From positions 1 through 63,250 of the forward strand of contig JAUNOP010000010.1 in NCBI GenBank assembly GCA_030537135.1: a stretch of 63,250 nt of DNA, read 5' to 3'. This document shows, one piece after another, positions 1-63,250 of this stretch (its first letter is position 1; the number at the start of each line of letters is the position of its first letter). This DNA is from Eubacteriales bacterium (lineage in GTDB: Bacteria > Bacillota > Clostridia > Lachnospirales > Lachnospiraceae). The notes under the pieces were generated by a model. The model was not told the DNA's origin, made no database searches, and was given only the letters and a program-made list of their open reading frames with translations. A program made the translations under genes and the position numbers.

Positions 1-9
1 ATAAGATTG

Positions 10-127
10 TAGAATAGAAAAATGCAACAAATGACAAAAATCTATTCTAAAGAGTATCTGATATATTGATTTTTGAAGTCTATCTGGATATAATAGAATA
101 GAAAAGTGCAACATGTTGCAAAAATCT
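10..127. repeat. two imperfect 34-bp direct repeats upstream of the ATPase
   Basis: Copies lie at 10-43 and 94-127, both starting TAGAATAGAAAA/G and ending CAAAAATCT, with five mismatches by eye. The second copy carries a perfect 14-bp palindrome, TGCAACATGTTGCA (107-120), which the first copy has lost. The arrangement suggests tandem regulator-binding sites around the promoter of the ATPase gene. Confidence 0.6.
66..94 (+). promoter_or_regulatory. sigma-A-like promoter of the AAA/DUF4143 ATPase
   Basis: TTGATT at 66-71 and TATAAT at 89-94 are separated by 17 bp. The 14-bp palindrome at 107-120 falls just past the expected start site, where a bound repressor would block transcription. The gene has a strong AAGGAGG before its ATG at 147. 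Confidence 0.55.
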
Positions 128-146
128 TTCGCAAGGAGGTTTTGAT

Positions 147-1442
147 ATGGAGATTCGCAGAGATTTTTATTTGGATAAGTTGATAAAAAGAAAAAACAAT
201 GGACTGATTAAGGTAATTACCGGTATTCGCAGATGTGGCAAATCCTATTTACTGAATAATCTGTTTTATCATCACTTATTGGAAAGTGGAGTTGATGCTG
301 ACCATATTATCCGTTTTGCATTTGATTCAGCAGATGACCTTTATCTCATTGGAGAAAGTCTGATTCAGATTGAAAAGGAAAAGCGTGGAGTTGACCCCGA
401 AAAGTTCATGGCATATATCCGTTCCAAAGTCGTAGGCGAAGGAATGTATTATCTGCTACTTGATGAAATTCAGATGTTGGATTGTTTTGAAGCTGTTCTG
501 AACGGTTATCTTCGCAAAGATAATATGGATGTATTTGTGACTGGAAGTAACGCAAAACTTTTGTCCAAAGATATAGCTACTGAGTTCGCCGGTCGTGGTG
601 ACGAGGTTCATATGTATCCCCTGAGCTTTGCCGAGTTTATGACCATTTATAACGGTGATAAGTACATGGGATTATCTGAATATATGCTGTATGGAGGTAT
701 CCCTCTGGTTGTTCTTCGTGAGGGAGCAAACGAGAAGGCAGTTGTATTACAGAATCTGTTCAATGAGATTTATCTTCGAGATATTACCAAGCGTAACCGA
801 GTGAAGAACATTGGAGAACTGGAAGATCTATTGAATATTCTTTCCTCTGCCATTGGTTCGCTAACCAATCCGGAAAAATTGAAGAATACTTTCAAGACGG
901 TAAAGAAATCCAGAATCACTTCCGCTACCATTAAGAAATATCTGGATTATTTTGAGGATTCATTCTTGATTGAATCAGCACAAAGATATGACATTAAAGG
1001 AAAGGCATATATCGAAACTCCAAAGAAATATTATTTTTCCGATCTTGGACTTCGCAATGCCAGAATCAATTTCCGTCAGTTCGAGCAAACACATTCTATG
1101 GAGAATGTAATTTACAACGAACTTCGTATGCGTGGCTACAGCGTGGATGTGGGTGTAATACCGATTGCAGAAAGAGATCAAGAAGGTAAGGTTATTCGTA
1201 AACAACTTGAAGTTGATTTTATATGTAATCTTGGCTCGTCCAGATACTATATCCAGTCTGCGTACTCGCTGCCAGATGAAGCAAAGCGTACTCAGGAAAT
1301 CAGACCGTTCAGAAAGATTGATGATTCTTTCAAGAAAATCGTTGTTACCAAAGACATCGTTCAGCCACACTATGATGAGTATGGTATATTTACTGTGAAC
1401 ATTTATGACTTCCTCCTTGGTCCGCAAATTCTTGAAAAATAA
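147..1442 (+). CDS. AAA ATPase with DUF4143 C-terminal domain
   Basis: A 431-residue protein of the AAA_14/DUF4143 family. The P-loop is GIRRCGKS (residues 26-33) and the Walker B-like stretch is YLLLDEIQML (about 101-110), followed by a TGSNAKLLS sensor-like segment. The C-terminal half matches the DUF4143 pattern, with a late EVDFI motif of the kind found in nuclease-like folds. The family is common in Firmicutes, Bacteroidetes and archaea; its function is poorly defined. RBS AAGGAGG lies 8-9 bases before the ATG. It is the first gene visible inside the element and its own palindrome-bearing promoter suggests separate control. Confidence 0.85.
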   Translation: MEIRRDFYLDKLIKRKNNGLIKVITGIRRCGKSYLLNNLFYHHLLESGVDADHIIRFAFDSADDLYLIGESLIQIEKEKRGVDPEKFMAYIRSKVVGEGMYYLLLDEIQMLDCFEAVLNGYLRKDNMDVFVTGSNAKLLSKDIATEFAGRGDEVHMYPLSFAEFMTIYNGDKYMGLSEYMLYGGIPLVVLREGANEKAVVLQNLFNEIYLRDITKRNRVKNIGELEDLLNILSSAIGSLTNPEKLKNTFKTVKKSRITSATIKKYLDYFEDSFLIESAQRYDIKGKAYIETPKKYYFSDLGLRNARINFRQFEQTHSMENVIYNELRMRGYSVDVGVIPIAERDQEGKVIRKQLEVDFICNLGSSRYYIQSAYSLPDEAKRTQEIRPFRKIDDSFKKIVVTKDIVQPHYDEYGIFTVNIYDFLLGPQILEK

Positions 1443-1541
1443 ACAATGTAAACTCATGTTGCGGAGATGTAAAGCTGATGTGGTGGAGTTCTATGGTAGT
1501 ATTAAGTACAATGAAATCACAAAAGCAAAGGAGGTTTTCAA

Positions 1542-2180
1542 ATGAAGCTATCAGATAAAATTATCGGATTAAGGAAATCTAATGGAATGTCGCAGGAAGA
1601 TTTGGCTGAAAAGCTGAATGTATCACGACAAGCTATTTCTCGTTGGGAATCGGGTACTGCGATGCCTGATGCAAGCAACATTCTTCAACTCAGTAAGCTG
1701 TTCGGTGTCACCACAGATTACTTACTGAATGATGATTACCAGAGCGGCAATGACCTGCCAAAGGTAAAAGAAGTACAAAACGATAATCTTGGGCAGATTA
1801 TGATCTATCTGGTCACACTCGAAGTCATGGTGCTTTTGATGCAGTTTATAACAACGGTTATTCTACAAAATGTGTTCTTTGGCTTTTTGAGTTTTATACC
1901 ATTTGTTGCAGCTATTGGTGGTTTTGAATACGCATACCAAAAGAAAGCATCCAATGCAACAGAAAAAACAAAGAACTTCCGCAGAAAGTTTTACAAAATT
2001 TCTGCTTGGTTGGGACTTTATTTCCCGATTAGATTTATCGTAAGCGTTGCGGTAAGATTTTATCCTCGTCCATATTATACTTTAGTGTTAGAGGTTATTA
2101 TTTTAGTAATCTATATTGCGGCGGCAACTTGTGTTAATCTTTCAATAGACAAAAGCTATTTGCCAAAAGAAGAAAACTAA
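1542..2180 (+). CDS. Xre-family regulator with membrane domain
   Basis: A 212-residue protein. Residues 1-65 form a Cro/CI-type helix-turn-helix, with SQEDLAEKLNVSRQAISRWE as the recognition region, and the C-terminal half has about four hydrophobic segments (roughly 88-105, 108-125, 150-170, 180-200). DNA-binding proteins with this layout are common in Firmicutes and are thought to sense envelope signals, though ligands are mostly unknown. RBS AAAGGAGG precedes the ATG. A strong terminator follows, so it ends the ATPase transcription unit. It could bind the repeats near 10-127, but nothing in the sequence proves that. Confidence 0.85.
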   Translation: MKLSDKIIGLRKSNGMSQEDLAEKLNVSRQAISRWESGTAMPDASNILQLSKLFGVTTDYLLNDDYQSGNDLPKVKEVQNDNLGQIMIYLVTLEVMVLLMQFITTVILQNVFFGFLSFIPFVAAIGGFEYAYQKKASNATEKTKNFRRKFYKISAWLGLYFPIRFIVSVAVRFYPRPYYTLVLEVIILVIYIAAATCVNLSIDKSYLPKEEN

Positions 2181-2192
2181 AGAGATTTTTAC

Positions 2193-2234
2193 AGCAGTCA
2201 TGCACTCCGGTGTGTGACTGCTTTTCTTTTTCGC
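2193..2234 (+). terminator. rho-independent terminator after the Xre-type gene
   Basis: AGCAGTCA (2193-2200) pairs with TGACTGCT (2215-2222); inner bases extend the stem around a TCCG loop, and a T-rich run (TTTTCTTTTT) follows. It separates the ATPase/regulator unit from the partition and replication unit. Confidence 0.8.
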
Positions 2235-2367
2235 TCAATTTCCACTCAATCCACGCTCAATGAGTTTTACACCCTCTTTCAGTAGAATGAAATTGCAATG
2301 AAAACAGCACCAAATTCTAAAATCCGGTGCCACTTCAAAGCAAATTTACTGAAAGGGGGCATTTTTT

Positions 2368-2406
2368 ATGAACACAAACAAGCACAAGGAGGTACAGAAC
2401 AAATGA
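2368..2406 (+). CDS. 12-codon leader ORF coupled to parM
   Basis: ATG at 2368, preceded by GAAAGGGGG, opens the peptide MNTNKHKEVQNK. Its TGA (2404-2406) overlaps the parM ATG (2403-2405) as ATGA, and the AAGGAGG of parM lies inside it. This geometry fits translational coupling. No attenuator-type run of one amino acid is present, so an attenuation role is not supported. Confidence 0.4.
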   Translation: MNTNKHKEVQNK

Positions 2407-3320
2407 AAGAACTGAGCAACATCAAAATTATTGCCGTGGATCATGGTTACGGCAACATCAAGACAGCTAACACAGTGACTCCTACCGGAGTGACCGCCTA
2501 TGAAACGGAGCCAATCTTCTCCGGTAACATTCTGGAGTATGGTGGCATCTATTACCGCATCGGGGAAGGTCACAAGGAATTTATCGCAGACGAGGCAATG
2601 GATGAGGACTATTACATTCTGACACTTATGGCGGTTGCCAGAGAACTGAATGTATATGGTATCCGTGAAGCCGATGTGCATTTGGCTGCCGGTCTGCCGC
2701 TGACCTGGATTCGCAAACAGCGTGAAGATTTCCGAAGCTATCTGCTACGTAACAAGGAAGTAGACTTCCGATTTAACGGCAAGGACTATCATATCAGTTT
2801 TGTTGGATGCAGTCTATTCCCACAGGGATACCCCGCCATTATCAATCAACTGGGAAATTTCAAGGGAACAAATCTTCTGACAGACGTTGGAAACGGCACA
2901 ATGAACATTCTGTATATCAACAACAAAAAGGCTGTGGAAAGCCGTTGTTGGACGGAAAAGTTCGGTGTCAATCAGTGCATGATTGCAGCCAAGAATGCGG
3001 TACTGGACAGCTTTGGCGTGAAAATCGAGGAATCTACCGTTGAACAGATACTTCGCTTCGGAACTGCTGACATCAGCAAGCCGTATTTAGACTGCATCAC
3101 TTCCGTTGCAAAGCGATATGTAGCTGATATTTTTGCTACGCTTCGACGCTATGAATACAATCCGGATTTGATGCGTCTGTTTATCATCGGTGGTGGCGGC
3201 TGTCTGGTCAAGCACTTCGGACAGTACGATGAAAATCGAGTGACTATTCTGGATGATATTTGTGCGACAGCCAAAGGTTATGAATACCTCGCCTTTGCCA
3301 GCCTTCGCAGGAAGGAGTAA
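2403..3320 (+). CDS. parM: ParM/StbA-like actin-type segregation ATPase
   Basis: A 305-residue actin-fold protein. The phosphate-1 loop is VDHGYGNIKTA near residue 12, the phosphate-2 region is LLTDVGNGTMN near 155, and the adenosine-loop glycines are FIIGGGGCLV near 260. ParM-type filaments push apart DNA copies bound by ParR and are usual on plasmids and on conjugative elements that pass through a replicating circle. The in-frame ORF opens at 2298, but ATG 2403 has AAGGAGG at the right distance and the conserved sequence starts there. The parR-like gene starts 3 bp downstream, so the two form one module. Confidence 0.85.
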   Translation: MKELSNIKIIAVDHGYGNIKTANTVTPTGVTAYETEPIFSGNILEYGGIYYRIGEGHKEFIADEAMDEDYYILTLMAVARELNVYGIREADVHLAAGLPLTWIRKQREDFRSYLLRNKEVDFRFNGKDYHISFVGCSLFPQGYPAIINQLGNFKGTNLLTDVGNGTMNILYINNKKAVESRCWTEKFGVNQCMIAAKNAVLDSFGVKIEESTVEQILRFGTADISKPYLDCITSVAKRYVADIFATLRRYEYNPDLMRLFIIGGGGCLVKHFGQYDENRVTILDDICATAKGYEYLAFASLRRKE

Positions 3321-3323
3321 GCC

Positions 3324-3695
3324 ATGAGCAAGAGTATCCGCAGCACTAATCTTCGATTCAATCTGGAAAAGGACACCCAGAAACAAGCATGGCAGTATCT
3401 TCAGACCATGGACAAGCAACATTTCAAATCCTACAGCAATGTAATAGCCGTAGCTCTGGTGGAGTATTTTGAACGCTACTACCGCAGTCAGGATGACCCT
3501 TACTTTGAAACCAGAGAACGTGAGGAGCGATTTGTAAATCAGATTATTTCCTCTGTAGAAAGTGCCATGGAGAAAACACTTCCGATATTTCTTGCAGGCT
3601 GTATGGCAGGACTTTCGCAAGTGCCTGTTGCAGCAGCTCCGGCTACACAGCAGGAACCGGATGCAGAACTGGATTGGGATTTCCTTGGAGAATAA
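3324..3695 (+). CDS. parR: ParR-like centromere-binding protein
   Basis: A 123-residue protein directly after parM. The N-terminal half, with NLRFNLEKDTQKQAWQYLQ and a following helix-rich stretch, resembles the ribbon-helix-helix DNA-binding fold of the small ParR-like proteins paired with ParM on Firmicutes elements. The C-terminus is alanine-rich and acidic, a plausible ParM-contact tail. The assignment depends mainly on gene order and size. I saw no clear parC iteron array, but did not exclude one. Confidence 0.65.
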   Translation: MSKSIRSTNLRFNLEKDTQKQAWQYLQTMDKQHFKSYSNVIAVALVEYFERYYRSQDDPYFETREREERFVNQIISSVESAMEKTLPIFLAGCMAGLSQVPVAAAPATQQEPDAELDWDFLGE

Positions 3696-3734
3696 GTTTT
3701 CTCCAAGCTGATCTCACAGGAGGGAGGTGAACAC

Positions 3735-4454
3735 ATGACACATTTTCTGACACAAGATAGCCTGATACCGCCCTATATGGCATTCCCAAGATTTTTACTG
3801 GACAAGGAAGGACTGAGCGAAACTGCAAAAATTCTCTATACAATTTTGCTCGACCGAACAAGGCTGTCACAGAAAAATGATGGATGGACGGATGAACAAG
3901 GTCATGTGTTCATTCTCTTTCCCATCAAGAATCTGGCAGAAGTCATGCACAAAAGCGAAATGTCCATTAAAACTGCGCTGACAGCTCTGGAAAAAGAATC
4001 TCTGATTGTACGAAAACGTCAGGGTGCCGGATTTCCGAACAGGATTTATGTAAGAGTGCCACCGGAAACTCTGGTAAAGACGGACAGAAATCTTTCCGTA
4101 AGACAGTCGGAAAACTGTCCTACTGATAGAAAGGAATCTGTCTCTGTAACAGACAGAAAACTGTTCAGTAGTAATAAAGAGAAGAGCAATATGAAAAGAA
4201 CAAATTTAGAGAGTAAGGATAATCGCACCGCCTATGGTTCCTATCAAAATGTATTCCTGACCACGGAAGAACTGTCAGCTTTGCAAAGTGAAGTCCCCCA
4301 CTATCAGGAATACATTGAAAAGCTGTCCAGATACATGGTATCCAGCGGAAAGCAATATGCCAGTCATGCCGCCACCATACGAAGCTGGGCACTACAAGAC
4401 CATCCTGCTCTTGTTAAACGAACCTATGAATGTAAGGAGGAAGAAAGCCTATGA
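3735..4454 (+). CDS. RepA_N-type replication initiator
   Basis: A 239-residue protein. The first 110 residues match the RepA_N winged-helix domain seen at the start of initiators of Gram-positive plasmids and conjugative transposons (LTQDSLIPPYMAFPRFLL, then LSETAKILYTILLDR, then MHKSEMSIKTALTALE). The middle is a low-complexity linker and the C-terminus is a short helical domain. RBS GGAGGGAGG precedes the ATG. The last 4 bases overlap the dnaC-like remnant, as in Tn916/Tn1549-type elements where initiator and helicase loader are coupled. It looks intact, so replication of an excised circle remains conceivable. Confidence 0.8.
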   Translation: MTHFLTQDSLIPPYMAFPRFLLDKEGLSETAKILYTILLDRTRLSQKNDGWTDEQGHVFILFPIKNLAEVMHKSEMSIKTALTALEKESLIVRKRQGAGFPNRIYVRVPPETLVKTDRNLSVRQSENCPTDRKESVSVTDRKLFSSNKEKSNMKRTNLESKDNRTAYGSYQNVFLTTEELSALQSEVPHYQEYIEKLSRYMVSSGKQYASHAATIRSWALQDHPALVKRTYECKEEESL

Positions 4455-4997
4455 AACCAATAAACAACGCTATGGACGATCTGTTTCAGCTAAGAGAGCT
4501 TGCGGAAGATGAATATCTGAATGAAGCTGACGGACTGATCTATTGTTCCAAAGGGAAGCGGCAAATCCTTTTTCGCCGGATGTATCGCAAATGCCCTGTT
4601 GGACAAGGGTATTCCGGTTCTGATGACCAACTTTTCCAGAATCCTGAATACGCTGACCGGAATGTATTCCGATGATAGAAACCAGTTCATTGACAGCTTT
4701 AACAAATACAGTCTGCTGATTATTGATGATTTGGGCATTGAGCGTAGCTCAGAATTTGCTCTGGAACAGGTGTTCAATGTGATTGACAGCCGTTACCGAA
4801 GCAAGAAACCGCTGATTGTGACCACCAATCTGACCTTGGATGAGTTGAAACATCCGAAAGATCTGGCAAGAGCCAGAATTTATGACAGAGTATTGGAGCG
4901 TTGTGTTCCTCTGAAAATCAACAATCAGAATATCCGAGAGCTGAACGCAGCCGCAAATATACAGGCAGCCCGAAAAATATTAAGTTCCGGTACTTAA
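4451..4997 (+). pseudogene. dnaC-like helicase loader with internal deletion and frameshift
   Basis: The first 32 codons (MKPINNAMDDLFQ... DGLIYC) are the usual N-terminus of element-encoded DnaC-like loaders. At about 4546-4555 the sequence jumps into the Walker A region in another frame (GSGKS, 4554-4568), and that frame stays open to 4997 with Walker B LLIIDDLGIE and sensor VTTNLTL. Intact relatives carry a cysteine-rich zinc segment and about 80 more residues between these parts. So about 240 bp were lost and the frame was broken. The C-terminal 132 codons could be read from ATG or TTG codons but would lack the P-loop. Confidence 0.8.
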
Positions 4998-5125
4998 TTT
5001 CACAGCCGATGGTGCTGAACAATTCACCTGTCAGCACACAGAAAGCCTAAAGATTGCAAAGCGAATTGTATCTGCACCATCTACACCGGATTACAGTACC
5101 ACCCCGATACCAGAAAGGAGATTTT

Positions 5126-5257
5126 ATGGCAAATAACAGACCTATGACTGAAGACGAAAAGAAATTATTGCAGGCACAGCACAGAATGGAAGCGATTGAA
5201 GCCCGCAACCGCCAGAAAGAACGAAAGGCAAGAACCAGACGATTGATTCAGTTGTGA
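5126..5257 (+). pseudogene. DUF3847 protein stub
   Basis: A 43-codon ORF with AAAGGAG before its ATG. It begins like DUF3847 proteins, small charged proteins coded just upstream of relaxases in Tn1549-like elements (MTEDEKKLLQAQHRMEAIEA, then a KERKARTRR stretch). Relatives are roughly 90-110 residues; this one stops soon after the basic segment, where the sequence joins the mobA fragment. A deletion removed its 3' end and the 5' end of mobA. The 128-bp gap before it (4998-5125) shows no gene. Confidence 0.65.
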
Positions 5258-5700
5258 GCCGTGGCGCAGGCCGTTCTGTAATAGCAGCCGCTGCTTATGC
5301 GTCCTGCCCCCGACTTTACAATGATTATGACGGGCTTACCCATGACTACACCAGAAAACAAGGATGCCTGTATAGCGAAGTCTTTCTTCCACAGTATGCA
5401 CCGGAAGAATGGAAAGACAGACAGCTACTTTGGGAAGCTGTTGAATCCGTAGAAAAAACAAAGGACAGCCGACTGGCGAGAGAACTTGTAGTTGCCCTGC
5501 CATCGGAGCTGTCCTTGGATGATTGGAAAAATATGTTGGAGCGTTTTGTCTGTGAGCAAGGTGTTGATCTTGGAATGTGTGCGGATGTGAATATCCATGA
5601 TCCCTACCCTCCGGGGCATAATCCACACAGCCATATACTTCCAGCTGTGCGGTCAGTCTGGCACATTCTTTCTCTAACATTTCTCTGCCTTTGTCCGTGA
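5254..5700 (+). pseudogene. mobA/mobL relaxase fragment
   Basis: About 128 codons match the N-terminal catalytic domain of MobA/MobL relaxases: SRGAGRSVIAAAAYAS, the tyrosine-bearing NDYDGLTHDYTRK, then KDSRLARELVVALP and the metal-binding HNPHSHIL. The extreme N-terminus is missing and everything after the histidine motif (about 5640) is lost; the last 20 codons are antisense padR sequence. Full relaxases of this class exceed 400 residues. The GTG at 5254 overlaps the stop of the DUF3847 stub. The element can no longer mobilize by its own relaxase. Confidence 0.85.
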
Positions 5701-5932
5701 GGATATAACTGCGACGTCTGCCCTCAACTTTTGTTTCCCGAATCATCTCAGCGTCCAGGAACTGTTCAAGCAGAGTGTATAGTGTACCGGAGCCAACATT
5801 GACCCGCCCTCTTGTCATGGCAGGAACTCTATCCAGAATATCCATGCCGTAACATTCTTCTTTCAGACAAAGCAAAGTGTAGAACATCTGCTCTGTCAGC
5901 GTTTGAAATTTTGCTCTTGCCACACGGTTCAC
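5336..5932 (-). CDS. PadR-family regulator with truncated, chimeric C-terminus
   Basis: Residues 1-95 form a PadR winged helix: FQTLTEQMFYTLLCL, GMDILDRV, then GSGTLYTLLEQFLDAEMI and YILTDKGREML. The gene's 3' end was cut at about 5640, so the frame runs on through the antisense of the mobA fragment for about 100 residues of no recognizable family. The DNA-binding part is complete but the dimerization tail is probably lost. Such regulators often sit by membrane-protein genes; none is left here. An operator-like palindrome in its promoter suggests autoregulation. Confidence 0.75.
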   Translation of the reverse strand: MNRVARAKFQTLTEQMFYTLLCLKEECYGMDILDRVPAMTRGRVNVGSGTLYTLLEQFLDAEMIRETKVEGRRRSYILTDKGREMLEKECARLTAQLEVYGCVDYAPEGRDHGYSHPHTFQDQHLAHRQNAPTYFSNHPRTAPMAGQLQVLSPVGCPLFFLRIQQLPKVAVCLSILPVHTVEERLRYTGILVFWCSHG

Positions 5933-5938
5933 CTCCCA

Positions 5939-5995
5939 TTCTCGAATATCAAGTATCTTCTGATTACATTATTTCTCGAATATCGAGAATGTCAA
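5939..5995 (-). promoter_or_regulatory. padR promoter with palindromic operator in the spacer
   Basis: On the minus strand, TTGACA (5990-5995) and AATAAT (5968-5973) are 16 bp apart. Almost the whole spacer is the palindrome TTCTCGA-TAT-TCGAGAA (5973-5989). A second, imperfect copy lies at 5939-5955, between the start site and the ATG at 5932. Two spaced sites across the promoter fit autorepression by the PadR protein. Confidence 0.65.
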
Positions 5996-6009
5996 GATAC
6001 GAGGGTATA

Positions 6010-6070
6010 GTTCATAAAAAATTAAATAAGCCACAGCTATCACTCCTCAGCAGAGCAATAGCCATGGCTT
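6010..6070 (-). terminator. terminator of tnpV
   Basis: On the minus strand, a 13-bp stem (6058-6070 with 6028-6040, two G-U pairs) around a 17-base loop is followed by ATTTAATTTTTT. It lies just past the tnpV stop. Confidence 0.75.
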
Positions 6071-6079
6071 TGATTCTTG

Positions 6080-6451
6080 TTAGCTATAAATCAATTCACT
6101 CAACACAATTTCTTCTGCCGCATTACGAATGTTATTGCAAGCACCTACCCATGCCATCTGGTCACGAGCCTTTAATGCTTCGTTTACACCCTGCCGTTCC
6201 TTCATTTGCAGGGTGAGAAGCTCCATTCTTTGATTAGCGGTATCATTTACTTCATTCAGATGCTTGACCAGTTCTCCATCAAGCAAAAGTGTGTTATACA
6301 GCACCTTGCGGTGTTCTTTCAGATGACGCAGACGCATTCTGCCGTATTTACCGTAATGTGGTTCTTCTTCCGAAAGTGCAAGATCAGGATAGTACATCCC
6401 ATCTGCACCCAATGTATAAGTTCCGCCCATTTCCTCGAATATTGATTTCAT
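6080..6451 (-). CDS. tnpV: TnpV-family transposon-encoded protein
   Basis: A 123-residue soluble protein matching TnpV of Tn4451/Tn4453-type mobilizable transposons and related gut-Firmicutes elements: MKSIFEEMGGTY at the start, GKYGRMRLRHLKEHRKVLY in the middle and NNIRNAAEEIVLSELIY at the end. Its biochemical role is unknown, but it is typically found beside a large serine recombinase, as here. RBS GGAGG lies before the ATG. It is divergent from the recombinase gene, with an 88-bp shared control region, and appears intact. Confidence 0.85.
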   Translation of the reverse strand: MKSIFEEMGGTYTLGADGMYYPDLALSEEEPHYGKYGRMRLRHLKEHRKVLYNTLLLDGELVKHLNEVNDTANQRMELLTLQMKERQGVNEALKARDQMAWVGACNNIRNAAEEIVLSELIYS

Positions 6452-6469
6452 AGAAATACCTCCAATCTG

Positions 6470-6518
6470 TTTACTTTATTGATACGCTATGTTATAATAC
6501 CGCAAGACACATAACATA
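6470..6518 (+). promoter_or_regulatory. recombinase promoter with overlapping dyad
   Basis: TTTACT (6470-6475) and TATAAT (6493-6498) are 17 bp apart, a housekeeping sigma-A pattern. The inverted repeat TATGTTAT (6488-6495) / ATAACATA (6511-6518), spacer 15 bp, covers the -10 and the expected start site, so it is a likely operator. I saw no obvious sigma-E-type promoter, which the B. subtilis skin recombinase gene is known to use. Confidence 0.6.
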
Positions 6519-6539
6519 TCAAGATAAGGAGGATATGAA

Positions 6540-8366
6540 ATGCGGAAAAATGAAGACATCATAGCTATCTATTCCCGTAAGTCTAAATTTACCGGAAAAG
6601 GTGAAAGTATCGGAAATCAGGTAGAACTATGTAAAGAATATGTTCGTGTGCATTTTGGTGATGCAGCTGTAGATAAAGTGGTCGTGTTTGAAGATGAGGG
6701 ATTTTCCGGTGGTAATCTGAATCGTCCGGACTTCAAGAAAATGATGGATGCTGCCAAGAAACGAAAGTTTAAGGCTATCATCGTTTATCGTCTTGACCGT
6801 ATCAGCCGTAATATCAGTGACTTTGCCAGTCTGATTGAGGAACTGGCTCGTCTGGATATTTCTTTTGTTTCTATTAAAGAGCAGTTCGATACAAGCACTC
6901 CTATGGGACGAGCTATGATGTATATCGCATCTGTTTTCTCACAGTTGGAGCGTGAAACCATTGCAGAGCGTATCCGTGACAATATGCATGAACTGGCAAA
7001 GACCGGTCGTTGGCTTGGTGGTACAACGCCTACTGGCTATGCTTCCGAAGCAGTCAAGAGCATTACTATTGATGGAAAGTCTAAGAAAGCTTGCAAGCTG
7101 AAATTGATTCCTGAAGAAGCTGATATTGTCCGTCTGATTTATGACTTATATATAGAAACGGACTCTCTGACATTGACGGAAGCGGCTTTGATAAAACAAA
7201 GAATTAAAACGAAGAACAATAATTACTTTACCCGTTTTTCCATCAAAGCTATTTTGCAGAATCCGGTTTATATGATTGCGGATGAAGATGCTTATAATTA
7301 CTTCATTCAGAACGACACAGACTTGTTCTCAGAGAAAGATGCGTTTGATAACAAGCATGGTATTATGGCCTACAATCGTACCGATCAGGAAAAAGGCAGA
7401 GCCACAAAGTATCTGCCTGCAAGCGAATGGATTGTATCTGTTGGCAAGCATCCGGGTTTGATTCCGGGCAAAGTATGGGGGCAGATACAAGAGTCTCTGG
7501 AACGCAATAAGTCCAAGTCTTTCAGAAAGCCACGCAGTAATGAAGCGCTTTTGACCGGATTGCTATTCTGTAGTTGTGGTGAACGTATGTATCCGAAAAT
7601 GAGCAAACGCAAAACTGCAGATGACAAGGTTATTTACACCTATGTCTGCAAGATGAAGGAACGCAGTCAGAGATCTGTATGCAACAGTAAGAATGCCAAC
7701 GGCAATACATTGGATATGGCTGTAGTCGAGCAGATTAAAATGCTTGCAGAGGACAAAGATACCTTCATTGCACAGTTGGAACAGAGCCGTAGATTCTATA
7801 CCGGCAATCGCATGGATTACGAACAGCGACTGGATGATATGCGAAAAGAAAAGGCAGAGACAGAGAAGAAAATCAATTCTCTGGTGGACTCCCTTGTAGA
7901 TATGGGAGACAGTCCTGCTAAGGCTCATGTAACCAAACGAATTGAACAGTTGAATGGAGAATACCAGTCTCTTGAACAGCGTATTCAGGAACTGGAAGGT
8001 CTGACTTCACAGCACGCTCTTAGTGATGTTGAGTTTGATCTGTTGCGTCAGTTGCTGACCATCTTCAAGGACGGCATTGACGAAATGACTGTTGAACAGA
8101 AACGTGCTGCTATTCGCACCATCGTGCGTAAGGTGGTTTGGGATGGTGTCAATGCCCATGTCATTCTGTTTGGTGTCAGGGATGATGAAATCGAGTATCC
8201 GGAAATAGCTGCCGTAGCATCTGGTAATACTGAGGACGATGACGAAACAGAGGAATTGGTGGACTTCTCCGACGTAGATTATGACGACGATATGGAGGAT
8301 GACCGCCTGGGAAAAACTGAACCCCTCAGTGCATCAAAAACGCATTGGGGGGAGGATAGCAAATGA
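6540..8366 (+). CDS. large serine recombinase, candidate sigK-element excisionase/integrase
   Basis: A 608-residue enzyme. The resolvase-type catalytic domain (about 1-150) has IAIYSRKS with the nucleophile serine near residue 12 and YRLDRISRN. A recombinase domain follows (to about 310), then a zinc ribbon with cysteine pairs (FCSCGE near 345 and later CKM/VCN), a coiled coil (about 405-475) and an acidic C-terminus. This is the architecture of phage integrases, TnpX and SpoIVCA. RBS AAGGAGG precedes the ATG. The stop codon TGA (8364-8366) is part of the AATGA junction core, so the gene ends exactly at the element boundary. By analogy it should cut there and rebuild sigK. Confidence 0.92.
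   Translation: MRKNEDIIAIYSRKSKFTGKGESIGNQVELCKEYVRVHFGDAAVDKVVVFEDEGFSGGNLNRPDFKKMMDAAKKRKFKAIIVYRLDRISRNISDFASLIEELARLDISFVSIKEQFDTSTPMGRAMMYIASVFSQLERETIAERIRDNMHELAKTGRWLGGTTPTGYASEAVKSITIDGKSKKACKLKLIPEEADIVRLIYDLYIETDSLTLTEAALIKQRIKTKNNNYFTRFSIKAILQNPVYMIADEDAYNYFIQNDTDLFSEKDAFDNKHGIMAYNRTDQEKGRATKYLPASEWIVSVGKHPGLIPGKVWGQIQESLERNKSKSFRKPRSNEALLTGLLFCSCGERMYPKMSKRKTADDKVIYTYVCKMKERSQRSVCNSKNANGNTLDMAVVEQIKMLAEDKDTFIAQLEQSRRFYTGNRMDYEQRLDDMRKEKAETEKKINSLVDSLVDMGDSPAKAHVTKRIEQLNGEYQSLEQRIQELEGLTSQHALSDVEFDLLRQLLTIFKDGIDEMTVEQKRAAIRTIVRKVVWDGVNAHVILFGVRDDEIEYPEIAAVASGNTEDDDETEELVDFSDVDYDDDMEDDRLGKTEPLSASKTHWGEDSK
8362..8366. other. attachment-site core AATGA at the sigK/element junction
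   Basis: AATGA lies where recombinase sequence gives way to sigK codons (GCA AAT GAA ATT CTC ATG CAT, encoding A-N-E-I-L-M-H). From memory, the B. subtilis skin crossover core is the same five bases at the equivalent Asn-Glu codons. The partner site should lie at the other end, left of the window. The exact crossover dinucleotide cannot be told from one junction. Confidence 0.7.
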
Positions 8367-8730
8367 AATTCTCATGCATATCCGCTCCAGGAGAAAATAC
8401 AGCCGTGAGGTGAGCCTGTATGAACCCATTGGAATGGATAAAGAGGGAAATGAAATCAATCTCCTGGATATCATCGAAGCTCCTCTGATTGATGTTGTAG
8501 AGGATTATTCTGTACGTCAGGAAATTAAAAAGCTGCGCAGCCTCTTAAAGGAGCTTCCTGCCAGAGAGCTGCAGGTATTGACCATGCGGTACGGCCTGTG
8601 CGGGCATGAAGAGATGACGCAGAGGGAGATTGCTCATAAGCTGGGCATCAGTCGTTCCTATGTGTCAAGAATTGAAAAAAGTGCGCTCCAAAAGCTGGGC
8701 ACACTTTTTCTAAAGGCAAGTCACAGATAA
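8362..8730 (+). CDS. sigK: sigK 3' half (sporulation sigma-K, interrupted gene)
   Basis: The 122 codons from AAT at 8362 match the second half of sigma-K: NEILMHIR at the end of region 2, linker EVSLYEPIGMDKEGNEINLL, then regions 3-4 with TMRYGLCGHEEMTQREIAHK and the helix-turn-helix LGISRSYVSRIE. Region 2.1-2.4 for core and -10 binding is missing. DKEGNEI and SRSYVSRIEK point to sigma-K rather than sigma-E. No proper start or RBS belongs to it, so it is silent unless the element is removed. Sigma-K directs late mother-cell gene expression for coat and cortex. Confidence 0.88.
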   Translation, partial: NEILMHIRSRRKYSREVSLYEPIGMDKEGNEINLLDIIEAPLIDVVEDYSVRQEIKKLRSLLKELPARELQVLTMRYGLCGHEEMTQREIAHKLGISRSYVSRIEKSALQKLGTLFLKASHR

Positions 8731-8748
8731 AGAGCAGGAGAAAGTCTC

Positions 8749-9972
8749 CTACTCCTGCCTCCTCAAAATATCGTATTTCTTCACCGGGATTCCCAGATTC
8801 ACATAGAGAACCTCCTTTGGATGGGGCGCGCTCTCCCTGCCCTCCCCTTCCTCTGTAAAAATTCCAAGGACGCGCACCTTCTCATTGGTTCCGTCCGGCT
8901 TCATCACCTCAATGGTCTCTCCCACAGAGAATTTGTTTCTCTGAGTGATTCTGGCATATCCCCTGCTGTCTGTGTCTTCAATATATCCCAGGTACGTATA
9001 TTCCTTCACATAGGTATTGTTGTCATAAATCTGCGCGTCTGCATCTGGCTTTCCATAGAAAAATCCAGTGGTAAATTTCCGATAAGTGCAGCCGACAATC
9101 TGCTCCTGATACCAGGACATGTTCTCCTGGTATTTCTTGGGACTTTCCAGATAATCGTCAATGGCCTTTCTGTAGGTACGGGCAACCGTAGCCACATAGA
9201 GGGCTGTCTTCATTCTCCCTTCGATTTTCAGGCTGTCAATTCCTGCGTCAAATATATCGTCCAGATGCTCCACCATACAGAGGTCTCTGGAATTAAAAAT
9301 ATAGGTTCCTCTCTCATTTTCATAGAGGGGCATATACTCTCCAGGGCGCGTCTCCTCAACAATTGCATATTTCCATCTGCAAGGATGCGTGCAGGCTCCC
9401 TGGTTGGCGTCCCTTCCCACCAGATAATTGCTCAGAAGGCATCTTCCAGAATAGGAAATACACATAGCTCCATGAACAAAGGCTTCTATTTCCATGTCCT
9501 CTGGAATATGCTCCCGAATTTCCTTGATTTCTTTCAGAGAAAGCTCTCTTGCAGCCACCACACGCTTTGCACCCAGCCTGTGCCAGAACAGATAGGTTGC
9601 ATAATTCGTGTTATTGGCCTGCGTGCTGATGTGGCGTTCAATTTCAGGACAGATTTCTGCTGCATAGGTAAAGATTCCAGGGTCAGCGATAATCAATGCA
9701 TCTGGCTGAAGTTCCCCAAGCTCTCTCAAATATTCCTTTACACCCTCCAGGTCATAATTATGGGCAAGAATATTGACTGTCACATAGACCTTCACTCCAC
9801 ATGCATGAGCAAAAGCAATCCCTTCCTCCATATCTGCTCTGGAGAAATTTTTTGCTTTGGCTCTAAGACCAAAGGCGTCTCCTCCAATATACACGGCGTC
9901 TGCCCCAAAAATTACCGCTATCTTAAGAACCTCAAGACTTCCTGCCGGAACTAATAATTCTGGTTTTCTCAT
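8749..9972 (-). CDS. U32 family protein, TrhP-like tRNA hydroxylation factor
   Basis: A 407-residue protein of the peptidase U32 family, with LLVPAGSLEVLKIAVIFGAD and YIGGDAFGLRAKAKNFS at the start and a cysteine-rich region (CISYSGRCLLSNYLVGRD, then GACTHPCRWKY) near residues 169-200. Despite the name, the best-studied relatives act in nucleic-acid hydroxylation: RlhA on 23S rRNA and TrhP on uridine 34 of tRNA. B. subtilis has trhP genes (yrrN/yrrO) next to trmR, and a TrmR-like gene lies 4 bp upstream here, so 5-hydroxyuridine formation at tRNA wobble position 34 is the best guess. The beta-barrel C-terminal domain (about 320-407) is present. Confidence 0.85.
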   Translation of the reverse strand: MRKPELLVPAGSLEVLKIAVIFGADAVYIGGDAFGLRAKAKNFSRADMEEGIAFAHACGVKVYVTVNILAHNYDLEGVKEYLRELGELQPDALIIADPGIFTYAAEICPEIERHISTQANNTNYATYLFWHRLGAKRVVAARELSLKEIKEIREHIPEDMEIEAFVHGAMCISYSGRCLLSNYLVGRDANQGACTHPCRWKYAIVEETRPGEYMPLYENERGTYIFNSRDLCMVEHLDDIFDAGIDSLKIEGRMKTALYVATVARTYRKAIDDYLESPKKYQENMSWYQEQIVGCTYRKFTTGFFYGKPDADAQIYDNNTYVKEYTYLGYIEDTDSRGYARITQRNKFSVGETIEVMKPDGTNEKVRVLGIFTEEGEGRESAPHPKEVLYVNLGIPVKKYDILRRQE

Positions 9973-9976
9973 TATT

Positions 9977-10621
9977 TTACTCCTGTTTCACACTGACTGT
10001 CACCCCATCGCCAAGGGGAAGAACCGATGTGACAAGCTGGGGATGATGCGTCAGCTCATAAAGGTATTCTCTCATTCGTTTGTAAATTGTCCGGTTTCGC
10101 CGCTCTACCAGATAATGGGATTCAATCAAATCACCCTCCTGGAGAACATTGTCAGAAACCAAAACAGCTCCCGGCTTCATAAGCCGCAAGACGTCTGGCA
10201 GCCAGTGGATATACTGCCCTTTGGCAGCATCCATAAAAATCATGTCAAACGGCTCCTCAAGGCTTTTCAGAATTTCTCCTGCATCTCCACAGAGAAGAGT
10301 GATGCTTTCCTCTCTGCCCGCTTTTTGGAAATTTTCCCTTGCCAGAGGAATCCTCTTTTCATAGTTTTCAATTGTGGTAATCTGAAGCTCCTCTGGTCCG
10401 TACTCACACATGAGAAGAGCAGAAAAACCCACGGCAGTCCCGACCTCCAGAATTCTCTGAGGGCGCTTCAGGGCAAGCAGCAACTTTAAGAAAGCCTGCA
10501 TTTCCCTGCGGATAATGGGCACTCTGTTTTTCAGAGCATTCTGCTCCAGCTCTTCCAGAAAAGGCGTATTTCCCTGAACCAGAGAATTCAGATATGTGCG
10601 CATGCGTTCTTCTACTATCAC
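9977..10621 (-). CDS. trmR: SAM-dependent O-methyltransferase, TrmR-like
   Basis: A 214-residue class I methyltransferase of the catechol-O-methyltransferase-like family. Motif I is ILEVGTAVGFSALLM (about 59-73), followed by the acidic TTIENYEK and the metal-binding FDMIFMDAAKGQYIHWL. In B. subtilis the homologue YrrM (TrmR) methylates 5-hydroxyuridine 34 to 5-methoxyuridine, with S-adenosylmethionine and Mg2+. Its neighbour, the TrhP-like U32 protein, would make the substrate. The ATG overlaps the stop of the MltG-like gene upstream, so translation is coupled. A small-molecule methyltransferase is the alternative. Confidence 0.8.
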   Translation of the reverse strand: MIVEERMRTYLNSLVQGNTPFLEELEQNALKNRVPIIRREMQAFLKLLLALKRPQRILEVGTAVGFSALLMCEYGPEELQITTIENYEKRIPLARENFQKAGREESITLLCGDAGEILKSLEEPFDMIFMDAAKGQYIHWLPDVLRLMKPGAVLVSDNVLQEGDLIESHYLVERRNRTIYKRMREYLYELTHHPQLVTSVLPLGDGVTVSVKQE

Positions 10622-11007
10622 GAGCCGCCCTCTTCCTCCTCTGTCTGTGAAAGAATCTCCATAATCCGGGTCGGAGTATAGGCTGTACTCAAAATATAGG
10701 TTCCTGCCTTGAGCTTTCCCTTGTACAAAGAAAGCTGTTCCTGCGCCCAGAACACCTTGGCGTCCTCGACCAGTCCCTTATTTTCCAGAATTTTGCCAAT
10801 CTGATACACAGAAGAGCCTTCCTTAATCACCACAGTAACCTCCTGCCCCTCTCCAGGACTCATGGCATGCTGATTAAAAATATCATAGCCAAAGCTGTAC
10901 GAGGATTTGGCAAACCAGATAACTGCAAAAACCACACATACATAGCAGAGAATACGGAAGGTTCCTCCTGCCAGAGCCAGACCAATGCGTTCCTTAATAT
11001 GTCCCAT
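10618..11007 (-). CDS. short MltG-like membrane protein without catalytic domain
   Basis: A 129-residue protein: one N-terminal transmembrane helix (about 15-35) and a LysM-like domain (IKEGSSVYQIGKILENKGLV, then KAGTYILSTAYTPTRIMEIL). This corresponds to the N-terminal third of MltG/YceG endolytic murein transglycosylases, which are normally above 330 residues; the catalytic YceG domain with its glutamate is absent. The position next to trmR matches mltG (yrrL) in B. subtilis. The gene shows no frameshift, so it is probably a reduced but stable form. It may bind glycan without cutting it. Confidence 0.7.
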   Translation of the reverse strand: MGHIKERIGLALAGGTFRILCYVCVVFAVIWFAKSSYSFGYDIFNQHAMSPGEGQEVTVVIKEGSSVYQIGKILENKGLVEDAKVFWAQEQLSLYKGKLKAGTYILSTAYTPTRIMEILSQTEEEEGGS

Positions 11008-11019
11008 ACTCTTACTCCT

Positions 11020-11358
11020 TTAAATCTCCGGGATATGCATATCCATTCCTTCTGTTACATCCAGACAAATCTTCTGAATCAGCTTGCACAGAGCCAGCTC
11101 TGCATCCAGATAAGCGTTGACATCCTCCATCTGGCGCATATCTGCCGATTCCTTTGCCAAATGCTCTGTGTCCTGGAATAAATTGGCGCGCGGCATGTCG
11201 TTCTGAAGCTGAAAGGTTTTGGAGCGGAACTGATCTACTCTTGCCATAAGCTCCGGATTCTTCATAAGTTTTTCCTCACGCTGCTTGTACTCCTTATAGA
11301 TGCTGCTCCTCTGGATTGCTGCAATCAGATTTCTCGTGTTTCTCTCTATTGTATCCAT
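11020..11358 (-). CDS. YlbF/YmcA-family protein
   Basis: A 112-residue all-helical protein with the YlbF-like pattern: NTRNLIAAIQRSSIYKEYKQ, then FRSKTFQLQND and a hydrophobic C-terminal helix. In B. subtilis YlbF, YmcA and YaaT form a complex that guides RNase Y and affects competence and sporulation. Here it sits 6 bp downstream of RNase J, which links it to mRNA decay. The helices give a strongly heptad-like pattern. Confidence 0.8.
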   Translation of the reverse strand: MDTIERNTRNLIAAIQRSSIYKEYKQREEKLMKNPELMARVDQFRSKTFQLQNDMPRANLFQDTEHLAKESADMRQMEDVNAYLDAELALCKLIQKICLDVTEGMDMHIPEI

Positions 11359-11364
11359 TCCTTT

Positions 11365-13215
11365 TTAAGCCTCCATAATGATAGGAAGAATCATTGGATT
11401 TCTCTTTGTACGCTTCCAGATAAACTCTCCAAGCGAATCCTTTACTACTGTCTTGAGTTTGCCCCAGTCTGTAATTCTTCTGTCCAGACAGGACTGCAAA
11501 GCCTCCTCCACGATTTGCCGCGCCTCTCCCAGCAAATCCTCTGATTCTCTCACATAGACAAAGCCTCTGGAAACAATATCCGGTCCTGAGAGAATAACAT
11601 TGCTGTGACGCTCCAGAGTCATGACTATAATCATAATTCCATCCTCTGCCAGATGCTGGCGATCCCGAAGGACAATGTTTCCAACGTCTCCCACTCCCAA
11701 GCCGTCTACCAGAATTCCGCCTGTGTGTACCTTTCCTGTGACCTTGGCTTCCTGGTCTCCAAACTCCAAAACATCTCCTGATGAGAGAATGAAAATCCGT
11801 TCCTTTGGAATTCCAAGCTCCTCAGCCAGACAGGACTGCGCAACCAAATGGCGGTATTCTCCATGAACCGGAATCGCATACTGCGGTTTTACCAGAGAAT
11901 AAATCAGCTTCAGTTCCTCCTGACAGGCATGTCCCGATACATGAGCGTCCTGAAAAATCACCTTGGCTCCCTTCTGGCACAGCTCATTGATCACCTTTGA
12001 CACAGCCTTCTCATTTCCTGGAATCGGGTTGGAGCTGAAAATAATCGTATCATTCGGCTTGATAGTAATCTTTTTGTGGATATTGGCGGCCATACGGGAC
12101 AGAGCAGCCATAGACTCTCCCTGACTTCCTGTTGTGATCAGAACCATCTGCTCATCTGGATAGTTCTTTACCTGGTCAATGTCAATGAGGGTATTCTCAG
12201 GTATCTTGAGATAGCCAAGCTCCGCTGCTGTTGTCATGACATTCACCATGCTTCTGCCCTCCACAGCCACCTTTCTCCCAAACTTGTCTGCAGAATTAAT
12301 AATCTGCTGTACACGATCCACATTGGATGCAAAGGTTGCGATAATAATACGGGTATTTTTATGTTCACTGAACAAATTGTCAAAGACACGTCCCACGGTT
12401 CTCTCTGACATGGTAAAGCCCTTTCGCTCTGCATTGGTGCTGTCCGCCATCAGCGCAAGAACGCCCTTCTTTCCAATCTCTGCAAAACGCTGAAGGTCTA
12501 TGGCGTCTCCAAATACAGGAGTATAATCAACCTTAAAGTCTCCGGTATGCACGACAATTCCCGCCGGTGAATAGATAGCCAGAGCAGAGGCGTCCTGAAT
12601 GCTGTGGTTTGTCTTAATAAATTCCACTGCAAAATCTCCGAGATTAATCACCTGTCCGTGGCGCACCTCTTTGAGCTTTGTAGTTTTCACCAGATTATGC
12701 TCCTTAAGCTTGTTGGTAATCAGGCCAATGGTAAGCTTTGTTGAATAAATCGGAACATTGACCTCCTTGAGTACATAGGGAAGCGCCCCGATATGATCCT
12801 CATGTCCGTGGGTGATAACAAAGCCCTTGACCTTTGAGATATTCTCCTTCAAATATGAGACGTCCGGAATGACAAGATCGATTCCAAGCATATCGTCCTC
12901 TGGAAAAGCCAGACCGCAGTCCACAACCACAATGCTTTCTTCATATTCAAAGGCTGTGATATTCATACCAATCTGCTCAAGTCCTCCAAGAGGGATAATT
13001 TTAAGTCCGCTCGAATTTTTCTTGACTTTTTTCCTCTGTACGCTCACAGAAGGCGGAAGGGATTCCCGAAAGCCATTCTGTGTCTTTCTTGTAAAATTTC
13101 TGTTGTTATGCCTTTGATAAGGCTTTTTCTTCTGGAAGCCGCCATCCATGTCCGGCCCTCCTGTGTCTGTACCTCCTGTGTTTTCCCAATTTTCGTTGTT
13201 GTAGTCTCTCTTCAA
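11365..13215 (-). CDS. rnj: ribonuclease J
   Basis: A 616-residue metallo-beta-lactamase/beta-CASP ribonuclease. The zinc motif HGHEDHIGALPYVL is near residue 140, followed by HTGDFKVDYTP, MADSTNAERKGFT and the beta-CASP signature region with IPVHGEYRH. RNase J is the 5'-3' exonuclease and endonuclease of Firmicutes mRNA turnover. It is about 60 residues longer than B. subtilis RNJA because of a basic, Asn/Gly-rich N-terminal tail, possibly an RNA-binding or degradosome extension. The start is TTG at 13215, supported by GGAGGTG seven bases upstream. Confidence 0.93.
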   Translation of the reverse strand: MKRDYNNENWENTGGTDTGGPDMDGGFQKKKPYQRHNNRNFTRKTQNGFRESLPPSVSVQRKKVKKNSSGLKIIPLGGLEQIGMNITAFEYEESIVVVDCGLAFPEDDMLGIDLVIPDVSYLKENISKVKGFVITHGHEDHIGALPYVLKEVNVPIYSTKLTIGLITNKLKEHNLVKTTKLKEVRHGQVINLGDFAVEFIKTNHSIQDASALAIYSPAGIVVHTGDFKVDYTPVFGDAIDLQRFAEIGKKGVLALMADSTNAERKGFTMSERTVGRVFDNLFSEHKNTRIIIATFASNVDRVQQIINSADKFGRKVAVEGRSMVNVMTTAAELGYLKIPENTLIDIDQVKNYPDEQMVLITTGSQGESMAALSRMAANIHKKITIKPNDTIIFSSNPIPGNEKAVSKVINELCQKGAKVIFQDAHVSGHACQEELKLIYSLVKPQYAIPVHGEYRHLVAQSCLAEELGIPKERIFILSSGDVLEFGDQEAKVTGKVHTGGILVDGLGVGDVGNIVLRDRQHLAEDGIMIIVMTLERHSNVILSGPDIVSRGFVYVRESEDLLGEARQIVEEALQSCLDRRITDWGKLKTVVKDSLGEFIWKRTKRNPMILPIIMEA

Positions 13216-13561
13216 GCTTGCACCTCCAAATTTGTGTGCAATTTATTCTCTCCTCCGCACACCATGTGCAGCTCATATTTTTTTACATAAGAAATAACCT
13301 TTTCAAGAAAGGCCTAACAAAAAATACTGACAAATGCTTTATCGCTGCTGCCTGCAAAGCGCAGCTTTTTTGTCTGCTGCCGACAGCTTCCGTCCAACGG
13401 AGAATAAATCACACCTGTTATATTTTTATTACTTTTTATTTATAAAAGTCCCTGACAAAACCCATGAGACAAAGCGTATCTGCATGCAGCGGCTCATGAG
13501 TCTTGAACTTTTATTTATCGTTATTGATATTGATATGGAAGCTCTCCTGCCAAAAGCTCCT
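13216..13561. other. 346-bp intergenic region upstream of RNase J
   Basis: No gene is seen. On the minus strand it must hold the end of the DUF1292 transcript and the RNase J promoter, but no clear -35/-10 pair stands out. A GC-rich hairpin-forming stretch (about 13345-13385, with CTGCCTGCAAAGCGCAGC) and AT-rich DNA around 13420-13445 are the only visible features. Confidence 0.4.
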
Positions 13562-13816
13562 TCAGCAAAAATCCACTTCCTCCATCATCTGCTGAAATAC
13601 CTTCCACACGATATCCAGCTCCTCTTCGTCTTCTACGAATTCATAGCACGCTTCAGGATTGCTGTCCTCTGACAGGTCCTTGAGAATATAGGCCTCTGCC
13701 TCATCTCCCTGCGAATCAGACACCAGAAGGTAGTTCACTCCTCCAATACGGGTCTGCTCCTCCACATAAAATTCCTCTGCTGTGCCGTCTTCTGCAAAAA
13801 ATGTAATTTTTTCCAT
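13562..13816 (-). CDS. DUF1292 protein (YrzB-like)
   Basis: An 84-residue acidic protein with the DUF1292 pattern: ITFFAEDGTAEEFYVEEQT, then NYLLVSDSQ and AYILKD. Relatives sit between ruvX and mltG in many Firmicutes, as here; function is unknown. The frame stays open to a TTG at 13828 (MRVI...), but ATG 13816 is the better start. It lies 12 bp from ruvX, in the same unit. Confidence 0.8.
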   Translation of the reverse strand: MEKITFFAEDGTAEEFYVEEQTRIGGVNYLLVSDSQGDEAEAYILKDLSEDSNPEACYEFVEDEEELDIVWKVFQQMMEEVDFC

Positions 13817-13828
13817 AATCACTCTCAA

Positions 13829-14263
13829 CTATACTTTATTTTTCATGGAAAGAAAATCCAAATAGCCCTGAAGAATAAATACAGCAGCCAGGGCGTCCAC
13901 ATATTCCTTTCTGTTTTCTCTGCGGACTCCCGCCTCCATCAGAGTGCGGTTCGCTTCCACAGTCGTCAGCCTCTCATCCCACATAATCACTGGAAGCTTT
14001 GTGCGCCTTACCAGCATTTCCTTAAATTCCAGTGACTTCTCTGCTCTCTCTCCAAGAGTATTATTCATGTTCTTTGGAAGTCCAAGAACAATGGCCTCTG
14101 CCTCATATTCCCTGCACAGCTCTTCAATCCGCGCCAGGGTCCGGCGCAGCTTGTTCTCTTCCTTTCTGCGTATGATTTCCAGGCCCTGCGCAGTCAGGCC
14201 AAGCGGATCGCTCACCGCCACCCCGACTGTCTTAGACCCATAATCCAATCCCAGCACTCTCAT
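13829..14263 (-). CDS. ruvX: RuvX/YqgF, Holliday-junction-resolvase-like 16S rRNA nuclease
   Basis: A 144-residue RNase H-fold protein. It has [19 protein letters not shown] at the N-terminus (catalytic aspartate), [10 protein letters not shown] in the middle and [11 protein letters not shown] near residue 97. In E. coli the homologue trims pre-16S rRNA. Its stop is next to the DUF1292 gene and its start is 2 bp from the ireB stop: the classical ireB-ruvX-DUF1292 cluster. Confidence 0.92.
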
Positions 14264-14264
14264 A

Positions 14265-14537
14265 TCAGCCTTCCCAGGATCTGTTCTTAATATACTCGTT
14301 CAGGAGTTCTTCTACTAGCTCATCGCGCTCTACCTTCATAATCATACTGCGCGCCCCCTTGTGGCTGGTAATATAAGTAGGATCTCCTGACATAATGTAA
14401 CCTACAATCTGATTTACCGGGTTATAGCCCTTCTCATCCATGGCAATATATACCAGGTCAAGAATCTCCTTCACATTCAGCTCCTGCTCCTGCACTGCCC
14501 TAAAATATTGTGTATTTCCAAGATTATTGTCTGCCAT
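14265..14537 (-). CDS. ireB: IreB-family regulatory phosphoprotein (UPF0297)
   Basis: A 90-residue protein with the UPF0297 signature: [32 protein letters not shown], then [16 protein letters not shown]. In Enterococcus IreB is a substrate of the kinase IreK and modulates cephalosporin tolerance; relatives lie upstream of ruvX throughout Firmicutes. First gene of the yrr-like cluster. The 131-bp gap upstream (14538-14668) is AT-rich and includes a short piece of the dispersed repeat (about 14640-14655). Confidence 0.9.
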
Positions 14538-14668
14538 TTTTTCTCACGTCCTTACTAATAGATTTTCTTTATTTTAATATATCCTTCAAAAAAATACAAC
14601 GGTCAATCCAGAAAATTTCCTGTATTTCAAAGTTTTTTCGTTACTGTTCACTGGCAAAGGGGATTTCT

Positions 14669-15994
14669 TCAGGAAATTTTTGACGCCTCCATGAGCTGTT
14701 CTTTGAGAAAGCCTGTCAGACGTATAGGAAGAATATCGTTCACAGCCTCTGCCCCTGTGCTTCTCACTGCCGCCTTGATATACTCCGGGGTATGTCCTAC
14801 AAGCCAATGCCCCCTGTCTGTTGCAAGCTCCTCCTCTATCAGAAGCTCTGTGCTTTTTCCTATCCACTGCTTTTCATAACTGTGAGACTGTCTGTTGTGA
14901 AGAGCAAGCATTACGTCGCTCCTTTGCGCCTTGATTTCCTCTGGAATCTGCCCGTCCATTGCCGCCGCCCGTGTTCCCCTTCTCCTGGAATATTTGAAGA
15001 TATGGGTTTCATAAAAGCAGATACTTTCCACAAACTCTCTGGAAATCTCAAATTCCTCTTCTGTCTCTCCCGGAAATCCCACAATCACATCTGTGGTAAG
15101 AGCCGGATTTGTAAAATATCTGCGAAGCAGGCTGCATGCCTGTCTGTACTCCTCGCTCGTGTAACGGCGGTTCATGCGCGCCAGGGTTTCGTCACACCCG
15201 CTCTGCAAAGAGAGATGAAAATGCGGGCAAATCTTTGGAAGCGTGGCAAGCGCCCTGGCAAATTCCTCTGTCACAATCCTCGGCTCCAGGGATCCAAGAC
15301 GGATTCGCCGGATTCCCGGTATCTCATGAACAGCCTGGATGAGTCCGAGAAGACTCTCTCCTGTGTCCTTTGGAAAATCACTTCCATAAGAGCTTAAGTG
15401 AATTCCTGTAAGCACAACCTCCTGGTAGCCTGCCTGCGAGAGGCGCCTTACCTCACAGAGAACCTCTTCTCTGTCCCTGCTGCGCACGCGTCCCCTTGCA
15501 TAAGGAATAATGCAGTAGGTGCAAAATTGGTTGCAGCCGTCCTGAACCTTAATATATGCCCGCACATGCTCTGCTGTACGGCTGATAGCAAGCTTTTCAT
15601 ATTCTCTCTCTCGTCCGATTTCAAGCACCTGTTCTTTTTTCTGTCTGGTTCTTTCATACTCCAGAAGAGCCTGAACAAGATTCTTCTTCTGGTTATTTCC
15701 TAGAATGATGTCTACTGCTTCATCCTTTTCCAGATTTTCTTTGTCTGTTTGGACATAGCAGCCGGCAGCCACCACAATAGCAGCTGGATTCATTTTCTTC
15801 GCCTTGTGCAGCATCTGTCTTGACTTTCTGTCCGCGATATTTGTCACTGAACAGGTATTGATGACATACACGTCTGCTCCTGGTGCAAAGGGGACAATCT
15901 CATATCCCGCCTCTTCCAGGAGCTGCTGCATGGCATCTATTTCATAAGCATTTACTTTGCAGCCCAGATTATGGAGTGCAGCTCTCTTTTTCAT
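14669..15994 (-). CDS. mtaB: tRNA (t6A37) methylthiotransferase MtaB
   Basis: A 441-residue radical SAM methylthiotransferase. The N-terminal UPF0004 domain has cysteines in NLGCKVNAYE, NTCSVT and AAGCYVQ (second iron-sulfur cluster); the radical SAM motif is CNQFCTYCIIPYARG near residue 154, followed by a TRAM-like C-terminus. The ALHNLGCKVN start and the length fit MtaB (YqeV) rather than MiaB or RimO. It forms 2-methylthio-t6A at A37 of ANN-decoding tRNAs. It acts after a Sua5-type enzyme such as the one at 26818. Confidence 0.9.
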   Translation of the reverse strand: MKKRAALHNLGCKVNAYEIDAMQQLLEEAGYEIVPFAPGADVYVINTCSVTNIADRKSRQMLHKAKKMNPAAIVVAAGCYVQTDKENLEKDEAVDIILGNNQKKNLVQALLEYERTRQKKEQVLEIGREREYEKLAISRTAEHVRAYIKVQDGCNQFCTYCIIPYARGRVRSRDREEVLCEVRRLSQAGYQEVVLTGIHLSSYGSDFPKDTGESLLGLIQAVHEIPGIRRIRLGSLEPRIVTEEFARALATLPKICPHFHLSLQSGCDETLARMNRRYTSEEYRQACSLLRRYFTNPALTTDVIVGFPGETEEEFEISREFVESICFYETHIFKYSRRRGTRAAAMDGQIPEEIKAQRSDVMLALHNRQSHSYEKQWIGKSTELLIEEELATDRGHWLVGHTPEYIKAAVRSTGAEAVNDILPIRLTGFLKEQLMEASKIS

Positions 15995-16078
15995 GTTCTA
16001 TTTCAGCCTTTCTGCGCAATTTCAGCACTTTTTATATATATTTAATAATTACAATCCTATTTTTCATATCTTTTCTTC

Positions 16079-16107
16079 TTGACTTTTAAAATACCAACCG
16101 CTAAGAT
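16079..16107 (+). promoter_or_regulatory. promoter of the HPr-like gene
   Basis: TTGACT (16079-16084) and TAAGAT (16102-16107) are 17 bp apart, 47 bp before the ATG at 16155, and a GGGAGG ribosome site follows. Confidence 0.6.
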
Positions 16108-16154
16108 TAAGATGTAAAGATAAACTATATTTTTCCATTAAGGGAGGTTACAAA

Positions 16155-16391
16155 ATGAAAACTGTTAAAATTTCTCTGAACTCAATTGACAAGGTGAAGG
16201 CCTTTGTAAATGAAATCAGTAAATTTGACTGTGATTTCGATTTGGTTTCCGGAAGATATGTGATTGACGCAAAATCCATTATGGGCATCTTCAGCCTGGA
16301 TTTGTCCAAATCCATTGACCTGAACATTCACGCAGACGGCGCCGTCCTGCAGAGTGTATTAGCCGTTATCGGAAAATATGTCATCGACTAA
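16155..16391 (+). CDS. HPr-like protein lacking the phosphorylatable histidine
   Basis: A 78-residue HPr fold. KSIMGIFSLDLSK preserves the regulatory serine region (Ser46 of HPr), and the final helix is recognizable. Where HPr has the His15 segment HARPA, this protein has KVKAF, so it cannot relay phosphate from enzyme I. That resembles Crh of Bacillus, which also lacks His15 and works with CcpA, but the sequence is divergent and the serine kinase would have to be encoded elsewhere. It is monocistronic, with its own promoter and terminator, on the plus strand among minus-strand genes. A catabolite-signalling role is inference. Confidence 0.75.
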   Translation: MKTVKISLNSIDKVKAFVNEISKFDCDFDLVSGRYVIDAKSIMGIFSLDLSKSIDLNIHADGAVLQSVLAVIGKYVID

Positions 16392-16477
16392 GCTGCTACC
16401 TTTCGCGGCCATATGTCATTGAACATTCTGTTCAATCCGCATATCTTTTAGCATCCCATGCATCTCTATCAGAAGAC

Positions 16478-16505
16478 AAGGCGGATGAAAATCCGCCTTT
16501 TTCTT
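16478..16505 (+). terminator. terminator of the HPr-like gene
   Basis: AAGGCGGAT (16478-16486), loop GAAA, ATCCGCCTT (16491-16499), then TTTCTTT. It is a near-ideal intrinsic terminator. Confidence 0.9.
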
Positions 16506-16546
16506 TGCCATCTTCTTCAAGGCTTCTTCTGCTTGCCTTTCTCTTT

Positions 16547-17731
16547 TTATTCTCCTATGGAAATTACCTCTGCCGTATCCAGGGCTGTCTGCACCAGAGC
16601 ATCCATTTTCTCATCCAGCCTTGTCTCAGACCTTTGTATCACCTTGATATTCGGCTTTGTTACCGGATGCTTTGCCACAAAAATCGTACAGCAGTCCTCA
16701 AATGGCTGTATGGAGGTCTCGTAGGTATTGATTTTATGCGAAATTTCTACGATTTCCTGCTTGTCAAAGCCAATAAGCGGGCGATATACAGGAAGCGTAC
16801 ACACCTCATTTGTGGCGGCAAGGCTCTGCAAGGTCTGGCTTGCCACCTGTCCAATGCTCTCCCCTGTAATCAGTCCCAGGCATCCGCTCTTTTGGGCAAT
16901 CTGCTCTGCAATACGCATCATATAACGGCGCATAATAATCGTAAGCTCTTCATGAGGACACTGATCATAGATATAGAGCTGAATATCTGTAAAATTCACC
17001 ACATGGAGCCTCATAGGACCGCTGTAGCGGGACACAAGCTTTGCCAGATCCACAACCTTCTGCTTTGCTCTCTCGCTGGTATAGGGCGGCGCATGAAAAT
17101 AAACAGCATCCACCTTTACGCCTCTCTTGGCAATCATATAGCCTGCCACAGGGCTGTCGATTCCTCCAGAGAGAAGCAGCATGGCCTTTCCATTGGTTCC
17201 CACAGGCATTCCCCCTGGTCCTTTTATGGTTTCTGAATACACATAAATCTTTTCTCTGATTTCCACAGTCAGGTTCAAAGACGGCTCATGTACATCCACA
17301 GAGCAGCCAGGAAAGGCGTCCAGGATTCTCGCCCCAAGCTCTGCGCTGACCTCCATGGAGGTCATGGGATAGGATTTGTCAGCTCTCCTGCAGTGAACTT
17401 TAAAGCTTTCTCTGAAGCTGGGATACTGCGCCTGCATATAGGATACGACATCCTCTGCCATCCTGTCAAAGCCTTTATTTTCATAAATGACCACAGGGCA
17501 GATTCCCACAATGCCAAATACCCTTTTTAAGGCCTCTATTGTCTCCTCATAGTCATATTCTTCAGGGCAGTATACATAGACCCTGCCTCGTTCCTTACAC
17601 ACCTGAAACTCTCCTTCCAAAGCGTCCAGGGCAATGCGCGTCTGGCGCACCAGCGCATCCTCAAACAGATAGCGATTTTTTCCCTTAATCGCAATCTCCG
17701 CGTATTTTATCAAAAATGCATGAAATAACAT
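16547..17731 (-). CDS. thiI: tRNA 4-thiouridine synthase ThiI
   Basis: A 394-residue protein: ferredoxin-like and THUMP domains (about 1-165), then a PP-loop ATP pyrophosphatase domain with LLLSGGIDSPVAGYMIAKRG near residue 188. It adenylates U8 of tRNA for sulfur transfer and may feed thiamine thiazole synthesis. The rhodanese domain of E. coli ThiI is absent, as in Bacillus, where the dedicated desulfurase NifZ gives sulfur directly. Such a gene lies 18 bp upstream here. Last gene of the long hrcA-to-thiI run. Confidence 0.93.
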   Translation of the reverse strand: MLFHAFLIKYAEIAIKGKNRYLFEDALVRQTRIALDALEGEFQVCKERGRVYVYCPEEYDYEETIEALKRVFGIVGICPVVIYENKGFDRMAEDVVSYMQAQYPSFRESFKVHCRRADKSYPMTSMEVSAELGARILDAFPGCSVDVHEPSLNLTVEIREKIYVYSETIKGPGGMPVGTNGKAMLLLSGGIDSPVAGYMIAKRGVKVDAVYFHAPPYTSERAKQKVVDLAKLVSRYSGPMRLHVVNFTDIQLYIYDQCPHEELTIIMRRYMMRIAEQIAQKSGCLGLITGESIGQVASQTLQSLAATNEVCTLPVYRPLIGFDKQEIVEISHKINTYETSIQPFEDCCTIFVAKHPVTKPNIKVIQRSETRLDEKMDALVQTALDTAEVISIGE

Positions 17732-17749
17732 CGTATTTTCTCCTTTTTC

Positions 17750-18907
17750 TTAATGACGGGCATACCTTCTCAAGGTCGGCAGTACCTCCTCCAAAACTGA
17801 CAGGCAGTATTCCACCTCTTCCAGCGTGTTCTCCTCAGAAAAACTGATTCTTATGCTACTCTCTATCTGACCCTTGGAAAGCCCCATGGCTGTCAGCGTG
17901 GAGCTGGCCTTTCGCTTATGGCTGGAGCATGCGCTTCCTGCGGACACATAGACGCCTCGCTCCTCCAGGGTGTGAAGAAGCACCTCGCTTCTCACTCCAG
18001 GAAAACTTACGCTCAAAATATGGGGCGCCCCCTCCTTCACAGGCATGCCGTTCAGTATTGCATTGCAGCGACTCAAAAGCCCCTCTGCCATCCTCTCCTT
18101 GAGTTCATATAAATGCGCTATTTTGCGGTCAAAGTCCCGATAGCTCTCTGCTGCCGCTGCTCCAAGCCCCGCTGCTCCCGGAACATTTTCTGTTCCTGAG
18201 CGCAGACCTCCCTGCTGACCGCCTCCCAGAATCTGGGGCTGTACCTTTGCCTTTTCATTAATATACAGAAAGCCTGCGCCCTTTGGACCATGAATTTTAT
18301 GGGCGCTCACGCTCATAAGGTCAATTCCAAGCTTTTTGGGATAAATCCTGTACTTTCCAAATGCCTGTATCGCATCCACATGAAACAGAGCATTCGGGCT
18401 TTTCCTGTGAATCATTTCTCCGATTTTTGCCACAGGCATCACAGCTCCCACTTCATTGTTCACATACATCACTGAGACCAGAATGGTATCCGGGCGAAGA
18501 AGCTCCTCCAGCGCGTCAAGGCGGACTACTCCTGCAGCATCTACAGGAAGAAGACTCACCTCAAATCCCTGCTCCTTCAGGTAAGAAGCAGGCATGGAAA
18601 CCGCCGCATGCTCTACCTCTGTTATGATAATATGCTTTCCTCTCCTCTGATTCGCCATAGCGCCTCCGATAAGAGACAGATTGTTCGACTCTGTTCCCCC
18701 TGAGGTAAAGAGGATTTCCTTTTCCTTTACCTTCAGGATAGAGGCGAGAGTCTCTCTCGCAGCCTTTACATAGCTCTCTGCCTCCACTCCTTTTTTATGC
18801 ATGGCAGAGGGATTTCCATAATCCTCCATCATGGTTTTTACCACAATATCCCTCACACACGCATAGCAGCGCGTTGTGGCTGAATTGTCAAAATAAGCCT
18901 CCATCAT
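17750..18907 (-). CDS. cysteine desulfurase (NifS/NifZ-like)
   Basis: A 385-residue PLP enzyme of aminotransferase class V. It has FDNSATT at the start, TSGGTESNN near 70, the PLP-lysine motif SAHKIHGPKG near 205 and the loop cysteine GSACSSHKRK near 325. The SSHK loop and the gene order fit the NifZ type that serves ThiI, rather than IscS or SufS serving general Fe-S assembly. It converts cysteine to alanine and hands sulfur to ThiI. The start overlaps the rsmE stop by 4 bp (ATGA). Confidence 0.88.
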   Translation of the reverse strand: MMEAYFDNSATTRCYACVRDIVVKTMMEDYGNPSAMHKKGVEAESYVKAARETLASILKVKEKEILFTSGGTESNNLSLIGGAMANQRRGKHIIITEVEHAAVSMPASYLKEQGFEVSLLPVDAAGVVRLDALEELLRPDTILVSVMYVNNEVGAVMPVAKIGEMIHRKSPNALFHVDAIQAFGKYRIYPKKLGIDLMSVSAHKIHGPKGAGFLYINEKAKVQPQILGGGQQGGLRSGTENVPGAAGLGAAAAESYRDFDRKIAHLYELKERMAEGLLSRCNAILNGMPVKEGAPHILSVSFPGVRSEVLLHTLEERGVYVSAGSACSSHKRKASSTLTAMGLSKGQIESSIRISFSEENTLEEVEYCLSVLEEVLPTLRRYARH

Positions 18908-19650
18908 TCTTCCTCCAATTGAAACATCAGCACAGACAAAACAGCAAGGCCTGCCGTCTCTGTGCGGAGAATTCTTTTTCCGAGAGTAATCACCTGCGCC
19001 CCCTTTGCCAGAGCCGCCTGCACCTCTTCCTCCTCAAAGCCTCCCTCAGGGCCTATGAAAATTCCGATGGTATTTCCTCTCTGGATTTTGGCAAAAGCCT
19101 CGCGGGTCTTTGCCATGCCCTGGGCAAGCTCATAGGGAAACAGCTTTACATCCAGCCCTTCCCACAGAAGGAGCGCATCCTGAAAACTCTGCACAGAATG
19201 AATCTTCGGAACTTTCATTCTCCTGGACTGCTTTGCTGCGCCCTCGGCAATCTGCTGCCACCTGGACACCTTTTTTTCAGCCTTTTTCACGTCCAGTCTG
19301 ACCACGCACCTTCTGGCTGCAACAGGGACAATCTCACTTGCCCCAAGCTCCACAGCCTTCTGAATAATCCATTCCATCTTGTCGCCCTTTGGAAGGCACT
19401 GGAACAGAACGATTTTTCCTGGAAGCTCATAGGAAGGGGTCTGCGCATACTGAATATGACAGAGAATCTCATTCTCAGATGCTTCTTCTATTGTACAGAA
19501 GTATTCCTTTTCTCCGCCTCCGCTAACCCACAGCTCTTCGCCTCCTTGCATACGCAGGACGTTTTTGATGTGATTTACATCCCCGCCCGTGATATGAATT
19601 CTGTGAGAGACCTCTTCAATCTGATAAGGCTCAACAAAAAAACGCGGCAT
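18904..19650 (-). CDS. rsmE: 16S rRNA m3U1498 methyltransferase RsmE
   Basis: A 248-residue SPOUT methyltransferase. MPRFFVEP opens a PUA-like domain (to about 70); the C-terminal trefoil-knot region has GIFIGPEGGFEEEEV and LGKRILRTETA. It methylates U1498 of 16S rRNA. The frame runs 20 codons further upstream, but ATG 19650 has AGGA at the right distance, starts the conserved sequence and avoids overlap with prmA. prmA-rsmE is a usual pair after dnaJ in Firmicutes. Confidence 0.93.
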   Translation of the reverse strand: MPRFFVEPYQIEEVSHRIHITGGDVNHIKNVLRMQGGEELWVSGGGEKEYFCTIEEASENEILCHIQYAQTPSYELPGKIVLFQCLPKGDKMEWIIQKAVELGASEIVPVAARRCVVRLDVKKAEKKVSRWQQIAEGAAKQSRRMKVPKIHSVQSFQDALLLWEGLDVKLFPYELAQGMAKTREAFAKIQRGNTIGIFIGPEGGFEEEEVQAALAKGAQVITLGKRILRTETAGLAVLSVLMFQLEEE

Positions 19651-19654
19651 CCTC

Positions 19655-20611
19655 TCATTCCTTTCTGGCTGTGACAGCCACCCATTCGCCCTGCCTGGTA
19701 ACTTCCACAACCCGAAGACCGGCTGCCTGCACAGCCTCCCTCACCACAGCCTCCTTGACGTCCAAAATTCCTGATGTAATATAATAGGCTCCTTTTTTCA
19801 TATGCTTTACCACAACAGGCGTCAAAGGCACCAGAACATCTGCAAGAATGTTGGCAGCTACCAAGTCATAAGCCTCATAGCCTGCCCAGTCCTGTATTTC
19901 TTTGTCTGTAATGATATTTCCAATTTTCAGCTCAAAATTCTCAGGACAAATGTCATTTGCCTTCAGGTTGTCCTCCACAGCAGGAACCGCACAAGGATCC
20001 AAATCCGTTGCCATCACATGGGAAGCCCCCATCTTCAGAGCCACGATTCCAAGAATGCCGCTTCCTGTTCCCACATCCAGCATATTGGTATTGCCGGAAA
20101 CATACTTCTTTATCTGGCGGATAACAAGCTGCGTGGTCTCATGCATACCGGTTCCAAAGGCAGTTCCCGGGTCAATATGAAGAATCATCTTGTCCTTATC
20201 CTCTGCCTTTACCTCCTCCCAGGAGGGAATAATCAGAATGTCATCCACATAAAACTGATGAAAATACTGCTTCCAGTTGTTAATCCAGTCCTTATCCTCT
20301 GTCTGAGACCTTTCTATGCTTGCCTCTCCAATATCCATAAACGAGGAAAGCTCGTCAAGAGCCTCTCTCACGCGCACAAGAATCTCCTCCTGCTGCTCCT
20401 CTTCTGCGTCCAGATAAAAGTTCAGATAGGCAATTCCATCGTCTGACGGCCCTTCTGGCATAATGTCTACAAACATCTGCTCCTTTTCTTCCTCTGACAG
20501 AGGCTTTTTGTCCACAATCTCCACTCCCTCGATTCCAAGCTCCTGAAGGGTGCAGCTTACCATATCCTCTGCCTCTGTTATGGTTTTTACTGTATAACGA
20601 TTCCACTTCAT
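19655..20611 (-). CDS. prmA: ribosomal protein L11 methyltransferase PrmA
   Basis: A 318-residue protein. The N-terminal substrate-recognition domain is about 1-110; the Rossmann methyltransferase domain has DPGTAFGTGMHETT and MLDVGTGSGILGIVALKMGA near 185, then NILADVL. It methylates lysines of L11. It lies 147 bp after dnaJ, with no terminator noticed between, so it may be read through from the heat-shock operon. Confidence 0.93.
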   Translation of the reverse strand: MKWNRYTVKTITEAEDMVSCTLQELGIEGVEIVDKKPLSEEEKEQMFVDIMPEGPSDDGIAYLNFYLDAEEEQQEEILVRVREALDELSSFMDIGEASIERSQTEDKDWINNWKQYFHQFYVDDILIIPSWEEVKAEDKDKMILHIDPGTAFGTGMHETTQLVIRQIKKYVSGNTNMLDVGTGSGILGIVALKMGASHVMATDLDPCAVPAVEDNLKANDICPENFELKIGNIITDKEIQDWAGYEAYDLVAANILADVLVPLTPVVVKHMKKGAYYITSGILDVKEAVVREAVQAAGLRVVEVTRQGEWVAVTARKE

Positions 20612-20758
20612 GATTTCAATTCTCCTTATCAGGTGATATTTCTGATTCCACAGTCATTCCTGCTGCCTTCTCATACAGGGCAGCACATCCATTTTCTTAT
20701 CATACACGAATTACAGCAAAAAGAAAAGAGGCTTCTCGCCTCTTTTCCTGAAGTTCTG

Positions 20759-21937
20759 TTAATCCTCAAAGTTTTCTTTGAATTTATCAAACCATTTTTT
20801 CTTCTTTTCAGGAGCCGGATTATCAGAATCCGCTGGAGCCGGACGGTTTCCGCAAGCAGCATCAAACCTGCGAAGAGCATCCTTTGCTTCCTCGTTAAGA
20901 CGCGTAGGCACCTGTACAACCAGAGTAACATAGTGGTCGCCTCTTATATTCTTGTTTCTCAGAGAAGGTACGCCTTTTCCCTTCAGGCGAATTCTGGTAT
21001 CTGTCTGTGTTCCTGGCTTTACCTCATAGACCACCTGTCCGTCTACAGTATTAATGCGCACCTCACCGCCAAGGGCTGCCTGCGCAAAGGTCAGAGGAGC
21101 TGTTGAATAGATATTCATATCCTGCCTCTGGAAAACCGGATGACGGGCAATCGTCACCTCTACCAACAGATCGCCCCTTGGACCGCCGTTGGTTCCTGGC
21201 TCTCCCTTTTCTCTGATGCGAATGCTCTGACCATTGTCAATACCGGCCGGAATCGTAACCTGAATCTTCTTTCTTGAGGTGGTATAGCCGCTTCCTCTGC
21301 ACACAGTACATTTCTCTTTGATAACCTTACCGCTTCCGCCGCACTCTGGACAGGTCTGCACATTCCGAACCATGCCGAACATAGACTGCTGCGTATAGAC
21401 AATCTGTCCCTCTCCATTACACTTGGAACAGGTAACCGGACTGGTACCTGGCTTAGCGCCGCTTCCGCCGCAGGAGGGACAAGGATCCTTCAGGGAAATC
21501 TCAAGCTCCTTTTCGCAGCCAAAAACAGCCTCCTCAAAGGTAATATTCACTTTGGCGCGGAGATTTGCACCCTTCATGGGACCGTTCTGAGGTCTCCTTC
21601 TGGCTCCGCCGCCAAACAAGTCGCCAAAAATATCGCCGAAAATGTCACCCATATCAGCACCGCTGAAGTCAAAGCCGCCAAAACCGCCTCCTCCTCCTGC
21701 TCCGCCGTTTTCAAAAGCAGCATGGCCGAACTGGTCATATTGCTTTCTCTTCTCAGGGTCACTGAGGATCGCATAGGCATTCGTTGCCTCTTTAAATTTT
21801 GCCTCAGCATCTTTATCACCCGGATTTACATCCGGGTGATATTTTTTGGCCAATTTTCGATATGCTTTTTTCAGTGTTGCATCATCTGCGTTTCTGTCCA
21901 CGCCAAGGACTTCGTATAAATCTCTCTTATCAGCCAT
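20759..21937 (-). CDS. dnaJ: chaperone DnaJ
   Basis: A 392-residue type I Hsp40. The J domain has [11 protein letters not shown] (HPD motif); a Gly/Phe-rich segment follows at about 75-115, then four zinc repeats ([32 protein letters not shown]) and the two-barrel client-binding domain. It stimulates DnaK ATPase and delivers clients. It lies 22 bp after dnaK in the CIRCE-controlled operon. Confidence 0.97.
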
Positions 21938-21959
21938 GACTTCTCATTCCTATTATGGA

Positions 21960-23888
<1,929 letters not shown>

Positions 23889-23999
23889 TTATTATTCTTA
23901 TCCTTGCTTGTTGAACCTGTGGTTCAATAAATATAATATATATAAAACAGCACATCAGAAGGCTTCCTCAGAAATTCCGGCTATTCCCGGCTCTTCCTT

Positions 24000-24614
24000 T
24001 TAGTTGGCAACCTTTACCATACTGTGTCGTACAACAAAATCCTTGTAGGTATAGCCCTTCTGGAACTCCTCTACAATGATATTCTCTCCAACCGTCTCAT
24101 CCTCCACATGCATCACTGCATTATGGAAATCCGGGTTGAATTCCGCTCCAACAGCCTCAATAGGCTTTACTCCAAGCTCCTCAAGAGTAGTTACAAGCTG
24201 CTTGTAAATCATTTTCATGCCGTCTGCAAAGGCGTCGCCCTCTGCTGCCTGTGCAAGTCCGCGCTCAAAATTATCCACAACCGGGAGAATCTTTTCCACG
24301 ATTTCCTTTGCACCGATGATGTACATGCTGGATTTTTCTCTCTCTGTTCTTCTTCTGAAATTCTCAAATTCTGCCAGAGACCTCTTGAGACGATCCGTCA
24401 GCTCTTCAATCTGAAGGTCTTTCTTATCCTTCTCTTTTTTCTTCCTTCCAAAGAAGGAAGTCTTTCCAGAGGTTTTCTCCTCCTGTTCCTCTCCTTTGTC
24501 CGGCTCTTCTGCCTGCACCTCCTGCTCTTCCTGTATATTTTCTTCCTCTACAGCAGCTTCCTCTGCTGCCTTGCTTTCTTCCTGTGTCTCTGGAGTCTTA
24601 TTTTCTTCTGACAC
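24000..24614 (-). CDS. grpE: nucleotide exchange factor GrpE
   Basis: A 204-residue protein. A very acidic, Glu/Gln-rich tail covers residues 1-55, followed by the long paired helix (LTDRLKRSLAEFENFRRRTE) and the C-terminal beta wing (FNPDFHNAVMHVED, then GYTYKDFVVRHSMVKV). It releases ADP from DnaK. It lies 15 bp after hrcA in the heat-shock operon. Confidence 0.96.
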   Translation of the reverse strand: MSEENKTPETQEESKAAEEAAVEEENIQEEQEVQAEEPDKGEEQEEKTSGKTSFFGRKKKEKDKKDLQIEELTDRLKRSLAEFENFRRRTEREKSSMYIIGAKEIVEKILPVVDNFERGLAQAAEGDAFADGMKMIYKQLVTTLEELGVKPIEAVGAEFNPDFHNAVMHVEDETVGENIIVEEFQKGYTYKDFVVRHSMVKVAN

Positions 24615-24629
24615 GATTCTACCGCCTTT

Positions 24630-25670
24630 CTATGTCTTTTTCCTGAAGATTTCATCCAGCTGGGTTTTCAGAATCTTCAGATTGTCAACCACATTTTCAT
24701 AATCCATGCGTTTTGGACCAATGATACCGATGGTTCCATGCATTCCCTCTCCCAGCTCATATGTGGCAGTTACTACACTGCAGTCCTTCATGGTCTGAAT
24801 CGAATTCTCTCCTCCGATATAGACCTGAATTCCTGTGCCTGTATCTGAATCCAAGCTTTTCTGTATCAGCGCTGCAAGCTGTTCCTTCTCCTCAAAAGCG
24901 GAGATAAGCTCGCTTGCCCGACTCTTATCAGCCAGCTCAGGATATTTGAATATATTCGTGGCGCCTGAGGTATAAATCTGCATATCCTCTTCCTCCACAT
25001 GAATGGTCTGTGCCACTGCATCAAGCACGGTCGCAACCACCTTGCTGTGAATTCCGGCCTGTTCCTTGAGCCGCGCGATCATTCCCAGATTAATGTCTTC
25101 AATAGGCAAACCGTTCAGGTTGGTATTAAGCAGAAGATTCAGCTTCAGGATGGTCTCGTCATCCATCTCCTCATCCAGGTTGATAATCTGGTTTCTCACC
25201 ACATTTCCATCTGTAACCACCACAGCCACAAGCTGCAGCCCTGAGATCCTAGAGAGCTGGATAAACTTCAACCTGCTTCCTCTGTACTTGGGGACTGAAA
25301 TCATAGTCGCATAATTGGTGTTGGAGGCAAGAACTCTCACCACCTGCTTGAGAACCTTCTCCATTTTGTCTGTTTTTTCAATCATCAGCTCCTTGATTTC
25401 CTGTATCTCCGCTTCCTTCTCACTCATCAGCTCGTCAACATAAAGACGATAGCCTTTGTCTGAAGGAATCCTCCCCGCCGAGGTATGGGGCTGGATAATA
25501 TAGCCCATATCCGTTAGGTCTGACATCTCATTTCGAATAGTAGCGGAGCTGACATTCAAATCGGTGTATTTGGAAATGGTTCGCGACCCTACCGGCTCTC
25601 CTGTCTCAAGATAAGTTTTGATGATTGCTTTCAGTATTCTCTTTTTTCTCTCATCCAATACCTTATCCAA
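24630..25670 (-). CDS. hrcA: heat-shock repressor HrcA
   Basis: A 346-residue repressor. The winged helix is at the N-terminus (ILKAIIKTYLETGEPVGSRTI, then LNVSSATIRNEM), followed by GAF-like and inserted dimerization domains (IIGPKRMDYENVV near the end). It binds CIRCE, present 25 bp upstream of the start. The start codon is TTG (25670), with GGAG 8 bases before it. First gene of the operon, so it limits its own synthesis together with grpE, dnaK and dnaJ. Confidence 0.96.
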   Translation of the reverse strand: MDKVLDERKKRILKAIIKTYLETGEPVGSRTISKYTDLNVSSATIRNEMSDLTDMGYIIQPHTSAGRIPSDKGYRLYVDELMSEKEAEIQEIKELMIEKTDKMEKVLKQVVRVLASNTNYATMISVPKYRGSRLKFIQLSRISGLQLVAVVVTDGNVVRNQIINLDEEMDDETILKLNLLLNTNLNGLPIEDINLGMIARLKEQAGIHSKVVATVLDAVAQTIHVEEEDMQIYTSGATNIFKYPELADKSRASELISAFEEKEQLAALIQKSLDSDTGTGIQVYIGGENSIQTMKDCSVVTATYELGEGMHGTIGIIGPKRMDYENVVDNLKILKTQLDEIFRKKT

Positions 25671-25694
25671 TGGAACCGCTCCTTTCTTTTGTTG

Positions 25695-25721
25695 TTAGCA
25701 CTCAATATCAAGGAGTGCTAA
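25695..25721. promoter_or_regulatory. CIRCE operator
   Basis: TTAGCACTC (25695-25703) and GAGTGCTAA (25713-25721) are separated by 9 bases: a perfect match to the CIRCE consensus, between the promoter and the hrcA start. Confidence 0.98.
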
Positions 25722-25734
25722 CATCTATAGTCAT

Positions 25735-25763
25735 AAGATAGCACTCACCCAATCGTTTGTCAA
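25735..25763 (-). promoter_or_regulatory. sigma-A promoter of hrcA-grpE-dnaK-dnaJ
   Basis: On the minus strand, TTGACA (25758-25763) and TATCTT (25735-25740) are 17 bp apart, placing the start site just before CIRCE. The spacer end carries a partial CIRCE-like half, GAGTGCTA. Confidence 0.85.
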
Positions 25764-25796
25764 TAGGTGTAATGAAATTTTTTATTTTTTTTACAT

Positions 25797-25827
25797 AAAA
25801 AAAAGAACTTCCCCTAAAAAGGGGAAG
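25797..25827 (-). terminator. terminator after the dCMP deaminase gene
   Basis: On the minus strand, CTTCCCC (25821-25827) pairs with GGGGAAG (25808-25814) and a run of eight T follows after TTC. Confidence 0.88.
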
Positions 25828-25831
25828 CCCT

Positions 25832-26326
25832 CTACACAGAAAAAGAAATCTCTCTTCCTGTTCTCTGATATTGATAATATCTGACTCCGGCCGCATCCAG
25901 CATACGCTTGGAGGCTCTTACTCCGGGAGAGTCCGCATACTTATCGCAGTCATACACAATGGTCTTGATCCCCGCCTGAATGATGGCCTTGGCGCATTCA
26001 TTGCAGGGAAACAGCGAAACATAGATTTTCGCCCCCTCCAGACTTCCTCCCCGATAATTGAGGATAGCATTGAGTTCACTGTGCGTGACATACAGATACT
26101 TTGTATCAAGCTCCTCTCCCTCCCGCGCCCATGGAAACTCATCGTCTGAGCAGCCCATGGGAAAACCATTATAACCCATGGAAAGAATCTTATTGTCCTG
26201 GCTGACAATGCAGGAGCCTACCTGGGAGCTTGGATCCTTGGAGCGCATCCCTGATAGAATTGCCACTCCCATAAAATACTCATCCCAGGATATGTAATCG
26301 GTTCTCTTTTCATTTGCCTTTCTCAT
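25832..26326 (-). CDS. dCMP deaminase (ComEB-like)
   Basis: A 164-residue zinc deaminase. The zinc and proton-shuttle motif is THSELNAILN, with the second motif FPCNECAKAIIQAG, plus the SSQVGSCIVS and YNGFPMGCSDDE segments of dCMP deaminases. It converts dCMP to dUMP for thymidylate synthesis. ATG 26326 is preferred because AGGA lies 9 bases before it, though a GTG two codons upstream is in frame. rpiB lies 18 bp upstream in the same unit. Confidence 0.92.
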   Translation of the reverse strand: MRKANEKRTDYISWDEYFMGVAILSGMRSKDPSSQVGSCIVSQDNKILSMGYNGFPMGCSDDEFPWAREGEELDTKYLYVTHSELNAILNYRGGSLEGAKIYVSLFPCNECAKAIIQAGIKTIVYDCDKYADSPGVRASKRMLDAAGVRYYQYQRTGREISFSV

Positions 26327-26344
26327 AAGCACGTTTCCTCTGCC

Positions 26345-26776
26345 TTATTCTGTCTCCATCTGGTCGATGCGGTTCTGATGACGCTGTGCATGGGAAAACG
26401 GCGTGTTGAGAAATGTATCTACAATTTTCACAGCAAGACCTGCGCCGACTACCCTTCCTCCAAGCGCCAGAACATTGGCGTCATTATGCTGCCTGGTGGC
26501 CTCTGCGCAGAAGCAGTCTGTGCATAAGGCAGCACGGATTCCCTTAAATTTGTTGGCAGTGATGGAAATTCCAATGCCAGTGCCGCAGATAAGGATTCCC
26601 TTATCGCACTCTCCTGACAGGATAGAACGGCAGACTGCCTTTGCATACACAGGATAATCCACAGCCTCTGTGCTGTTGCATCCAAAATCCTTGTAGGCAA
26701 GTCCCTTGTCATCCAGATATTTCAGAATCTCCTGTTTTAGTTCGTAACCGCCATGGTCACATCCAATTGCTATCAT
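26345..26776 (-). CDS. rpiB: ribose-5-phosphate isomerase B / RpiB family
   Basis: A 143-residue protein: IAIGCDHGGYELKQEIL at the start, the active-site cysteine region ILICGTGIGISITANK, then the HNDANVLALGGR signature. It interconverts ribose 5-phosphate and ribulose 5-phosphate in the pentose phosphate pathway. LacA/B relatives are the alternative, but no lactose genes are near. It lies 42 bp after the Sua5-type gene. Confidence 0.93.
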   Translation of the reverse strand: MIAIGCDHGGYELKQEILKYLDDKGLAYKDFGCNSTEAVDYPVYAKAVCRSILSGECDKGILICGTGIGISITANKFKGIRAALCTDCFCAEATRQHNDANVLALGGRVVGAGLAVKIVDTFLNTPFSHAQRHQNRIDQMETE

Positions 26777-26817
26777 AGCTTTACCCTCCTATACATTTGT
26801 ATAGCCCTTTCTAAAGG

Positions 26818-27861
26818 CTACACCTTTATTACCTTATGACCTGCTGCCTTGAGCAGCCGGTTCATAATAGCCTGACCCATTTTGGGCGTATAAAACGCCT
26901 CCGAATAAATCGCGGACACTCGGCATTCATCAAATTCGCGGAGAACCTGATATAAATGAAGCGCAATGCTCTCCTCGTCCTTTCTGCTGCCAATACTCTT
27001 GACAATCCCTGTCGGATATTGTCCTATGGTTTCCTCTGTTCCAATGATTCCTACCTGCTTTCCCTCCATGCTGGCTCTGGCAGCATATGCATTGATGGCA
27101 GCGATCACAGCCGGGATGTCTCCCTCCACAATCGCAAGATCTGCCTTTGGCGCATAATGGCGGTACTTCATTCCTGGGGCCTTTGGCGGCTCATTACTTT
27201 TTAGAAGGCCTCTGTCCAGAATAACCTCTCCCAGAAGGCTCTTAAGCATTTCCAGAGAAATATAGCCTGGACGAAGCACAGTCGGAATCTCTTCCGTAAA
27301 ATCAACAATCGTGGATTCCAGGCCAATTCCCACCTGGCCTCCATCTATAATCATGGGAATCGCCTCCCCCAGATCCTCAATCACATGGGAAGCCAATGTG
27401 GGGCTGGGTCTTCCTGAGGTATTGGCACTGGGAGCAGCAACATAGCCTCCGCCCGCGCGAATAAGCTCTCTGGCAATTTTGTGGCTCGGAAAACGCACGG
27501 CCACGCTGCCAAGGCCTCCTGTTGTCTCCAGCGGCACCTTGGCAGACTTTGGAAGAATCATGGTAAGAGGACCCGGCCAGAATTCTCTGGCAAGAAGCTG
27601 CGCCTTCTTTGGGATTGAGGCAACAATGTCAAAAATGGCCTCATAATCTGCAATATGCACAATCAGGGGATTGTCAGATGGCCTGCCCTTTGCTGCATAA
27701 ATTTTTTTGGAGGCTCTTGCATTAAGGGCATTTCCTCCAAGCCCATATACCGTTTCTGTCGGAAAAGCCACCAGCTCTCCTGCCTTCAAAAGCTCTCCTG
27801 CACGCTGTATGCTGTTCTTATCTATGGAATCCTCTGTCATTTTAATAATTTCTGCCTTCAT
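26818..27861 (-). CDS. L-threonylcarbamoyladenylate synthase (Sua5 type)
   Basis: A 347-residue protein. The N-terminal YrdC domain (LVAFPTETVYGLGGNA, KGRPSDNPLIVHI, then AAPSANTSGRPSPT) joins the C-terminal Sua5 domain (from about 230; PGMKYRHYAPKADL). It makes threonylcarbamoyl-AMP for tRNA t6A37, the precursor of the MtaB product. Start ATG 27861 has AAAGGGG 6 bases before it; the frame extends 11 codons further without an RBS. Confidence 0.93.
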   Translation of the reverse strand: MKAEIIKMTEDSIDKNSIQRAGELLKAGELVAFPTETVYGLGGNALNARASKKIYAAKGRPSDNPLIVHIADYEAIFDIVASIPKKAQLLAREFWPGPLTMILPKSAKVPLETTGGLGSVAVRFPSHKIARELIRAGGGYVAAPSANTSGRPSPTLASHVIEDLGEAIPMIIDGGQVGIGLESTIVDFTEEIPTVLRPGYISLEMLKSLLGEVILDRGLLKSNEPPKAPGMKYRHYAPKADLAIVEGDIPAVIAAINAYAARASMEGKQVGIIGTEETIGQYPTGIVKSIGSRKDEESIALHLYQVLREFDECRVSAIYSEAFYTPKMGQAIMNRLLKAAGHKVIKV

Positions 27862-27944
27862 TTTTTCCCCTTTCATGAGGCACTTGCTGGTCAATAATGG
27901 TAGATTTGGAAGTTCACTTCCAAACTTCTCTGCCTCCGCTTTCT

Positions 27945-30227
27945 CTATTGTCCATATCCTGCTGCCTGCGGCAGCTTTACAATACAGGTCTGTGAAGAGA
28001 TATCCTGAAATACCACCTCTCCAAGGCTCTTCAGATAATCTGTGTTCAGCCGATCCCCATATTTTTCCCTCTCCTTTGCTCCGAGGAAAATATAGGAAAC
28101 CTCATACTGTGTCAGAAGACTTCTCACCAGACTGTCATTGTCTGAAGTAAAGATGCTCTCCACATCTGCGCTCTTCTGATTTACATCCTCCACATCGCTT
28201 CTCCACAGCCATTCATGCACATACCAGCCAAGAATCGTGGGAAGCCCTGTCATGGCAGATACCCGGCAGTAGCCGGTATAGCTGTCTCCGTTTGCCTCCA
28301 GAACCACAGGCTGTCCCTCTACATTCCGTGAAAGCCATCGGATAGCCGCCGCATCCTCTGTATGCTCTGTCTCCAGAAAGGCTGTTGTATTGAGTCCCTT
28401 ATAGCCGCTTTTGTCCAAAATATTTCCATACCAGGAATCCACTGCCCTTCCAAAATATCCAGTAGTAGATAAAAAGCATACAAGACCGGCCGTTCCCACT
28501 GCCCGCGTCCAGCTTCTCTCATAAAGCACCAGAGTTTTTACAAGGATGTAGCCCATACAGATGCCGAACATAACAAAGGCCTGATACGTGAGCTTGAACA
28601 TGGTATTTGCTCTTGCACTGGTCGCCTCATAAATGTCCCTGACATACACCACCTCAGGAATAAAAACCAGTCCCAGCGCACAGAGTCCCAGAATCAGAAT
28701 AAAAAGATCCGGTCCCTCCAGCTCTGCCATCCACACACACACATTTTTCTTTCCCTGTTTCCACAAAAGAGAGGCAATAAACAGAATGACCATCACTGCC
28801 GGAAGCCCCCACAGAACTGCAAGCTGATGCAGCCTGGAGTGGTTCTGCGCCAGCGCCACCCCACTCACCATTGTCTCAAACTGCATGGTAAAGGGAAGAA
28901 TCACTGCTGTGGAAATTACGATCACCTCTGCCGCCTGACAGGCCGTAACCAGAAAAATTCTGCTCCACTTCCCCTGAAGCAAAACGATATTGGTAAAAAG
29001 CACCACTCCTCCTGTGACAACAAAATAGATCACAAAATCCCAGAAATTTGTCCAGTGGTAGATGCCAAGAAGCCAGGAGGCCATAAGAATATGCGGCTCC
29101 TTCAGTGCCAGAAGCACTGCCTCCTTTGTCCCTCTGGCTGCAAACTCTTCCTTTTCCTTCTGCATTTTCTGCATCCAAGCATACAAAAGCCCTATCAGGA
29201 GAAGCACAAACATAAGATTGACCACGTGCGCATGGAGATCTCCAAGAACAAAGGAATAGCAGGGGAATTCATGAATCGTCTTGTCTGTTGGAACATCTGG
29301 ATTATGTCCGATGTAGCGAGTAGCGTCTGGAAACCAGTAGCCAGTTACTTCCTCGCCCTTCCATTTCTGAATCAGAGGCAGGATAACGCCGTAGACCATA
29401 TGATGCATGTTTCCCGCGATTCCGACTCCGATTCCTGCCAAAATACCTGCAAGCGCGCCAAATCGTTTCCGACTTTTTCCGCCTTTTGCTCTCTGCCTGT
29501 CCATAAAGAGCTGATAGGTCAGCGAACAGGGAAGGGAAAATGCCATGGCAGCTACCAGCATTCTGGAAATATTATAGGTGATGGCAGGCTTTGTCCCTGT
29601 CAGCCTGCTTAAGAACACTGCAAAATACTGCCCTCCATAGTAATAGTTAATGGTACCTTCTGAATACCAGATGTCCTTTGGAGGAAGCGTGGTGCTGCGC
29701 ATCATGGCCTCCATAAAGCCGTAATCCATGAACTTTTCTGTAGAGTTCGAGGTCTCCGGACGAAAACCGGCAATATATACCCACATCAGAAAAACCAGGA
29801 AGAATAAAACCTCCTGCCAGAATATTAATTCTGTCTCTTCCCACGCAAAGCAGGAGAGTCCCTTTTTGCTTTGCATATACAAAAGCACGGCGCAGCCTGC
29901 GCTGCACAAAACCGTTACAAAAATGCAGGAAAATGTCGTGAATTTGAGAATTTTCGCAGAAACCAAAAACCAGGCAGCAAAGCCTGTGATGCTGATGCCC
30001 ACCATCTTGGAAAACATCCAGCCCTTGTCATCAAAGCCTGAAAACAGCATTCCTGTCACTGGCATAAAAACCATTCCCAGAACCCCAGCTAAAAGCCACC
30101 AGGTCAAAAAGGCGATGCTCTCCCTTCCCAAAAGGAAAAAGGACAATCCCCCCAAAAGTATAAATACCAGAGGCTTTATCAAAAGGCTCTTTTGTATTTT
30201 TTCTGCATTCTCCCTCCAGCTCTTCAT
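27945..30227 (-). CDS. polytopic DUF2298 (YYY) membrane protein, candidate glycosyltransferase
   Basis: A 760-residue protein with about a dozen hydrophobic segments. The DUF2298 core has RPETSNSTEKFMDYGFMEAM, then TLPPKDIWYSEGTINYYYGG (the YYY motif, about 180-200). A large extracytoplasmic loop and a soluble C-terminal region follow. Members are known from Chloroflexi, archaea and Clostridia; the fold resembles GT-C sugar transferases, and no activity is established. GGAGG places the start at ATG 30227 rather than 30233. The GT2 gene lies 11 bp upstream, so both are probably co-translated in one envelope glycosylation cassette. Confidence 0.8.
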   Translation of the reverse strand: MKSWRENAEKIQKSLLIKPLVFILLGGLSFFLLGRESIAFLTWWLLAGVLGMVFMPVTGMLFSGFDDKGWMFSKMVGISITGFAAWFLVSAKILKFTTFSCIFVTVLCSAGCAVLLYMQSKKGLSCFAWEETELIFWQEVLFFLVFLMWVYIAGFRPETSNSTEKFMDYGFMEAMMRSTTLPPKDIWYSEGTINYYYGGQYFAVFLSRLTGTKPAITYNISRMLVAAMAFSLPCSLTYQLFMDRQRAKGGKSRKRFGALAGILAGIGVGIAGNMHHMVYGVILPLIQKWKGEEVTGYWFPDATRYIGHNPDVPTDKTIHEFPCYSFVLGDLHAHVVNLMFVLLLIGLLYAWMQKMQKEKEEFAARGTKEAVLLALKEPHILMASWLLGIYHWTNFWDFVIYFVVTGGVVLFTNIVLLQGKWSRIFLVTACQAAEVIVISTAVILPFTMQFETMVSGVALAQNHSRLHQLAVLWGLPAVMVILFIASLLWKQGKKNVCVWMAELEGPDLFILILGLCALGLVFIPEVVYVRDIYEATSARANTMFKLTYQAFVMFGICMGYILVKTLVLYERSWTRAVGTAGLVCFLSTTGYFGRAVDSWYGNILDKSGYKGLNTTAFLETEHTEDAAAIRWLSRNVEGQPVVLEANGDSYTGYCRVSAMTGLPTILGWYVHEWLWRSDVEDVNQKSADVESIFTSDNDSLVRSLLTQYEVSYIFLGAKEREKYGDRLNTDYLKSLGEVVFQDISSQTCIVKLPQAAGYGQ

Positions 30228-30238
30228 CTCCATGCCTC

Positions 30239-30949
30239 CTAAATACTCCTCCGCAGCTTTCCAAAATCAATCACTGCCTGTTTCCCGATTCCCAGGATTC
30301 TCTTCATATTAATAGAATTCTTCCCTCCTTGTCTTGGTCGGAAGGTAATCGGGAAATAATAGACTCCCAGATGATATTTCTGATAGATCACAGTCATCAG
30401 CACATTGGAAAGATTGAATTTGTCCGGAATCTTTTCAAGCACCCTCTCCAGCTGTCTAGCTCTCATAAGACGAAACGGCGTATTCGCATCCTTTACCCAG
30501 ACGCCAAAGGCAGCAAAAAGCACCAGGCGCAAAACCCTGGTCACGAAAACTCTGAAAAGCCCATCCTGTCTGCCTCTTCTATCTCCAATTAAAAGACCGC
30601 ACTGTCTGCGCTTTTGCCAAAGCTGCCAGAATTCCTCTGGAAGCGTCTGTCCGTCAGAGTCTGTCTGAAAGATATAGTCTGCCCCTTCTCCAATTGCATA
30701 CTGATAGCCTCGAAGCAGCGTGGCTCCATGTCCCTCATTCTCTTTATTGATTCCAATCAGTCTGGGGCATCGTTCTCTTGCCTTCTCAATTTCCTCGTAG
30801 GTTTTGTCTTTACTTCCATCGTTTAAGATGACCAACCTGCTGTTTCCTCCGATTTTGTCCACAACCGGATACCATTGCTCAATCACCTTTCGGATGTTTG
30901 CCTCCTCATTGTATGCAGGCATTACAATATATAAGCTATCTTGTTTCAT
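30239..30949 (-). CDS. GT2 glycosyltransferase, Dpm1/polyprenyl-phosphate type
   Basis: A 236-residue GT-A enzyme: IVMPAYNEEANIRKVIEQW at the start, VILNDGSKDKT, the DxD-like FQTDSDGQTLPEEF and the FRLMRARQLE segment. No C-terminal transmembrane pair is seen, so it works at the cytoplasmic membrane face, probably charging undecaprenyl phosphate with a sugar. GGGAGGA marks ATG 30949, which overlaps the 3' end of the upstream membrane protein gene by 14 bp. Both neighbours are GT-C-like, so it may supply their lipid-linked donor; the sugar is unknown. Confidence 0.87.
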   Translation of the reverse strand: MKQDSLYIVMPAYNEEANIRKVIEQWYPVVDKIGGNSRLVILNDGSKDKTYEEIEKARERCPRLIGINKENEGHGATLLRGYQYAIGEGADYIFQTDSDGQTLPEEFWQLWQKRRQCGLLIGDRRGRQDGLFRVFVTRVLRLVLFAAFGVWVKDANTPFRLMRARQLERVLEKIPDKFNLSNVLMTVIYQKYHLGVYYFPITFRPRQGGKNSINMKRILGIGKQAVIDFGKLRRSI

Positions 30950-32906
30950 AGATACGAATCCTCCCATTCTCTGATGTATACGCCAGGGGATAGGAAGCAG
31001 CAATCACATCCTCCCTGCATGAGGAGCCTTCAAATTCGCTTCCCTCCTCAAAGACAATCATGGTAATCGCCTCCTCCTGAATCAGCTTTTTTAATACCTC
31101 CTCTGAGCCTGTCGTGTACATCTCCTTTGCCTTTCCTGCTCTGTAATAGGTATCATAGCCTGCTGACCACGCATAATACGGCCATCCGCAGTACAGCATC
31201 ACACCTGCGACTGTCACCTCATTCATGGAATACTCCGGAGTCAGAAGCAAATCCCTGCTGTCTGTATTTTCCCGGAGCCATGCTGTGACGTCGCTGCTTA
31301 AATTCACGCCCACTCTGTGATTTATGTCATTTCCCATCAGAATCACGCAGAAATCATAAACTCCAGTCAGCGTCAGCATAACCGCCAGAATACTAGCCGC
31401 TATGCGCGTATACCACTTTTTCCTGAAAAGCTTTGCAAGAAAGCCTGCCCATAAAAGGCTGACAAAATGCATGGAAATGATAATATACTTGTGATTTACC
31501 GTAATATCCGGGGTCAGTGAAACACTAAACGCAAAGACAAGCGGCAGCAAAAAGGCAGTGAGAAGACATCTCTCTTCCCTTTTCTGGAACCATACAAGCA
31601 CCGCAGACCCAAGAAAAACAAGGCCTGACATCCAAAACAAAAATTCAAGAACTCCGGGAATGGATTTATCCTCGCAGATAAAGCCCCACTGAAATTGAAA
31701 GCCCACAGCGCTTCCGCTGATAAAAAGTTTGGTCTGCAGCACAGACATACACACAGCCGTCACAGCTGCCGCAAGGTAATCCAGCTTCCCATTGGAATAA
31801 AAAGCCATCCCGCACAGAATCAGAAGTCCGGCAATCTCAGCCGCGCCATTCCAGAACGCACACAGCCCAAGAACAAGTCCTGCCAGAATACCAGTGCCAA
31901 GGCTTCTGCTTTTCCATGCTTCCTTTGAAAGGAGCCTTCCCTTCAGCCACAAAAGCCCGGTTTCCTCTCTGCTTACCCCTTCCTTCAGCCAATCCCAGAA
32001 AAGAAGGATGCACATGGCTGCGATAAGGAGTCCAAAGGCCAGATGGCGCTGGTTCAAATATACATTAAAATTCCAAAGTCCCCAATTTTCATTCGGCGTA
32101 TAGCCGATAAAGGAGGTATTGACAGAAAGCGTATTCCACAAATCCCCTGCCTGCACATGTTCCCACACAAACCTAAAAAAAGAAAAGGAGCTTCTGAAAA
32201 AGAAAAACACAATCGCCAGCACTCCTGCCAGAAAGCTTTGGAATATTCGGCAGCAAATCAGGTATAAAAGCATCAAAAATCCCACAAGACTTAAAATACT
32301 CACCAGATTAAAGGCCCAGTCTATGGGAAGTCCCAGGTATTCCAGATTTCCGGCCAAAAACTGAAACATAAAATGATATTTTACATCCTCTCCTCCAAAA
32401 TGGGGATATTGTGTAGGAAAATTATTTCCCCATGAAAAGGAGCGCATCATCGCTGTATGGGGAGCATAATCCCCATACACAGTGAATCCGGAATACAAAT
32501 AGCCGTCTTTTATATGAAATACGTAAAACATCATGCACGTGACAAACAGAGCTGTCACAGCAAAAAGAACCGCTTCCCTTCCAAGCCGCGTTCTGTCGCA
32601 GACCATGCAGATTCTTTTTGGAAGGCTCTGCCTGCGCAGAAAAAAAATAACAACGCACCCAAGCAGCAGCATGAGCAGATTTCCATAATAAAGAGGCTGT
32701 TGAATGCTTCCATACACACTGAACAGCCCTGACAGCAGGTACACTCCCCAGGTCATAAAAAGAATTCCGACTCCAAACCATGCCGGAGCATAGAACCACA
32801 CTGGATTGGCGCCTCCAAAATCCGCCATTTCTCTTTTGAAAAAAAATCTGCCAAGGAGTTCTCTCCCCAGCCAGATACTTATCATCAGGTAAACAATTGC
32901 AAGCAT
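30936..32906 (-). CDS. large polytopic membrane protein, GT-C-like
   Basis: A 656-residue protein with 12 or more hydrophobic helices. The motif region YGDYAPHTAMMRSFSWGNN and QYPHFGGEDVKYHFMFQFLA is laid out like the DUF2298 core of the protein at 27945: an acidic residue in an outer loop, then an aromatic motif before a helix. A soluble C-terminal domain (about 590-656) follows. It may be a distant paralogue of the YYY protein. GGAGG sets the start at ATG 32906. First gene of the three-gene cassette. Confidence 0.7.
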   Translation of the reverse strand: MLAIVYLMISIWLGRELLGRFFFKREMADFGGANPVWFYAPAWFGVGILFMTWGVYLLSGLFSVYGSIQQPLYYGNLLMLLLGCVVIFFLRRQSLPKRICMVCDRTRLGREAVLFAVTALFVTCMMFYVFHIKDGYLYSGFTVYGDYAPHTAMMRSFSWGNNFPTQYPHFGGEDVKYHFMFQFLAGNLEYLGLPIDWAFNLVSILSLVGFLMLLYLICCRIFQSFLAGVLAIVFFFFRSSFSFFRFVWEHVQAGDLWNTLSVNTSFIGYTPNENWGLWNFNVYLNQRHLAFGLLIAAMCILLFWDWLKEGVSREETGLLWLKGRLLSKEAWKSRSLGTGILAGLVLGLCAFWNGAAEIAGLLILCGMAFYSNGKLDYLAAAVTAVCMSVLQTKLFISGSAVGFQFQWGFICEDKSIPGVLEFLFWMSGLVFLGSAVLVWFQKREERCLLTAFLLPLVFAFSVSLTPDITVNHKYIIISMHFVSLLWAGFLAKLFRKKWYTRIAASILAVMLTLTGVYDFCVILMGNDINHRVGVNLSSDVTAWLRENTDSRDLLLTPEYSMNEVTVAGVMLYCGWPYYAWSAGYDTYYRAGKAKEMYTTGSEEVLKKLIQEEAITMIVFEEGSEFEGSSCREDVIAASYPLAYTSENGRIRIYETR

Positions 32907-33039
32907 ATTTTGCCTCCTAAGCAGACCCACAGCCCATCTCTGTACAGCAGCTGCACTTCTTCATTTGTCCATTATAGCAGAGATATTTCGATAAAAAAAG
33001 CCTTTCGCTGAAATTTCACATTTCTTTCACCTGCTCTGA

Positions 33040-33696
33040 TTATGACGATAAATATTCGCAGATTCCCTCTGCCACAGCCTCTGCCACCTGTTTCTGATAA
33101 TTCTCTGTTCTCAGAAGCTCTGCCTCCTCAGGGTTTGTAAGAAAGCCACATTCCACAATATTAAGAACCGCACTGCTTCTTTTTAAAAGGTAATAGCTGG
33201 TATTTCCCTTTGCCTCCCTGGGCCGCTCCACCTCCAGAAGCTGGTTCATAGATGCCTGAATACAGCGGGCAAGACTCTCTCCTTCTGTGGAGTCCCTGTA
33301 GTAAAATACCTGAGGTCCCTTTACTGAGGCATCCTCATAGCTGTTCTGGTGAATGCTGACAGCCAGAACCGGCTCGTTTTCCCCGAATATTCGGATTCTC
33401 TCCTGCATATCCTGTGCTTTTTTGTTTTTGCTGCTTTCCTCGTACAAGCCATAGTCTCCGTCTCTGGTCAATACCACGAAAAATCCTCTTTTCTCAAGAG
33501 CTTCCTTTAAAAGCAGCGAAATTTCCAGATTGATTTTTTTTTCCTGCAGGCCTCCGATTCCAATCATTCCAGGGTCCTCGCCTCCATGCCCCGGATCTAC
33601 TGCAATCACTGGTTTGTCCTGTGAAGCACTCAAGGTCTGTGCTGTCTGTCTGGATAATACATAAAAGCAAACCAGAAGAAGCGCAGCCAGAATCAT
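33040..33696 (-). CDS. cwlD: N-acetylmuramoyl-L-alanine amidase, CwlD-like
   Basis: About 218 residues: an N-terminal anchor (MILAALLLVCFYVLS), then an Amidase_3 domain with AVDPGHGGEDPGMIG (zinc His), the glutamate in KKINLEISLLL, SIHQNSYED (zinc His) and VECGFLTNPEEAELL (catalytic Glu). CwlD prepares the muramic-delta-lactam of spore cortex. The frame opens at 33732, but those codons lie in the terminator hairpin of the upstream GH18 gene; ATG 33696 has AAAAAGGA 9 bases before it. The exact start is uncertain between 33696 and 33705. Confidence 0.82.
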   Translation of the reverse strand: MILAALLLVCFYVLSRQTAQTLSASQDKPVIAVDPGHGGEDPGMIGIGGLQEKKINLEISLLLKEALEKRGFFVVLTRDGDYGLYEESSKNKKAQDMQERIRIFGENEPVLAVSIHQNSYEDASVKGPQVFYYRDSTEGESLARCIQASMNQLLEVERPREAKGNTSYYLLKRSSAVLNIVECGFLTNPEEAELLRTENYQKQVAEAVAEGICEYLSS

Positions 33697-33720
33697 CTCC
33701 ATCATTCCTTTTTTCAAAAA

Positions 33721-33770
33721 AACACCCCGCATCCTCTTTTCTAAGAATATATGATACGGGGTGTTTTCTA
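33721..33770 (-). terminator. terminator of the GH18 gene
   Basis: AAAACACCCCG and CGGGGTGTTTT form an 11-bp stem around a long, AT-rich loop of about 27 bases, with extra T residues following on the minus strand. It lies between the GH18 stop and cwlD. Confidence 0.7.
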
Positions 33771-33783
33771 CATGACTTATCTG

Positions 33784-35418
33784 TCAGGAAAGATTTTCTG
33801 TAATTGTCTGCCACACATCAGGGGTTTCAAAGCCAAGCTTCCATGCTGCCACTCCTGCGAGACCATACTTTGGAACAAGAGCAGTCTTCGCAGCAATCGA
33901 CTGGGCGTCCTCAATCCAGATTTCGCACAGATTTCCTTCATCATCCTCATATTTGCCATAGTTCTGACCTACTGTGTTATCCCAATAGGTCTCTACAGCA
34001 TGTACATTCACAACCTCCTGCGCGTCTGCCATTCCAATAGCTTCTGTATTCACAATCTGGCCTACGCTCTTCCATACCCGGCAATAAAACGGCATAGCAT
34101 TGATGGTTCTTGAGGCCGGCACCTCTGCGAGCGTGTCCTGAATGCCCTTTTCTACCCAGGGCAGAGAAGCCACGGAGCCTGCCTCTGAGCCAACATAATG
34201 CTCATCATAGCCCATAATAATTACATAATCCACAACCCTGCCCTGCTCTGCACGGTCATAATGACTAGTAAAATCCTCTGGAACCGGGTTGTCCACTGAG
34301 AGCACCAGGTTATTCTTATGCGTCTCCACAGACAGCTCTCTCAAAAACTGAAGAAAATGAGGACCAACCGCCTCGCTCAGAGACTCAAAATCTACATTAA
34401 TTCCATCGAGATTATACTGAAGCGCATACTGCACAAGCTGGTTTACTGCATTCTGTCTGGCCGAGGTACTGGAAAGAATAGCATCTGTGTCTACCTCAAA
34501 GGTAAAGTTATCCACAAGTCCCCATACCTGCCATCCTCTTGCATGGGCATTTTCCACATAGGTACTGGTGGCAATGGACTGAACATTTCCTGCATTATCT
34601 GTCAATGTAAACCATGTAGGGGAAATCACATTAATGCCGGACACATCAGCCACTGCGTCATCCAAACCATCATTCGCGAGTTCTGAGGTCACCTGATGCC
34701 ACACCATATTAATCAGTCCCTCATGAGTAATATAGGAATAGTTTTCAGAAAAGCTGCGCTCAATGCTCTGCACCTCTGGGGAAGACGCCTCCTTTTTTCT
34801 TATATAACCGATAAAGCCCTTTGCAGAGGAAACCTCATACCAGTCCTCGGTCTCTCCCACATACCACAGCTTCTCTCCAGAAAAAACACTTGTCAGAATC
34901 TTCTCCGTTACATCCGGCAGAACCCGCAGATAGGTGTTCTTCTTTGCTGTAACCAGATTGGCGTCCTTCCACTGATACTGTATCACTACACGGCTGGGAT
35001 TCTCATACACAGAAATGTCTGCATCTGTATGTTCCTTTACAAGATCGCCTGACAAATAAATATTGTTGTTTCTGCCGACCACCGGGCTTCCCGTCTCCTC
35101 GGAAAGCGGAACCTTGAGAAGCTGTGAAGGACTTGCATACAAAATCTGCTGCCCCTCCTGATCCCAGTAAAATGCCTGGTTCAGAGTGTTCTGCACAATG
35201 CCAAGAGGCAGATACACGATTCCATTTTCTATTATAGCTCTGTCTGGAATAATCTCCGATCCAAGTACAATTACAGCCTGCCCATCCTCTGCCTGTCCGT
35301 AATATTCCTGGAGATTCATCTGTTCCTTAGAAGGTAAATGTTCTAAAATCAAATATCCGCAGCCAATCACAAGGATCAGGACTGCCACTACCAGAACAGG
35401 GATTACTTTCTTCTTCAT
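33784..35418 (-). CDS. GH18 glycoside hydrolase with copper-amine-oxidase-like and SH3 domains
   Basis: A 544-residue exported protein: a transmembrane or signal helix (about 5-25), a region like copper-amine-oxidase N-domains (about 45-125), an SH3-type wall-binding domain (about 160-215), and a GH18 barrel with the catalytic DxxDxDxE motif in LDGINVDFESL near residue 355. Related YaaH/SleL-type enzymes act as N-acetylglucosaminidases on spore cortex or wall. ATG 35418 has AAGGA 8 bases before it; the upstream open frame (to 35538) is repeat DNA. Its 5' untranslated leader would be about 200 bases and contains one arm of a long inverted repeat. Confidence 0.85.
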   Translation of the reverse strand: MKKKVIPVLVVAVLILVIGCGYLILEHLPSKEQMNLQEYYGQAEDGQAVIVLGSEIIPDRAIIENGIVYLPLGIVQNTLNQAFYWDQEGQQILYASPSQLLKVPLSEETGSPVVGRNNNIYLSGDLVKEHTDADISVYENPSRVVIQYQWKDANLVTAKKNTYLRVLPDVTEKILTSVFSGEKLWYVGETEDWYEVSSAKGFIGYIRKKEASSPEVQSIERSFSENYSYITHEGLINMVWHQVTSELANDGLDDAVADVSGINVISPTWFTLTDNAGNVQSIATSTYVENAHARGWQVWGLVDNFTFEVDTDAILSSTSARQNAVNQLVQYALQYNLDGINVDFESLSEAVGPHFLQFLRELSVETHKNNLVLSVDNPVPEDFTSHYDRAEQGRVVDYVIIMGYDEHYVGSEAGSVASLPWVEKGIQDTLAEVPASRTINAMPFYCRVWKSVGQIVNTEAIGMADAQEVVNVHAVETYWDNTVGQNYGKYEDDEGNLCEIWIEDAQSIAAKTALVPKYGLAGVAAWKLGFETPDVWQTITENLS

Positions 35419-35444
35419 AAATAAAGTCCTTTCGTTTGTCGTAG

Positions 35445-35862
35445 GCGGAAATTCGCAATACCTGCAGGCACAATGTCCGCTTTGCTGCCTGCTCATAGCC
35501 GTATCTCTTATCGCACAGCGCTCGCTCCAAGAGAACATGTATTACAGGATGCCCCACTAGGTACAGGTGCTGTTGCAGCTTCTCAGAAGGCCATTCTTTT
35601 ACGAGCGAATATTCTTGTTTATTATATCATATATCTCTAAAAAGTCATTACAAATTTCGACATTTTACACTTTATTCACAATTTTAACGTATTAAGCAAG
35701 TCTCCCACTTCAATTTTGCAAAGAAATAAGCGGTGAGTGGGGAATTTGCTTGTCTCAGAAGGGATGCAAGCCCCTTCTGAGAAGCTGCGGCAGCAGCTAT
35801 ACGGTTATGAGCAAGTAGCGAAGCGGACGGACATTGTGCCTGCAGGTATTGTGAATTTCCGC
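35445..35862. repeat. long imperfect inverted repeat flanking the GH18 promoter
   Basis: The left arm (35445-35590) and right arm (35773-35862) are inverted copies: GCGGAAATTC...CCTGCAGGCACAATGTCC and GGACATTGTGCCTGCAGG...TTTCCGC, then ATACGG and the inner CAGCTTCTCAGAAGG/CCTTCTGAGAAGCTG. The left arm has about 60 extra bases inside. The GH18 promoter lies between the arms. This explains most of the 611-bp region 35419-36029, which has no convincing gene. Confidence 0.75.
35621..35629 (-). promoter_or_regulatory. extended -10 promoter of the GH18 gene
   Basis: On the minus strand the sequence is TGATATAAT, an extended -10 element; no good -35 is visible at the matching distance. Confidence 0.5.
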
Positions 35863-36029
35863 TTGACCATATCAAGGAAATCCATTTTATCCCTCAAAGC
35901 TTTCCCCGTGAAAAAATCTTTATGCCATTTCTTATTCATTTCTACAGATTTACTATACGGGCAGGCGCTGCGGAGGAGGTTATGTATCCAGGGACTCCTG
36001 CTTATGCTTCCTCCGCAGACTCTGCCCTT

Positions 36030-36254
36030 CTACTCCTCTATCCAGTCAAACGACAGCTCTGTCCATTCTCCTTTCTCATTTTGTATGTAATCTCTCATAT
36101 AGGTACCATCCTCTGCGATTCTACAGGCTCTCGCTATGGTATCTGCGTCGCTTATCTGGCCGTTGAGCTTAAGGAGTATTCCATCCCTCTCATACAGGGA
36201 CAGTTCTTTCTGCAAATCGTCCTTCTCTTTCAGACGCAATGCACGCTGTGACAT
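36030..36254 (-). CDS. small conserved-looking protein of unknown function
   Basis: A 74-residue protein that I do not recognize. It opens with a charged amphipathic helix (MSQRALRLKEKDDLQKELS), then a middle resembling a small beta sheet (GILLKLNGQ, ISDADTIARACRI), and ends acidic (WTELSFDWIEE). GGAAAGGAGGAGA sits right before ATG 36254. The longer open frame to 36383 has no RBS. It is divergent from mecA across 444 bp. Confidence 0.6.
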   Translation of the reverse strand: MSQRALRLKEKDDLQKELSLYERDGILLKLNGQISDADTIARACRIAEDGTYMRDYIQNEKGEWTELSFDWIEE

Positions 36255-36698
36255 CTTCTCCTCCTTTCCTTGGATTTTAGCTGCACCAAAAAAAATGCTG
36301 GGAAAAGAAAAAAACAGAGTCTGTTTAATCTTTGGGAAAATCATTGTCGCGGCTGAAGGGCCGCCTGAAGGGGAAATAGACAATGATAGGTAAGAAAGAA
36401 TGGTAATGTACGCAAATAATCAATCCAAAAGCATTCCTGCAGTCTCTTCTGGCTGCGGTATTATTTCACTGACTTCTCTGCTTCTGCCTTTTCCTGCTTT
36501 CTATTATACCGATTTTCTTTCAGGAATCAAGGGTTTTGACGAAATTTTGAAAAATTTCCCATTTCGTTTCCAAATATTTTACAATTAGGAAAATTGAAAT
36601 TCTTTACATCTTCCTAATCTATGGTATATAATACTACCAGTGTAACTATATGTTTCTCTATAAGGAAACGTGCGAATCATGAATAAGGATGTGAGTTT
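36255..36698. other. 444-bp divergent intergenic region before mecA
   Basis: It holds the mecA promoter (36603-36632) on the plus strand and presumably the promoter of the small gene on the minus strand. No RNA gene or repeat is recognized. Confidence 0.4.
36603..36632 (+). promoter_or_regulatory. sigma-A promoter of mecA
   Basis: TTTACA (36603-36608) and TATAAT (36627-36632) are 18 bp apart, 66 bp before the ATG. Confidence 0.65.
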
Positions 36699-37451
36699 AT
36701 GAAAATAGAAAAAGTAAATGAAAACCAGATTCGCTGTACTTTAACCAAGGAGGATCTGGAAACCAGACATCTTCGCCTCAGTGAGCTGGCATACGGCACA
36801 GACAAGGCAAAAAAGCTGTTCCGTGACATGATGCAGCAGGCTCAGCTTCAGTTCGGCTTTGAGGCCGATAATATTCCTCTGATGATTGAGGCGATTCCAC
36901 TCACAGGAGACAGCGTACTCCTGATTATCACAAAGGTGGAAGACCCGGAAGAGCTTGATACCCGTTTTTCCAAATTTGCGCCCTTTAAGAATATAGACGC
37001 AGAAGAGCTTCTGCATTTTGACGGTGCAGACAGTATCATTGATATTTTCCAGAAGCTGTGCGAAGCCAAAAACAAGGTTTCCGGAAAAAAGCCTTCTGCT
37101 GTAGTTCCCGAAAAACCAGACAGCCCAGAGCCTTCCTCATCGGAAGAGCCGACCGTTGATTTGATTCAGCTCTTCTCTTTCCCGTCTCTGGACAGAGTAA
37201 TTCAGGCTGCCAGAATCTTGAACGGCTTTTTTGACGGAGAGAATTCTCTGTACAAGCACAGCGGAAGCTGCGACTATGCTTTGGTTCTTCACCAGTCAGA
37301 AAGCACTCCTGAGGAGTTCAATAAGCTCTGCAATATTCTCTCAGAATACGGAGCAGGAAAGCCCTTCTCCAGAGCAGGAGAAGCGCATTTGGAGGAGCAT
37401 GGAGAGCTCATTCTTCCTCACAAAGCCCTGCAGCAGCTATGCACGCTTTAG
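36699..37451 (+). CDS. mecA: adaptor protein MecA
   Basis: A 250-residue protein of the MecA/YpbH family. The N-terminal part (MKIEKVNENQIRCTLTKEDL, then MMQQAQLQFGFEAD and LMIEAIPLTGDSVLLIITKV) recognizes targets. An acidic Pro/Ser linker follows (about 130-150), then the C-terminal ClpC-binding domain (LIQLFSFPSLDRVIQAARIL). In Bacillus it hands ComK and other proteins to ClpCP. It is monocistronic, with its own promoter and a shared terminator. Confidence 0.92.
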   Translation: MKIEKVNENQIRCTLTKEDLETRHLRLSELAYGTDKAKKLFRDMMQQAQLQFGFEADNIPLMIEAIPLTGDSVLLIITKVEDPEELDTRFSKFAPFKNIDAEELLHFDGADSIIDIFQKLCEAKNKVSGKKPSAVVPEKPDSPEPSSSEEPTVDLIQLFSFPSLDRVIQAARILNGFFDGENSLYKHSGSCDYALVLHQSESTPEEFNKLCNILSEYGAGKPFSRAGEAHLEEHGELILPHKALQQLCTL

Positions 37452-37487
37452 ACTAACAGATTCCTTCGCAGGATAGGGAATAAACCA

Positions 37488-37538
37488 TAAAAAATAAGAA
37501 GGCTTGTTTTCACAGCAGAAACAGCCTTCTTATTTTTC
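37488..37538. terminator. bidirectional terminator between mecA and DUF1858
   Basis: AAAAATAAGAAGGC (37490-37503) pairs with GCCTTCTTATTTTT (37524-37537), with A and T runs on both sides, so it works in both directions for the convergent genes. Confidence 0.9.
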
Positions 37539-37582
37539 TATTCCTGTTCCTTTGGCGCGCCCTTTATCAAAAGGGCTGTCCA

Positions 37583-37783
37583 TTACTGCTGAGACAGGAA
37601 ATCATTAATCTGTGCAACCAGAACGTCTGCATCCAGTCCATGAACCATAGCAGCCTCTTCCAGAGACTCTGCCTGTGCAGACGGGCAGCCCAGGCAATGC
37701 ATGCCTGCTCTCATCAAAATCGGCGCAATATTAGGATTCAGGCGAACCAACTGTCCGATCAGCATGTCCTTTGTTACCTGCAT
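37583..37783 (-). CDS. DUF1858 protein (hybrid-cluster-associated, CxxC)
   Basis: A 66-residue protein with the DUF1858 pattern: [20 protein letters not shown], then the redox motif [10 protein letters not shown] near residue 29. Such proteins are thought to be thiol-redox or metal-binding, unproven. It ends at the terminator shared with mecA and is divergent from a ferredoxin gene. Confidence 0.85.
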
Positions 37784-37989
37784 GTGTAGTGTATTCCTCC
37801 TTAATGTCTGATATGCGAGGCTTTAACCCCTCTTTTAATAAAATGAAAGTCAGGGTCAAACAATGCTTTGCCCCTTCTGATACCGGATTGCTCCGTGCTT
37901 TGCACTCTCGCAATCCTCGTATCCTAGTATCATTATAATACGATTTGCCTGTCACGGCAACGCTCTTTTTTGTGTTTTTTAAAAAATAC

Positions 37990-38243
<254 letters not shown>

Positions 38244-38299
38244 GCTTCTATCCGAAACATAGAGGAGCTTTATACATTACTGTCTATAGCCCCTTCTTC

Positions 38300-38339
38300 A
38301 CAAAAGGGATGCTGGTCTTAGAGACCGCATCCCTTTTGT
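38300..38339. terminator. bidirectional terminator after ferredoxin and MerR-like genes
   Basis: ACAAAAGGGATGC (38300-38312) pairs with GCATCCCTTTTGT (38327-38339); inner GGTC/GACC extends the stem. Adjacent T-rich and A-rich runs serve both strands. Confidence 0.88.
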
Positions 38340-38346
38340 ATGTATT

Positions 38347-38862
38347 TTATCTCTTTTTTCTGCTTTTCCTGTAATTCTTCTTATTTTCCATTGATGCGGC
38401 GGCCTCTCTTCTGGCAATCTGATGTCTGCGGATTGTCTGATCCAGAGAGCGAAAGCGCTTCTCTCCCTCTTCCTTGCTCTTTAATTCCTCGCGGATAAGT
38501 CTCTCCAGGATTTCATGAAAGGCGCACATTCTGTCCATACATGCATTCTCTGCATCTGTGGTCTTTGGATTTTCCGGCGCCTCCTCCTTCATGGGAAGAA
38601 GCTTTATCTTGCTTTCCGTGCTTCCAGGAGCTTTCATGGCAATCTGGGGAATCTCTCCCCTTATGGTGCGAAGCTGGAGCCCCCTTCTCTTGAGTTCCTT
38701 TATATTCATAAACAGCTGAATATCATATCCGGTATAGTAGCGATGCCCCTGTCCATTCCGATGAACCCGAAGATCCAGCTCATCCTCCCAGTATCTAAGC
38801 ACAGAGTCCTTTACCTCCAGCATTTCTGCTGCCTGGGATATGGTATAACGGGAATGATCCAT
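38347..38862 (-). CDS. MerR-family DNA-binding protein
   Basis: A 171-residue protein. The N-terminal MerR winged helix has YTISQAAEMLEVKDSVLRYW, then HRYYTGYDIQLFMNIKELKR. A short linker and a charged helical tail (about 100-171, ending RKSRKKR) follow, with no metal-binding cysteines and no ligand domain. The form resembles small chromosome-associated MerR proteins (RacA-like), so a structural or regulatory DNA role is possible. Its upstream region holds one copy of the dispersed repeat. Confidence 0.8.
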   Translation of the reverse strand: MDHSRYTISQAAEMLEVKDSVLRYWEDELDLRVHRNGQGHRYYTGYDIQLFMNIKELKRRGLQLRTIRGEIPQIAMKAPGSTESKIKLLPMKEEAPENPKTTDAENACMDRMCAFHEILERLIREELKSKEEGEKRFRSLDQTIRRHQIARREAAASMENKKNYRKSRKKR

Positions 38863-38960
38863 GCAATCCCCTCCTTATGAAATTCGCTGCACTTATTATA
38901 AAATGACCGCGTGTTAAATGCAAACAAAATCGTTCGACAGCATATTTACCTCTATTTCTG

Positions 38961-39100
38961 TTGCTGTTCCCTGCGTTCACCGCAACACGCTTCGCAATGC
39001 ACAGAAATACCGCAAAATGCGCCATTTCGCGCCGTTTGTCTCGGGCTCTTCGTACCAGAGGCACGAAAACGCCTCCCAAAATAGTCCCCGTGAACAATAA
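38961..39100. repeat. dispersed repeat copy A
   Basis: About 140 bp, with TTGCTGTTCCCTGCGTTCAC at one end and CCGTGAACAATAA at the other. The internal CGCAACACGCTTCGCAATGC resembles the copies near 46451, 52218 and 55511. It lies between dnaB and the MerR-like gene. Confidence 0.7.
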
Positions 39101-39101
39101 C

Positions 39102-40430
39102 CTATTTCTTCATGTTGACAAACTGCGTATATCTTGGAAGCCATACCAGCTCCACAGTTCCAATGGGACCGTTTCTCTGTTTTGCAATGATAACCTCTGC
39201 AATGTCCTTTTTTTCTGTGTCTTTATGATAATAATCATCACGATACAGAAACATGACCACATCTGCATCCTGCTCGATTGCGCCGGATTCTCTGAGGTCT
39301 GAGAGCATTGGTCTGTGATCCGGCCTCTGCTCCACTGCACGGCTAAGCTGGGACAGAGCGATCACAGGCACATTCAGTTCCCTTGCCAGAGCCTTGAGAG
39401 AACGGGAGATATCCGAAATTTCCTGTTGTCTGGAGTCGGTCTTGCCGCTTCCTGTCATTAATTGCAGATAATCAATCATAACAATCCCCAGGTCATGCTC
39501 CAGCTTATATTTCCTGCACTTGGAACGCAGCTCTGTGATAGAAATGCCAGGAGTATCGTCAATGATAAGATTGGAGCGGCCAATCACATCTGCTCCCTCC
39601 ACCAGCTTTGTCCAGTCCTCATCGCGTAGATTTCCGGTTCTTAAGTTCTGAGAATCCACTCTGGATTCCATGGCAAGAAGACGGTTCACCAGCTGCTCCT
39701 TGCTCATCTCCAGAGAAAATATAGCTGCCGTCACATGCTTTTTGAATGCCATATACTGTGCAATATTCAGCACAAAGGCTGTCTTTCCCATAGATGGACG
39801 GGCTGCAATCAAAATCAAATCAGAGGGCTGCATGCCAGAGGTTTTATAGTCCAGATCTACAAAGCCTGTTGGAATACCTGTGACGCTTCCCTTTATCTTG
39901 GAGGCCATTTCAATCTTGTTCACTGCATTCAGGACAACCTGCTGAATAGGAATAAATTCTCCTCCTGTCCTCCTCTGCAAAATATGAAAAATCTTCTTCT
40001 CTGTGTCCTCCAGAATACTCTCTGTGCTTTCCTTATCCATATAACAGGTATTGGCAATCTCCTCTGTCACCTTAATCAGACGCCGAAGAACCGCCTTCTC
40101 ACTCACAATATTTGCGTAATATTTAACATTTGCAGATGTGGGAACCGCCGTCATCAAATCTCTCACATATTCCATGCTGCAGATATCCGGGGGAAGATCC
40201 TTCTCCTTGAGACGATTCTGCAGAGTAATTAAGTCCACTGGCTTTCCCTCATTGCACAGCTCCACCATGGCGTCAAAAATTACTCCATACTGGTTCTGGT
40301 AGAAATCATCGCTGGTAAGGATTTCCGAAGCAACCACAATGGCGTCCTTGTCCATAATCATAGAGCCAATGACCGATTGCTCTGCTTCCAGACTGTGTGG
40401 GAGAATTCTCTTGATTAGAGCCTCTTCCAT
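39102..40430 (-). CDS. dnaB: replicative DNA helicase DnaB
   Basis: A 442-residue RecA-type helicase. The N-terminal domain has PHSLEAEQSVIGSMIMD; the Walker A motif is ARPSMGKTAF near residue 207, then MIDYLQLMTG (Walker B) and LSQLSRAVEQRPDHRPMLSD. It unwinds the fork at initiation. It lies 4 bp after rplI, as in Bacillus (dnaC of B. subtilis). Confidence 0.96.
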   Translation of the reverse strand: MEEALIKRILPHSLEAEQSVIGSMIMDKDAIVVASEILTSDDFYQNQYGVIFDAMVELCNEGKPVDLITLQNRLKEKDLPPDICSMEYVRDLMTAVPTSANVKYYANIVSEKAVLRRLIKVTEEIANTCYMDKESTESILEDTEKKIFHILQRRTGGEFIPIQQVVLNAVNKIEMASKIKGSVTGIPTGFVDLDYKTSGMQPSDLILIAARPSMGKTAFVLNIAQYMAFKKHVTAAIFSLEMSKEQLVNRLLAMESRVDSQNLRTGNLRDEDWTKLVEGADVIGRSNLIIDDTPGISITELRSKCRKYKLEHDLGIVMIDYLQLMTGSGKTDSRQQEISDISRSLKALARELNVPVIALSQLSRAVEQRPDHRPMLSDLRESGAIEQDADVVMFLYRDDYYHKDTEKKDIAEVIIAKQRNGPIGTVELVWLPRYTQFVNMKK

Positions 40431-40434
40431 GACT

Positions 40435-40881
40435 CTATGCTTCCTTTACGAATACCTTCAGAGTTCCTGTTACCTTTGGGTGAAGCTTTACCGGAACCTG
40501 GGTAACTCCCAGAACCTTAATCGGACTTGGAAGCACAAGCTTCTTTTTATCGATTTCCAGAGAAAGCTGGGTCTTTGCTGCCTCAGCGATTTCCTTTGTG
40601 GAAACAGAGCCGAAAATCTTTCCACCTTCGCCGGTCTTTAAGTAGAGAACCACTTCCTTGTCCTCCAGATTCTTTGCAAACGCTCTTGCTGCCTCCAGGT
40701 TCTCCTGCGCTACTCTCTCCGCATTTTTCTGCTGAAGCTTTAAATCATTCAGATTCCTTGGCGTGGCCTCCACGCCCAGCTTTTTGGGCAGAATCATGTT
40801 TCTGGCGTAGCCATCGCTCACATTTACAATTTCACCCTTTTTTCCCAGGGATTTTACATCCTGCAATAAAATTACCTTCAT
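40435..40881 (-). CDS. rplI: 50S ribosomal protein L9
   Basis: A 148-residue protein. [28 protein letters not shown] is the N-terminal globule (first 28 residues), then the long connecting helix and the C-terminal domain. Its ATG overlaps the gdpP stop by 4 bp (ATGA), so translation is coupled; gdpP-rplI-dnaB is a conserved Firmicutes operon. Confidence 0.96.
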
Positions 40882-42941
40882 TTCTCTTCTCCTTTTTGAT
40901 CCAATTCATCTATAATTTCCTTAAGCATCTGCCTGGTTTCCTCCACAGACGCCTTTATCTGGGCTCCTGCAACGTTCATATGACCGCCGCCCCCAAGCTT
41001 TTCCATAAGTACCTGTACATTAACCTCATCAATCGAGCGGGCGCTGATATACACCACTCCATGATACTCTGTAAGTACAAAGGATCCCTTGACGCCGTCA
41101 ATATCCAGCAGCTCATTGGCAGCCTGCGCCCCCACCACAGTAGGACTCTCCAGCCCTTCGCTCGGACAGATTCCAATTGCATAACAGCCCTTGTAAATTT
41201 CAGCCGAACGGATGGCCTCTGCCCGTGCCTTATAGGAGTCAAAATTGTCTCTGAGCATTTTGCGGACTCTGGTAACATCTGCGCCGTTTCTCCGAAGAAA
41301 GGCCGCCGCTTCAAAGGTTCTGACGCCTGCGCGCGCTGTGAAATTATTGGTATCAATTATAATTCCCGCATACATGCTGTCAGCCTCTATGTTCCGAATA
41401 CGCAGGCCATCCGCAAAATACTGAAGAATTTCCGCCACCATCTCGCAGGTGGAGGAAGCATATGGCTCCACATAAGAGAGAACCGCATTCTGAATAATCT
41501 CGCTTCCTCTCCTGTGATGGTCCAGAACCACAATGGTCCTGGTCCGGTACAAAAGCTCCTCGCATTCTGTGTAGCTTGGCTTATTGGTATCCACCACTAC
41601 AACCACGGTATTATTGTCTACCATTTCCTTTGCCTCTGAGCTGGAAACAAACATATCGGCCTCATATTCCGAGTTTTCCATAAACACATTAACCAGAGGC
41701 TTTATCGATGTTGTAGGGTCGTTGATAACAATATGCGCCGGCTTTCCCAGGGTCTTGCTCGCTCTGTAAATACCCACTGCAGCGCCAAAGGCGTCCACAT
41801 CTGTGATTTTGTGTCCCATAATCACAACCTTTTCTCTGGTACTGATAAATTCCTTTAGAGCCTGTGCCTTTACACGGGCCTTTACACGGGTATTTTTCTC
41901 TATGGTCTGGGATTTTCCTCCATAATAGCTGATATTTTCCCCATTCTTTACCACTGCCTGGTCTCCGCCTCTTCCAAGGGCCATCTCCATGGCAATGCGG
42001 CAGTATTCATAATTCTGAAGAAAAGTACTGGCATTCACTCCCACTCCTATGCTCAGCGTCACATTCATGGCATTTCCAATATTTACCGTCTTGACCTCCT
42101 CAAGAATCGGGAATTTCTTCTCCTGCATCTTGTCAAGGAAGGTCTTTCTCATAATTATCAGATACTTATCCTTTTCCAGCTTCTTAACCATTCCATCATA
42201 ATTGGAAAAATGCTTGGTGATTTTTCTGTCAATCAGAGCAATCAGAAGCGAGCGGCGCACCTCCTCCACACTCTCAAGAGCCTCCTCATAGTTATCCAGG
42301 TAGGCGAGAGCGGTCACAAGCTTATCCTCTTCATTTTTCCTCATGGCTTCCTCAAGCTCTGTGCTGTCAAAGAAATACAGAGCAATAACATACATTTCCG
42401 CTTCAGGCTCTCCCAGGACTCTGTCCACCTGAAACAGCTCGCTCTTTTCCATAAGCTCATTCATGAGAATCTTCTGCATGGAAACCCGGAAAATACGCTC
42501 CTCATAATGAATCGTCACCTGAGAAAATCCATTGCTGCCAGGATAAGCTTCCTTTCCCAGCTCTGGAAACAAGACGGCAATATTTTTATCAAAATACTGC
42601 TCTTTGCCTGTCAGCTTTGCAAATTCCTTATTTCCCCATATCAGCTTTCCATCCTTATCCATGAGTGCATAGGGAAGAGCCATAGCGTCTACCAGCTGCT
42701 TTTCCACGGAATTATACTGACTTGCAAAGGAAATGAGTTCATTCATAATCTTCGGCCGGTAATTGCGCACAATAAAAAACACAAACAAAATGTACACAAA
42801 AATCCCTGCGGACACTAAAACGCCTGATTTTACGTCTGTCACATACACTGCTGCATTCAGAAACAAAAGCAGAATGGTCAGGAGCAGAGGCCATTGCAGA
42901 AAACGCTTCAGCTGTCCTTTTAATTTTACATTTTCCTTCAT
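40878..42941 (-). CDS. gdpP: c-di-AMP phosphodiesterase GdpP
   Basis: A 687-residue protein: two transmembrane helices (about 12-50), a PAS-like domain (to about 180), a degenerate GGDEF domain (about 190-330, no GGDEF motif), then DHH and DHHA1 domains (from about 365; [31 protein letters not shown], and [13 protein letters not shown] near 655). It degrades cyclic di-AMP, which controls osmolyte and wall balance. The gene begins the gdpP-rplI-dnaB unit. No promoter was resolved. Confidence 0.95.
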
Positions 42942-43088
42942 TTTCTTCTCTTTCTGTCTTTTCCTTTAAAAATAAAATCATGATTTGACTGCATGAAGCT
43001 ATTATAACAGATTTTCGTCAAATAGTATATGGTTTCTTTTGCTCGAAAGAAAGAAATAGGTTACTGTCGTTACTGTCCACTGCGTTCA

Positions 43089-43142
43089 CAGTGAAGAAAA
43101 TGGCCGCCACTTCTTCAGAAATGGCGGCCATTTTCTTCACTG
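43089..43142 (-). terminator. very strong terminator of rpsF-ssb-rpsR
   Basis: A perfect 21-bp stem (43089-43109 with 43122-43142) around a 12-base loop. On the minus strand the GC-rich core GGCCGCC/GGCGGCC is followed by TTTTCTTC. A partial copy of the dispersed repeat (43067-43092) adjoins its base. Confidence 0.9.
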
Positions 43143-43148
43143 TTCTAA

Positions 43149-43412
43149 TTAATCCTGGATATATGGCATGATTGACAGATGACGTGCTCTCTTTACAGCA
43201 ACTGTCAGGGCTCTCTGATGCTTTGCACAGTTACCGGTAATTCTTCTCGGAAGAATCTTGCCTCTCTCAGAAACATACTTTTTCAGCTTTGCTACATCCT
43301 TGTAGTCAATCTCGTTATTCTCTTTTCCACAGAATACGCAAACTTTCTTTCTTCTGCGGCCCCCTCTTCTCTTCATTGGAGAATCAGGTCTTTCACTTCT
43401 ATTGTAAGCCAT
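43149..43412 (-). CDS. rpsR: 30S ribosomal protein S18
   Basis: An 87-residue protein with [20 protein letters not shown] and [18 protein letters not shown], which includes the zinc-binding C..C..C..H pattern (C+ form). GGAGG sets ATG 43412; the frame to 43436 has no role. Last gene of rpsF-ssb-rpsR. Confidence 0.95.
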
Positions 43413-43456
43413 GATGCTACCTCCTATTTTTATCAATATTCAGAAACAAATGTGCC

Positions 43457-43939
43457 TTAGTTAAACGGCAGTTCCTCGTCAATTCCATCCGGAATATTCA
43501 TAAAGCCGTCTGCTGCAGCTGCGCTCGGCGCAGGCATAGAGGGTGCGGCCTGATAGGATGAGCCTCCCTGATAGGGGGAAGCAGCCTGCTGCTGTCTGGC
43601 TGCATAGCCATCGCTGCTTGCCTTGCTCTCAGCAAACTCCTGCTCTTCCACAATGACCTCTGTGGTATAAACCTTCTGCCCCTCACGGTTGGTATAGCTT
43701 CCGGTCTGAATACGGCCTGAAACAACAATCCGGATTCCCTGATGGAAATATCTCTCAGCAAACTCTGCTGCACGTCCAAAGGCTACGCACGGGATAAAAT
43801 CAGCTGTTGCCTCTCCGTCCCTGCGAAATCTCCTGTCCACTGCCAGCGTATATCTGGCAACTGCCAGGGCATTTTCTCCTGCGGAATATCTGACCTCAGG
43901 ATCTCTTGTTAAGCGTCCCATTAAAATGACTTTGTTCAT
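43457..43939 (-). CDS. ssb: single-stranded DNA-binding protein
   Basis: A 160-residue protein. The OB fold (about 1-105) has MNKVILMGRLTRDPEVRYSA and AAEFAERYFHQGIRIVVSGR; a Gln/Ser/Ala-rich linker follows, and the acidic tip DGIDEELPFN matches the partner-binding tail of SSB. It lies between rpsF and rpsR, as in Bacillus. Confidence 0.95.
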   Translation of the reverse strand: MNKVILMGRLTRDPEVRYSAGENALAVARYTLAVDRRFRRDGEATADFIPCVAFGRAAEFAERYFHQGIRIVVSGRIQTGSYTNREGQKVYTTEVIVEEQEFAESKASSDGYAARQQQAASPYQGGSSYQAAPSMPAPSAAAADGFMNIPDGIDEELPFN

Positions 43940-43966
43940 AGATTCTACCTCTCCATATTCTGTGCC

Positions 43967-43991
43967 TTATTGAATGGAAGCCATTCAATAA
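43967..43991 (-). other. hairpin in the rpsF-ssb intergenic region
   Basis: A perfect 11-bp inverted repeat (TTATTGAATGG with CCATTCAATAA, loop of 3) lies 28 bp before the ssb start. There is no T run, so it is unlikely to be a terminator; an mRNA processing or translational control site is possible. The 174-bp gap shows no other feature. Confidence 0.5.
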
Positions 43992-44113
43992 ATGTAGATT
44001 ATAAGCTGAACGGGTTCCTTAATGGCGCTTTCTAAAATCCATAACCAGAGGGCTGCTAAAAAGCCTCCTGGTATGCACGGCAAGTAATAAGCTTCCTCGC
44101 GCCCACACAGGGA

Positions 44114-44401
44114 TTAAGCATCCTTGCGAACGACTAAGTATCTTAATACGTTGTCCATGATCCGAACGTGTCTTTCCACTTCTGCCGGACAATCTGCGTT
44201 TGCTTCAAACTGAATAAAATAGTAGAAGCCTTCATGCATCTTCTGAATTTCGTAAGCTAATTTCTTCTTACCCCATTCTTCTACGTCTGTGATTACACCA
44301 TTGTAACGAGTAATGTAAGCCTTTGCCTTCTCTACGGTTGCTTCGCGTACATCGTCCTCTACCTTGGCATTCACAACTAATGCTAATTCATACTTGTTCA
44401 T
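44114..44401 (-). CDS. rpsF: 30S ribosomal protein S6
   Basis: A 95-residue protein: MNKYELALVVNAKVEDDVRE, then VEEWGKKKLAYEIQKMHEGFYYF and a VRIMDNVLRYL helix. It heterodimerizes with S18. The 112-base region upstream (44402-44516) can form hairpins (CCCTG/CAGGG near 44433-44450, GGCC/GGCC-like pairing near 44420) that might be an S6:S18 autoregulatory leader, but I could not confirm the conserved motif. Confidence 0.95.
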   Translation of the reverse strand: MNKYELALVVNAKVEDDVREATVEKAKAYITRYNGVITDVEEWGKKKLAYEIQKMHEGFYYFIQFEANADCPAEVERHVRIMDNVLRYLVVRKDA

Positions 44402-44516
44402 GCTTTGTTTACCTCCTCACGGCCTTTTGGCTCCCTGCCTGTACAGGGAACAAGGATTTTAATATGTCACAACGATTATTGATTGTAACATAAATTGCGG
44501 CGCGTGTAAAGTAAAA

Positions 44517-44717
44517 TTATGTATTTTCCTGTGATTTTTTTTGCAGGCCGCGGGCATTTTTCTCCACCAGCTTTCTGCTCACCATCACCTGTCTTAAGCA
44601 GCCCTGGCATTTCAGACGGAAATCTGCGCCTGTGCGCAGAATCTCCCACTGGCAGCTTCCACAGGGATGCTTTTTCTTAAGGGTAACAATATCTCCCACC
44701 TCATACTCAAATTTCAT
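44517..44717 (-). CDS. DUF951 protein
   Basis: A 66-residue protein with the DUF951 pattern: YEVGDIVTLKKKHPCGSCQWE, then RLKCQGCLRQVMVSR. The two CxxC pairs suggest zinc. The gene precedes rpsF in many Firmicutes; function unknown. Its start is 2 bp from the sirtuin stop. Confidence 0.88.
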   Translation of the reverse strand: MKFEYEVGDIVTLKKKHPCGSCQWEILRTGADFRLKCQGCLRQVMVSRKLVEKNARGLQKKSQENT

Positions 44718-44719
44718 GC

Positions 44720-45451
44720 CTACCCCTCTTTTACCTGTAATTGTGAAAATACCTGTCCTATTGGTTCCTTGATAACAAGATCAGCCCCTGCGTCCCTGGA
44801 TGTTGAGCTTTTGTTTATCAACACCAGATGTTCTCCCCGAAAATAGTCCAAAAGTCCTGCTGCCGGATACACTGTAAGGGACGTTCCTCCGACAATCATC
44901 ACGTCCGCGCTGGCAATGGCTCTGATAGATTCCTGTATGGTGCGAGAATCCAGCCCTTCCTCATACAAAACCACATCTGGCTTGATAATGCCCCCACAGG
45001 TGCATCTGGGAATTCCTTCTGAATTCTTGACATCCCAGAATCCATAGAATTTTCCGCATCTCATGCAATAGTTTCTGTGAACGCTGCCGTGCAGCTCCCA
45101 CACTCTCTTGCTTCCGGCTGCCTGATGAAGGTTATCAATATTCTGGGTAACTATTCCCAGAAGTCTCCCCTTGCTTTCCATCTCTGCGAGCTTTTTGTGC
45201 GCCGCGTTGGGCAGCGCTGTATCGCAGAGCATCTTGTCCCTGTAAAAGCGGAAAAATTCTTCCGTTCTCTGTATGAAAAAGGTATGGCTCAGAATAGTCT
45301 CAGGCGGATAATCGTACTTTTGGTGGTATAGACCGTCCTGACTTCTGAAATCCGGAATTCCGCTCTCCGTGGACACGCCGGCTCCTCCAAAAAACACGAT
45401 CCTCTTGTAACGGTCAATCATGCTCTGAAGCTTCTCGATCTTATTCTCCAT
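44720..45451 (-). CDS. NAD-dependent protein deacylase (sirtuin)
   Basis: A 243-residue SIR2 protein: GGAGVSTESGIPDFRSQDGL for NAD binding, TQNIDNLHQAAG, catalytic WELHGSVH, a zinc ribbon (CMRCGKF, then PRCTCGG) and VGGTSLTVYPAAGLL. It removes acyl groups from lysine, giving nicotinamide. The N-terminal half resembles CobB of Firmicutes. It lies 14 bp after the sortase gene. Confidence 0.94.
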   Translation of the reverse strand: MENKIEKLQSMIDRYKRIVFFGGAGVSTESGIPDFRSQDGLYHQKYDYPPETILSHTFFIQRTEEFFRFYRDKMLCDTALPNAAHKKLAEMESKGRLLGIVTQNIDNLHQAAGSKRVWELHGSVHRNYCMRCGKFYGFWDVKNSEGIPRCTCGGIIKPDVVLYEEGLDSRTIQESIRAIASADVMIVGGTSLTVYPAAGLLDYFRGEHLVLINKSSTSRDAGADLVIKEPIGQVFSQLQVKEG

Positions 45452-45465
45452 TTTCTTCTCCTTTT

Positions 45466-46296
45466 CTAATTTGTTGTAGGCACAGCATCTATCATTTTCC
45501 CCTGAACCACCAATCTGGTAGATTCATTCCCAGTACAGGTAGACAATGTGACGATTTTGTCCCTTACTCCCATCTCCACATCCTCTGTCTGAATCTCTGT
45601 ATAGGTTTTCATTCTATTGGCATATTCCAGAAATTCCTCGCCAGGTCCCAGAAACAAAGTGTAGGTGTCGCTTGACACTCCGGTTCTGTATGCTGCAAAA
45701 ATCTGATACCTGTAATTCTTTTCAGGAGTCAATATCCAGAAATACTTGCTTTTTTCATAGGCGTCTCCGTCTGTAAACTCATTCAAGCGCCCGAACATAG
45801 AACCATTCTGCATATTATGACCATAAACAATTGTGTTGCAGTCACTAAAATCCCCTTTGTTTTCATAGTCCAGAAATATAGTCCCGGCAAAATTATAGGT
45901 GCCTTCATAGGTTCTGTGAAGATAATAATCATTGTCAGAGCCCTTTACCATCGGATAGCTGATGCTCGGAATCCCTTCCACATAAATCCATCCAATCACT
46001 TCTTCATTTACCTGGCGCAGGGGTGCAAAGTCCACAGTAATCGGAGGCTGCGGATAAGCAGATGTATTCTCTCCTGCATTTTCCTCTGTCTGTCCCTCCT
46101 GACTGTCTGGTCCCCTCTCTGTGACAGCCAACTCCTCCAGGGCAGCATACTCATCCGTTCCCTTCTTATATTCCAGATAAATATGAATCAGGTTAAAGCC
46201 GGCAAAACAGAAAGCGCCTATGGCAATCAATAATACAAGCGTCAGCAAATAATCTCCTGCTGTTTTTTTTCTTTTTTGTTTTTTTTGTCTGCTCAT
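45466..46296 (-). CDS. srtB: class B sortase
   Basis: A 276-residue protein. The N-terminus is Lys-rich with one transmembrane helix (about 12-33), followed by a Glu/Gly-rich spacer and a sortase domain with the catalytic histidine in VYGHNMQNGSMF, the cysteine in TLSTCTGNE and the arginine in STRLVVQG. It attaches exported proteins with an NPxTx-like motif to peptidoglycan. No sorting-signal substrate is coded next to it in the window, so its targets lie elsewhere. Confidence 0.9.
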   Translation of the reverse strand: MSRQKKQKRKKTAGDYLLTLVLLIAIGAFCFAGFNLIHIYLEYKKGTDEYAALEELAVTERGPDSQEGQTEENAGENTSAYPQPPITVDFAPLRQVNEEVIGWIYVEGIPSISYPMVKGSDNDYYLHRTYEGTYNFAGTIFLDYENKGDFSDCNTIVYGHNMQNGSMFGRLNEFTDGDAYEKSKYFWILTPEKNYRYQIFAAYRTGVSSDTYTLFLGPGEEFLEYANRMKTYTEIQTEDVEMGVRDKIVTLSTCTGNESTRLVVQGKMIDAVPTTN

Positions 46297-46619
46297 AATC
46301 CCTCTCCTTATTTTTTTTTATTATAATGACAGAAAAAGATTCTTGCAACCTTTCCTGAAATTTTCACGGAAAATTCAGGATTTTCCACAAAAATCTCACA
46401 ATATTTTTTCTATTTCGGCAAAAAGGGCTTCTTTTTTGCTTGACAGTGCATTACTGTTGGCTGTTTTCACAGCAGCACGCTTTGCGCTGCACAAAATCCT
46501 GCATTCTTTGCGAAAAAATAAATCTTTTATCACATACTTCTGCAATTTGTGCTATAATCAAGAGGTATTATCCTTAAAGACCTTTTATCAGGTCAAAATT
46601 ATCACAGGGGGTTTGTACT
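46297..46619. other. 323-bp region between srtB and pfp, with repeat copy D and promoter
   Basis: It contains a repeat copy (46451-46505: TTACTGTTGGCTG, TTCACAGCAGCACGC, then TTTGCGCTGCACAAAAT). An extended -10 TGCTATAAT at 46550-46558 reads toward pfp; no gene is seen. Confidence 0.5.
46550..46558 (+). promoter_or_regulatory. extended -10 promoter of pfp
   Basis: TGCTATAAT at 46550-46558 is a full extended -10, 61 bp before the ATG; the -35 (TCACAT) is weak. AGGGGG lies 7-8 bases before the ATG. Confidence 0.6.
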
Positions 46620-47852
46620 ATGGATAAAAAAAATCTGATTGTCGGACAATCCGGCGGTCCAACTGCAGTTATCAACAGCAGCCTCTACGGCGTTGTCTCT
46701 GAAGCGCTCTCCCATCCAGAAGAAATCGGATGTGTATATGGAATGATAAACGGTATTGAAGGCTTTTTGAACGGAACCGTTCTTGATTTTCAGGAAGCTC
46801 TTCCAGGAGAGAGGCTTTCTTATTTGAAGCACACACCAGGCGCTTATCTGGGTTCCTGCCGCTACAAGCTTCCAGAGTCTCTGGAGGATCCAGTCTACCC
46901 AAGGCTGTTTGAGAAATTCAAGGAAATGAATATCGGATATTTCTTCTACATAGGCGGCAACGATTCCATGGACACAGTAAGCAAGCTGTCTCGCTATGCC
47001 GCGCGCATCGGAAGTGACATCCGTGTTATGGGAGAGCCAAAGACCATTGACAATGACCTGGTTCTCACAGACCATACTCCCGGCTTTGGAAGCGCCGCCA
47101 GATATGTGGCCTCCACTGTACGTGAAATCATCATAGATGCCAATGTATATGAGAAGAAATCTGTGACAATTGTGGAAATCATGGGACGCCATGCCGGCTG
47201 GCTCACAGCTGCCAGTGTGCTTGCAAGAAAATATACAGGAGACAATCCTCTCCTTATCTACCTTCCGGAAACTGCCTTTGACGTCGAGGCCTTTCTTCAG
47301 AAGGTGGAGGCTGCCTTTGAAAAGAACTGCAATGTTGTTGTATGTGTATCAGAAGGAATTCACGACAAGAACGGCACCTTTATCTGCGAGTATGACAATT
47401 CTGTTGGAACCGACAGCTTTGGGCACAAGATGCTGGCCGGATGCGGAAAATATCTGGAAAACCTGGTGCGCTCACGGCTCGGCGTAAAGGCTCGCTCTGT
47501 GGAGCTGAATGTAAGCCAGCGCTGCTCCTCCTCCATGCTCTCTGCTACAGATCAGAAGGAAGCTGTTCAAGCAGGCGCCTTTGGCGTACTTGCAGCCTTA
47601 AAGGGCGAGACAGGAAAGATGATTGCCTTCCAGAGAGAAACCGCTGCAGATGGCTCCTATTCCATGACCTGCTCCCTTGAGGACGTAAACGATATCTGCA
47701 ACAAGGAAAAAGCAGTTCCCATGGAGTGGATTACAGAGGATGGCTCTGACGTAGGTCCTGCATTCATTGCCTATGCTTCTCCGCTCATTCAGGGTACTGT
47801 CCAGGTTCCTATGGGAGAAGACGGTCTTCCTGCCTTTGTCTACCGCAAATAA
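46620..47852 (+). CDS. pfp: PPi-dependent 6-phosphofructokinase
   Basis: A 410-residue PFK: IVGQSGGPTAVINSSLYGVV at the start, IGGNDSMDTVSKLSRYA near residue 105, GEPKTIDNDLVLTDHTPGFG near 135, then IVEIMGRHAGWLTAAS. GGNDS in place of GGDGS, plus the lysine in PKTIDND, marks the pyrophosphate-using group. It phosphorylates fructose 6-phosphate, reversible with PPi. It is plus-strand, with its own promoter and terminator, so it is a single-gene unit. Confidence 0.92.
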   Translation: MDKKNLIVGQSGGPTAVINSSLYGVVSEALSHPEEIGCVYGMINGIEGFLNGTVLDFQEALPGERLSYLKHTPGAYLGSCRYKLPESLEDPVYPRLFEKFKEMNIGYFFYIGGNDSMDTVSKLSRYAARIGSDIRVMGEPKTIDNDLVLTDHTPGFGSAARYVASTVREIIIDANVYEKKSVTIVEIMGRHAGWLTAASVLARKYTGDNPLLIYLPETAFDVEAFLQKVEAAFEKNCNVVVCVSEGIHDKNGTFICEYDNSVGTDSFGHKMLAGCGKYLENLVRSRLGVKARSVELNVSQRCSSSMLSATDQKEAVQAGAFGVLAALKGETGKMIAFQRETAADGSYSMTCSLEDVNDICNKEKAVPMEWITEDGSDVGPAFIAYASPLIQGTVQVPMGEDGLPAFVYRK

Positions 47853-47945
47853 CGCCTGAGCCTTACAGACGCTCCAGCCGGATTTTTTCGGGACAGGAGA
47901 AATCGGATAGGGGAAGAGAGTCCCCCTATCCGCCGCGATACTGCG

Positions 47946-47994
47946 GACAGCAGCAGTTCATAGTTTTGAGCTGCTGCTGTCTTTTTCTCTTTTT
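47946..47994 (+). terminator. terminator of pfp
   Basis: GACAGCAGCAG (47946-47956) pairs with CTGCTGCTGTC (47971-47981), then TTTTTCTCTTTTTT. An earlier hairpin (CGGATAGGGG/CCCCTATCCG near 47905-47933) adds a second stop. The T run reaches the 3' end of the convergent subtilase gene. Confidence 0.9.
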
Positions 47995-49731
47995 TCAGGG
48001 AGAAAGCTCCAGCGTTCTGTATACGTTCATTCTTCCATACCCCCATTCAGGATTTGGATATTCCATGTTCTCGCTTCTTGAAGCGCCTCTTCTCAGATAA
48101 TTTCTGATAATGATTCCATTCAAATTAATCTCATTTCCACGCACGATTCCCCATTCCAGAAGAAGGGCTGCAGCGCCTGCTGCCTGAGCCGCTGAAACGC
48201 TGCTTCCAGAGGCCAGTGCAAATCTCCCATTTCTGAGGGGTGCGAGAACCCCAACACCCGGAGCTGCAAGATCCGGCTTTACTACGCCAGTTGTGGTATA
48301 GCCTCTGCTTGCCTGCAGGTACAGACTTCTGTCCCTAATATTATAGGCTGTCATTGTCAGCACATTCCTTGCATTTCCGGGATTTGTCACTGTCTGGTAG
48401 GGAGAAGGGCGGAGAAAATATGTTGCCTCTGATACAAAGCCCTGTACAGGCAGCCATATATGATAGTCCTCATTGTTTCCCCCTGTCGCCTCCACCAGAA
48501 GCTTCCAGATTCCGGGGGCTGGATCCAGGAACCGAAAAAACACCAAAACCTGACCAGTCTGCGCTTCCATAGGTACATAGCTTACCTCTATCTTTGTCTC
48601 CACAAATACAAAGGCCAGCGTCTGAAGTCCGCTCCCCCTGGTTGTACTGATGGGAAGAATCTCACCTGTGGGGGACTGCATCTGAAAACGGTAGTCCCTG
48701 AAAGAATCTCCCCAAAGCTCCATGATAAAGCCTCGCTCCCTCTCGTCAATGCGCAGCTCCACCACATCCTGGCGGTTGTGAATGTTAATATTTCCCTGAT
48801 AGTGGTTCCTGCTGTTTCCTTCATTTCCGGCAGCCACTGCTACGCAGTTCTGAAGCCGCAGGGACACCAGAGAAAGATAGGATTCCAAAAAGCCCTCTCC
48901 TGTGTGCGCCCCCTGGCTGCTTCCAAGCCCAATGCAAATGGACATGGGAAGCTGTAATTCCCGTGCAATTCTGAGAACATAGGCAACAGCCAGCATGATG
49001 TCATTTTCCTGATAGGCATCTGCTCCTTCAGGAATGAGATAGAAGCTTCTCAGGTAATCCTTTGCAGGCTTGAGCTTTACAATTAAAAGCGAGGCTTCCG
49101 GAGCTGCCCCGGAAAAGCCCTCCTCCAAAACAGCTCCTCCCGCCGCGACGCCAGCTACCATGGTTCCATGCCCATTGCCATCCACAGAGGGTACAAGAGC
49201 AAGGGGCTCCTCAGACGCGAGCGCCTCGTTAATCTGCTCTTCTGTAAATTCCCGTCCATAGGGAACTGCCGACATGTCTGTTTCCTGCCCCAAAAGGCTT
49301 TGATCCCAAATTCTCAGGATTCTTGTGCGATCCCCTTCCCTGAAAACAGGATTTGTATAATCAATTCCAGAGTCAATGACTGCAATCAGAGTTCCCCTGC
49401 CTCTCAGATTCAGATAAGGATGGTTCTGAAGCGCCGTAATTCCAGAAGCATCCAGAGCTTCCATGTCCATATATGTGTAGCATTTTGGAATCGCATTATA
49501 GGTATTCATGCTGACCTCCAGGCTGGGAATCGTGGCAAACGGCAGATACAGGACTGCAAAATCCTCACTGATAATCTGAAAATTGACGTCTGATACATAT
49601 CCCTGCGTCCGGTTAATATTGTAATTATACCGGATAATAAAATCCGCATATGCCTGACTTTGTGCAGGCGGGATTTCCTCCTGCTGCTCATTGGTCTGCA
49701 TTCCAGAAAAAAACGGATTATATTGGGGCAT
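47995..49731 (-). CDS. S8 subtilisin-like protease, Csp-like
   Basis: A 578-residue protein: an N-terminal prodomain-like region (about 1-95), then the catalytic aspartate in LIAVIDSGIDYTNPVF, the histidine in DGNGHGTMVAGVAAGG and the serine in ALASGSSVSAAQAAGAAA, with an insert (about 330-450) of the jelly-roll type seen in CspB. Csp proteases activate the spore lytic enzyme SleC in clostridia. No signal peptide is seen, as in Csp proteins. All three catalytic residues are kept, so it is not a CspC-type pseudoprotease. Confidence 0.82.
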   Translation of the reverse strand: MPQYNPFFSGMQTNEQQEEIPPAQSQAYADFIIRYNYNINRTQGYVSDVNFQIISEDFAVLYLPFATIPSLEVSMNTYNAIPKCYTYMDMEALDASGITALQNHPYLNLRGRGTLIAVIDSGIDYTNPVFREGDRTRILRIWDQSLLGQETDMSAVPYGREFTEEQINEALASEEPLALVPSVDGNGHGTMVAGVAAGGAVLEEGFSGAAPEASLLIVKLKPAKDYLRSFYLIPEGADAYQENDIMLAVAYVLRIARELQLPMSICIGLGSSQGAHTGEGFLESYLSLVSLRLQNCVAVAAGNEGNSRNHYQGNINIHNRQDVVELRIDERERGFIMELWGDSFRDYRFQMQSPTGEILPISTTRGSGLQTLAFVFVETKIEVSYVPMEAQTGQVLVFFRFLDPAPGIWKLLVEATGGNNEDYHIWLPVQGFVSEATYFLRPSPYQTVTNPGNARNVLTMTAYNIRDRSLYLQASRGYTTTGVVKPDLAAPGVGVLAPLRNGRFALASGSSVSAAQAAGAAALLLEWGIVRGNEINLNGIIIRNYLRRGASRSENMEYPNPEWGYGRMNVYRTLELSP

Positions 49732-49813
49732 ATTTCTCTCCTTCTAAAAACCGCCGGAGAATTCCGACGGTTTTAAAACAGCTCTCTATCAGATTATTTC
49801 AGCGGCCTGCAAA

Positions 49814-50566
49814 TTATACATGCCTTTTTTTCAAAAGACCTAAAAGAAGCACTCCTGCTGCAAAGGTGAACAGTGCGATAAACTGTGAGGTTGACATGCC
49901 TCCCACGCTTCCTCTCTCCAGATCTCCCCGAAAAAATTCCAGAACAAAGCGCCCTGCGCTGTAAAAAATAAGATAAAAGGCAGACACCTCTCCTTCCTTC
50001 TTTGCACGCCCTGAAATCCAAAGCAAAATTCCAAAGTGAAGAAAATTCAAAATACTGGAATAAACCTGCACAGGAACCAGCCAAATCCCATCCGGCGCAT
50101 AAAAGCCCTCTGGAAAAACCAAGTGAATTATGCTGTCCGTCTCCCTTCCATAGCAGCAGCCGGCAAGCAGACAGCCAATTCTTCCAAAGCCCTGCGCCAG
50201 CGCCACAGACGGAAGAAGCAAATCTGCGTACTTCAGGAAAGAAAGCTTCTTTTTTCTTGTGTAAAGCCAGCCTGTAAAAAGCCCTCCCAGGATTCCTCCA
50301 AACACCACAAATCCATCTGTCAGATATCGAAAAGCGCCTGGGTTTTCCACATAATATCTCCAATTCACAAGCCAGAATAAAAGCTTTGCACTGACAATTC
50401 CGCCTATTACACAAAGCACAATCAGAGAAAACACTGCGTCTGTATCCATCCTTTTCTTTTTTGCCCTGTACATGCTGACCATATAAGCGGCAATCAGTCC
50501 CACTGCAATCATTGTTCCATACCCATATACAGTAAAGGGACCTATGGAAAAAAGCTCATTCTTCAT
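49814..50566 (-). CDS. lgt: prolipoprotein diacylglyceryl transferase
   Basis: A 250-residue protein with about seven transmembrane segments. It has FTVYGYGTMIAVGLIAAY at the start, GGLFTGWLYTRKK near 100 and GRIGCLLAGCCYGRE near 135. It transfers diacylglycerol from phosphatidylglycerol to the lipobox cysteine. The frame starts at 50575; ATG 50566 gives better spacing to GAGAGG and is preferred. It overlaps the ureohydrolase 3' end by about 11 bp, so the two are coupled. Confidence 0.9.
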   Translation of the reverse strand: MKNELFSIGPFTVYGYGTMIAVGLIAAYMVSMYRAKKKRMDTDAVFSLIVLCVIGGIVSAKLLFWLVNWRYYVENPGAFRYLTDGFVVFGGILGGLFTGWLYTRKKKLSFLKYADLLLPSVALAQGFGRIGCLLAGCCYGRETDSIIHLVFPEGFYAPDGIWLVPVQVYSSILNFLHFGILLWISGRAKKEGEVSAFYLIFYSAGRFVLEFFRGDLERGSVGGMSTSQFIALFTFAAGVLLLGLLKKRHV

Positions 50567-51317
50567 TATTTCCATTCCTCTCCATGTCTTCCAGAAAAGA
50601 AAGAAGCTCTGCGTTTACATGGCTGCTCCTGTTTATCTCTCCTCTGGGAGAATCTGATCTGGGCTCTCCGCAAATGTCCACTCCAATCACAGCAGCTCCC
50701 ACTCTCTTGTATAAAACCCTCAGTCCTTGCTTAAGCTCCTTTAATCCAAGGCTTCCCTGACTCCAGTTACATGTCACCTCTTCTGGACTTAAGACATCCT
50801 TGTCAATAGAAACATACACTGGAAGGCCCAAAGGAATCTGACTGACAAATCTCTCCAATGCTCCCTCCCTGCCCATCTCTTCCTGGGAAAGAGTTTTTAC
50901 CCTTTCTCTGTGTTTTTCTGAGATTCTGGAAAGGTCTGCATCCGGAGGACCGGCAAGCCATACCCCCTTCAGATTAGAAAGACTAGCAAGAGCATCCTCA
51001 AGCCATCCGCCGCAGGACAAAAGTCCCCCAAAAGCGGGCGGCTGCATATCTGTATGATGATCCAGCATCAGAAGAACAAAGGGTTCACACAGCTTCTCCA
51101 GCCACAGGCGGCTTAGATAATGATAATTCCCTGAATCCAGAAAATGAATGCCGCGAAAAGGAAGGTCTCTGATTTCAGAAATCAGCCTTGTCCTGGCCTC
51201 CTCGTCACAGTAGCAGTTCGTTCCCGGTATGTCCTGACACTCCTTTTTCACAGAGGTTCTTCCCTCATAAAAGTCCTGCTGCCCATATACACCTGAAAAA
51301 TCAAATAAAACCAGCAA
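50556..51317 (-). CDS. divergent ureohydrolase (arginase/agmatinase family)
   Basis: A 253-residue protein. LLMLDHHTDMQPP matches the second metal motif (DAHxD) and YVSIDKDVLSPEEV the third (SxDxDxxDP) of ureohydrolases; GVDICGEPRSD resembles their late region. The first motif, GGDHS, is replaced by LDSGNYHYL near residue 60, so the binuclear manganese site is altered and substrate or activity is open. A formiminoglutamase or agmatinase role cannot be told apart. It lies 15 bp after the DegV gene and is coupled to lgt. Confidence 0.7.
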   Translation of the reverse strand: MLVLFDFSGVYGQQDFYEGRTSVKKECQDIPGTNCYCDEEARTRLISEIRDLPFRGIHFLDSGNYHYLSRLWLEKLCEPFVLLMLDHHTDMQPPAFGGLLSCGGWLEDALASLSNLKGVWLAGPPDADLSRISEKHRERVKTLSQEEMGREGALERFVSQIPLGLPVYVSIDKDVLSPEEVTCNWSQGSLGLKELKQGLRVLYKRVGAAVIGVDICGEPRSDSPRGEINRSSHVNAELLSFLEDMERNGNNEE

Positions 51318-51332
51318 TTCTCTGTCCTCTCA

Positions 51333-52202
51333 CTACCTGTATTCTCCCATAAAGAAAAGGGCGACTGTTCCTGGTCCTGAATGTGCGCCAATGGTAGCTC
51401 CTACATGATTTATCAGCACAGTTTTGATTCCATAGATTTGCTTTACCTTCTGCTCTACATATCTGGCGTCCTCCAGACAATCTCCATGGCTGATAAAAAT
51501 CGTATCGCAGGTCTCCCGATAGGCTCCGATTCTCTCATTCATCATTTCCACCAGCATACTCAGGGATTTCCTGCGCCCCCTTGCTTTTCCTACTGAGACA
51601 AGCTTTCCCTGGTCATCCACATGAAGCACTGGCTTAATATTCAGCATGCTTCCCACAACAGCGGTTGCTCTGGATACTCTGCCGCCTCTGTACAAATGAA
51701 ACAGGTCATTCACTGTAAAGGCATGCACCACATGGAGCCGGTTCTCTTCCAGCCATTTTACAAGCTCAGGCATGGACATTCCCTCTGCCTTTCTCCTCAC
51801 GGCCTGGTCTACCAGGTATCCCTGTCCCAGGGAAGCTGAGAGAGAATCCACAACCGCAATTTTTCTCTCCGGGTACTCTTCCAAAAGCTCGCTCGCAGCA
51901 GTGCAGCAGCTCTGGTACGTTCCGCTCAGTCCAGAAGAAAAGGCAATATGAAGAATGTCCTTTCCCTGCTTCAGATAAGGCTCCATCATATTCTTTGCCA
52001 TCTCCGGGTTCACCTGTGCAGTGGTCGGCATGGAGCCATTTCTCATTCGCTCATAAAACTCATGGTCTGGCAAAAAGTTCGGATAGCCATAGCTTTTGCC
52101 TTCCATCTGATAGCTCAGATAGCAGCAGCCCACCTGATTCTTTTCATAATAATCGGCAGGCAGATCAGAATTATTGTCTGTTGTGATAATATATTGTTCC
52201 AT
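51333..52202 (-). CDS. DegV-family fatty-acid-binding protein
   Basis: A 289-residue protein with the DegV fold: YIITTDNNSDLPADYYEKN at the start, then HIAFSSGLSGTYQSC near 85, VVDSLSASLGQGYLV near 115 and RATAVVGSMLNIKPVLHVDD near 180. It resembles FakB of the fatty-acid kinase system that activates host-derived fatty acids. Start ATG 52202 has AAGGAG 6 bases before it. FakA is not in the window. Confidence 0.85.
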   Translation of the reverse strand: MEQYIITTDNNSDLPADYYEKNQVGCCYLSYQMEGKSYGYPNFLPDHEFYERMRNGSMPTTAQVNPEMAKNMMEPYLKQGKDILHIAFSSGLSGTYQSCCTAASELLEEYPERKIAVVDSLSASLGQGYLVDQAVRRKAEGMSMPELVKWLEENRLHVVHAFTVNDLFHLYRGGRVSRATAVVGSMLNIKPVLHVDDQGKLVSVGKARGRRKSLSMLVEMMNERIGAYRETCDTIFISHGDCLEDARYVEQKVKQIYGIKTVLINHVGATIGAHSGPGTVALFFMGEYR

Positions 52203-52217
52203 CCTCGTCTCCTTCCT

Positions 52218-52272
52218 GCTGCTGTTCCCCCTGTATTCACAGCAGCACTCTTTGCGCTGCACTGAGATGCTA
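52218..52272. repeat. dispersed repeat copy E
   Basis: CTGCTGTTCC, TGTATTCACAGCAGCACTC, then TTTGCGCTGCACTGAGATGC; it matches the inner part of the copies at 46451 and 55511. It lies immediately upstream of the DegV gene. Confidence 0.6.
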
Positions 52273-52387
52273 CGCCCTACATCCTTTTGCGCAGTCTGTA
52301 TCCTTGACCTCACTCTCTATCTCTGCTGCCCTGCTGGCAACAATCTCATTTATTTTACCACTGCATTCTGAGAGATTCAATCCTTTT

Positions 52388-53635
52388 TCAGGACTCTGCT
52401 GCCTTCACTGCTTCTATTGCTCTTTGAAGCTGATAATCTTCCTCTCCACTCTTCTGGTCTACTTCAATATCTGGCTCCACGCCTACCTGATGAATGTTTT
52501 TTCCTGAAGGCGTATAATATTTTGCAATTGTCAGCTTCACTGCACTTCCGTCCGTGAGTTCCCGGATTGTCTGAACCACCCCTTTTCCATAGGTAGTCTT
52601 TCCTACCAGAACTCCGACTCCATAGTCCTTTACTGCGCCTGCAAAAACCTCTGACGCACTGGCGCTGTTCTCATTGATCAGAACTGCCAGCGGAATCTGA
52701 AGCGGATTTTCTCCATCACAGAAGGTCTCTTCCCTGTTCCCGTATTTGTCCTCTATATATACGATAAGTCCTTCCGGAAGAATCTGAGAGAGTACATCAC
52801 AGACAGATGTCAGATAGCCTCCGGGATTATCCCTGAGGTCTATAATCAGGCGCTCCATTCCCTCCTCCTCGAGCTTTTCCATATTCTTCTCATACTGTGT
52901 CAGCGTTACTCCCTTGAATTCGCTGATGGCGAGATAGCCAATGCCATCTTCCAGCATCTCACTCTGCACAGTCGGCATCTCTACTTCTCCTACAGATACA
53001 GAAATCTCCTGTTCTCTTTCTCCCTCTCTCTGGATTTTCAGAATAAGGGAATTGTCTTTTGTCTTTTTCACTTCCTCAACGATTTCCGCCAGCTCCATAT
53101 CTTTCACAGCCCTGCCGTTTACAGCTATAAGAATATCTCCCTCCTGGATTCCTGCCAGAGCGCAGGGGCTGTTCTCATAGCATTGTTCTATGCACACGCT
53201 TCCGTCCTCCTGCTTTTGCATGAGAATCCCGATTCCTTCATATTCCCCCTCTGAGTCCTCGCTCACCGTCTGGTATTCCTCGGCAGTATAGTATCTCGAA
53301 TACACGTCCCCAAGCCCATAAATCAGCCCTGTATACAATCCCTCTGCAAGCGCCTCCTCGTCCTTGTCCTCCAGATAATAGTCGTCAATCAGCTCTTCCA
53401 GAAGCTCCAGCTTTTTTACGTGCATTGTATCGGAAAGAACATTTGTTGTCTGATTTCGTTCCTTCCACATAAAAATGGCCGCGATAAAAATCAGGGTAAA
53501 AAGCATTCCGCAAAGTCCCCCCCGAATAAAAGTGCGGCTTTCCCTTTTGCGGTTCTTTTTCTCCACATCCTCTATATATGCAATATCCATTTTCAGCTCT
53601 TCATATTGTTCGCTGTTTTCCTGTTGTTCATTCAT
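52388..53635 (-). CDS. ctpA: S41 carboxyl-terminal processing peptidase
   Basis: A 415-residue protein: one N-terminal transmembrane helix (about 38-58), a PDZ domain (about 110-200; CALAGIQEGDILIAVNG) and an S41 core with the catalytic serine in NENSASASEVFAGAV and the lysine in KTTYGKGVVQ. It trims exported proteins. It follows FtsX after a terminator, a frequent Firmicutes order in which FtsEX and wall-remodelling proteases or hydrolases lie together. Confidence 0.92.
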   Translation of the reverse strand: MNEQQENSEQYEELKMDIAYIEDVEKKNRKRESRTFIRGGLCGMLFTLIFIAAIFMWKERNQTTNVLSDTMHVKKLELLEELIDDYYLEDKDEEALAEGLYTGLIYGLGDVYSRYYTAEEYQTVSEDSEGEYEGIGILMQKQEDGSVCIEQCYENSPCALAGIQEGDILIAVNGRAVKDMELAEIVEEVKKTKDNSLILKIQREGEREQEISVSVGEVEMPTVQSEMLEDGIGYLAISEFKGVTLTQYEKNMEKLEEEGMERLIIDLRDNPGGYLTSVCDVLSQILPEGLIVYIEDKYGNREETFCDGENPLQIPLAVLINENSASASEVFAGAVKDYGVGVLVGKTTYGKGVVQTIRELTDGSAVKLTIAKYYTPSGKNIHQVGVEPDIEVDQKSGEEDYQLQRAIEAVKAAES

Positions 53636-53720
53636 ATCGTGTTCCTTTCTGCACCAAACAAAATCGTCTGCAAGAGCAGGCCTTGCTGCAAATAAAAGCA
53701 GAAAAAGAAGGAATCACCCA

Positions 53721-53763
53721 CAGGCGCCCATCTGAATATATCCTTCCTTCAGATGAGCGCCTG
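53721..53763 (-). terminator. terminator after ftsX
   Basis: The CAGGCGC-containing arm (53748-53763) pairs with its near-complement (53721-53736) over about 16 bp, one G-U, around an 11-base loop. A U-run is only moderate (TTCCTTCTTTTTC further on). Confidence 0.7.
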
Positions 53764-53784
53764 CTGTGAACCCTTCCTGCTTTA

Positions 53785-54696
53785 TCATACCTGCAAATGT
53801 TTCTTTGTTGTAATAAAGCTGCCGATTCCGCCAATACCAAGTCCCAAAAGCAGGCCAACCGGAAGCAGAATCTTATAAATCTCCAAAACAGGAATAAATT
53901 CAATAAAGCTTGTCAGTACATTGAGCTTTGTCAGAACAAACTCCACTGCTGTGTTGTAGAGAAAATACAGGGCAGCAAGCGGAATAGTTGCGCCGATAAA
54001 TCCCAGAAGCAGCCCCTCCAAAAGAAACGGAGCCCTTACAAACCCGTCTGTGGCGCCGATCAGCTTCATAATGCCGATTTCATCTCCGCGCACAGCGATT
54101 CCCACAGAAACCGTATTGCTGATAAGGAAAACGCTGATTAAAAGCAATATTACAATCACAGCAAGGGACACATAGGAAATCAGCTTATTCAAAGAACTCA
54201 GGTTCTTGGCCGCCTCCTCTGACTGATTCACCTCTCTCACTCCCTTGAGAGTTTTAATATATTCCACCAGAAGCGACTGTTTTTCAATATCTTTAATATA
54301 AACCCGCAGATTTGCAGAATTTACCAGAGCCTCTTTAAAGCCCTCCGCAAGCTCAGGATTGTCTTTAAAGTAATTCTCTTTTGTCTTCTCCCACGCCTGC
54401 TCTGGAGAGATGTACTCTACTCTCTCTACCTCTGGCCTTTGCTCCAGCTTTGCCTTGTATTTTAAGATTCCCTTCTCCTTTGCCCCTTCGACAAAAAACA
54501 CAGTAATCGGAATCTCTGTCTCCACCTTCTTTGTCATTGCTTCTACATTATTTACAATCGAATAAAAAATACCAAACAGAAAAATACAGGCTGCCATGGT
54601 GATGACAGATGCCAGGGAAAACATCCAGTTTCTTTTTATGTTTTTAAAGCCCTGCTTAAAGTTAAACCATAATGTACTAGGCCTCATAGTATCCAC
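53785..54696 (-). CDS. ftsX: cell division protein FtsX
   Basis: A 303-residue ABC-like membrane protein: transmembrane helices near 24-45, 170-195, 225-250 and 270-290, with a large extracytoplasmic domain (about 50-165; [18 protein letters not shown]). It pairs with FtsE to activate a cell-wall hydrolase at the septum or sidewall. It begins 20 bp inside ftsE, so translation is coupled. Confidence 0.93.
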
Positions 54697-55360
54697 CTTC
54701 CCTCTCGTCGCTCACTATCTCGCCGTCCTTTACCGTGACAACCCGTTTTTTCATGGTATTTACAATCTCCTTGTTATGCGTTACCACAAGAACCGTCGTT
54801 CCTTTTTGGTTTACCTGCTCCAGAAGCTTCATAATCTCCTCTGAGGTATGTGGGTCCAGGTTGCCGGTCGGCTCGTCTGCCAGTAAAATGTCCGGCTTGT
54901 TAATCAAAGCTCTTGCAATCGCCACCCTCTGCTGCTCTCCACCAGAAAGCTCATCTGGAAAGGATTTGTACTTGGAAGGGATACCCACCTCCTGAAGGAT
55001 TTCGGGTACCATTCTGCGGATAACTCTTGTGGGCCGTCCGACCACTCTCTGAGCCAGGGCCACGTTCTCATATACATTTCTGTCTTTCAGGAGCCGGAAA
55101 TCCTGAAACACTACGCCTAATTTTCTGCGGTATTTTGCCACTCTTCTGTGCTTCATGGTCTCAAGGCGCTCCCCGCTTACAGTAATGCTGCCTGATGTGG
55201 AGTCCAGTTCCTTGAGAAGAAGCTTAATCAGCGTGGATTTTCCAGAGCCGCTGCTTCCCACCACAAAAACAAACTCTCCTGCATCCACATGGAGATTGGC
55301 GTGTTTGAGGGCTGGCTGACCTTTTCCATAAGATTTGGTAACATCTACTAAATCAATCAT
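54677..55360 (-). CDS. ftsE: cell division ATP-binding protein FtsE
   Basis: A 227-residue ABC ATPase: Walker [13 protein letters not shown] near 38, signature [15 protein letters not shown], Walker [34 protein letters not shown] is the FtsE-type start. It is the first gene of ftsEX; no promoter motif was resolved in the 455-bp upstream region, which mainly holds a repeat. Confidence 0.94.
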
Positions 55361-55510
55361 CGTTTCCTCCTTAAAATAGCTCCCGGACTTTTCCTGGAGC
55401 CTGTTCTCTATCCGTATGGCTGAAGTCTTCTGTCAGCGTCTATCTTACCATGTCTGCTCTATCCTGTAAAGAGCGCGCCCCTGCTGCTTATCATTTGCAG
55501 CACTCCAGCG

Positions 55511-55641
55511 TTATTGTTCAATGCGTTCACAGCAACACGCTTCGCGATGCACAGAAATGCCGCATTTCACGCTGCTTATCTCTGGAGCTTTGTGCCAGAG
55601 ACACAAAAACACCCTGCAAAATAGTTGCTCGTGAACAATAG
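55511..55641. repeat. dispersed repeat copy B with terminal inverted repeats
   Basis: About 131 bp bounded by TTATTGTTCA (55511-55520) and TGAACAATAG (55632-55641), near-perfect inverted ends. Internally it holds GTTCACAGCAACACGC, TTCGCGATGCACAGAAATGC and a hairpin TCTCTGG/CCAGAGA. It is the best-preserved copy and the reference for the family; the form is that of a small MITE or BIME-like element. Confidence 0.75.
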
Positions 55642-55768
55642 CCTTCCAGCCACATACTATTTTTTACTTTTTTGTAACATTATTGTAACATATGTCAGCA
55701 AGAATGCAACCACTTTTTTGCCAGGACACAGAATTTTCAAAAACAAATCAATATTCAACCAGCAGCAA

Positions 55769-55803
55769 AGTACTGCCTGCCGCAGAATACGGCAGGCAGT
55801 ACT
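55769..55803 (-). terminator. hairpin after the PucR-like gene
   Basis: AGTACTGCCTGCCG (55769-55782) pairs perfectly with CGGCAGGCAGTACT (55790-55803) around a 7-base loop. On the minus strand it is followed only by TTTGCTGCTGG, so the U tract is weak; it probably still ends transcripts. Confidence 0.6.
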
Positions 55804-55815
55804 CTATAGAACTTC

Positions 55816-56901
55816 TTAATATTCCAAAGTCTCCATGTATTTCATATAGCGCACAACCATGAGAGCAATCTTAAAGGTAATTGCATCCTCAAACACTCTC
55901 AAATCCAAACCTGTACTCTTCTGAAGCTTATCCAGGCGATATACCAGCGTATTTCTGTGAATATAGAGCTGACGTGAGGTCTCAGACACATTGAGGCTAT
56001 TCTCAAAAAACTTATCAATCGTAATCAAAGTCTCCTCATCAAAATCATCCGGAGACTTGTTATCAAAAATTTCTTTGATGAACATCTTACACAGCGGAAT
56101 TGGGAGCTGATAAATCAGACGTCCGATGCCAAGAGAGCTGTATGCAATGACGTCCTTTTCCCCAAAGAAAATCTTTCCTACATCCAGAGCCATACGAGCC
56201 TCCTTATAGGATCTGGATACCTCCTTCAGCTCATGAACAATCGTGCCGTAGGCAATATGCGTGTCTGCTTCTCTTCCGAAATCCAGGGTATCCAGAATCT
56301 CGTTCGCCAGCTTCTCCATTTCCTCATAGCCTTCCTCACCCTCCAGTGCCTTCACAATAATAATACTGCGTTCATCCACTGCGGTAATAAAGTCCTTGCC
56401 CTTGCCGCCAAAAAGATTCTTTACGCTTTCTATTGAATTATAGTCCTTCTCCTGCTGTGTCTCAAGAATCATAACCACACGGCGTACATCCGCATCAATA
56501 TGAAGCTTCTTGGCTCGGTTATAAATATCCACCAAAAGAAGATTATCCAAAAGCAGGTTCTTAATAAAGCTGTCCTTATCAAACCGCTCCTTATAGGCAA
56601 CAATCAGATTCTGAATCTGGAAAGCAGCCAGCTTTCCTACCATATAAGTATCTTCATCATCTCCATGGACTGCAAGAATGTACTCCAGTTGATAGTCGTC
56701 ACATACCTTGAAATACTGACATCCCTTTACCAACTGGCTTTCTGCCTGAGAATTGACAAACGCCTGCACATCCATCTGACTGATGTTCATCTCTGAAGTC
56801 GACGCCAGAATCTTTCCATCTGTGTCAATGACACAAAATTCATTTCTGGAAATCTCTTTTAGTCCCTCCAGTGTATTTTGTAGTACCTGATTTGATATCA
56901 T
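55816..56901 (-). CDS. PucR/CdaR-family transcriptional regulator
   Basis: A 361-residue protein. The N-terminal sensor domain (about 1-120; EFCVIDTDGKILAST) resembles a CdaR/PAS-like diacid-recognition fold, the middle is a GGDEF-like regulator domain, and the C-terminal helix-turn-helix has NVSETSRQLYIHRNTLVYRLDKL near 305-330. Relatives respond to small ligands such as diacids or purine breakdown products; no matching target genes lie beside it, so the ligand is unknown. Confidence 0.88.
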   Translation of the reverse strand: MISNQVLQNTLEGLKEISRNEFCVIDTDGKILASTSEMNISQMDVQAFVNSQAESQLVKGCQYFKVCDDYQLEYILAVHGDDEDTYMVGKLAAFQIQNLIVAYKERFDKDSFIKNLLLDNLLLVDIYNRAKKLHIDADVRRVVMILETQQEKDYNSIESVKNLFGGKGKDFITAVDERSIIIVKALEGEEGYEEMEKLANEILDTLDFGREADTHIAYGTIVHELKEVSRSYKEARMALDVGKIFFGEKDVIAYSSLGIGRLIYQLPIPLCKMFIKEIFDNKSPDDFDEETLITIDKFFENSLNVSETSRQLYIHRNTLVYRLDKLQKSTGLDLRVFEDAITFKIALMVVRYMKYMETLEY

Positions 56902-57084
56902 CTGTTTTCAATCCCTTCCCATATATAGTATATTTGCTAAATAGTTTCTCTTATTTTAATACATATTTACCAAAAATGAAAGAGGGAAAAAGTAAAAAGT
57001 TATAAATTTTCTTCTTTTTTTTGTTCATTTTTTGTATATAAACTAAAAATAGCCCATAAGCCAAAGAGTTTTTGCTTACTTTTT

Positions 57085-59079
57085 TCAATCCAGCTGTTTA
57101 ACAAGATATTTTCCCACGATCCTGGAAAATCCCGTGATATCCCGGATATAGGCAAAATCCTTGCCAAAAATCTTCTTCTCAGCTGCCAGATCCTTTTCCT
57201 CTCCTGCAAACACCCCCAGCACACTCACTCCCAGGTTTCGCAGTCTGCGCACCTCAAAGGCAGTATCCGCCACACCGTAGCTTCCCTTGTAGGGCTTTGG
57301 ATTCTTTGCATTCGGCCGGTTTACGACCACATCATAGGGACGTCCGTCGCTCAGGATAATCATGATTTTCTTGTCCTCGTTTCTCTGCAAAAGCTCATGG
57401 CCTGCTGCCTTGATTGCCAGCCCGTCTCTGTTATTGGAGGAGGTTACATAATTGAAAATATTATCATTCGCGCTTCTATCGTCATCATAATCGCGCAGTC
57501 TGTGCAGAATCGTATAATCCCAGAAGGTGCAAAAGCTCATGACTCTGTGTGAAATTCCCACATTGCTGAGCGCCTCTGCAATCATATAGCCCTGAAGAGC
57601 CACCTGCCCCTGACGCGCCATCTGAGAGCCAGAAGCATCAATCAGCACATCCACCACAAAATCTCTTGTCTCAGAATTAAGCTCTCTCAAGAAGAGTCTT
57701 GCATCACTGCTTCTTCCCACGCGCCAGAGCCTTCCTGGAAGAATCTGCCCTCTGTCTGAAATCATCCGTTCACTCTCCTGGTGAAGTATCAGCGTCTTTC
57801 TCAGCAAATCCGTGAGCTGGGCAATATTGTGCTTTGCAATTCTATGCTTGTCATGGTAGTGGTAGAGATTTTTGCTTCTCAGCCTTTTGGCATATTCATA
57901 CTGATAATTCTTCTTAACAGGCGCTCTGAGAATTCCTTCTGTAAAATACAGGCTGCAGTCCTCATGGAGTCCTCTGCACATCAGAAAATTGCGCCTCTTT
58001 TCCTCGTTTTCTGAAAGATAGGTTTTTCCGAAATTCAATTCTACATAGTCGTGAGCCTTCTCTAGAGCCTCTGGAGGAAGCACTGTAATCTTATGCTTTA
58101 CTTTCCGTTCCTCCTCCATTGCTTCTGTGACGTCCTCTCTCTCAAGGCCTGTCATTCGGCTGTTCATCTGCTCCATATAGGTTTCCAGAGCGTCCTCATA
58201 CAGCTCCTCTGAGAGGAGTTCCCTCCAATCATAGTCCCTAAGCTCCTCCAGCGGCACTGCCAGCACCCTGTCAAGACCTCCGATTCGCTTTTCAAAATCC
58301 GGATCTACAAGAGTGTTGTAGAGTATGTCCACAAGGGCAATCAGCTCCTGCGTTGTCTCTGCTTCTCCTGCCTCATATACCATGTCCCGCCATCTCTCCA
58401 GCTGCCGCTCCACTCTGAAGGTGCCTCTTTTTCCTGAAAGTCTGTCCCTTAACAGAGCCAGACGCAGCCTTCCCACAGCATCCCCATAGGAAGGCAGAAT
58501 CTCAAATTCCTGATCCAGTATATCCTCAAAGGCCTTTGTTTGCATACTTCTGATTCCTGGCCTTTCCTGACAAATTTTATCTCCCACTGCCTCCTCAATG
58601 CAAAGCTGCGTCAGAAGCATAAGCTCTGCCTCGTCAGCCTGAAGAAACACCTTTTTGACCAGATACATACTCATTTCTTCCCTGTCATAATACCTGGCAA
58701 AGGCTCCCTGCTTGATTCCGTCGTAAAGCTCAATCGCCTTTGAGCGAAGAAAAAGCGGCACATCCGGCCTGATTTCCAGACTGTAGTCACCGCTTACTGT
58801 CCAAAGGAGATTTTTTATCCTGTTTTCAATTTCAAATGAACTTTCCAGGTCTCCGAATGCCTCCTGCCTAGATGCTTCCTGTGTACTGCTCCTGTATGCT
58901 CCAGCTTTGTCCAGCATTTTGAATATCTCCTTATCTTTGTCTGAATACGTATATCCGCTGGTGCAGATGACGCCAGAATCGAACTCTGCCTTATGAAAAG
59001 AAAACCTGCTCCCTTGTCCATTCTCTTGGAATTCTGGTTTCCACAGTATCTTTGATGATCTCCTTTTCAAAGACGTCAA
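57085..59079 (-). CDS. VWA-domain protein, partner of MoxR-type ATPase
   Basis: A 664-residue (at most) protein. The middle is helical and charged; the C-terminal von Willebrand A domain has VDVLIDASGSQMARQG (the MIDAS DxSxS motif, about residue 475) and KIMIILSDGRPYDV. This is the cobT/CoxE-like VWA form that works with MoxR-type AAA proteins in assembling or inserting metals into targets. The start is unclear: the open frame overlaps the MoxR gene by 89 bp and there is no well-spaced RBS; the true start may lie within 58900-59079. Confidence 0.82.
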   Translation of the reverse strand: MTSLKRRSSKILWKPEFQENGQGSRFSFHKAEFDSGVICTSGYTYSDKDKEIFKMLDKAGAYRSSTQEASRQEAFGDLESSFEIENRIKNLLWTVSGDYSLEIRPDVPLFLRSKAIELYDGIKQGAFARYYDREEMSMYLVKKVFLQADEAELMLLTQLCIEEAVGDKICQERPGIRSMQTKAFEDILDQEFEILPSYGDAVGRLRLALLRDRLSGKRGTFRVERQLERWRDMVYEAGEAETTQELIALVDILYNTLVDPDFEKRIGGLDRVLAVPLEELRDYDWRELLSEELYEDALETYMEQMNSRMTGLEREDVTEAMEEERKVKHKITVLPPEALEKAHDYVELNFGKTYLSENEEKRRNFLMCRGLHEDCSLYFTEGILRAPVKKNYQYEYAKRLRSKNLYHYHDKHRIAKHNIAQLTDLLRKTLILHQESERMISDRGQILPGRLWRVGRSSDARLFLRELNSETRDFVVDVLIDASGSQMARQGQVALQGYMIAEALSNVGISHRVMSFCTFWDYTILHRLRDYDDDRSANDNIFNYVTSSNNRDGLAIKAAGHELLQRNEDKKIMIILSDGRPYDVVVNRPNAKNPKPYKGSYGVADTAFEVRRLRNLGVSVLGVFAGEEKDLAAEKKIFGKDFAYIRDITGFSRIVGKYLVKQLD

Positions 59080-59911
59080 AGGTTTTATTCACCACGCCCA
59101 TCTGCACAGCCTGCCAGGGGGAAAGCCCCGCATCTACCACCTTCATGGCTGCCAGAAGTCCCCTCAGATCCATGGCTTTTGTAGAAATCTCGCTGTTCTC
59201 GCACTTCTTCTGAAGATCCAGAAAAACTCCGATAAACTGTTCTACTGCCTCCTCCCTTGCCCTCGGAAACATGGTACGGAAAATAAAGAGCAGGCTCTCT
59301 CTTGTCTGGGGAGGCATATCAATCACAAGAAACCGCGACACAAGAGCCTCATTCAGCTCTCTTGTACCTGCATACCCATAATTCATGGTTCCTATGAATC
59401 TGGCTGCAGGATGCAGGACAATTCTCTCATAGCCAGGAACATCTATGATTCTCCTGTAGTCCAGCGCAGCATGGAGAACAGAGACTGCGTCGTTTTTCGC
59501 CATATTAATCTCGTCCAGAATTCCAAAGCCGCCTTTCTCTGCACAGTGGTAGATACTTCCCTTGCGAAGCTGTACCTGATTGTCCCGAAAGGTATCTGTA
59601 CCGATAAGGTCTCCGCTGTCTGTGTTCACATGAAAGGAAACATTATAAGAGGGGCGTCCAAATATATAAGCCAGATTCTCTGCAAGCACGTTTTTTCCAG
59701 TGGCCTTTGGTCCTGCCAGAAGAAGGTTTTCTCCCTGAAGCAGGGCGCAGATGCTCATCTCCAGAATTTCTCTTCCAAAAAAGGGAATGGAAGGCTTCTG
59801 TACTCTTTCCATATCTCCCGGCTCTATGGGATATTCTCTCCGAAAGCGCTCTATCTCTGAAATCAGCTTTTTGTCAACTCCCTGCTCCTCCAGAAACAAT
59901 AATTCTTTCAT
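58991..59911 (-). CDS. MoxR-family AAA ATPase
   Basis: A 306-residue AAA+ protein: Walker A in LLAGPKATGKNVLAENLAYI near residue 68, Walker B in GILDEINMAKND near 128, and FIGTMNYGYAGTRELNEALV with the arginine finger region near 175. MoxR ATPases act with VWA partners as chaperones for complex assembly; the VWA gene directly downstream fits. Confidence 0.9.
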   Translation of the reverse strand: MKELLFLEEQGVDKKLISEIERFRREYPIEPGDMERVQKPSIPFFGREILEMSICALLQGENLLLAGPKATGKNVLAENLAYIFGRPSYNVSFHVNTDSGDLIGTDTFRDNQVQLRKGSIYHCAEKGGFGILDEINMAKNDAVSVLHAALDYRRIIDVPGYERIVLHPAARFIGTMNYGYAGTRELNEALVSRFLVIDMPPQTRESLLFIFRTMFPRAREEAVEQFIGVFLDLQKKCENSEISTKAMDLRGLLAAMKVVDAGLSPWQAVQMGVVNKTFDVFEKEIIKDTVETRIPREWTREQVFFS

Positions 59912-59973
59912 GGCTTTTTCTCCTTGCCTTTGCCTCCGGGCTCTAAGAGAGCCCTGGGAGGCTTTTTGTTCTT

Positions 59974-62088
59974 TTATACCTCAAAAATAAGATCTCCATA
60001 GGACGGCATTGGCCACATGGTTTTGTCTACAATCATTTCCAGCTTATCCACAGGGGAGCGCAGAGCCTGCATGGCCGGCATAATCTTTGTCCGATAGAAG
60101 ACGGCGCGCTCTCTTCCCTCCTGCATGGAGGAGGCCTGATCTGTCAGCATGGCCAGAGCGTCCATGGCTTCTCTTGTCTCCTTGAGAAGCTTGCTGCTCT
60201 TTCTGAGGAGGTCGTTCTGCACGCTCACATCAAAATCACCGGCTGCCTTCACAGCATTCAAGGACTGCGCCAGAACAGTCTCATACTTAATAACCGCCGG
60301 AATAATCTGCTTTCCGGCAATATCGAGCATGGTTCTTGCCTCAATATTGACAGCCTTTGCATAAATTTCATATTGAATCTCTGCGCGAGATTCCAGCTCT
60401 GCTCTTGTGAACACGCCAAAGCTCTCGAAGAGCTTCACTGCCTTTTCCGAGGTAAGGGCAGGAATCGCATCCACCATGGAGGTAATGTTCGGAAGCCCTC
60501 TTCTCTCTGCCTCCTCAGCCCACTCTGGAGCATAGCCATTGCCATTAAACACAATTCTCTGATGCTCGATTGCATTTTTCTTAATCAGGTCATGCACAGC
60601 CATCTCAAAATCAGGCGCAGACTCCAGCACATCGCAGGCTTCACGGAAAACCTCTGCTGCAATCGTGTTGAGCACCACATTGCAGGCGGAAATAGAATCT
60701 CTGGAGCCGACCATACGGAATTCAAATTTATTTCCTGTAAAGGCAAAGGGTGAGGTGCGGTTTCTGTCTGTCGCATCCTTCATAAAATCAGGCAGAGTCT
60801 TCACACCAGTCTGAAGCATTTCTCCTGTCTTGCTGCGCACAGCTGTTCCTGTACTGATCAGCTGGTCAAGCACATCCTGGAGCTGCTCTCCAAGATACAC
60901 GGAAATCACTGCCGGCGGAGCCTCGTTGCCTCCCAGTCTCAGGTCATTTCCCACATCAGAGGCAGACTCTCTCAAAAGATCTGCGTGTTCATCCACAGCC
61001 TTGAGAATACAGGTAAGAACAAGAAGAAACTGAATATTCTCATGCGGCGTCTTTCCTGGATCCAGAAGATTAATGCCGTCGTCTGTTGTCAGAGACCAGT
61101 TGTTGTGCTTTCCTGAGCCATTGATTCCGGCAAAGGGCTTCTCATGCAAAAGGCAGCGCATTCCATGCCGGCTTGCCACCTTCTTTAGAATCCGCATCAT
61201 CATCTGGTTGTGGTCTGCCGCAATATTGGCCGGTGCATAAATGGGAGCCAGCTCGTGCTGTGCCGGAGCCACCTCATTGTGCTGCGTCTTTGCCGTGATT
61301 CCAAGCTTCCAGCACTCCTCATTGACCTCCTTCATGTACCCGGAGATTCTCTGGCGAATGGTTCCCAGATAATGGTCATCCATCTCCTGTCCCTTTGGCG
61401 GCATGGCTCCGAACAGGGTTCTTCCTGTGTAAGTCAGGTCTTTTCTCTGAAGCCATTTTTCCTTATCAACCAGAAAATACTCCTGCTCTGCACCCACAGA
61501 CGGAACAACCTTCTTTGAGGTGGTATTTCCAAACAGGCGCAAAAGCCGAAGCGCCTGCGTATTCACAGCCTCCATGGAGCGCAGAAGAGGCGTCTTCTGA
61601 TCCAGCGCCTCTCCTGTGTAGGAACAGAAGGCCGTGGGAATGCACAAGGTTCCGCCCGCTGCATCGTGACGCACAAAGGCAGGAGAGGTACAATCCCAGG
61701 TCGTATAGCCTCTGGCCTCAAAGGTTGCCCGGAGACCCCCTGATGGGAAAGAAGAAGCGTCTGGCTCTCCCTTAATCAGCTCCTTTCCGGAAAAGCTCAT
61801 CAGAACCCTGCCACTCTCCATGGGAGCTGTAATAAATGCATCATGCTTCTCAGCCGTCACGCCGGTAAGCGGCTGGAACCAGTGACTGAAATGGGTAGCT
61901 CCCTTTTCAATCGCCCACTCCTTCATTTCATGCGCCACAACGTCTGCAACCTCCAAGGACAGTTCCTTGCCATCCTCGATTGTTTTCTTCAGCTCCTTAT
62001 AAACCTTCTTTGGAAGGCGTTCTTGCATGACTGCATCATTGAACACATCACATCCAAAAAGTTCCGTTACATTCACAAATTCACCCAT
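59974..62088 (-). CDS. glnN: glutamine synthetase type III
   Basis: A 704-residue GSIII, twice the length of [20 protein letters not shown] opens it; [14 protein letters not shown], the ATP region [12 protein letters not shown], then [15 protein letters not shown] and [13 protein letters not shown] are the active-site stretches, ending in a helical C-terminal domain. It forms glutamine from glutamate and ammonia and is the usual GS of Lachnospiraceae and Bacteroides. AGAGGAG 7 bases before ATG 62088 sets the start; the frame to 62109 is open but lacks its own RBS. Confidence 0.96.
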
Positions 62089-62141
62089 TCTCAATCTCCT
62101 CTTCTGCATCCTCCTACAGATGCCCCTTCTTTTCTTCTAGT

Positions 62142-63098
62142 TTACGGCTTTATCTTTCTTTTGTCCAAGTCAAAAACATTGGGGAGACCTGCTCCTTCCT
62201 CCTGTTTGGTGCTGGTCAGGTAGATGCCCAGCGCTCTGTGGCGATTCTCAATCTCAACCTCTGTTGGACTTCCTCCATATTCTCCATCCAGAGTCCAGGA
62301 AACCGGTTCATCTGAGGTAATTCTCACATGGCTTGCCTTAAAGGAATAAATCAGACTGGTAGTATCCTCGGCCATTACAATAGAGGAGAGAACCTCCTGA
62401 AGCTCTATGGGATTCTTTGGTCTTGCAATCAGCGTGACCTCAAACAGACCATCATCCATATCCACATTTTTTCCTGTCAGATGCTTAAAGCCTCCCACAG
62501 AACGTGAATTGGTAATCATGCCATATATGAAGTCCTCCTCAAACACCTTATCCTCTGTCTCCACCTTCATGTGGTAGGATTTGATATCCAGAAGGCGCTT
62601 TACCCCTTCCAAAAGATATGCAACATGGCCCAGAATATTCTTCAAATCCTGATCTGTCTCATAGGCCACATCCGTAAACAAACCAAAGGCCGCAATATAG
62701 GCAAAGGTCTGATGATTGAACTTTCCAATATCACAGTGATAAATGTTGCCTCCCACAATCATCTCTGCCGCCTCTGTCATGGTCTTTGGGAAAAACAGAC
62801 TATTTGCAAAATCATTGGTGCTTCCAGCAGGAATATAGCCTACCGGAATCCTGCTCTTTGCCTCCATCAGGCCATTCACCACCTCGTCCAGAGTTCCGTC
62901 GCCGCCGCTGCACACAATGGTATCCACCCTGTCTGCATACTCCATGGCCTTATAATAAGCATCCTGGGGCTTTTGTGTGGGGTAAACAATAATTTCATAT
63001 CCTCCCTTTGTGAATATGTCCAGGATCTCCACAAGCTTCATCTTAATTTTGCCTTTTCCTGCCTTGGGATTAAAAACAAACAGCATTTTTCTGCTCAT
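62142..63098 (-). CDS. diacylglycerol kinase-family lipid kinase (DgkB/YegS type)
   Basis: A 318-residue protein: FVFNPKAGKGKIKMKLVEIL at the start, the nucleotide motif VCSGGDGTLDEVVNGLM near residue 62, then GYIPAGSTNDFANSL and a beta-sandwich C-terminal domain (FEVTLIARPKNPIEL). It phosphorylates diacylglycerol or a similar lipid to recycle it to phosphatidic acid. It lies 53 bp before glnN and 101 bp after the tRNA gene on the same strand. Confidence 0.93.
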   Translation of the reverse strand: MSRKMLFVFNPKAGKGKIKMKLVEILDIFTKGGYEIIVYPTQKPQDAYYKAMEYADRVDTIVCSGGDGTLDEVVNGLMEAKSRIPVGYIPAGSTNDFANSLFFPKTMTEAAEMIVGGNIYHCDIGKFNHQTFAYIAAFGLFTDVAYETDQDLKNILGHVAYLLEGVKRLLDIKSYHMKVETEDKVFEEDFIYGMITNSRSVGGFKHLTGKNVDMDDGLFEVTLIARPKNPIELQEVLSSIVMAEDTTSLIYSFKASHVRITSDEPVSWTLDGEYGGSPTEVEIENRHRALGIYLTSTKQEEGAGLPNVFDLDKRKIKP

Positions 63099-63162
63099 TC
63101 ACTCACCTCCATATTTATCCCATAATACGATACGTCACTCTCCAGATGTCCTCCCCCTGATA

Positions 63163-63193
63163 CAACAAAAAGGATGCCCCAGTGAGCACCCTT
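63163..63193 (-). terminator. terminator of the tRNA gene
   Basis: On the minus strand AAGGGTGCTC (63184-63193) pairs with GGGCATCCTT (63170-63179), two G-U pairs, loop ACTG, then TTTTG. Confidence 0.8.
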
Positions 63194-63198
63194 CCTAA

Positions 63199-63250
63199 TA
63201 GCGAGAGGGGGATTTGAACCCTCGACACCACGGGTATGAACCGTGTGCTC
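63199..63250 (-). tRNA. tRNA with CAU anticodon, 5' part cut by window edge
   Basis: On the minus strand: the anticodon arm CACGG-TTCATAC-CCGTG (CAU), a variable loop, the T loop TTCAAAT, the acceptor strand TCTCGCT and A as discriminator. No CCA is encoded. The anticodon stem lacks the three G-C pairs of initiator tRNA, so it is elongator tRNA-Met or the tRNA-Ile2 read after lysidine. The D arm and 5' acceptor strand lie past 63250. The T stem has one A-C mismatch by eye. Confidence 0.9.

Follow-up and report, generated by a model that had tools for sequence, protein, structure and literature searches.

The sigK split

A large serine recombinase gene that ends exactly where the 3' half of sigK begins raises the question of whether sigma-K, in the organism that carries this arrangement, depends on the removal of a DNA element from its gene. 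We examined this question in a 63,250-nucleotide stretch of gut-bacterial DNA (the window), which begins at base 1 of contig C11 of its genome. The original prediction, made from the window alone, proposed a skin-like element in sigK. The features at the join are as follows.

6540..8366, plus strand: large serine recombinase; 608 aa when integrated, with a TGA stop from sigK, and a predicted 814 aa in the circle
8337..8388, no strand: attR, with the crossover dinucleotide AA at 8362-8363
8362..8730, plus strand: sigK 3' half from codon Asn-89; the matching 5' half, at C96:3779-4044, is outside the window

As predicted, the recombinase gene ends where the sigK 3' half starts, since its TGA (8364-8366) consists of sigK bases and sigK continues to 8730. 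The 5' half that was expected to the left of the element is located on contig C96 of the same genome and ends at the same codon. Joining C96:3779-4044 to window positions 8362-8730 produces an open 210-codon SigK, the cut lying at the AA of codon Asn-89. Against the SigK model TIGR02846 this protein scores 299.2, barely above the cut-off of 298.65, and against the SigE model 214.4. The AATGA expected at the Asn-Glu codons is present on the right side, whereas the left junction reads AATGC; AAATG is common to both ends. A sigK without the element, which the original prediction had suggested seeking in related genomes, is found uninterrupted (an empty site) in 42 of 64 genomes of the genus.

The two halves lie on separate contigs without overlap, and a binning or assembly artefact that brought together C96 and C11 from different genomes would produce the same picture. 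We consider this very improbable, given that the ends meet at the same dinucleotide, that the element arms are complementary, and that two genus mates are split at the same sigK codon with both halves on a single contig. Moreover, the estimated contamination of this 91%-complete genome is 0.11%, and it contains one 5' half and one 3' half, with no intact sigK found elsewhere. Direct adjacency of C96 and C11 was rejected, as the contigs do not overlap and the stretch between them is missing; the element is larger than positions 1-8366, with at least 2.0 kb more on C96. Thus, halves that meet at one codon to give one open gene, the lack of an intact copy elsewhere in the genome, and a serine recombinase with matching att sites carried by the element itself identify a skin-type interruption of sigK. 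It follows from the cut gene that sigma-K in this organism would depend on DNA rearrangement. SpoIVA is present in this genome and SpoIIID was not found in it.

Predicted attachment sites

Joining the element ends in a circle would form a predicted attP that is symmetric, of serine-integrase type, and has the AA of codon Asn-89 at its centre. Its arms are complementary at 14-21 of 25 positions across 22 two-ended elements (this one and 21 relatives), as opposed to only 2-9 of 25 for the rejoined host site. Inverted repeats were not found in the two junction stretches, each of which carries just one attP arm. The predicted att-site geometry is that of a large serine integrase. Neither the free circle nor, in a carrier, a rejoined sigK is seen in any read or contig.

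A recombinase gene with a predicted internal attP

The 608-aa recombinase has Resolvase, Recombinase and Zn-ribbon domains, which sets it apart from the tyrosine recombinases. On the predicted circle, attP lies inside the recombinase gene, the arrangement by which suicidal integrases are defined. Integration converts a recombinase Cys codon to a stop supplied by sigK, leaving a conserved double-HTH C-terminus cut off at the other end of the element. Because integration thus cuts both the recombinase gene and sigK, excision should restore both.

In 8 of the 22 elements the in-frame extension of the recombinase remains open over 204-216 codons, and recombinase and extension form one frame with a total length of 802-815 aa; in the other 14 the extension is shortened or cut off. 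Its dN/dS is 0.03-0.09 among five elements and 0.33-0.81 in three closely related ones, the latter values resting on few changes. From these data we infer that the circle would code for a recombinase of ~814 aa with a double-HTH C-terminus, and the integrated copy for the 608-aa form.

The HTH frame at attL might instead be a separate gene, with the common frame across attP a leftover or a product of chance. An ATG at codon 9 past the core in this element's own group is compatible with such a gene, as is the failure to find an uninterrupted recombinase-HTH gene, or an attP sequence, in any contig of IMG/VR, the PLSDB plasmids or 397 genomes of the family. Set against this are the eight elements with one frame of uniform total length, protein-like conservation of the extension that starts at the att core, a first start-like codon in Sellimonas and genome G091 that comes only at codon 36, and the same in-frame join in two relatives with other targets (csp-type and tRNA-Asn-side). 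We therefore regard a separate gene as rather unlikely. For the HTH C-terminus, a role in integration or in controlling the free form is probable: where the extension has been lost, most elements retain an open sigK, the small frame described below and the catalytic part of the recombinase.

A candidate directionality factor

A minus-strand frame of ~71 aa near attL is present in all 22 two-ended elements, which makes it the best candidate for a directionality factor. The HTH protein at attL was rejected for this role, being shortened or lost in 14 of the 22. A two-box sigma-E-like promoter pattern occurs in 18 of 30 regions upstream of the small frame, compared with a mean of 0.1 in shuffled sequences; the pattern was defined after inspection of the sequences, many of which come from close relatives. 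The recurrent start candidate is an Ile, Met or Val codon approximately eight bases behind GGAGG. A GTG start was rejected because a stop follows the GTG in locus L120 and the GTG is absent from locus L126. The small frame matches no known family in Pfam, PHROG or NCBIfam, and a PDB sequence search with its profile returned nothing convincing (best E 0.16).

Cargo of the element

147..1442, plus strand: AAA_14/DUF4143 ATPase, also retained in several small relatives
1542..2180, plus strand: HTH regulator
2403..3320, plus strand: ParM-like actin
3324..3695, plus strand: ParR-like frame, named by position
3735..4454, plus strand: RepA_N replication initiator
4599..4997, plus strand: DnaC-like ATPase, C-terminal 132 aa; 280 aa in the Holdemania version, with ~296 bp lost before the fragment
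5254..5640, plus strand: MobA relaxase, N-terminal piece; 577 aa in the Holdemania element
5641..5932, minus strand: PadR-type regulator, cut short at a deletion junction near 5640
6083..6451, minus strand: TnpV

The cargo is largely what had been claimed for it: an actin-like ParM, RepA_N, pieces of MobA and DnaC, and TnpV are all identified. Of the proposed ParM/ParR pair, ParM stands, while ParR is named from its position, no family having reached the cut-off. The mobilizable origin with losses that had been proposed agrees with this combination of ParM, RepA_N, DnaC and MobA with deletions. Phage structural genes were absent from the element proteins searched, the middle of the element being missing from the assembly. 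With MobA reduced to an N-terminal piece, the element lacks the full integrase-relaxase pair by which integrative mobilizable elements are defined. Since a MobA match occurs in 6 of the 21 other two-ended elements (577 and 581 aa long in two of them), we infer that the element derives from an integrative mobilizable one, now partly deleted and seated in sigK codon Asn-89.

Relatives of the element

Among the 80 nearest recombinase loci, 75 stand before a sigK 3' half. The hosts are many Clostridia together with Holdemania; carriers available as strains include Catenibacillus scindens DSM 106146, Sellimonas caecigallum SW451 and Clostridium fessum SNUG30386. Relaxase-bearing forms of the element measure 16-27 kb and the smallest 3.6 kb. 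The recombinase of this element is 97% identical to that of Holdemania, whereas the SigK proteins share only 52% identity, a comparison that shows horizontal spread of the element family, as judged from sequence divergence. Across this element and six small ones, the recombinase has a dN/dS of 0.03-0.11, and YSRKS is kept in the recombinase of all 22 two-ended elements. The small elements, having kept the recombinase, the small frame and the att sites, resemble the tamed end of a series. The proposal of a single capture and taming in this lineage, as a separate origin of programmed excision, is not supported in that form, as the recombinase, the att sites and the cargo are those of a family that moves horizontally and enters sigK; what was described as captured and tamed is better read as probable decay within a sigK-targeting mobile family.

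Given that the element clearly moves between hosts, sigK might be nothing but its entry site, in carriers that no longer need sigma-K and with excision serving transfer only. The carriers include Faecalibacterium and Gemmiger, which are non-spore-forming genera, and one carrier genome (G094) in which neither sigK nor sigE was seen. On the other hand, sigK 3' halves are open for at least 100 codons in 78 of 79 cases, the exception being a contig-end fragment, and the joined sigK is open (205-224 aa) in 22 of 22 two-ended elements. These open halves speak against mere entry because unused halves should decay, and the SpoIVA of the present genome likewise disfavours it; we judge this alternative improbable. 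A full-length SigK-like match of more than 50% identity is also present in 2 of 40 carrier genomes.

Proposed mechanism and significance

The best overall explanation, to which we assign a probability of roughly 0.75, is that a mobilizable-element remnant in sigK Asn-89, with attP inside its recombinase gene, is excised in sporulation. In the mother cell of a sporulating carrier, the recombinase and the ~71-aa directionality factor, encoded near attL and expressed behind a sigma-E-like promoter, would recombine attL with attR, releasing the element as a circle and restoring sigK. The forespore would retain the integrated copy, and the element would therefore be inherited. The free circle would give the ~814-aa recombinase with its double-HTH C-terminus, and the chromosomal copy the 608-aa form ended by the sigK TGA.

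A broader proposal, for which we see even odds, is that gut Bacillota harbour an element family with a reciprocal two-gene switch, in which the circle state would pair a whole sigK with full-length recombinase-HTH and the chromosomal state a cut sigK with truncated recombinase. Excision would fall to the truncated enzyme together with a mother-cell factor whose translation begins at AUC or AUU, and the HTH form would belong to the free element. This would be a bacterial self-splitting serine integrase aimed at spore genes (mostly sigK, csp in one relative), and skin elements would arise by decay of mobilizable elements.

Most skin elements described so far are phages or their relics, known from single species; the family described here is non-phage and enters one sigK codon across many gut-commensal genera. 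Because it spans relaxase-carrying forms of 16-27 kb and a smallest form of 3.6 kb, the family allows the way in which programmed excision arose to be studied as a series, in which, if the proposal is true, skin elements are seen to arise from decaying mobilizable elements. The finding also predicts that spore formation in carriers depends on DNA rearrangement. It yields a candidate for the directionality factor of mobilizable elements of the serine type, and presents a serine integrase that would alter its own C-terminus upon integration. In the literature searched, comparable switches are described only among tyrosine integrases of Archaea and among phage repressors.

Comparison with known systems

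No sigK-specific mobilizable element or serine integrase with an internal attP was recognised in the open-access literature searched. Integration into sigK is common to this element, the prophages of C. tetani, C. perfringens and Alicyclobacillus, and B. subtilis skin, and precise excision restores sigK where tested (PMC5553647, PMC13141910). Those elements are phage or phage-like, whereas this one carries plasmid-like replication, partition and mobilization genes. Like serine-recombinase integrative mobilizable elements (PMC5704250, PMC12904643), the family combines a relaxase with a serine recombinase, has no transfer apparatus of its own in the frames seen, and uses a site inside a gene, but those elements are described at sites other than sigK. 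A 2017 review reports that integrative mobilizable elements of the serine type have no known directionality factor, and it mentions sigK 0 times (PMC5704250).

In mycobacteriophage integration-dependent immunity, as here, integration shortens a protein, and a host base makes a Cys codon TGA; that system differs in splitting a repressor, in its tyrosine-type integrase and in having no evident directionality factor (PMC9262239). The archaeal suicidal (SSV-type) integrases likewise have attP in the integrase gene, which integration splits. In these tyrosine recombinases the entire enzyme is lost, whereas the serine recombinase here keeps its catalytic part. Suicidal integrases are termed exclusively archaeal in that review (PMC8371274).

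The Clostridioides difficile skin element (PMC5025042) shares with this one a cut sigK, a large serine recombinase directly before the 3' half, and a SigK without a pro-sequence. Its directionality factor is a second protein of 72 aa, CD1234, under sigma-E and SpoIIID, to which the ~71-aa frame is likened by size and setting only. Unlike C. difficile skin, the present element has a mobilizable-element backbone and a predicted attP within its recombinase gene.

Reassembly of a split sigK gene

Contig C11, at base 1 of which the window begins, carries a recombinase gene that was originally predicted to end where the 3' half of sigK starts. This is indeed the arrangement, and the bases are shared:

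6540-8366: large serine recombinase, 608 aa, with a TGA stop codon made of sigK bases
continuing to 8730: 3' part of sigK

The original prediction placed the 5' half of sigK to the left of the window. A sigma region 2 search of this genome located it on contig C96, as a truncated sigma gene that reads LKTFQKPL...AARCIEN and then departs from sigK. Joining C96 and C11 at their common AAATG produces an open frame of 210 codons, and the joined SigK scores 299.2 bits against the TIGR02846 SigK model, whose cut-off is 298.65, and 214.4 against the SigE model. The TIGR02846 match starts at profile positions 25-27, which we take to mean that a B. subtilis-like pro-sequence is seemingly missing. As anticipated, no second intact sigK was found in the window genome (91% estimated completeness), where the next-best match is 46% identical and SigE-like. 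SpoIVA is present in this genome. The window organism probably belongs to Lachnospiraceae, given that Clostridium fessum, Sellimonas and Catenibacillus contigs were classed with it in one family.

A family of sigK-splitting elements

Elements that split sigK form a family and are not a single case. Among the best 80 of 431 recombinase relatives, 75 have a sigK 3' half after the recombinase, mostly directly behind it and in some with extra sequence between (e.g. loci L068, L071 and L125). The exceptions are two contig ends (L076, L091), a locus with other sequence behind the recombinase (L084), one with the 5' half only, upstream (L116), and one that is inverted (L121). The 3' halves are open for at least 100 codons in 78 of 79 cases, a count that includes the window, L134, L135 and L137; the remaining one, in L137, lies at a contig end, starts past the core and has 98 codons. 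Judging by their equal length, L105 and L134 are probably a single contig. We ran the SigK search on 40 of the 80 carrier genomes. Among the matches listed, a 5' half is present in at least 32 of these, and at least two (G086 and G103) have a full-length SigK match above 50% identity as well. At 11740-12100 of L084, the recombinase is followed by non-sigK sequence, and its home genome, G094, has no sigK or sigE among the matches listed.

In all eight relatives tested, the SigK score of the joined gene exceeds its SigE score, the Gemmiger gene giving no SigE match above the limit set. Seven exceed the NF004471 cut-off, one exceeds the TIGR02846 cut-off, and Gemmiger exceeds neither. Gemmiger and Faecalibacterium are genera not known to form spores; in five of their loci (L073, L075, L119, L124 and L130) the recombinase stands before a sigK-like 3' half (38-46% identity). 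Mediterraneibacter glycyrrhizinilyticus An427 (L079) carries, besides its split gene, an extra sigK 3' piece with internal stops (G079:C206:375-746).

Related genomes with an intact sigK free of the element, which the original prediction called for, occur within the window genome's own genus, where sigK is in one piece in 42 of 64 genomes (three of these with one internal stop). It is split in three (G000, G026 and G038), breaks off at contig ends in G052, gives a weaker match only in two and no match in 16. The window recombinase shares 70% identity with its counterpart in G026 and 54% with that in G038, so the sigK site has been filled more than once. The attR pattern, with one mismatch allowed, was found in 8 of 391 genomes sampled from the class, including the window genome; sigK was checked in part of these eight.

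Cargo and horizontal movement

The window recombinase is 96.6% identical to that of the Holdemania element and 54.0% identical to that of the genus mate L135, while the corresponding SigK identities are 52.2% and 75.1%. From this discordance we infer that the elements move horizontally. ParM, ParR, RepA_N, DnaC and MobA are common to the window element and the 16-27 kb elements of Holdemania, Tyzzerella, C. fessum, Sellimonas, Lachnoclostridium An169 and genome G091, although no ParM match was seen in the Sellimonas element. MobA measures 577 aa in Holdemania and 581 aa in Tyzzerella. Apart from the window element, 21 elements have both ends in hand, and six of these have a MobA match. An internal ~296 bp of dnaC and ~4.5-4.7 kb starting within mobA, both present in L056 and L060, are missing from the window; its element is thus a deletion derivative.

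Attachment sites and a recombinase gene predicted to contain attP

Both ends are in hand for 22 elements, namely the window element and two sets of relatives (13 and eight). The predicted circle junction is AAACGCATTGGGGGGAGGATAGCA-AA-TGCTATCCTCTCACAGATGCGTTT, and across these elements 14-21 of 25 positions around AA are complementary between the arms of the predicted attP, compared with 2-9 of 25 in the rejoined host site. The original prediction gave AATGA as the probable B. subtilis skin core. The host Asn codon of L061 and L067 is AAC at attR and AAT at attL, so crossover occurs before its third base. In L121 (11690-12060), the element is reversed in sigK and its core is TT rather than AA, which would be expected were the direction of insertion governed by the central dinucleotide.

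The integrated recombinase frame ends GAT AGC AAA TGA; in the predicted circle, the same frame reads GAT AGC AAA TGC TAT CCT. It stays open for 204-216 codons past the join in 8 of the 22 elements (window, Holdemania, Tyzzerella, C. fessum, Sellimonas, An169, G091 and Gemmiger), where the two alternative frames reach a stop after 16-116 codons. The predicted recombinase totals 813-815 aa in seven and 802 aa in one. Two HTH domains lie within this extension, which is open in all six elements with a MobA match. Its dN/dS is 0.03-0.09 (0.06-0.28 over the first 75 codons) in the ten pairs among the window element, L057, Holdemania, Tyzzerella and C. fessum. The closely related elements of Sellimonas, An169 and G091 give 0.33-0.81, based on very few substitutions, and dS is often saturated where pairs are distant. 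The first start-like codon after the core is codon 36 in Sellimonas and G091, 19 in An169 and 9 in the rest. No contig with an uninterrupted recombinase-HTH gene was seen in IMG/VR, the PLSDB plasmids or 397 genomes of the family, which fits a short-lived circle; the fusion is a predicted one.

The other 14 elements (3.6-15.2 kb) have a shorter or truncated extension, of 162 codons in L057 and fewer elsewhere. These elements keep the recombinase, the small frame described below, the att sites and an open sigK, and none has a MobA match, which would be the expected outcome of taming. Recombinase dN/dS is 0.03-0.11 among six of them and the window element.

Two relatives with other targets also have their recombinase and HTH parts joined in frame in the predicted circle. 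The element of G227 (recombinase 45% identical) splits a csp-type germination protease gene, whose halves join into an open 581-aa gene (CspB_prodomain, Peptidase_S8); its circle frame is at least 762 aa, the start not being in hand. The G272 recombinase (L175, G272:C148; 56% identical) adjoins tRNA-Asn and an epimerase-like gene, and has a predicted circle frame of 716 aa.

651-1541 of L177 (G227:C69) and 2094-3041 of L163 (G227:C176): csp-type locus

In two IMG/VR contigs from related samples (L172 and L173, near 6001), the left end of such an element, including the HTH frame, immediately follows a gene for the large subunit of a phage terminase, which takes the place of sigK.

A small frame near attL

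C96 4902-4690, minus strand: small frame of ~71 aa from an Ile codon, near attL

Relatives of this frame are present in all 22 elements (just 34% identical in L135), and in G095 and L135 it sits nearer to the recombinase. It has no match in Pfam, PHROG or NCBIfam. Upstream, the pattern NNATA-N16-18-CATANANT, chosen after the sequences were inspected, occurs in 18 of 30 distinct regions, many from close relatives; dinucleotide shuffles of these regions gave a mean of 0.1 and a maximum of 2 (200 runs). A conserved GGACAACTT block lies between two promoter-like boxes upstream of the frame (e.g. L015 4902-4980, minus strand). This block is similar to a SpoIIID site; the window genome was searched for SpoIIID without a match. 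The window-genome sigK has CATAAACT ~30 bp upstream of its start. C. difficile spoIIID has the sigma-E promoter ATA-N16-CATATATA (PMC3789822, in the part cited). Over 30 distinct sequences, the putative start codon ~8 bases after GGAGG is ATC or ATT in 24, ATG in four, GTG in one and another codon in one (L135); for L108, L114, L120 and L126 the start was manually reassigned to an Ile codon close by. The ATC/ATT starts would give low expression. By analogy with CD1234 of C. difficile, a directionality factor of 72 aa (PMC5025042, in the part cited), the small frame is a candidate directionality factor.

Proposed mechanism

The site, gene halves, arm symmetry, family and conservation are seen in the sequences; beyond these, we infer the following steps. 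The chromosomal 608-aa recombinase would be kept in check until the mother cell makes the small protein. Sigma-K's gene would then be restored by excision, which would also give the recombinase gene its HTH end. The integrated copy would be retained in the forespore; the mother cell dies. For transfer, the circle would have to form outside sporulation too, and the HTH form may act in integration or control during transfer.

Comparison with known systems

Interruption of sigK is already known from the skin of B. subtilis and C. difficile and from sigK prophages of C. tetani, C. perfringens and Alicyclobacillus (PMC5025042, PMC5553647, PMC13141910, in the parts cited); the B. subtilis skin core has five nucleotides (PMC13141910). 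In the open-access literature searched, we recognised neither a sigK-specific mobilizable element nor a serine integrase whose attP is internal. According to the part of PMC8371274 cited, integrases splitting their own gene are exclusive to archaea; those are tyrosine enzymes, whereas the window element encodes a serine recombinase with a predicted attP inside its own gene. In mycobacteriophage repressors, a Cys codon is replaced by a host-made TGA (PMC9262239, in the part cited); in the window element, the host-made TGA lies in the recombinase instead.
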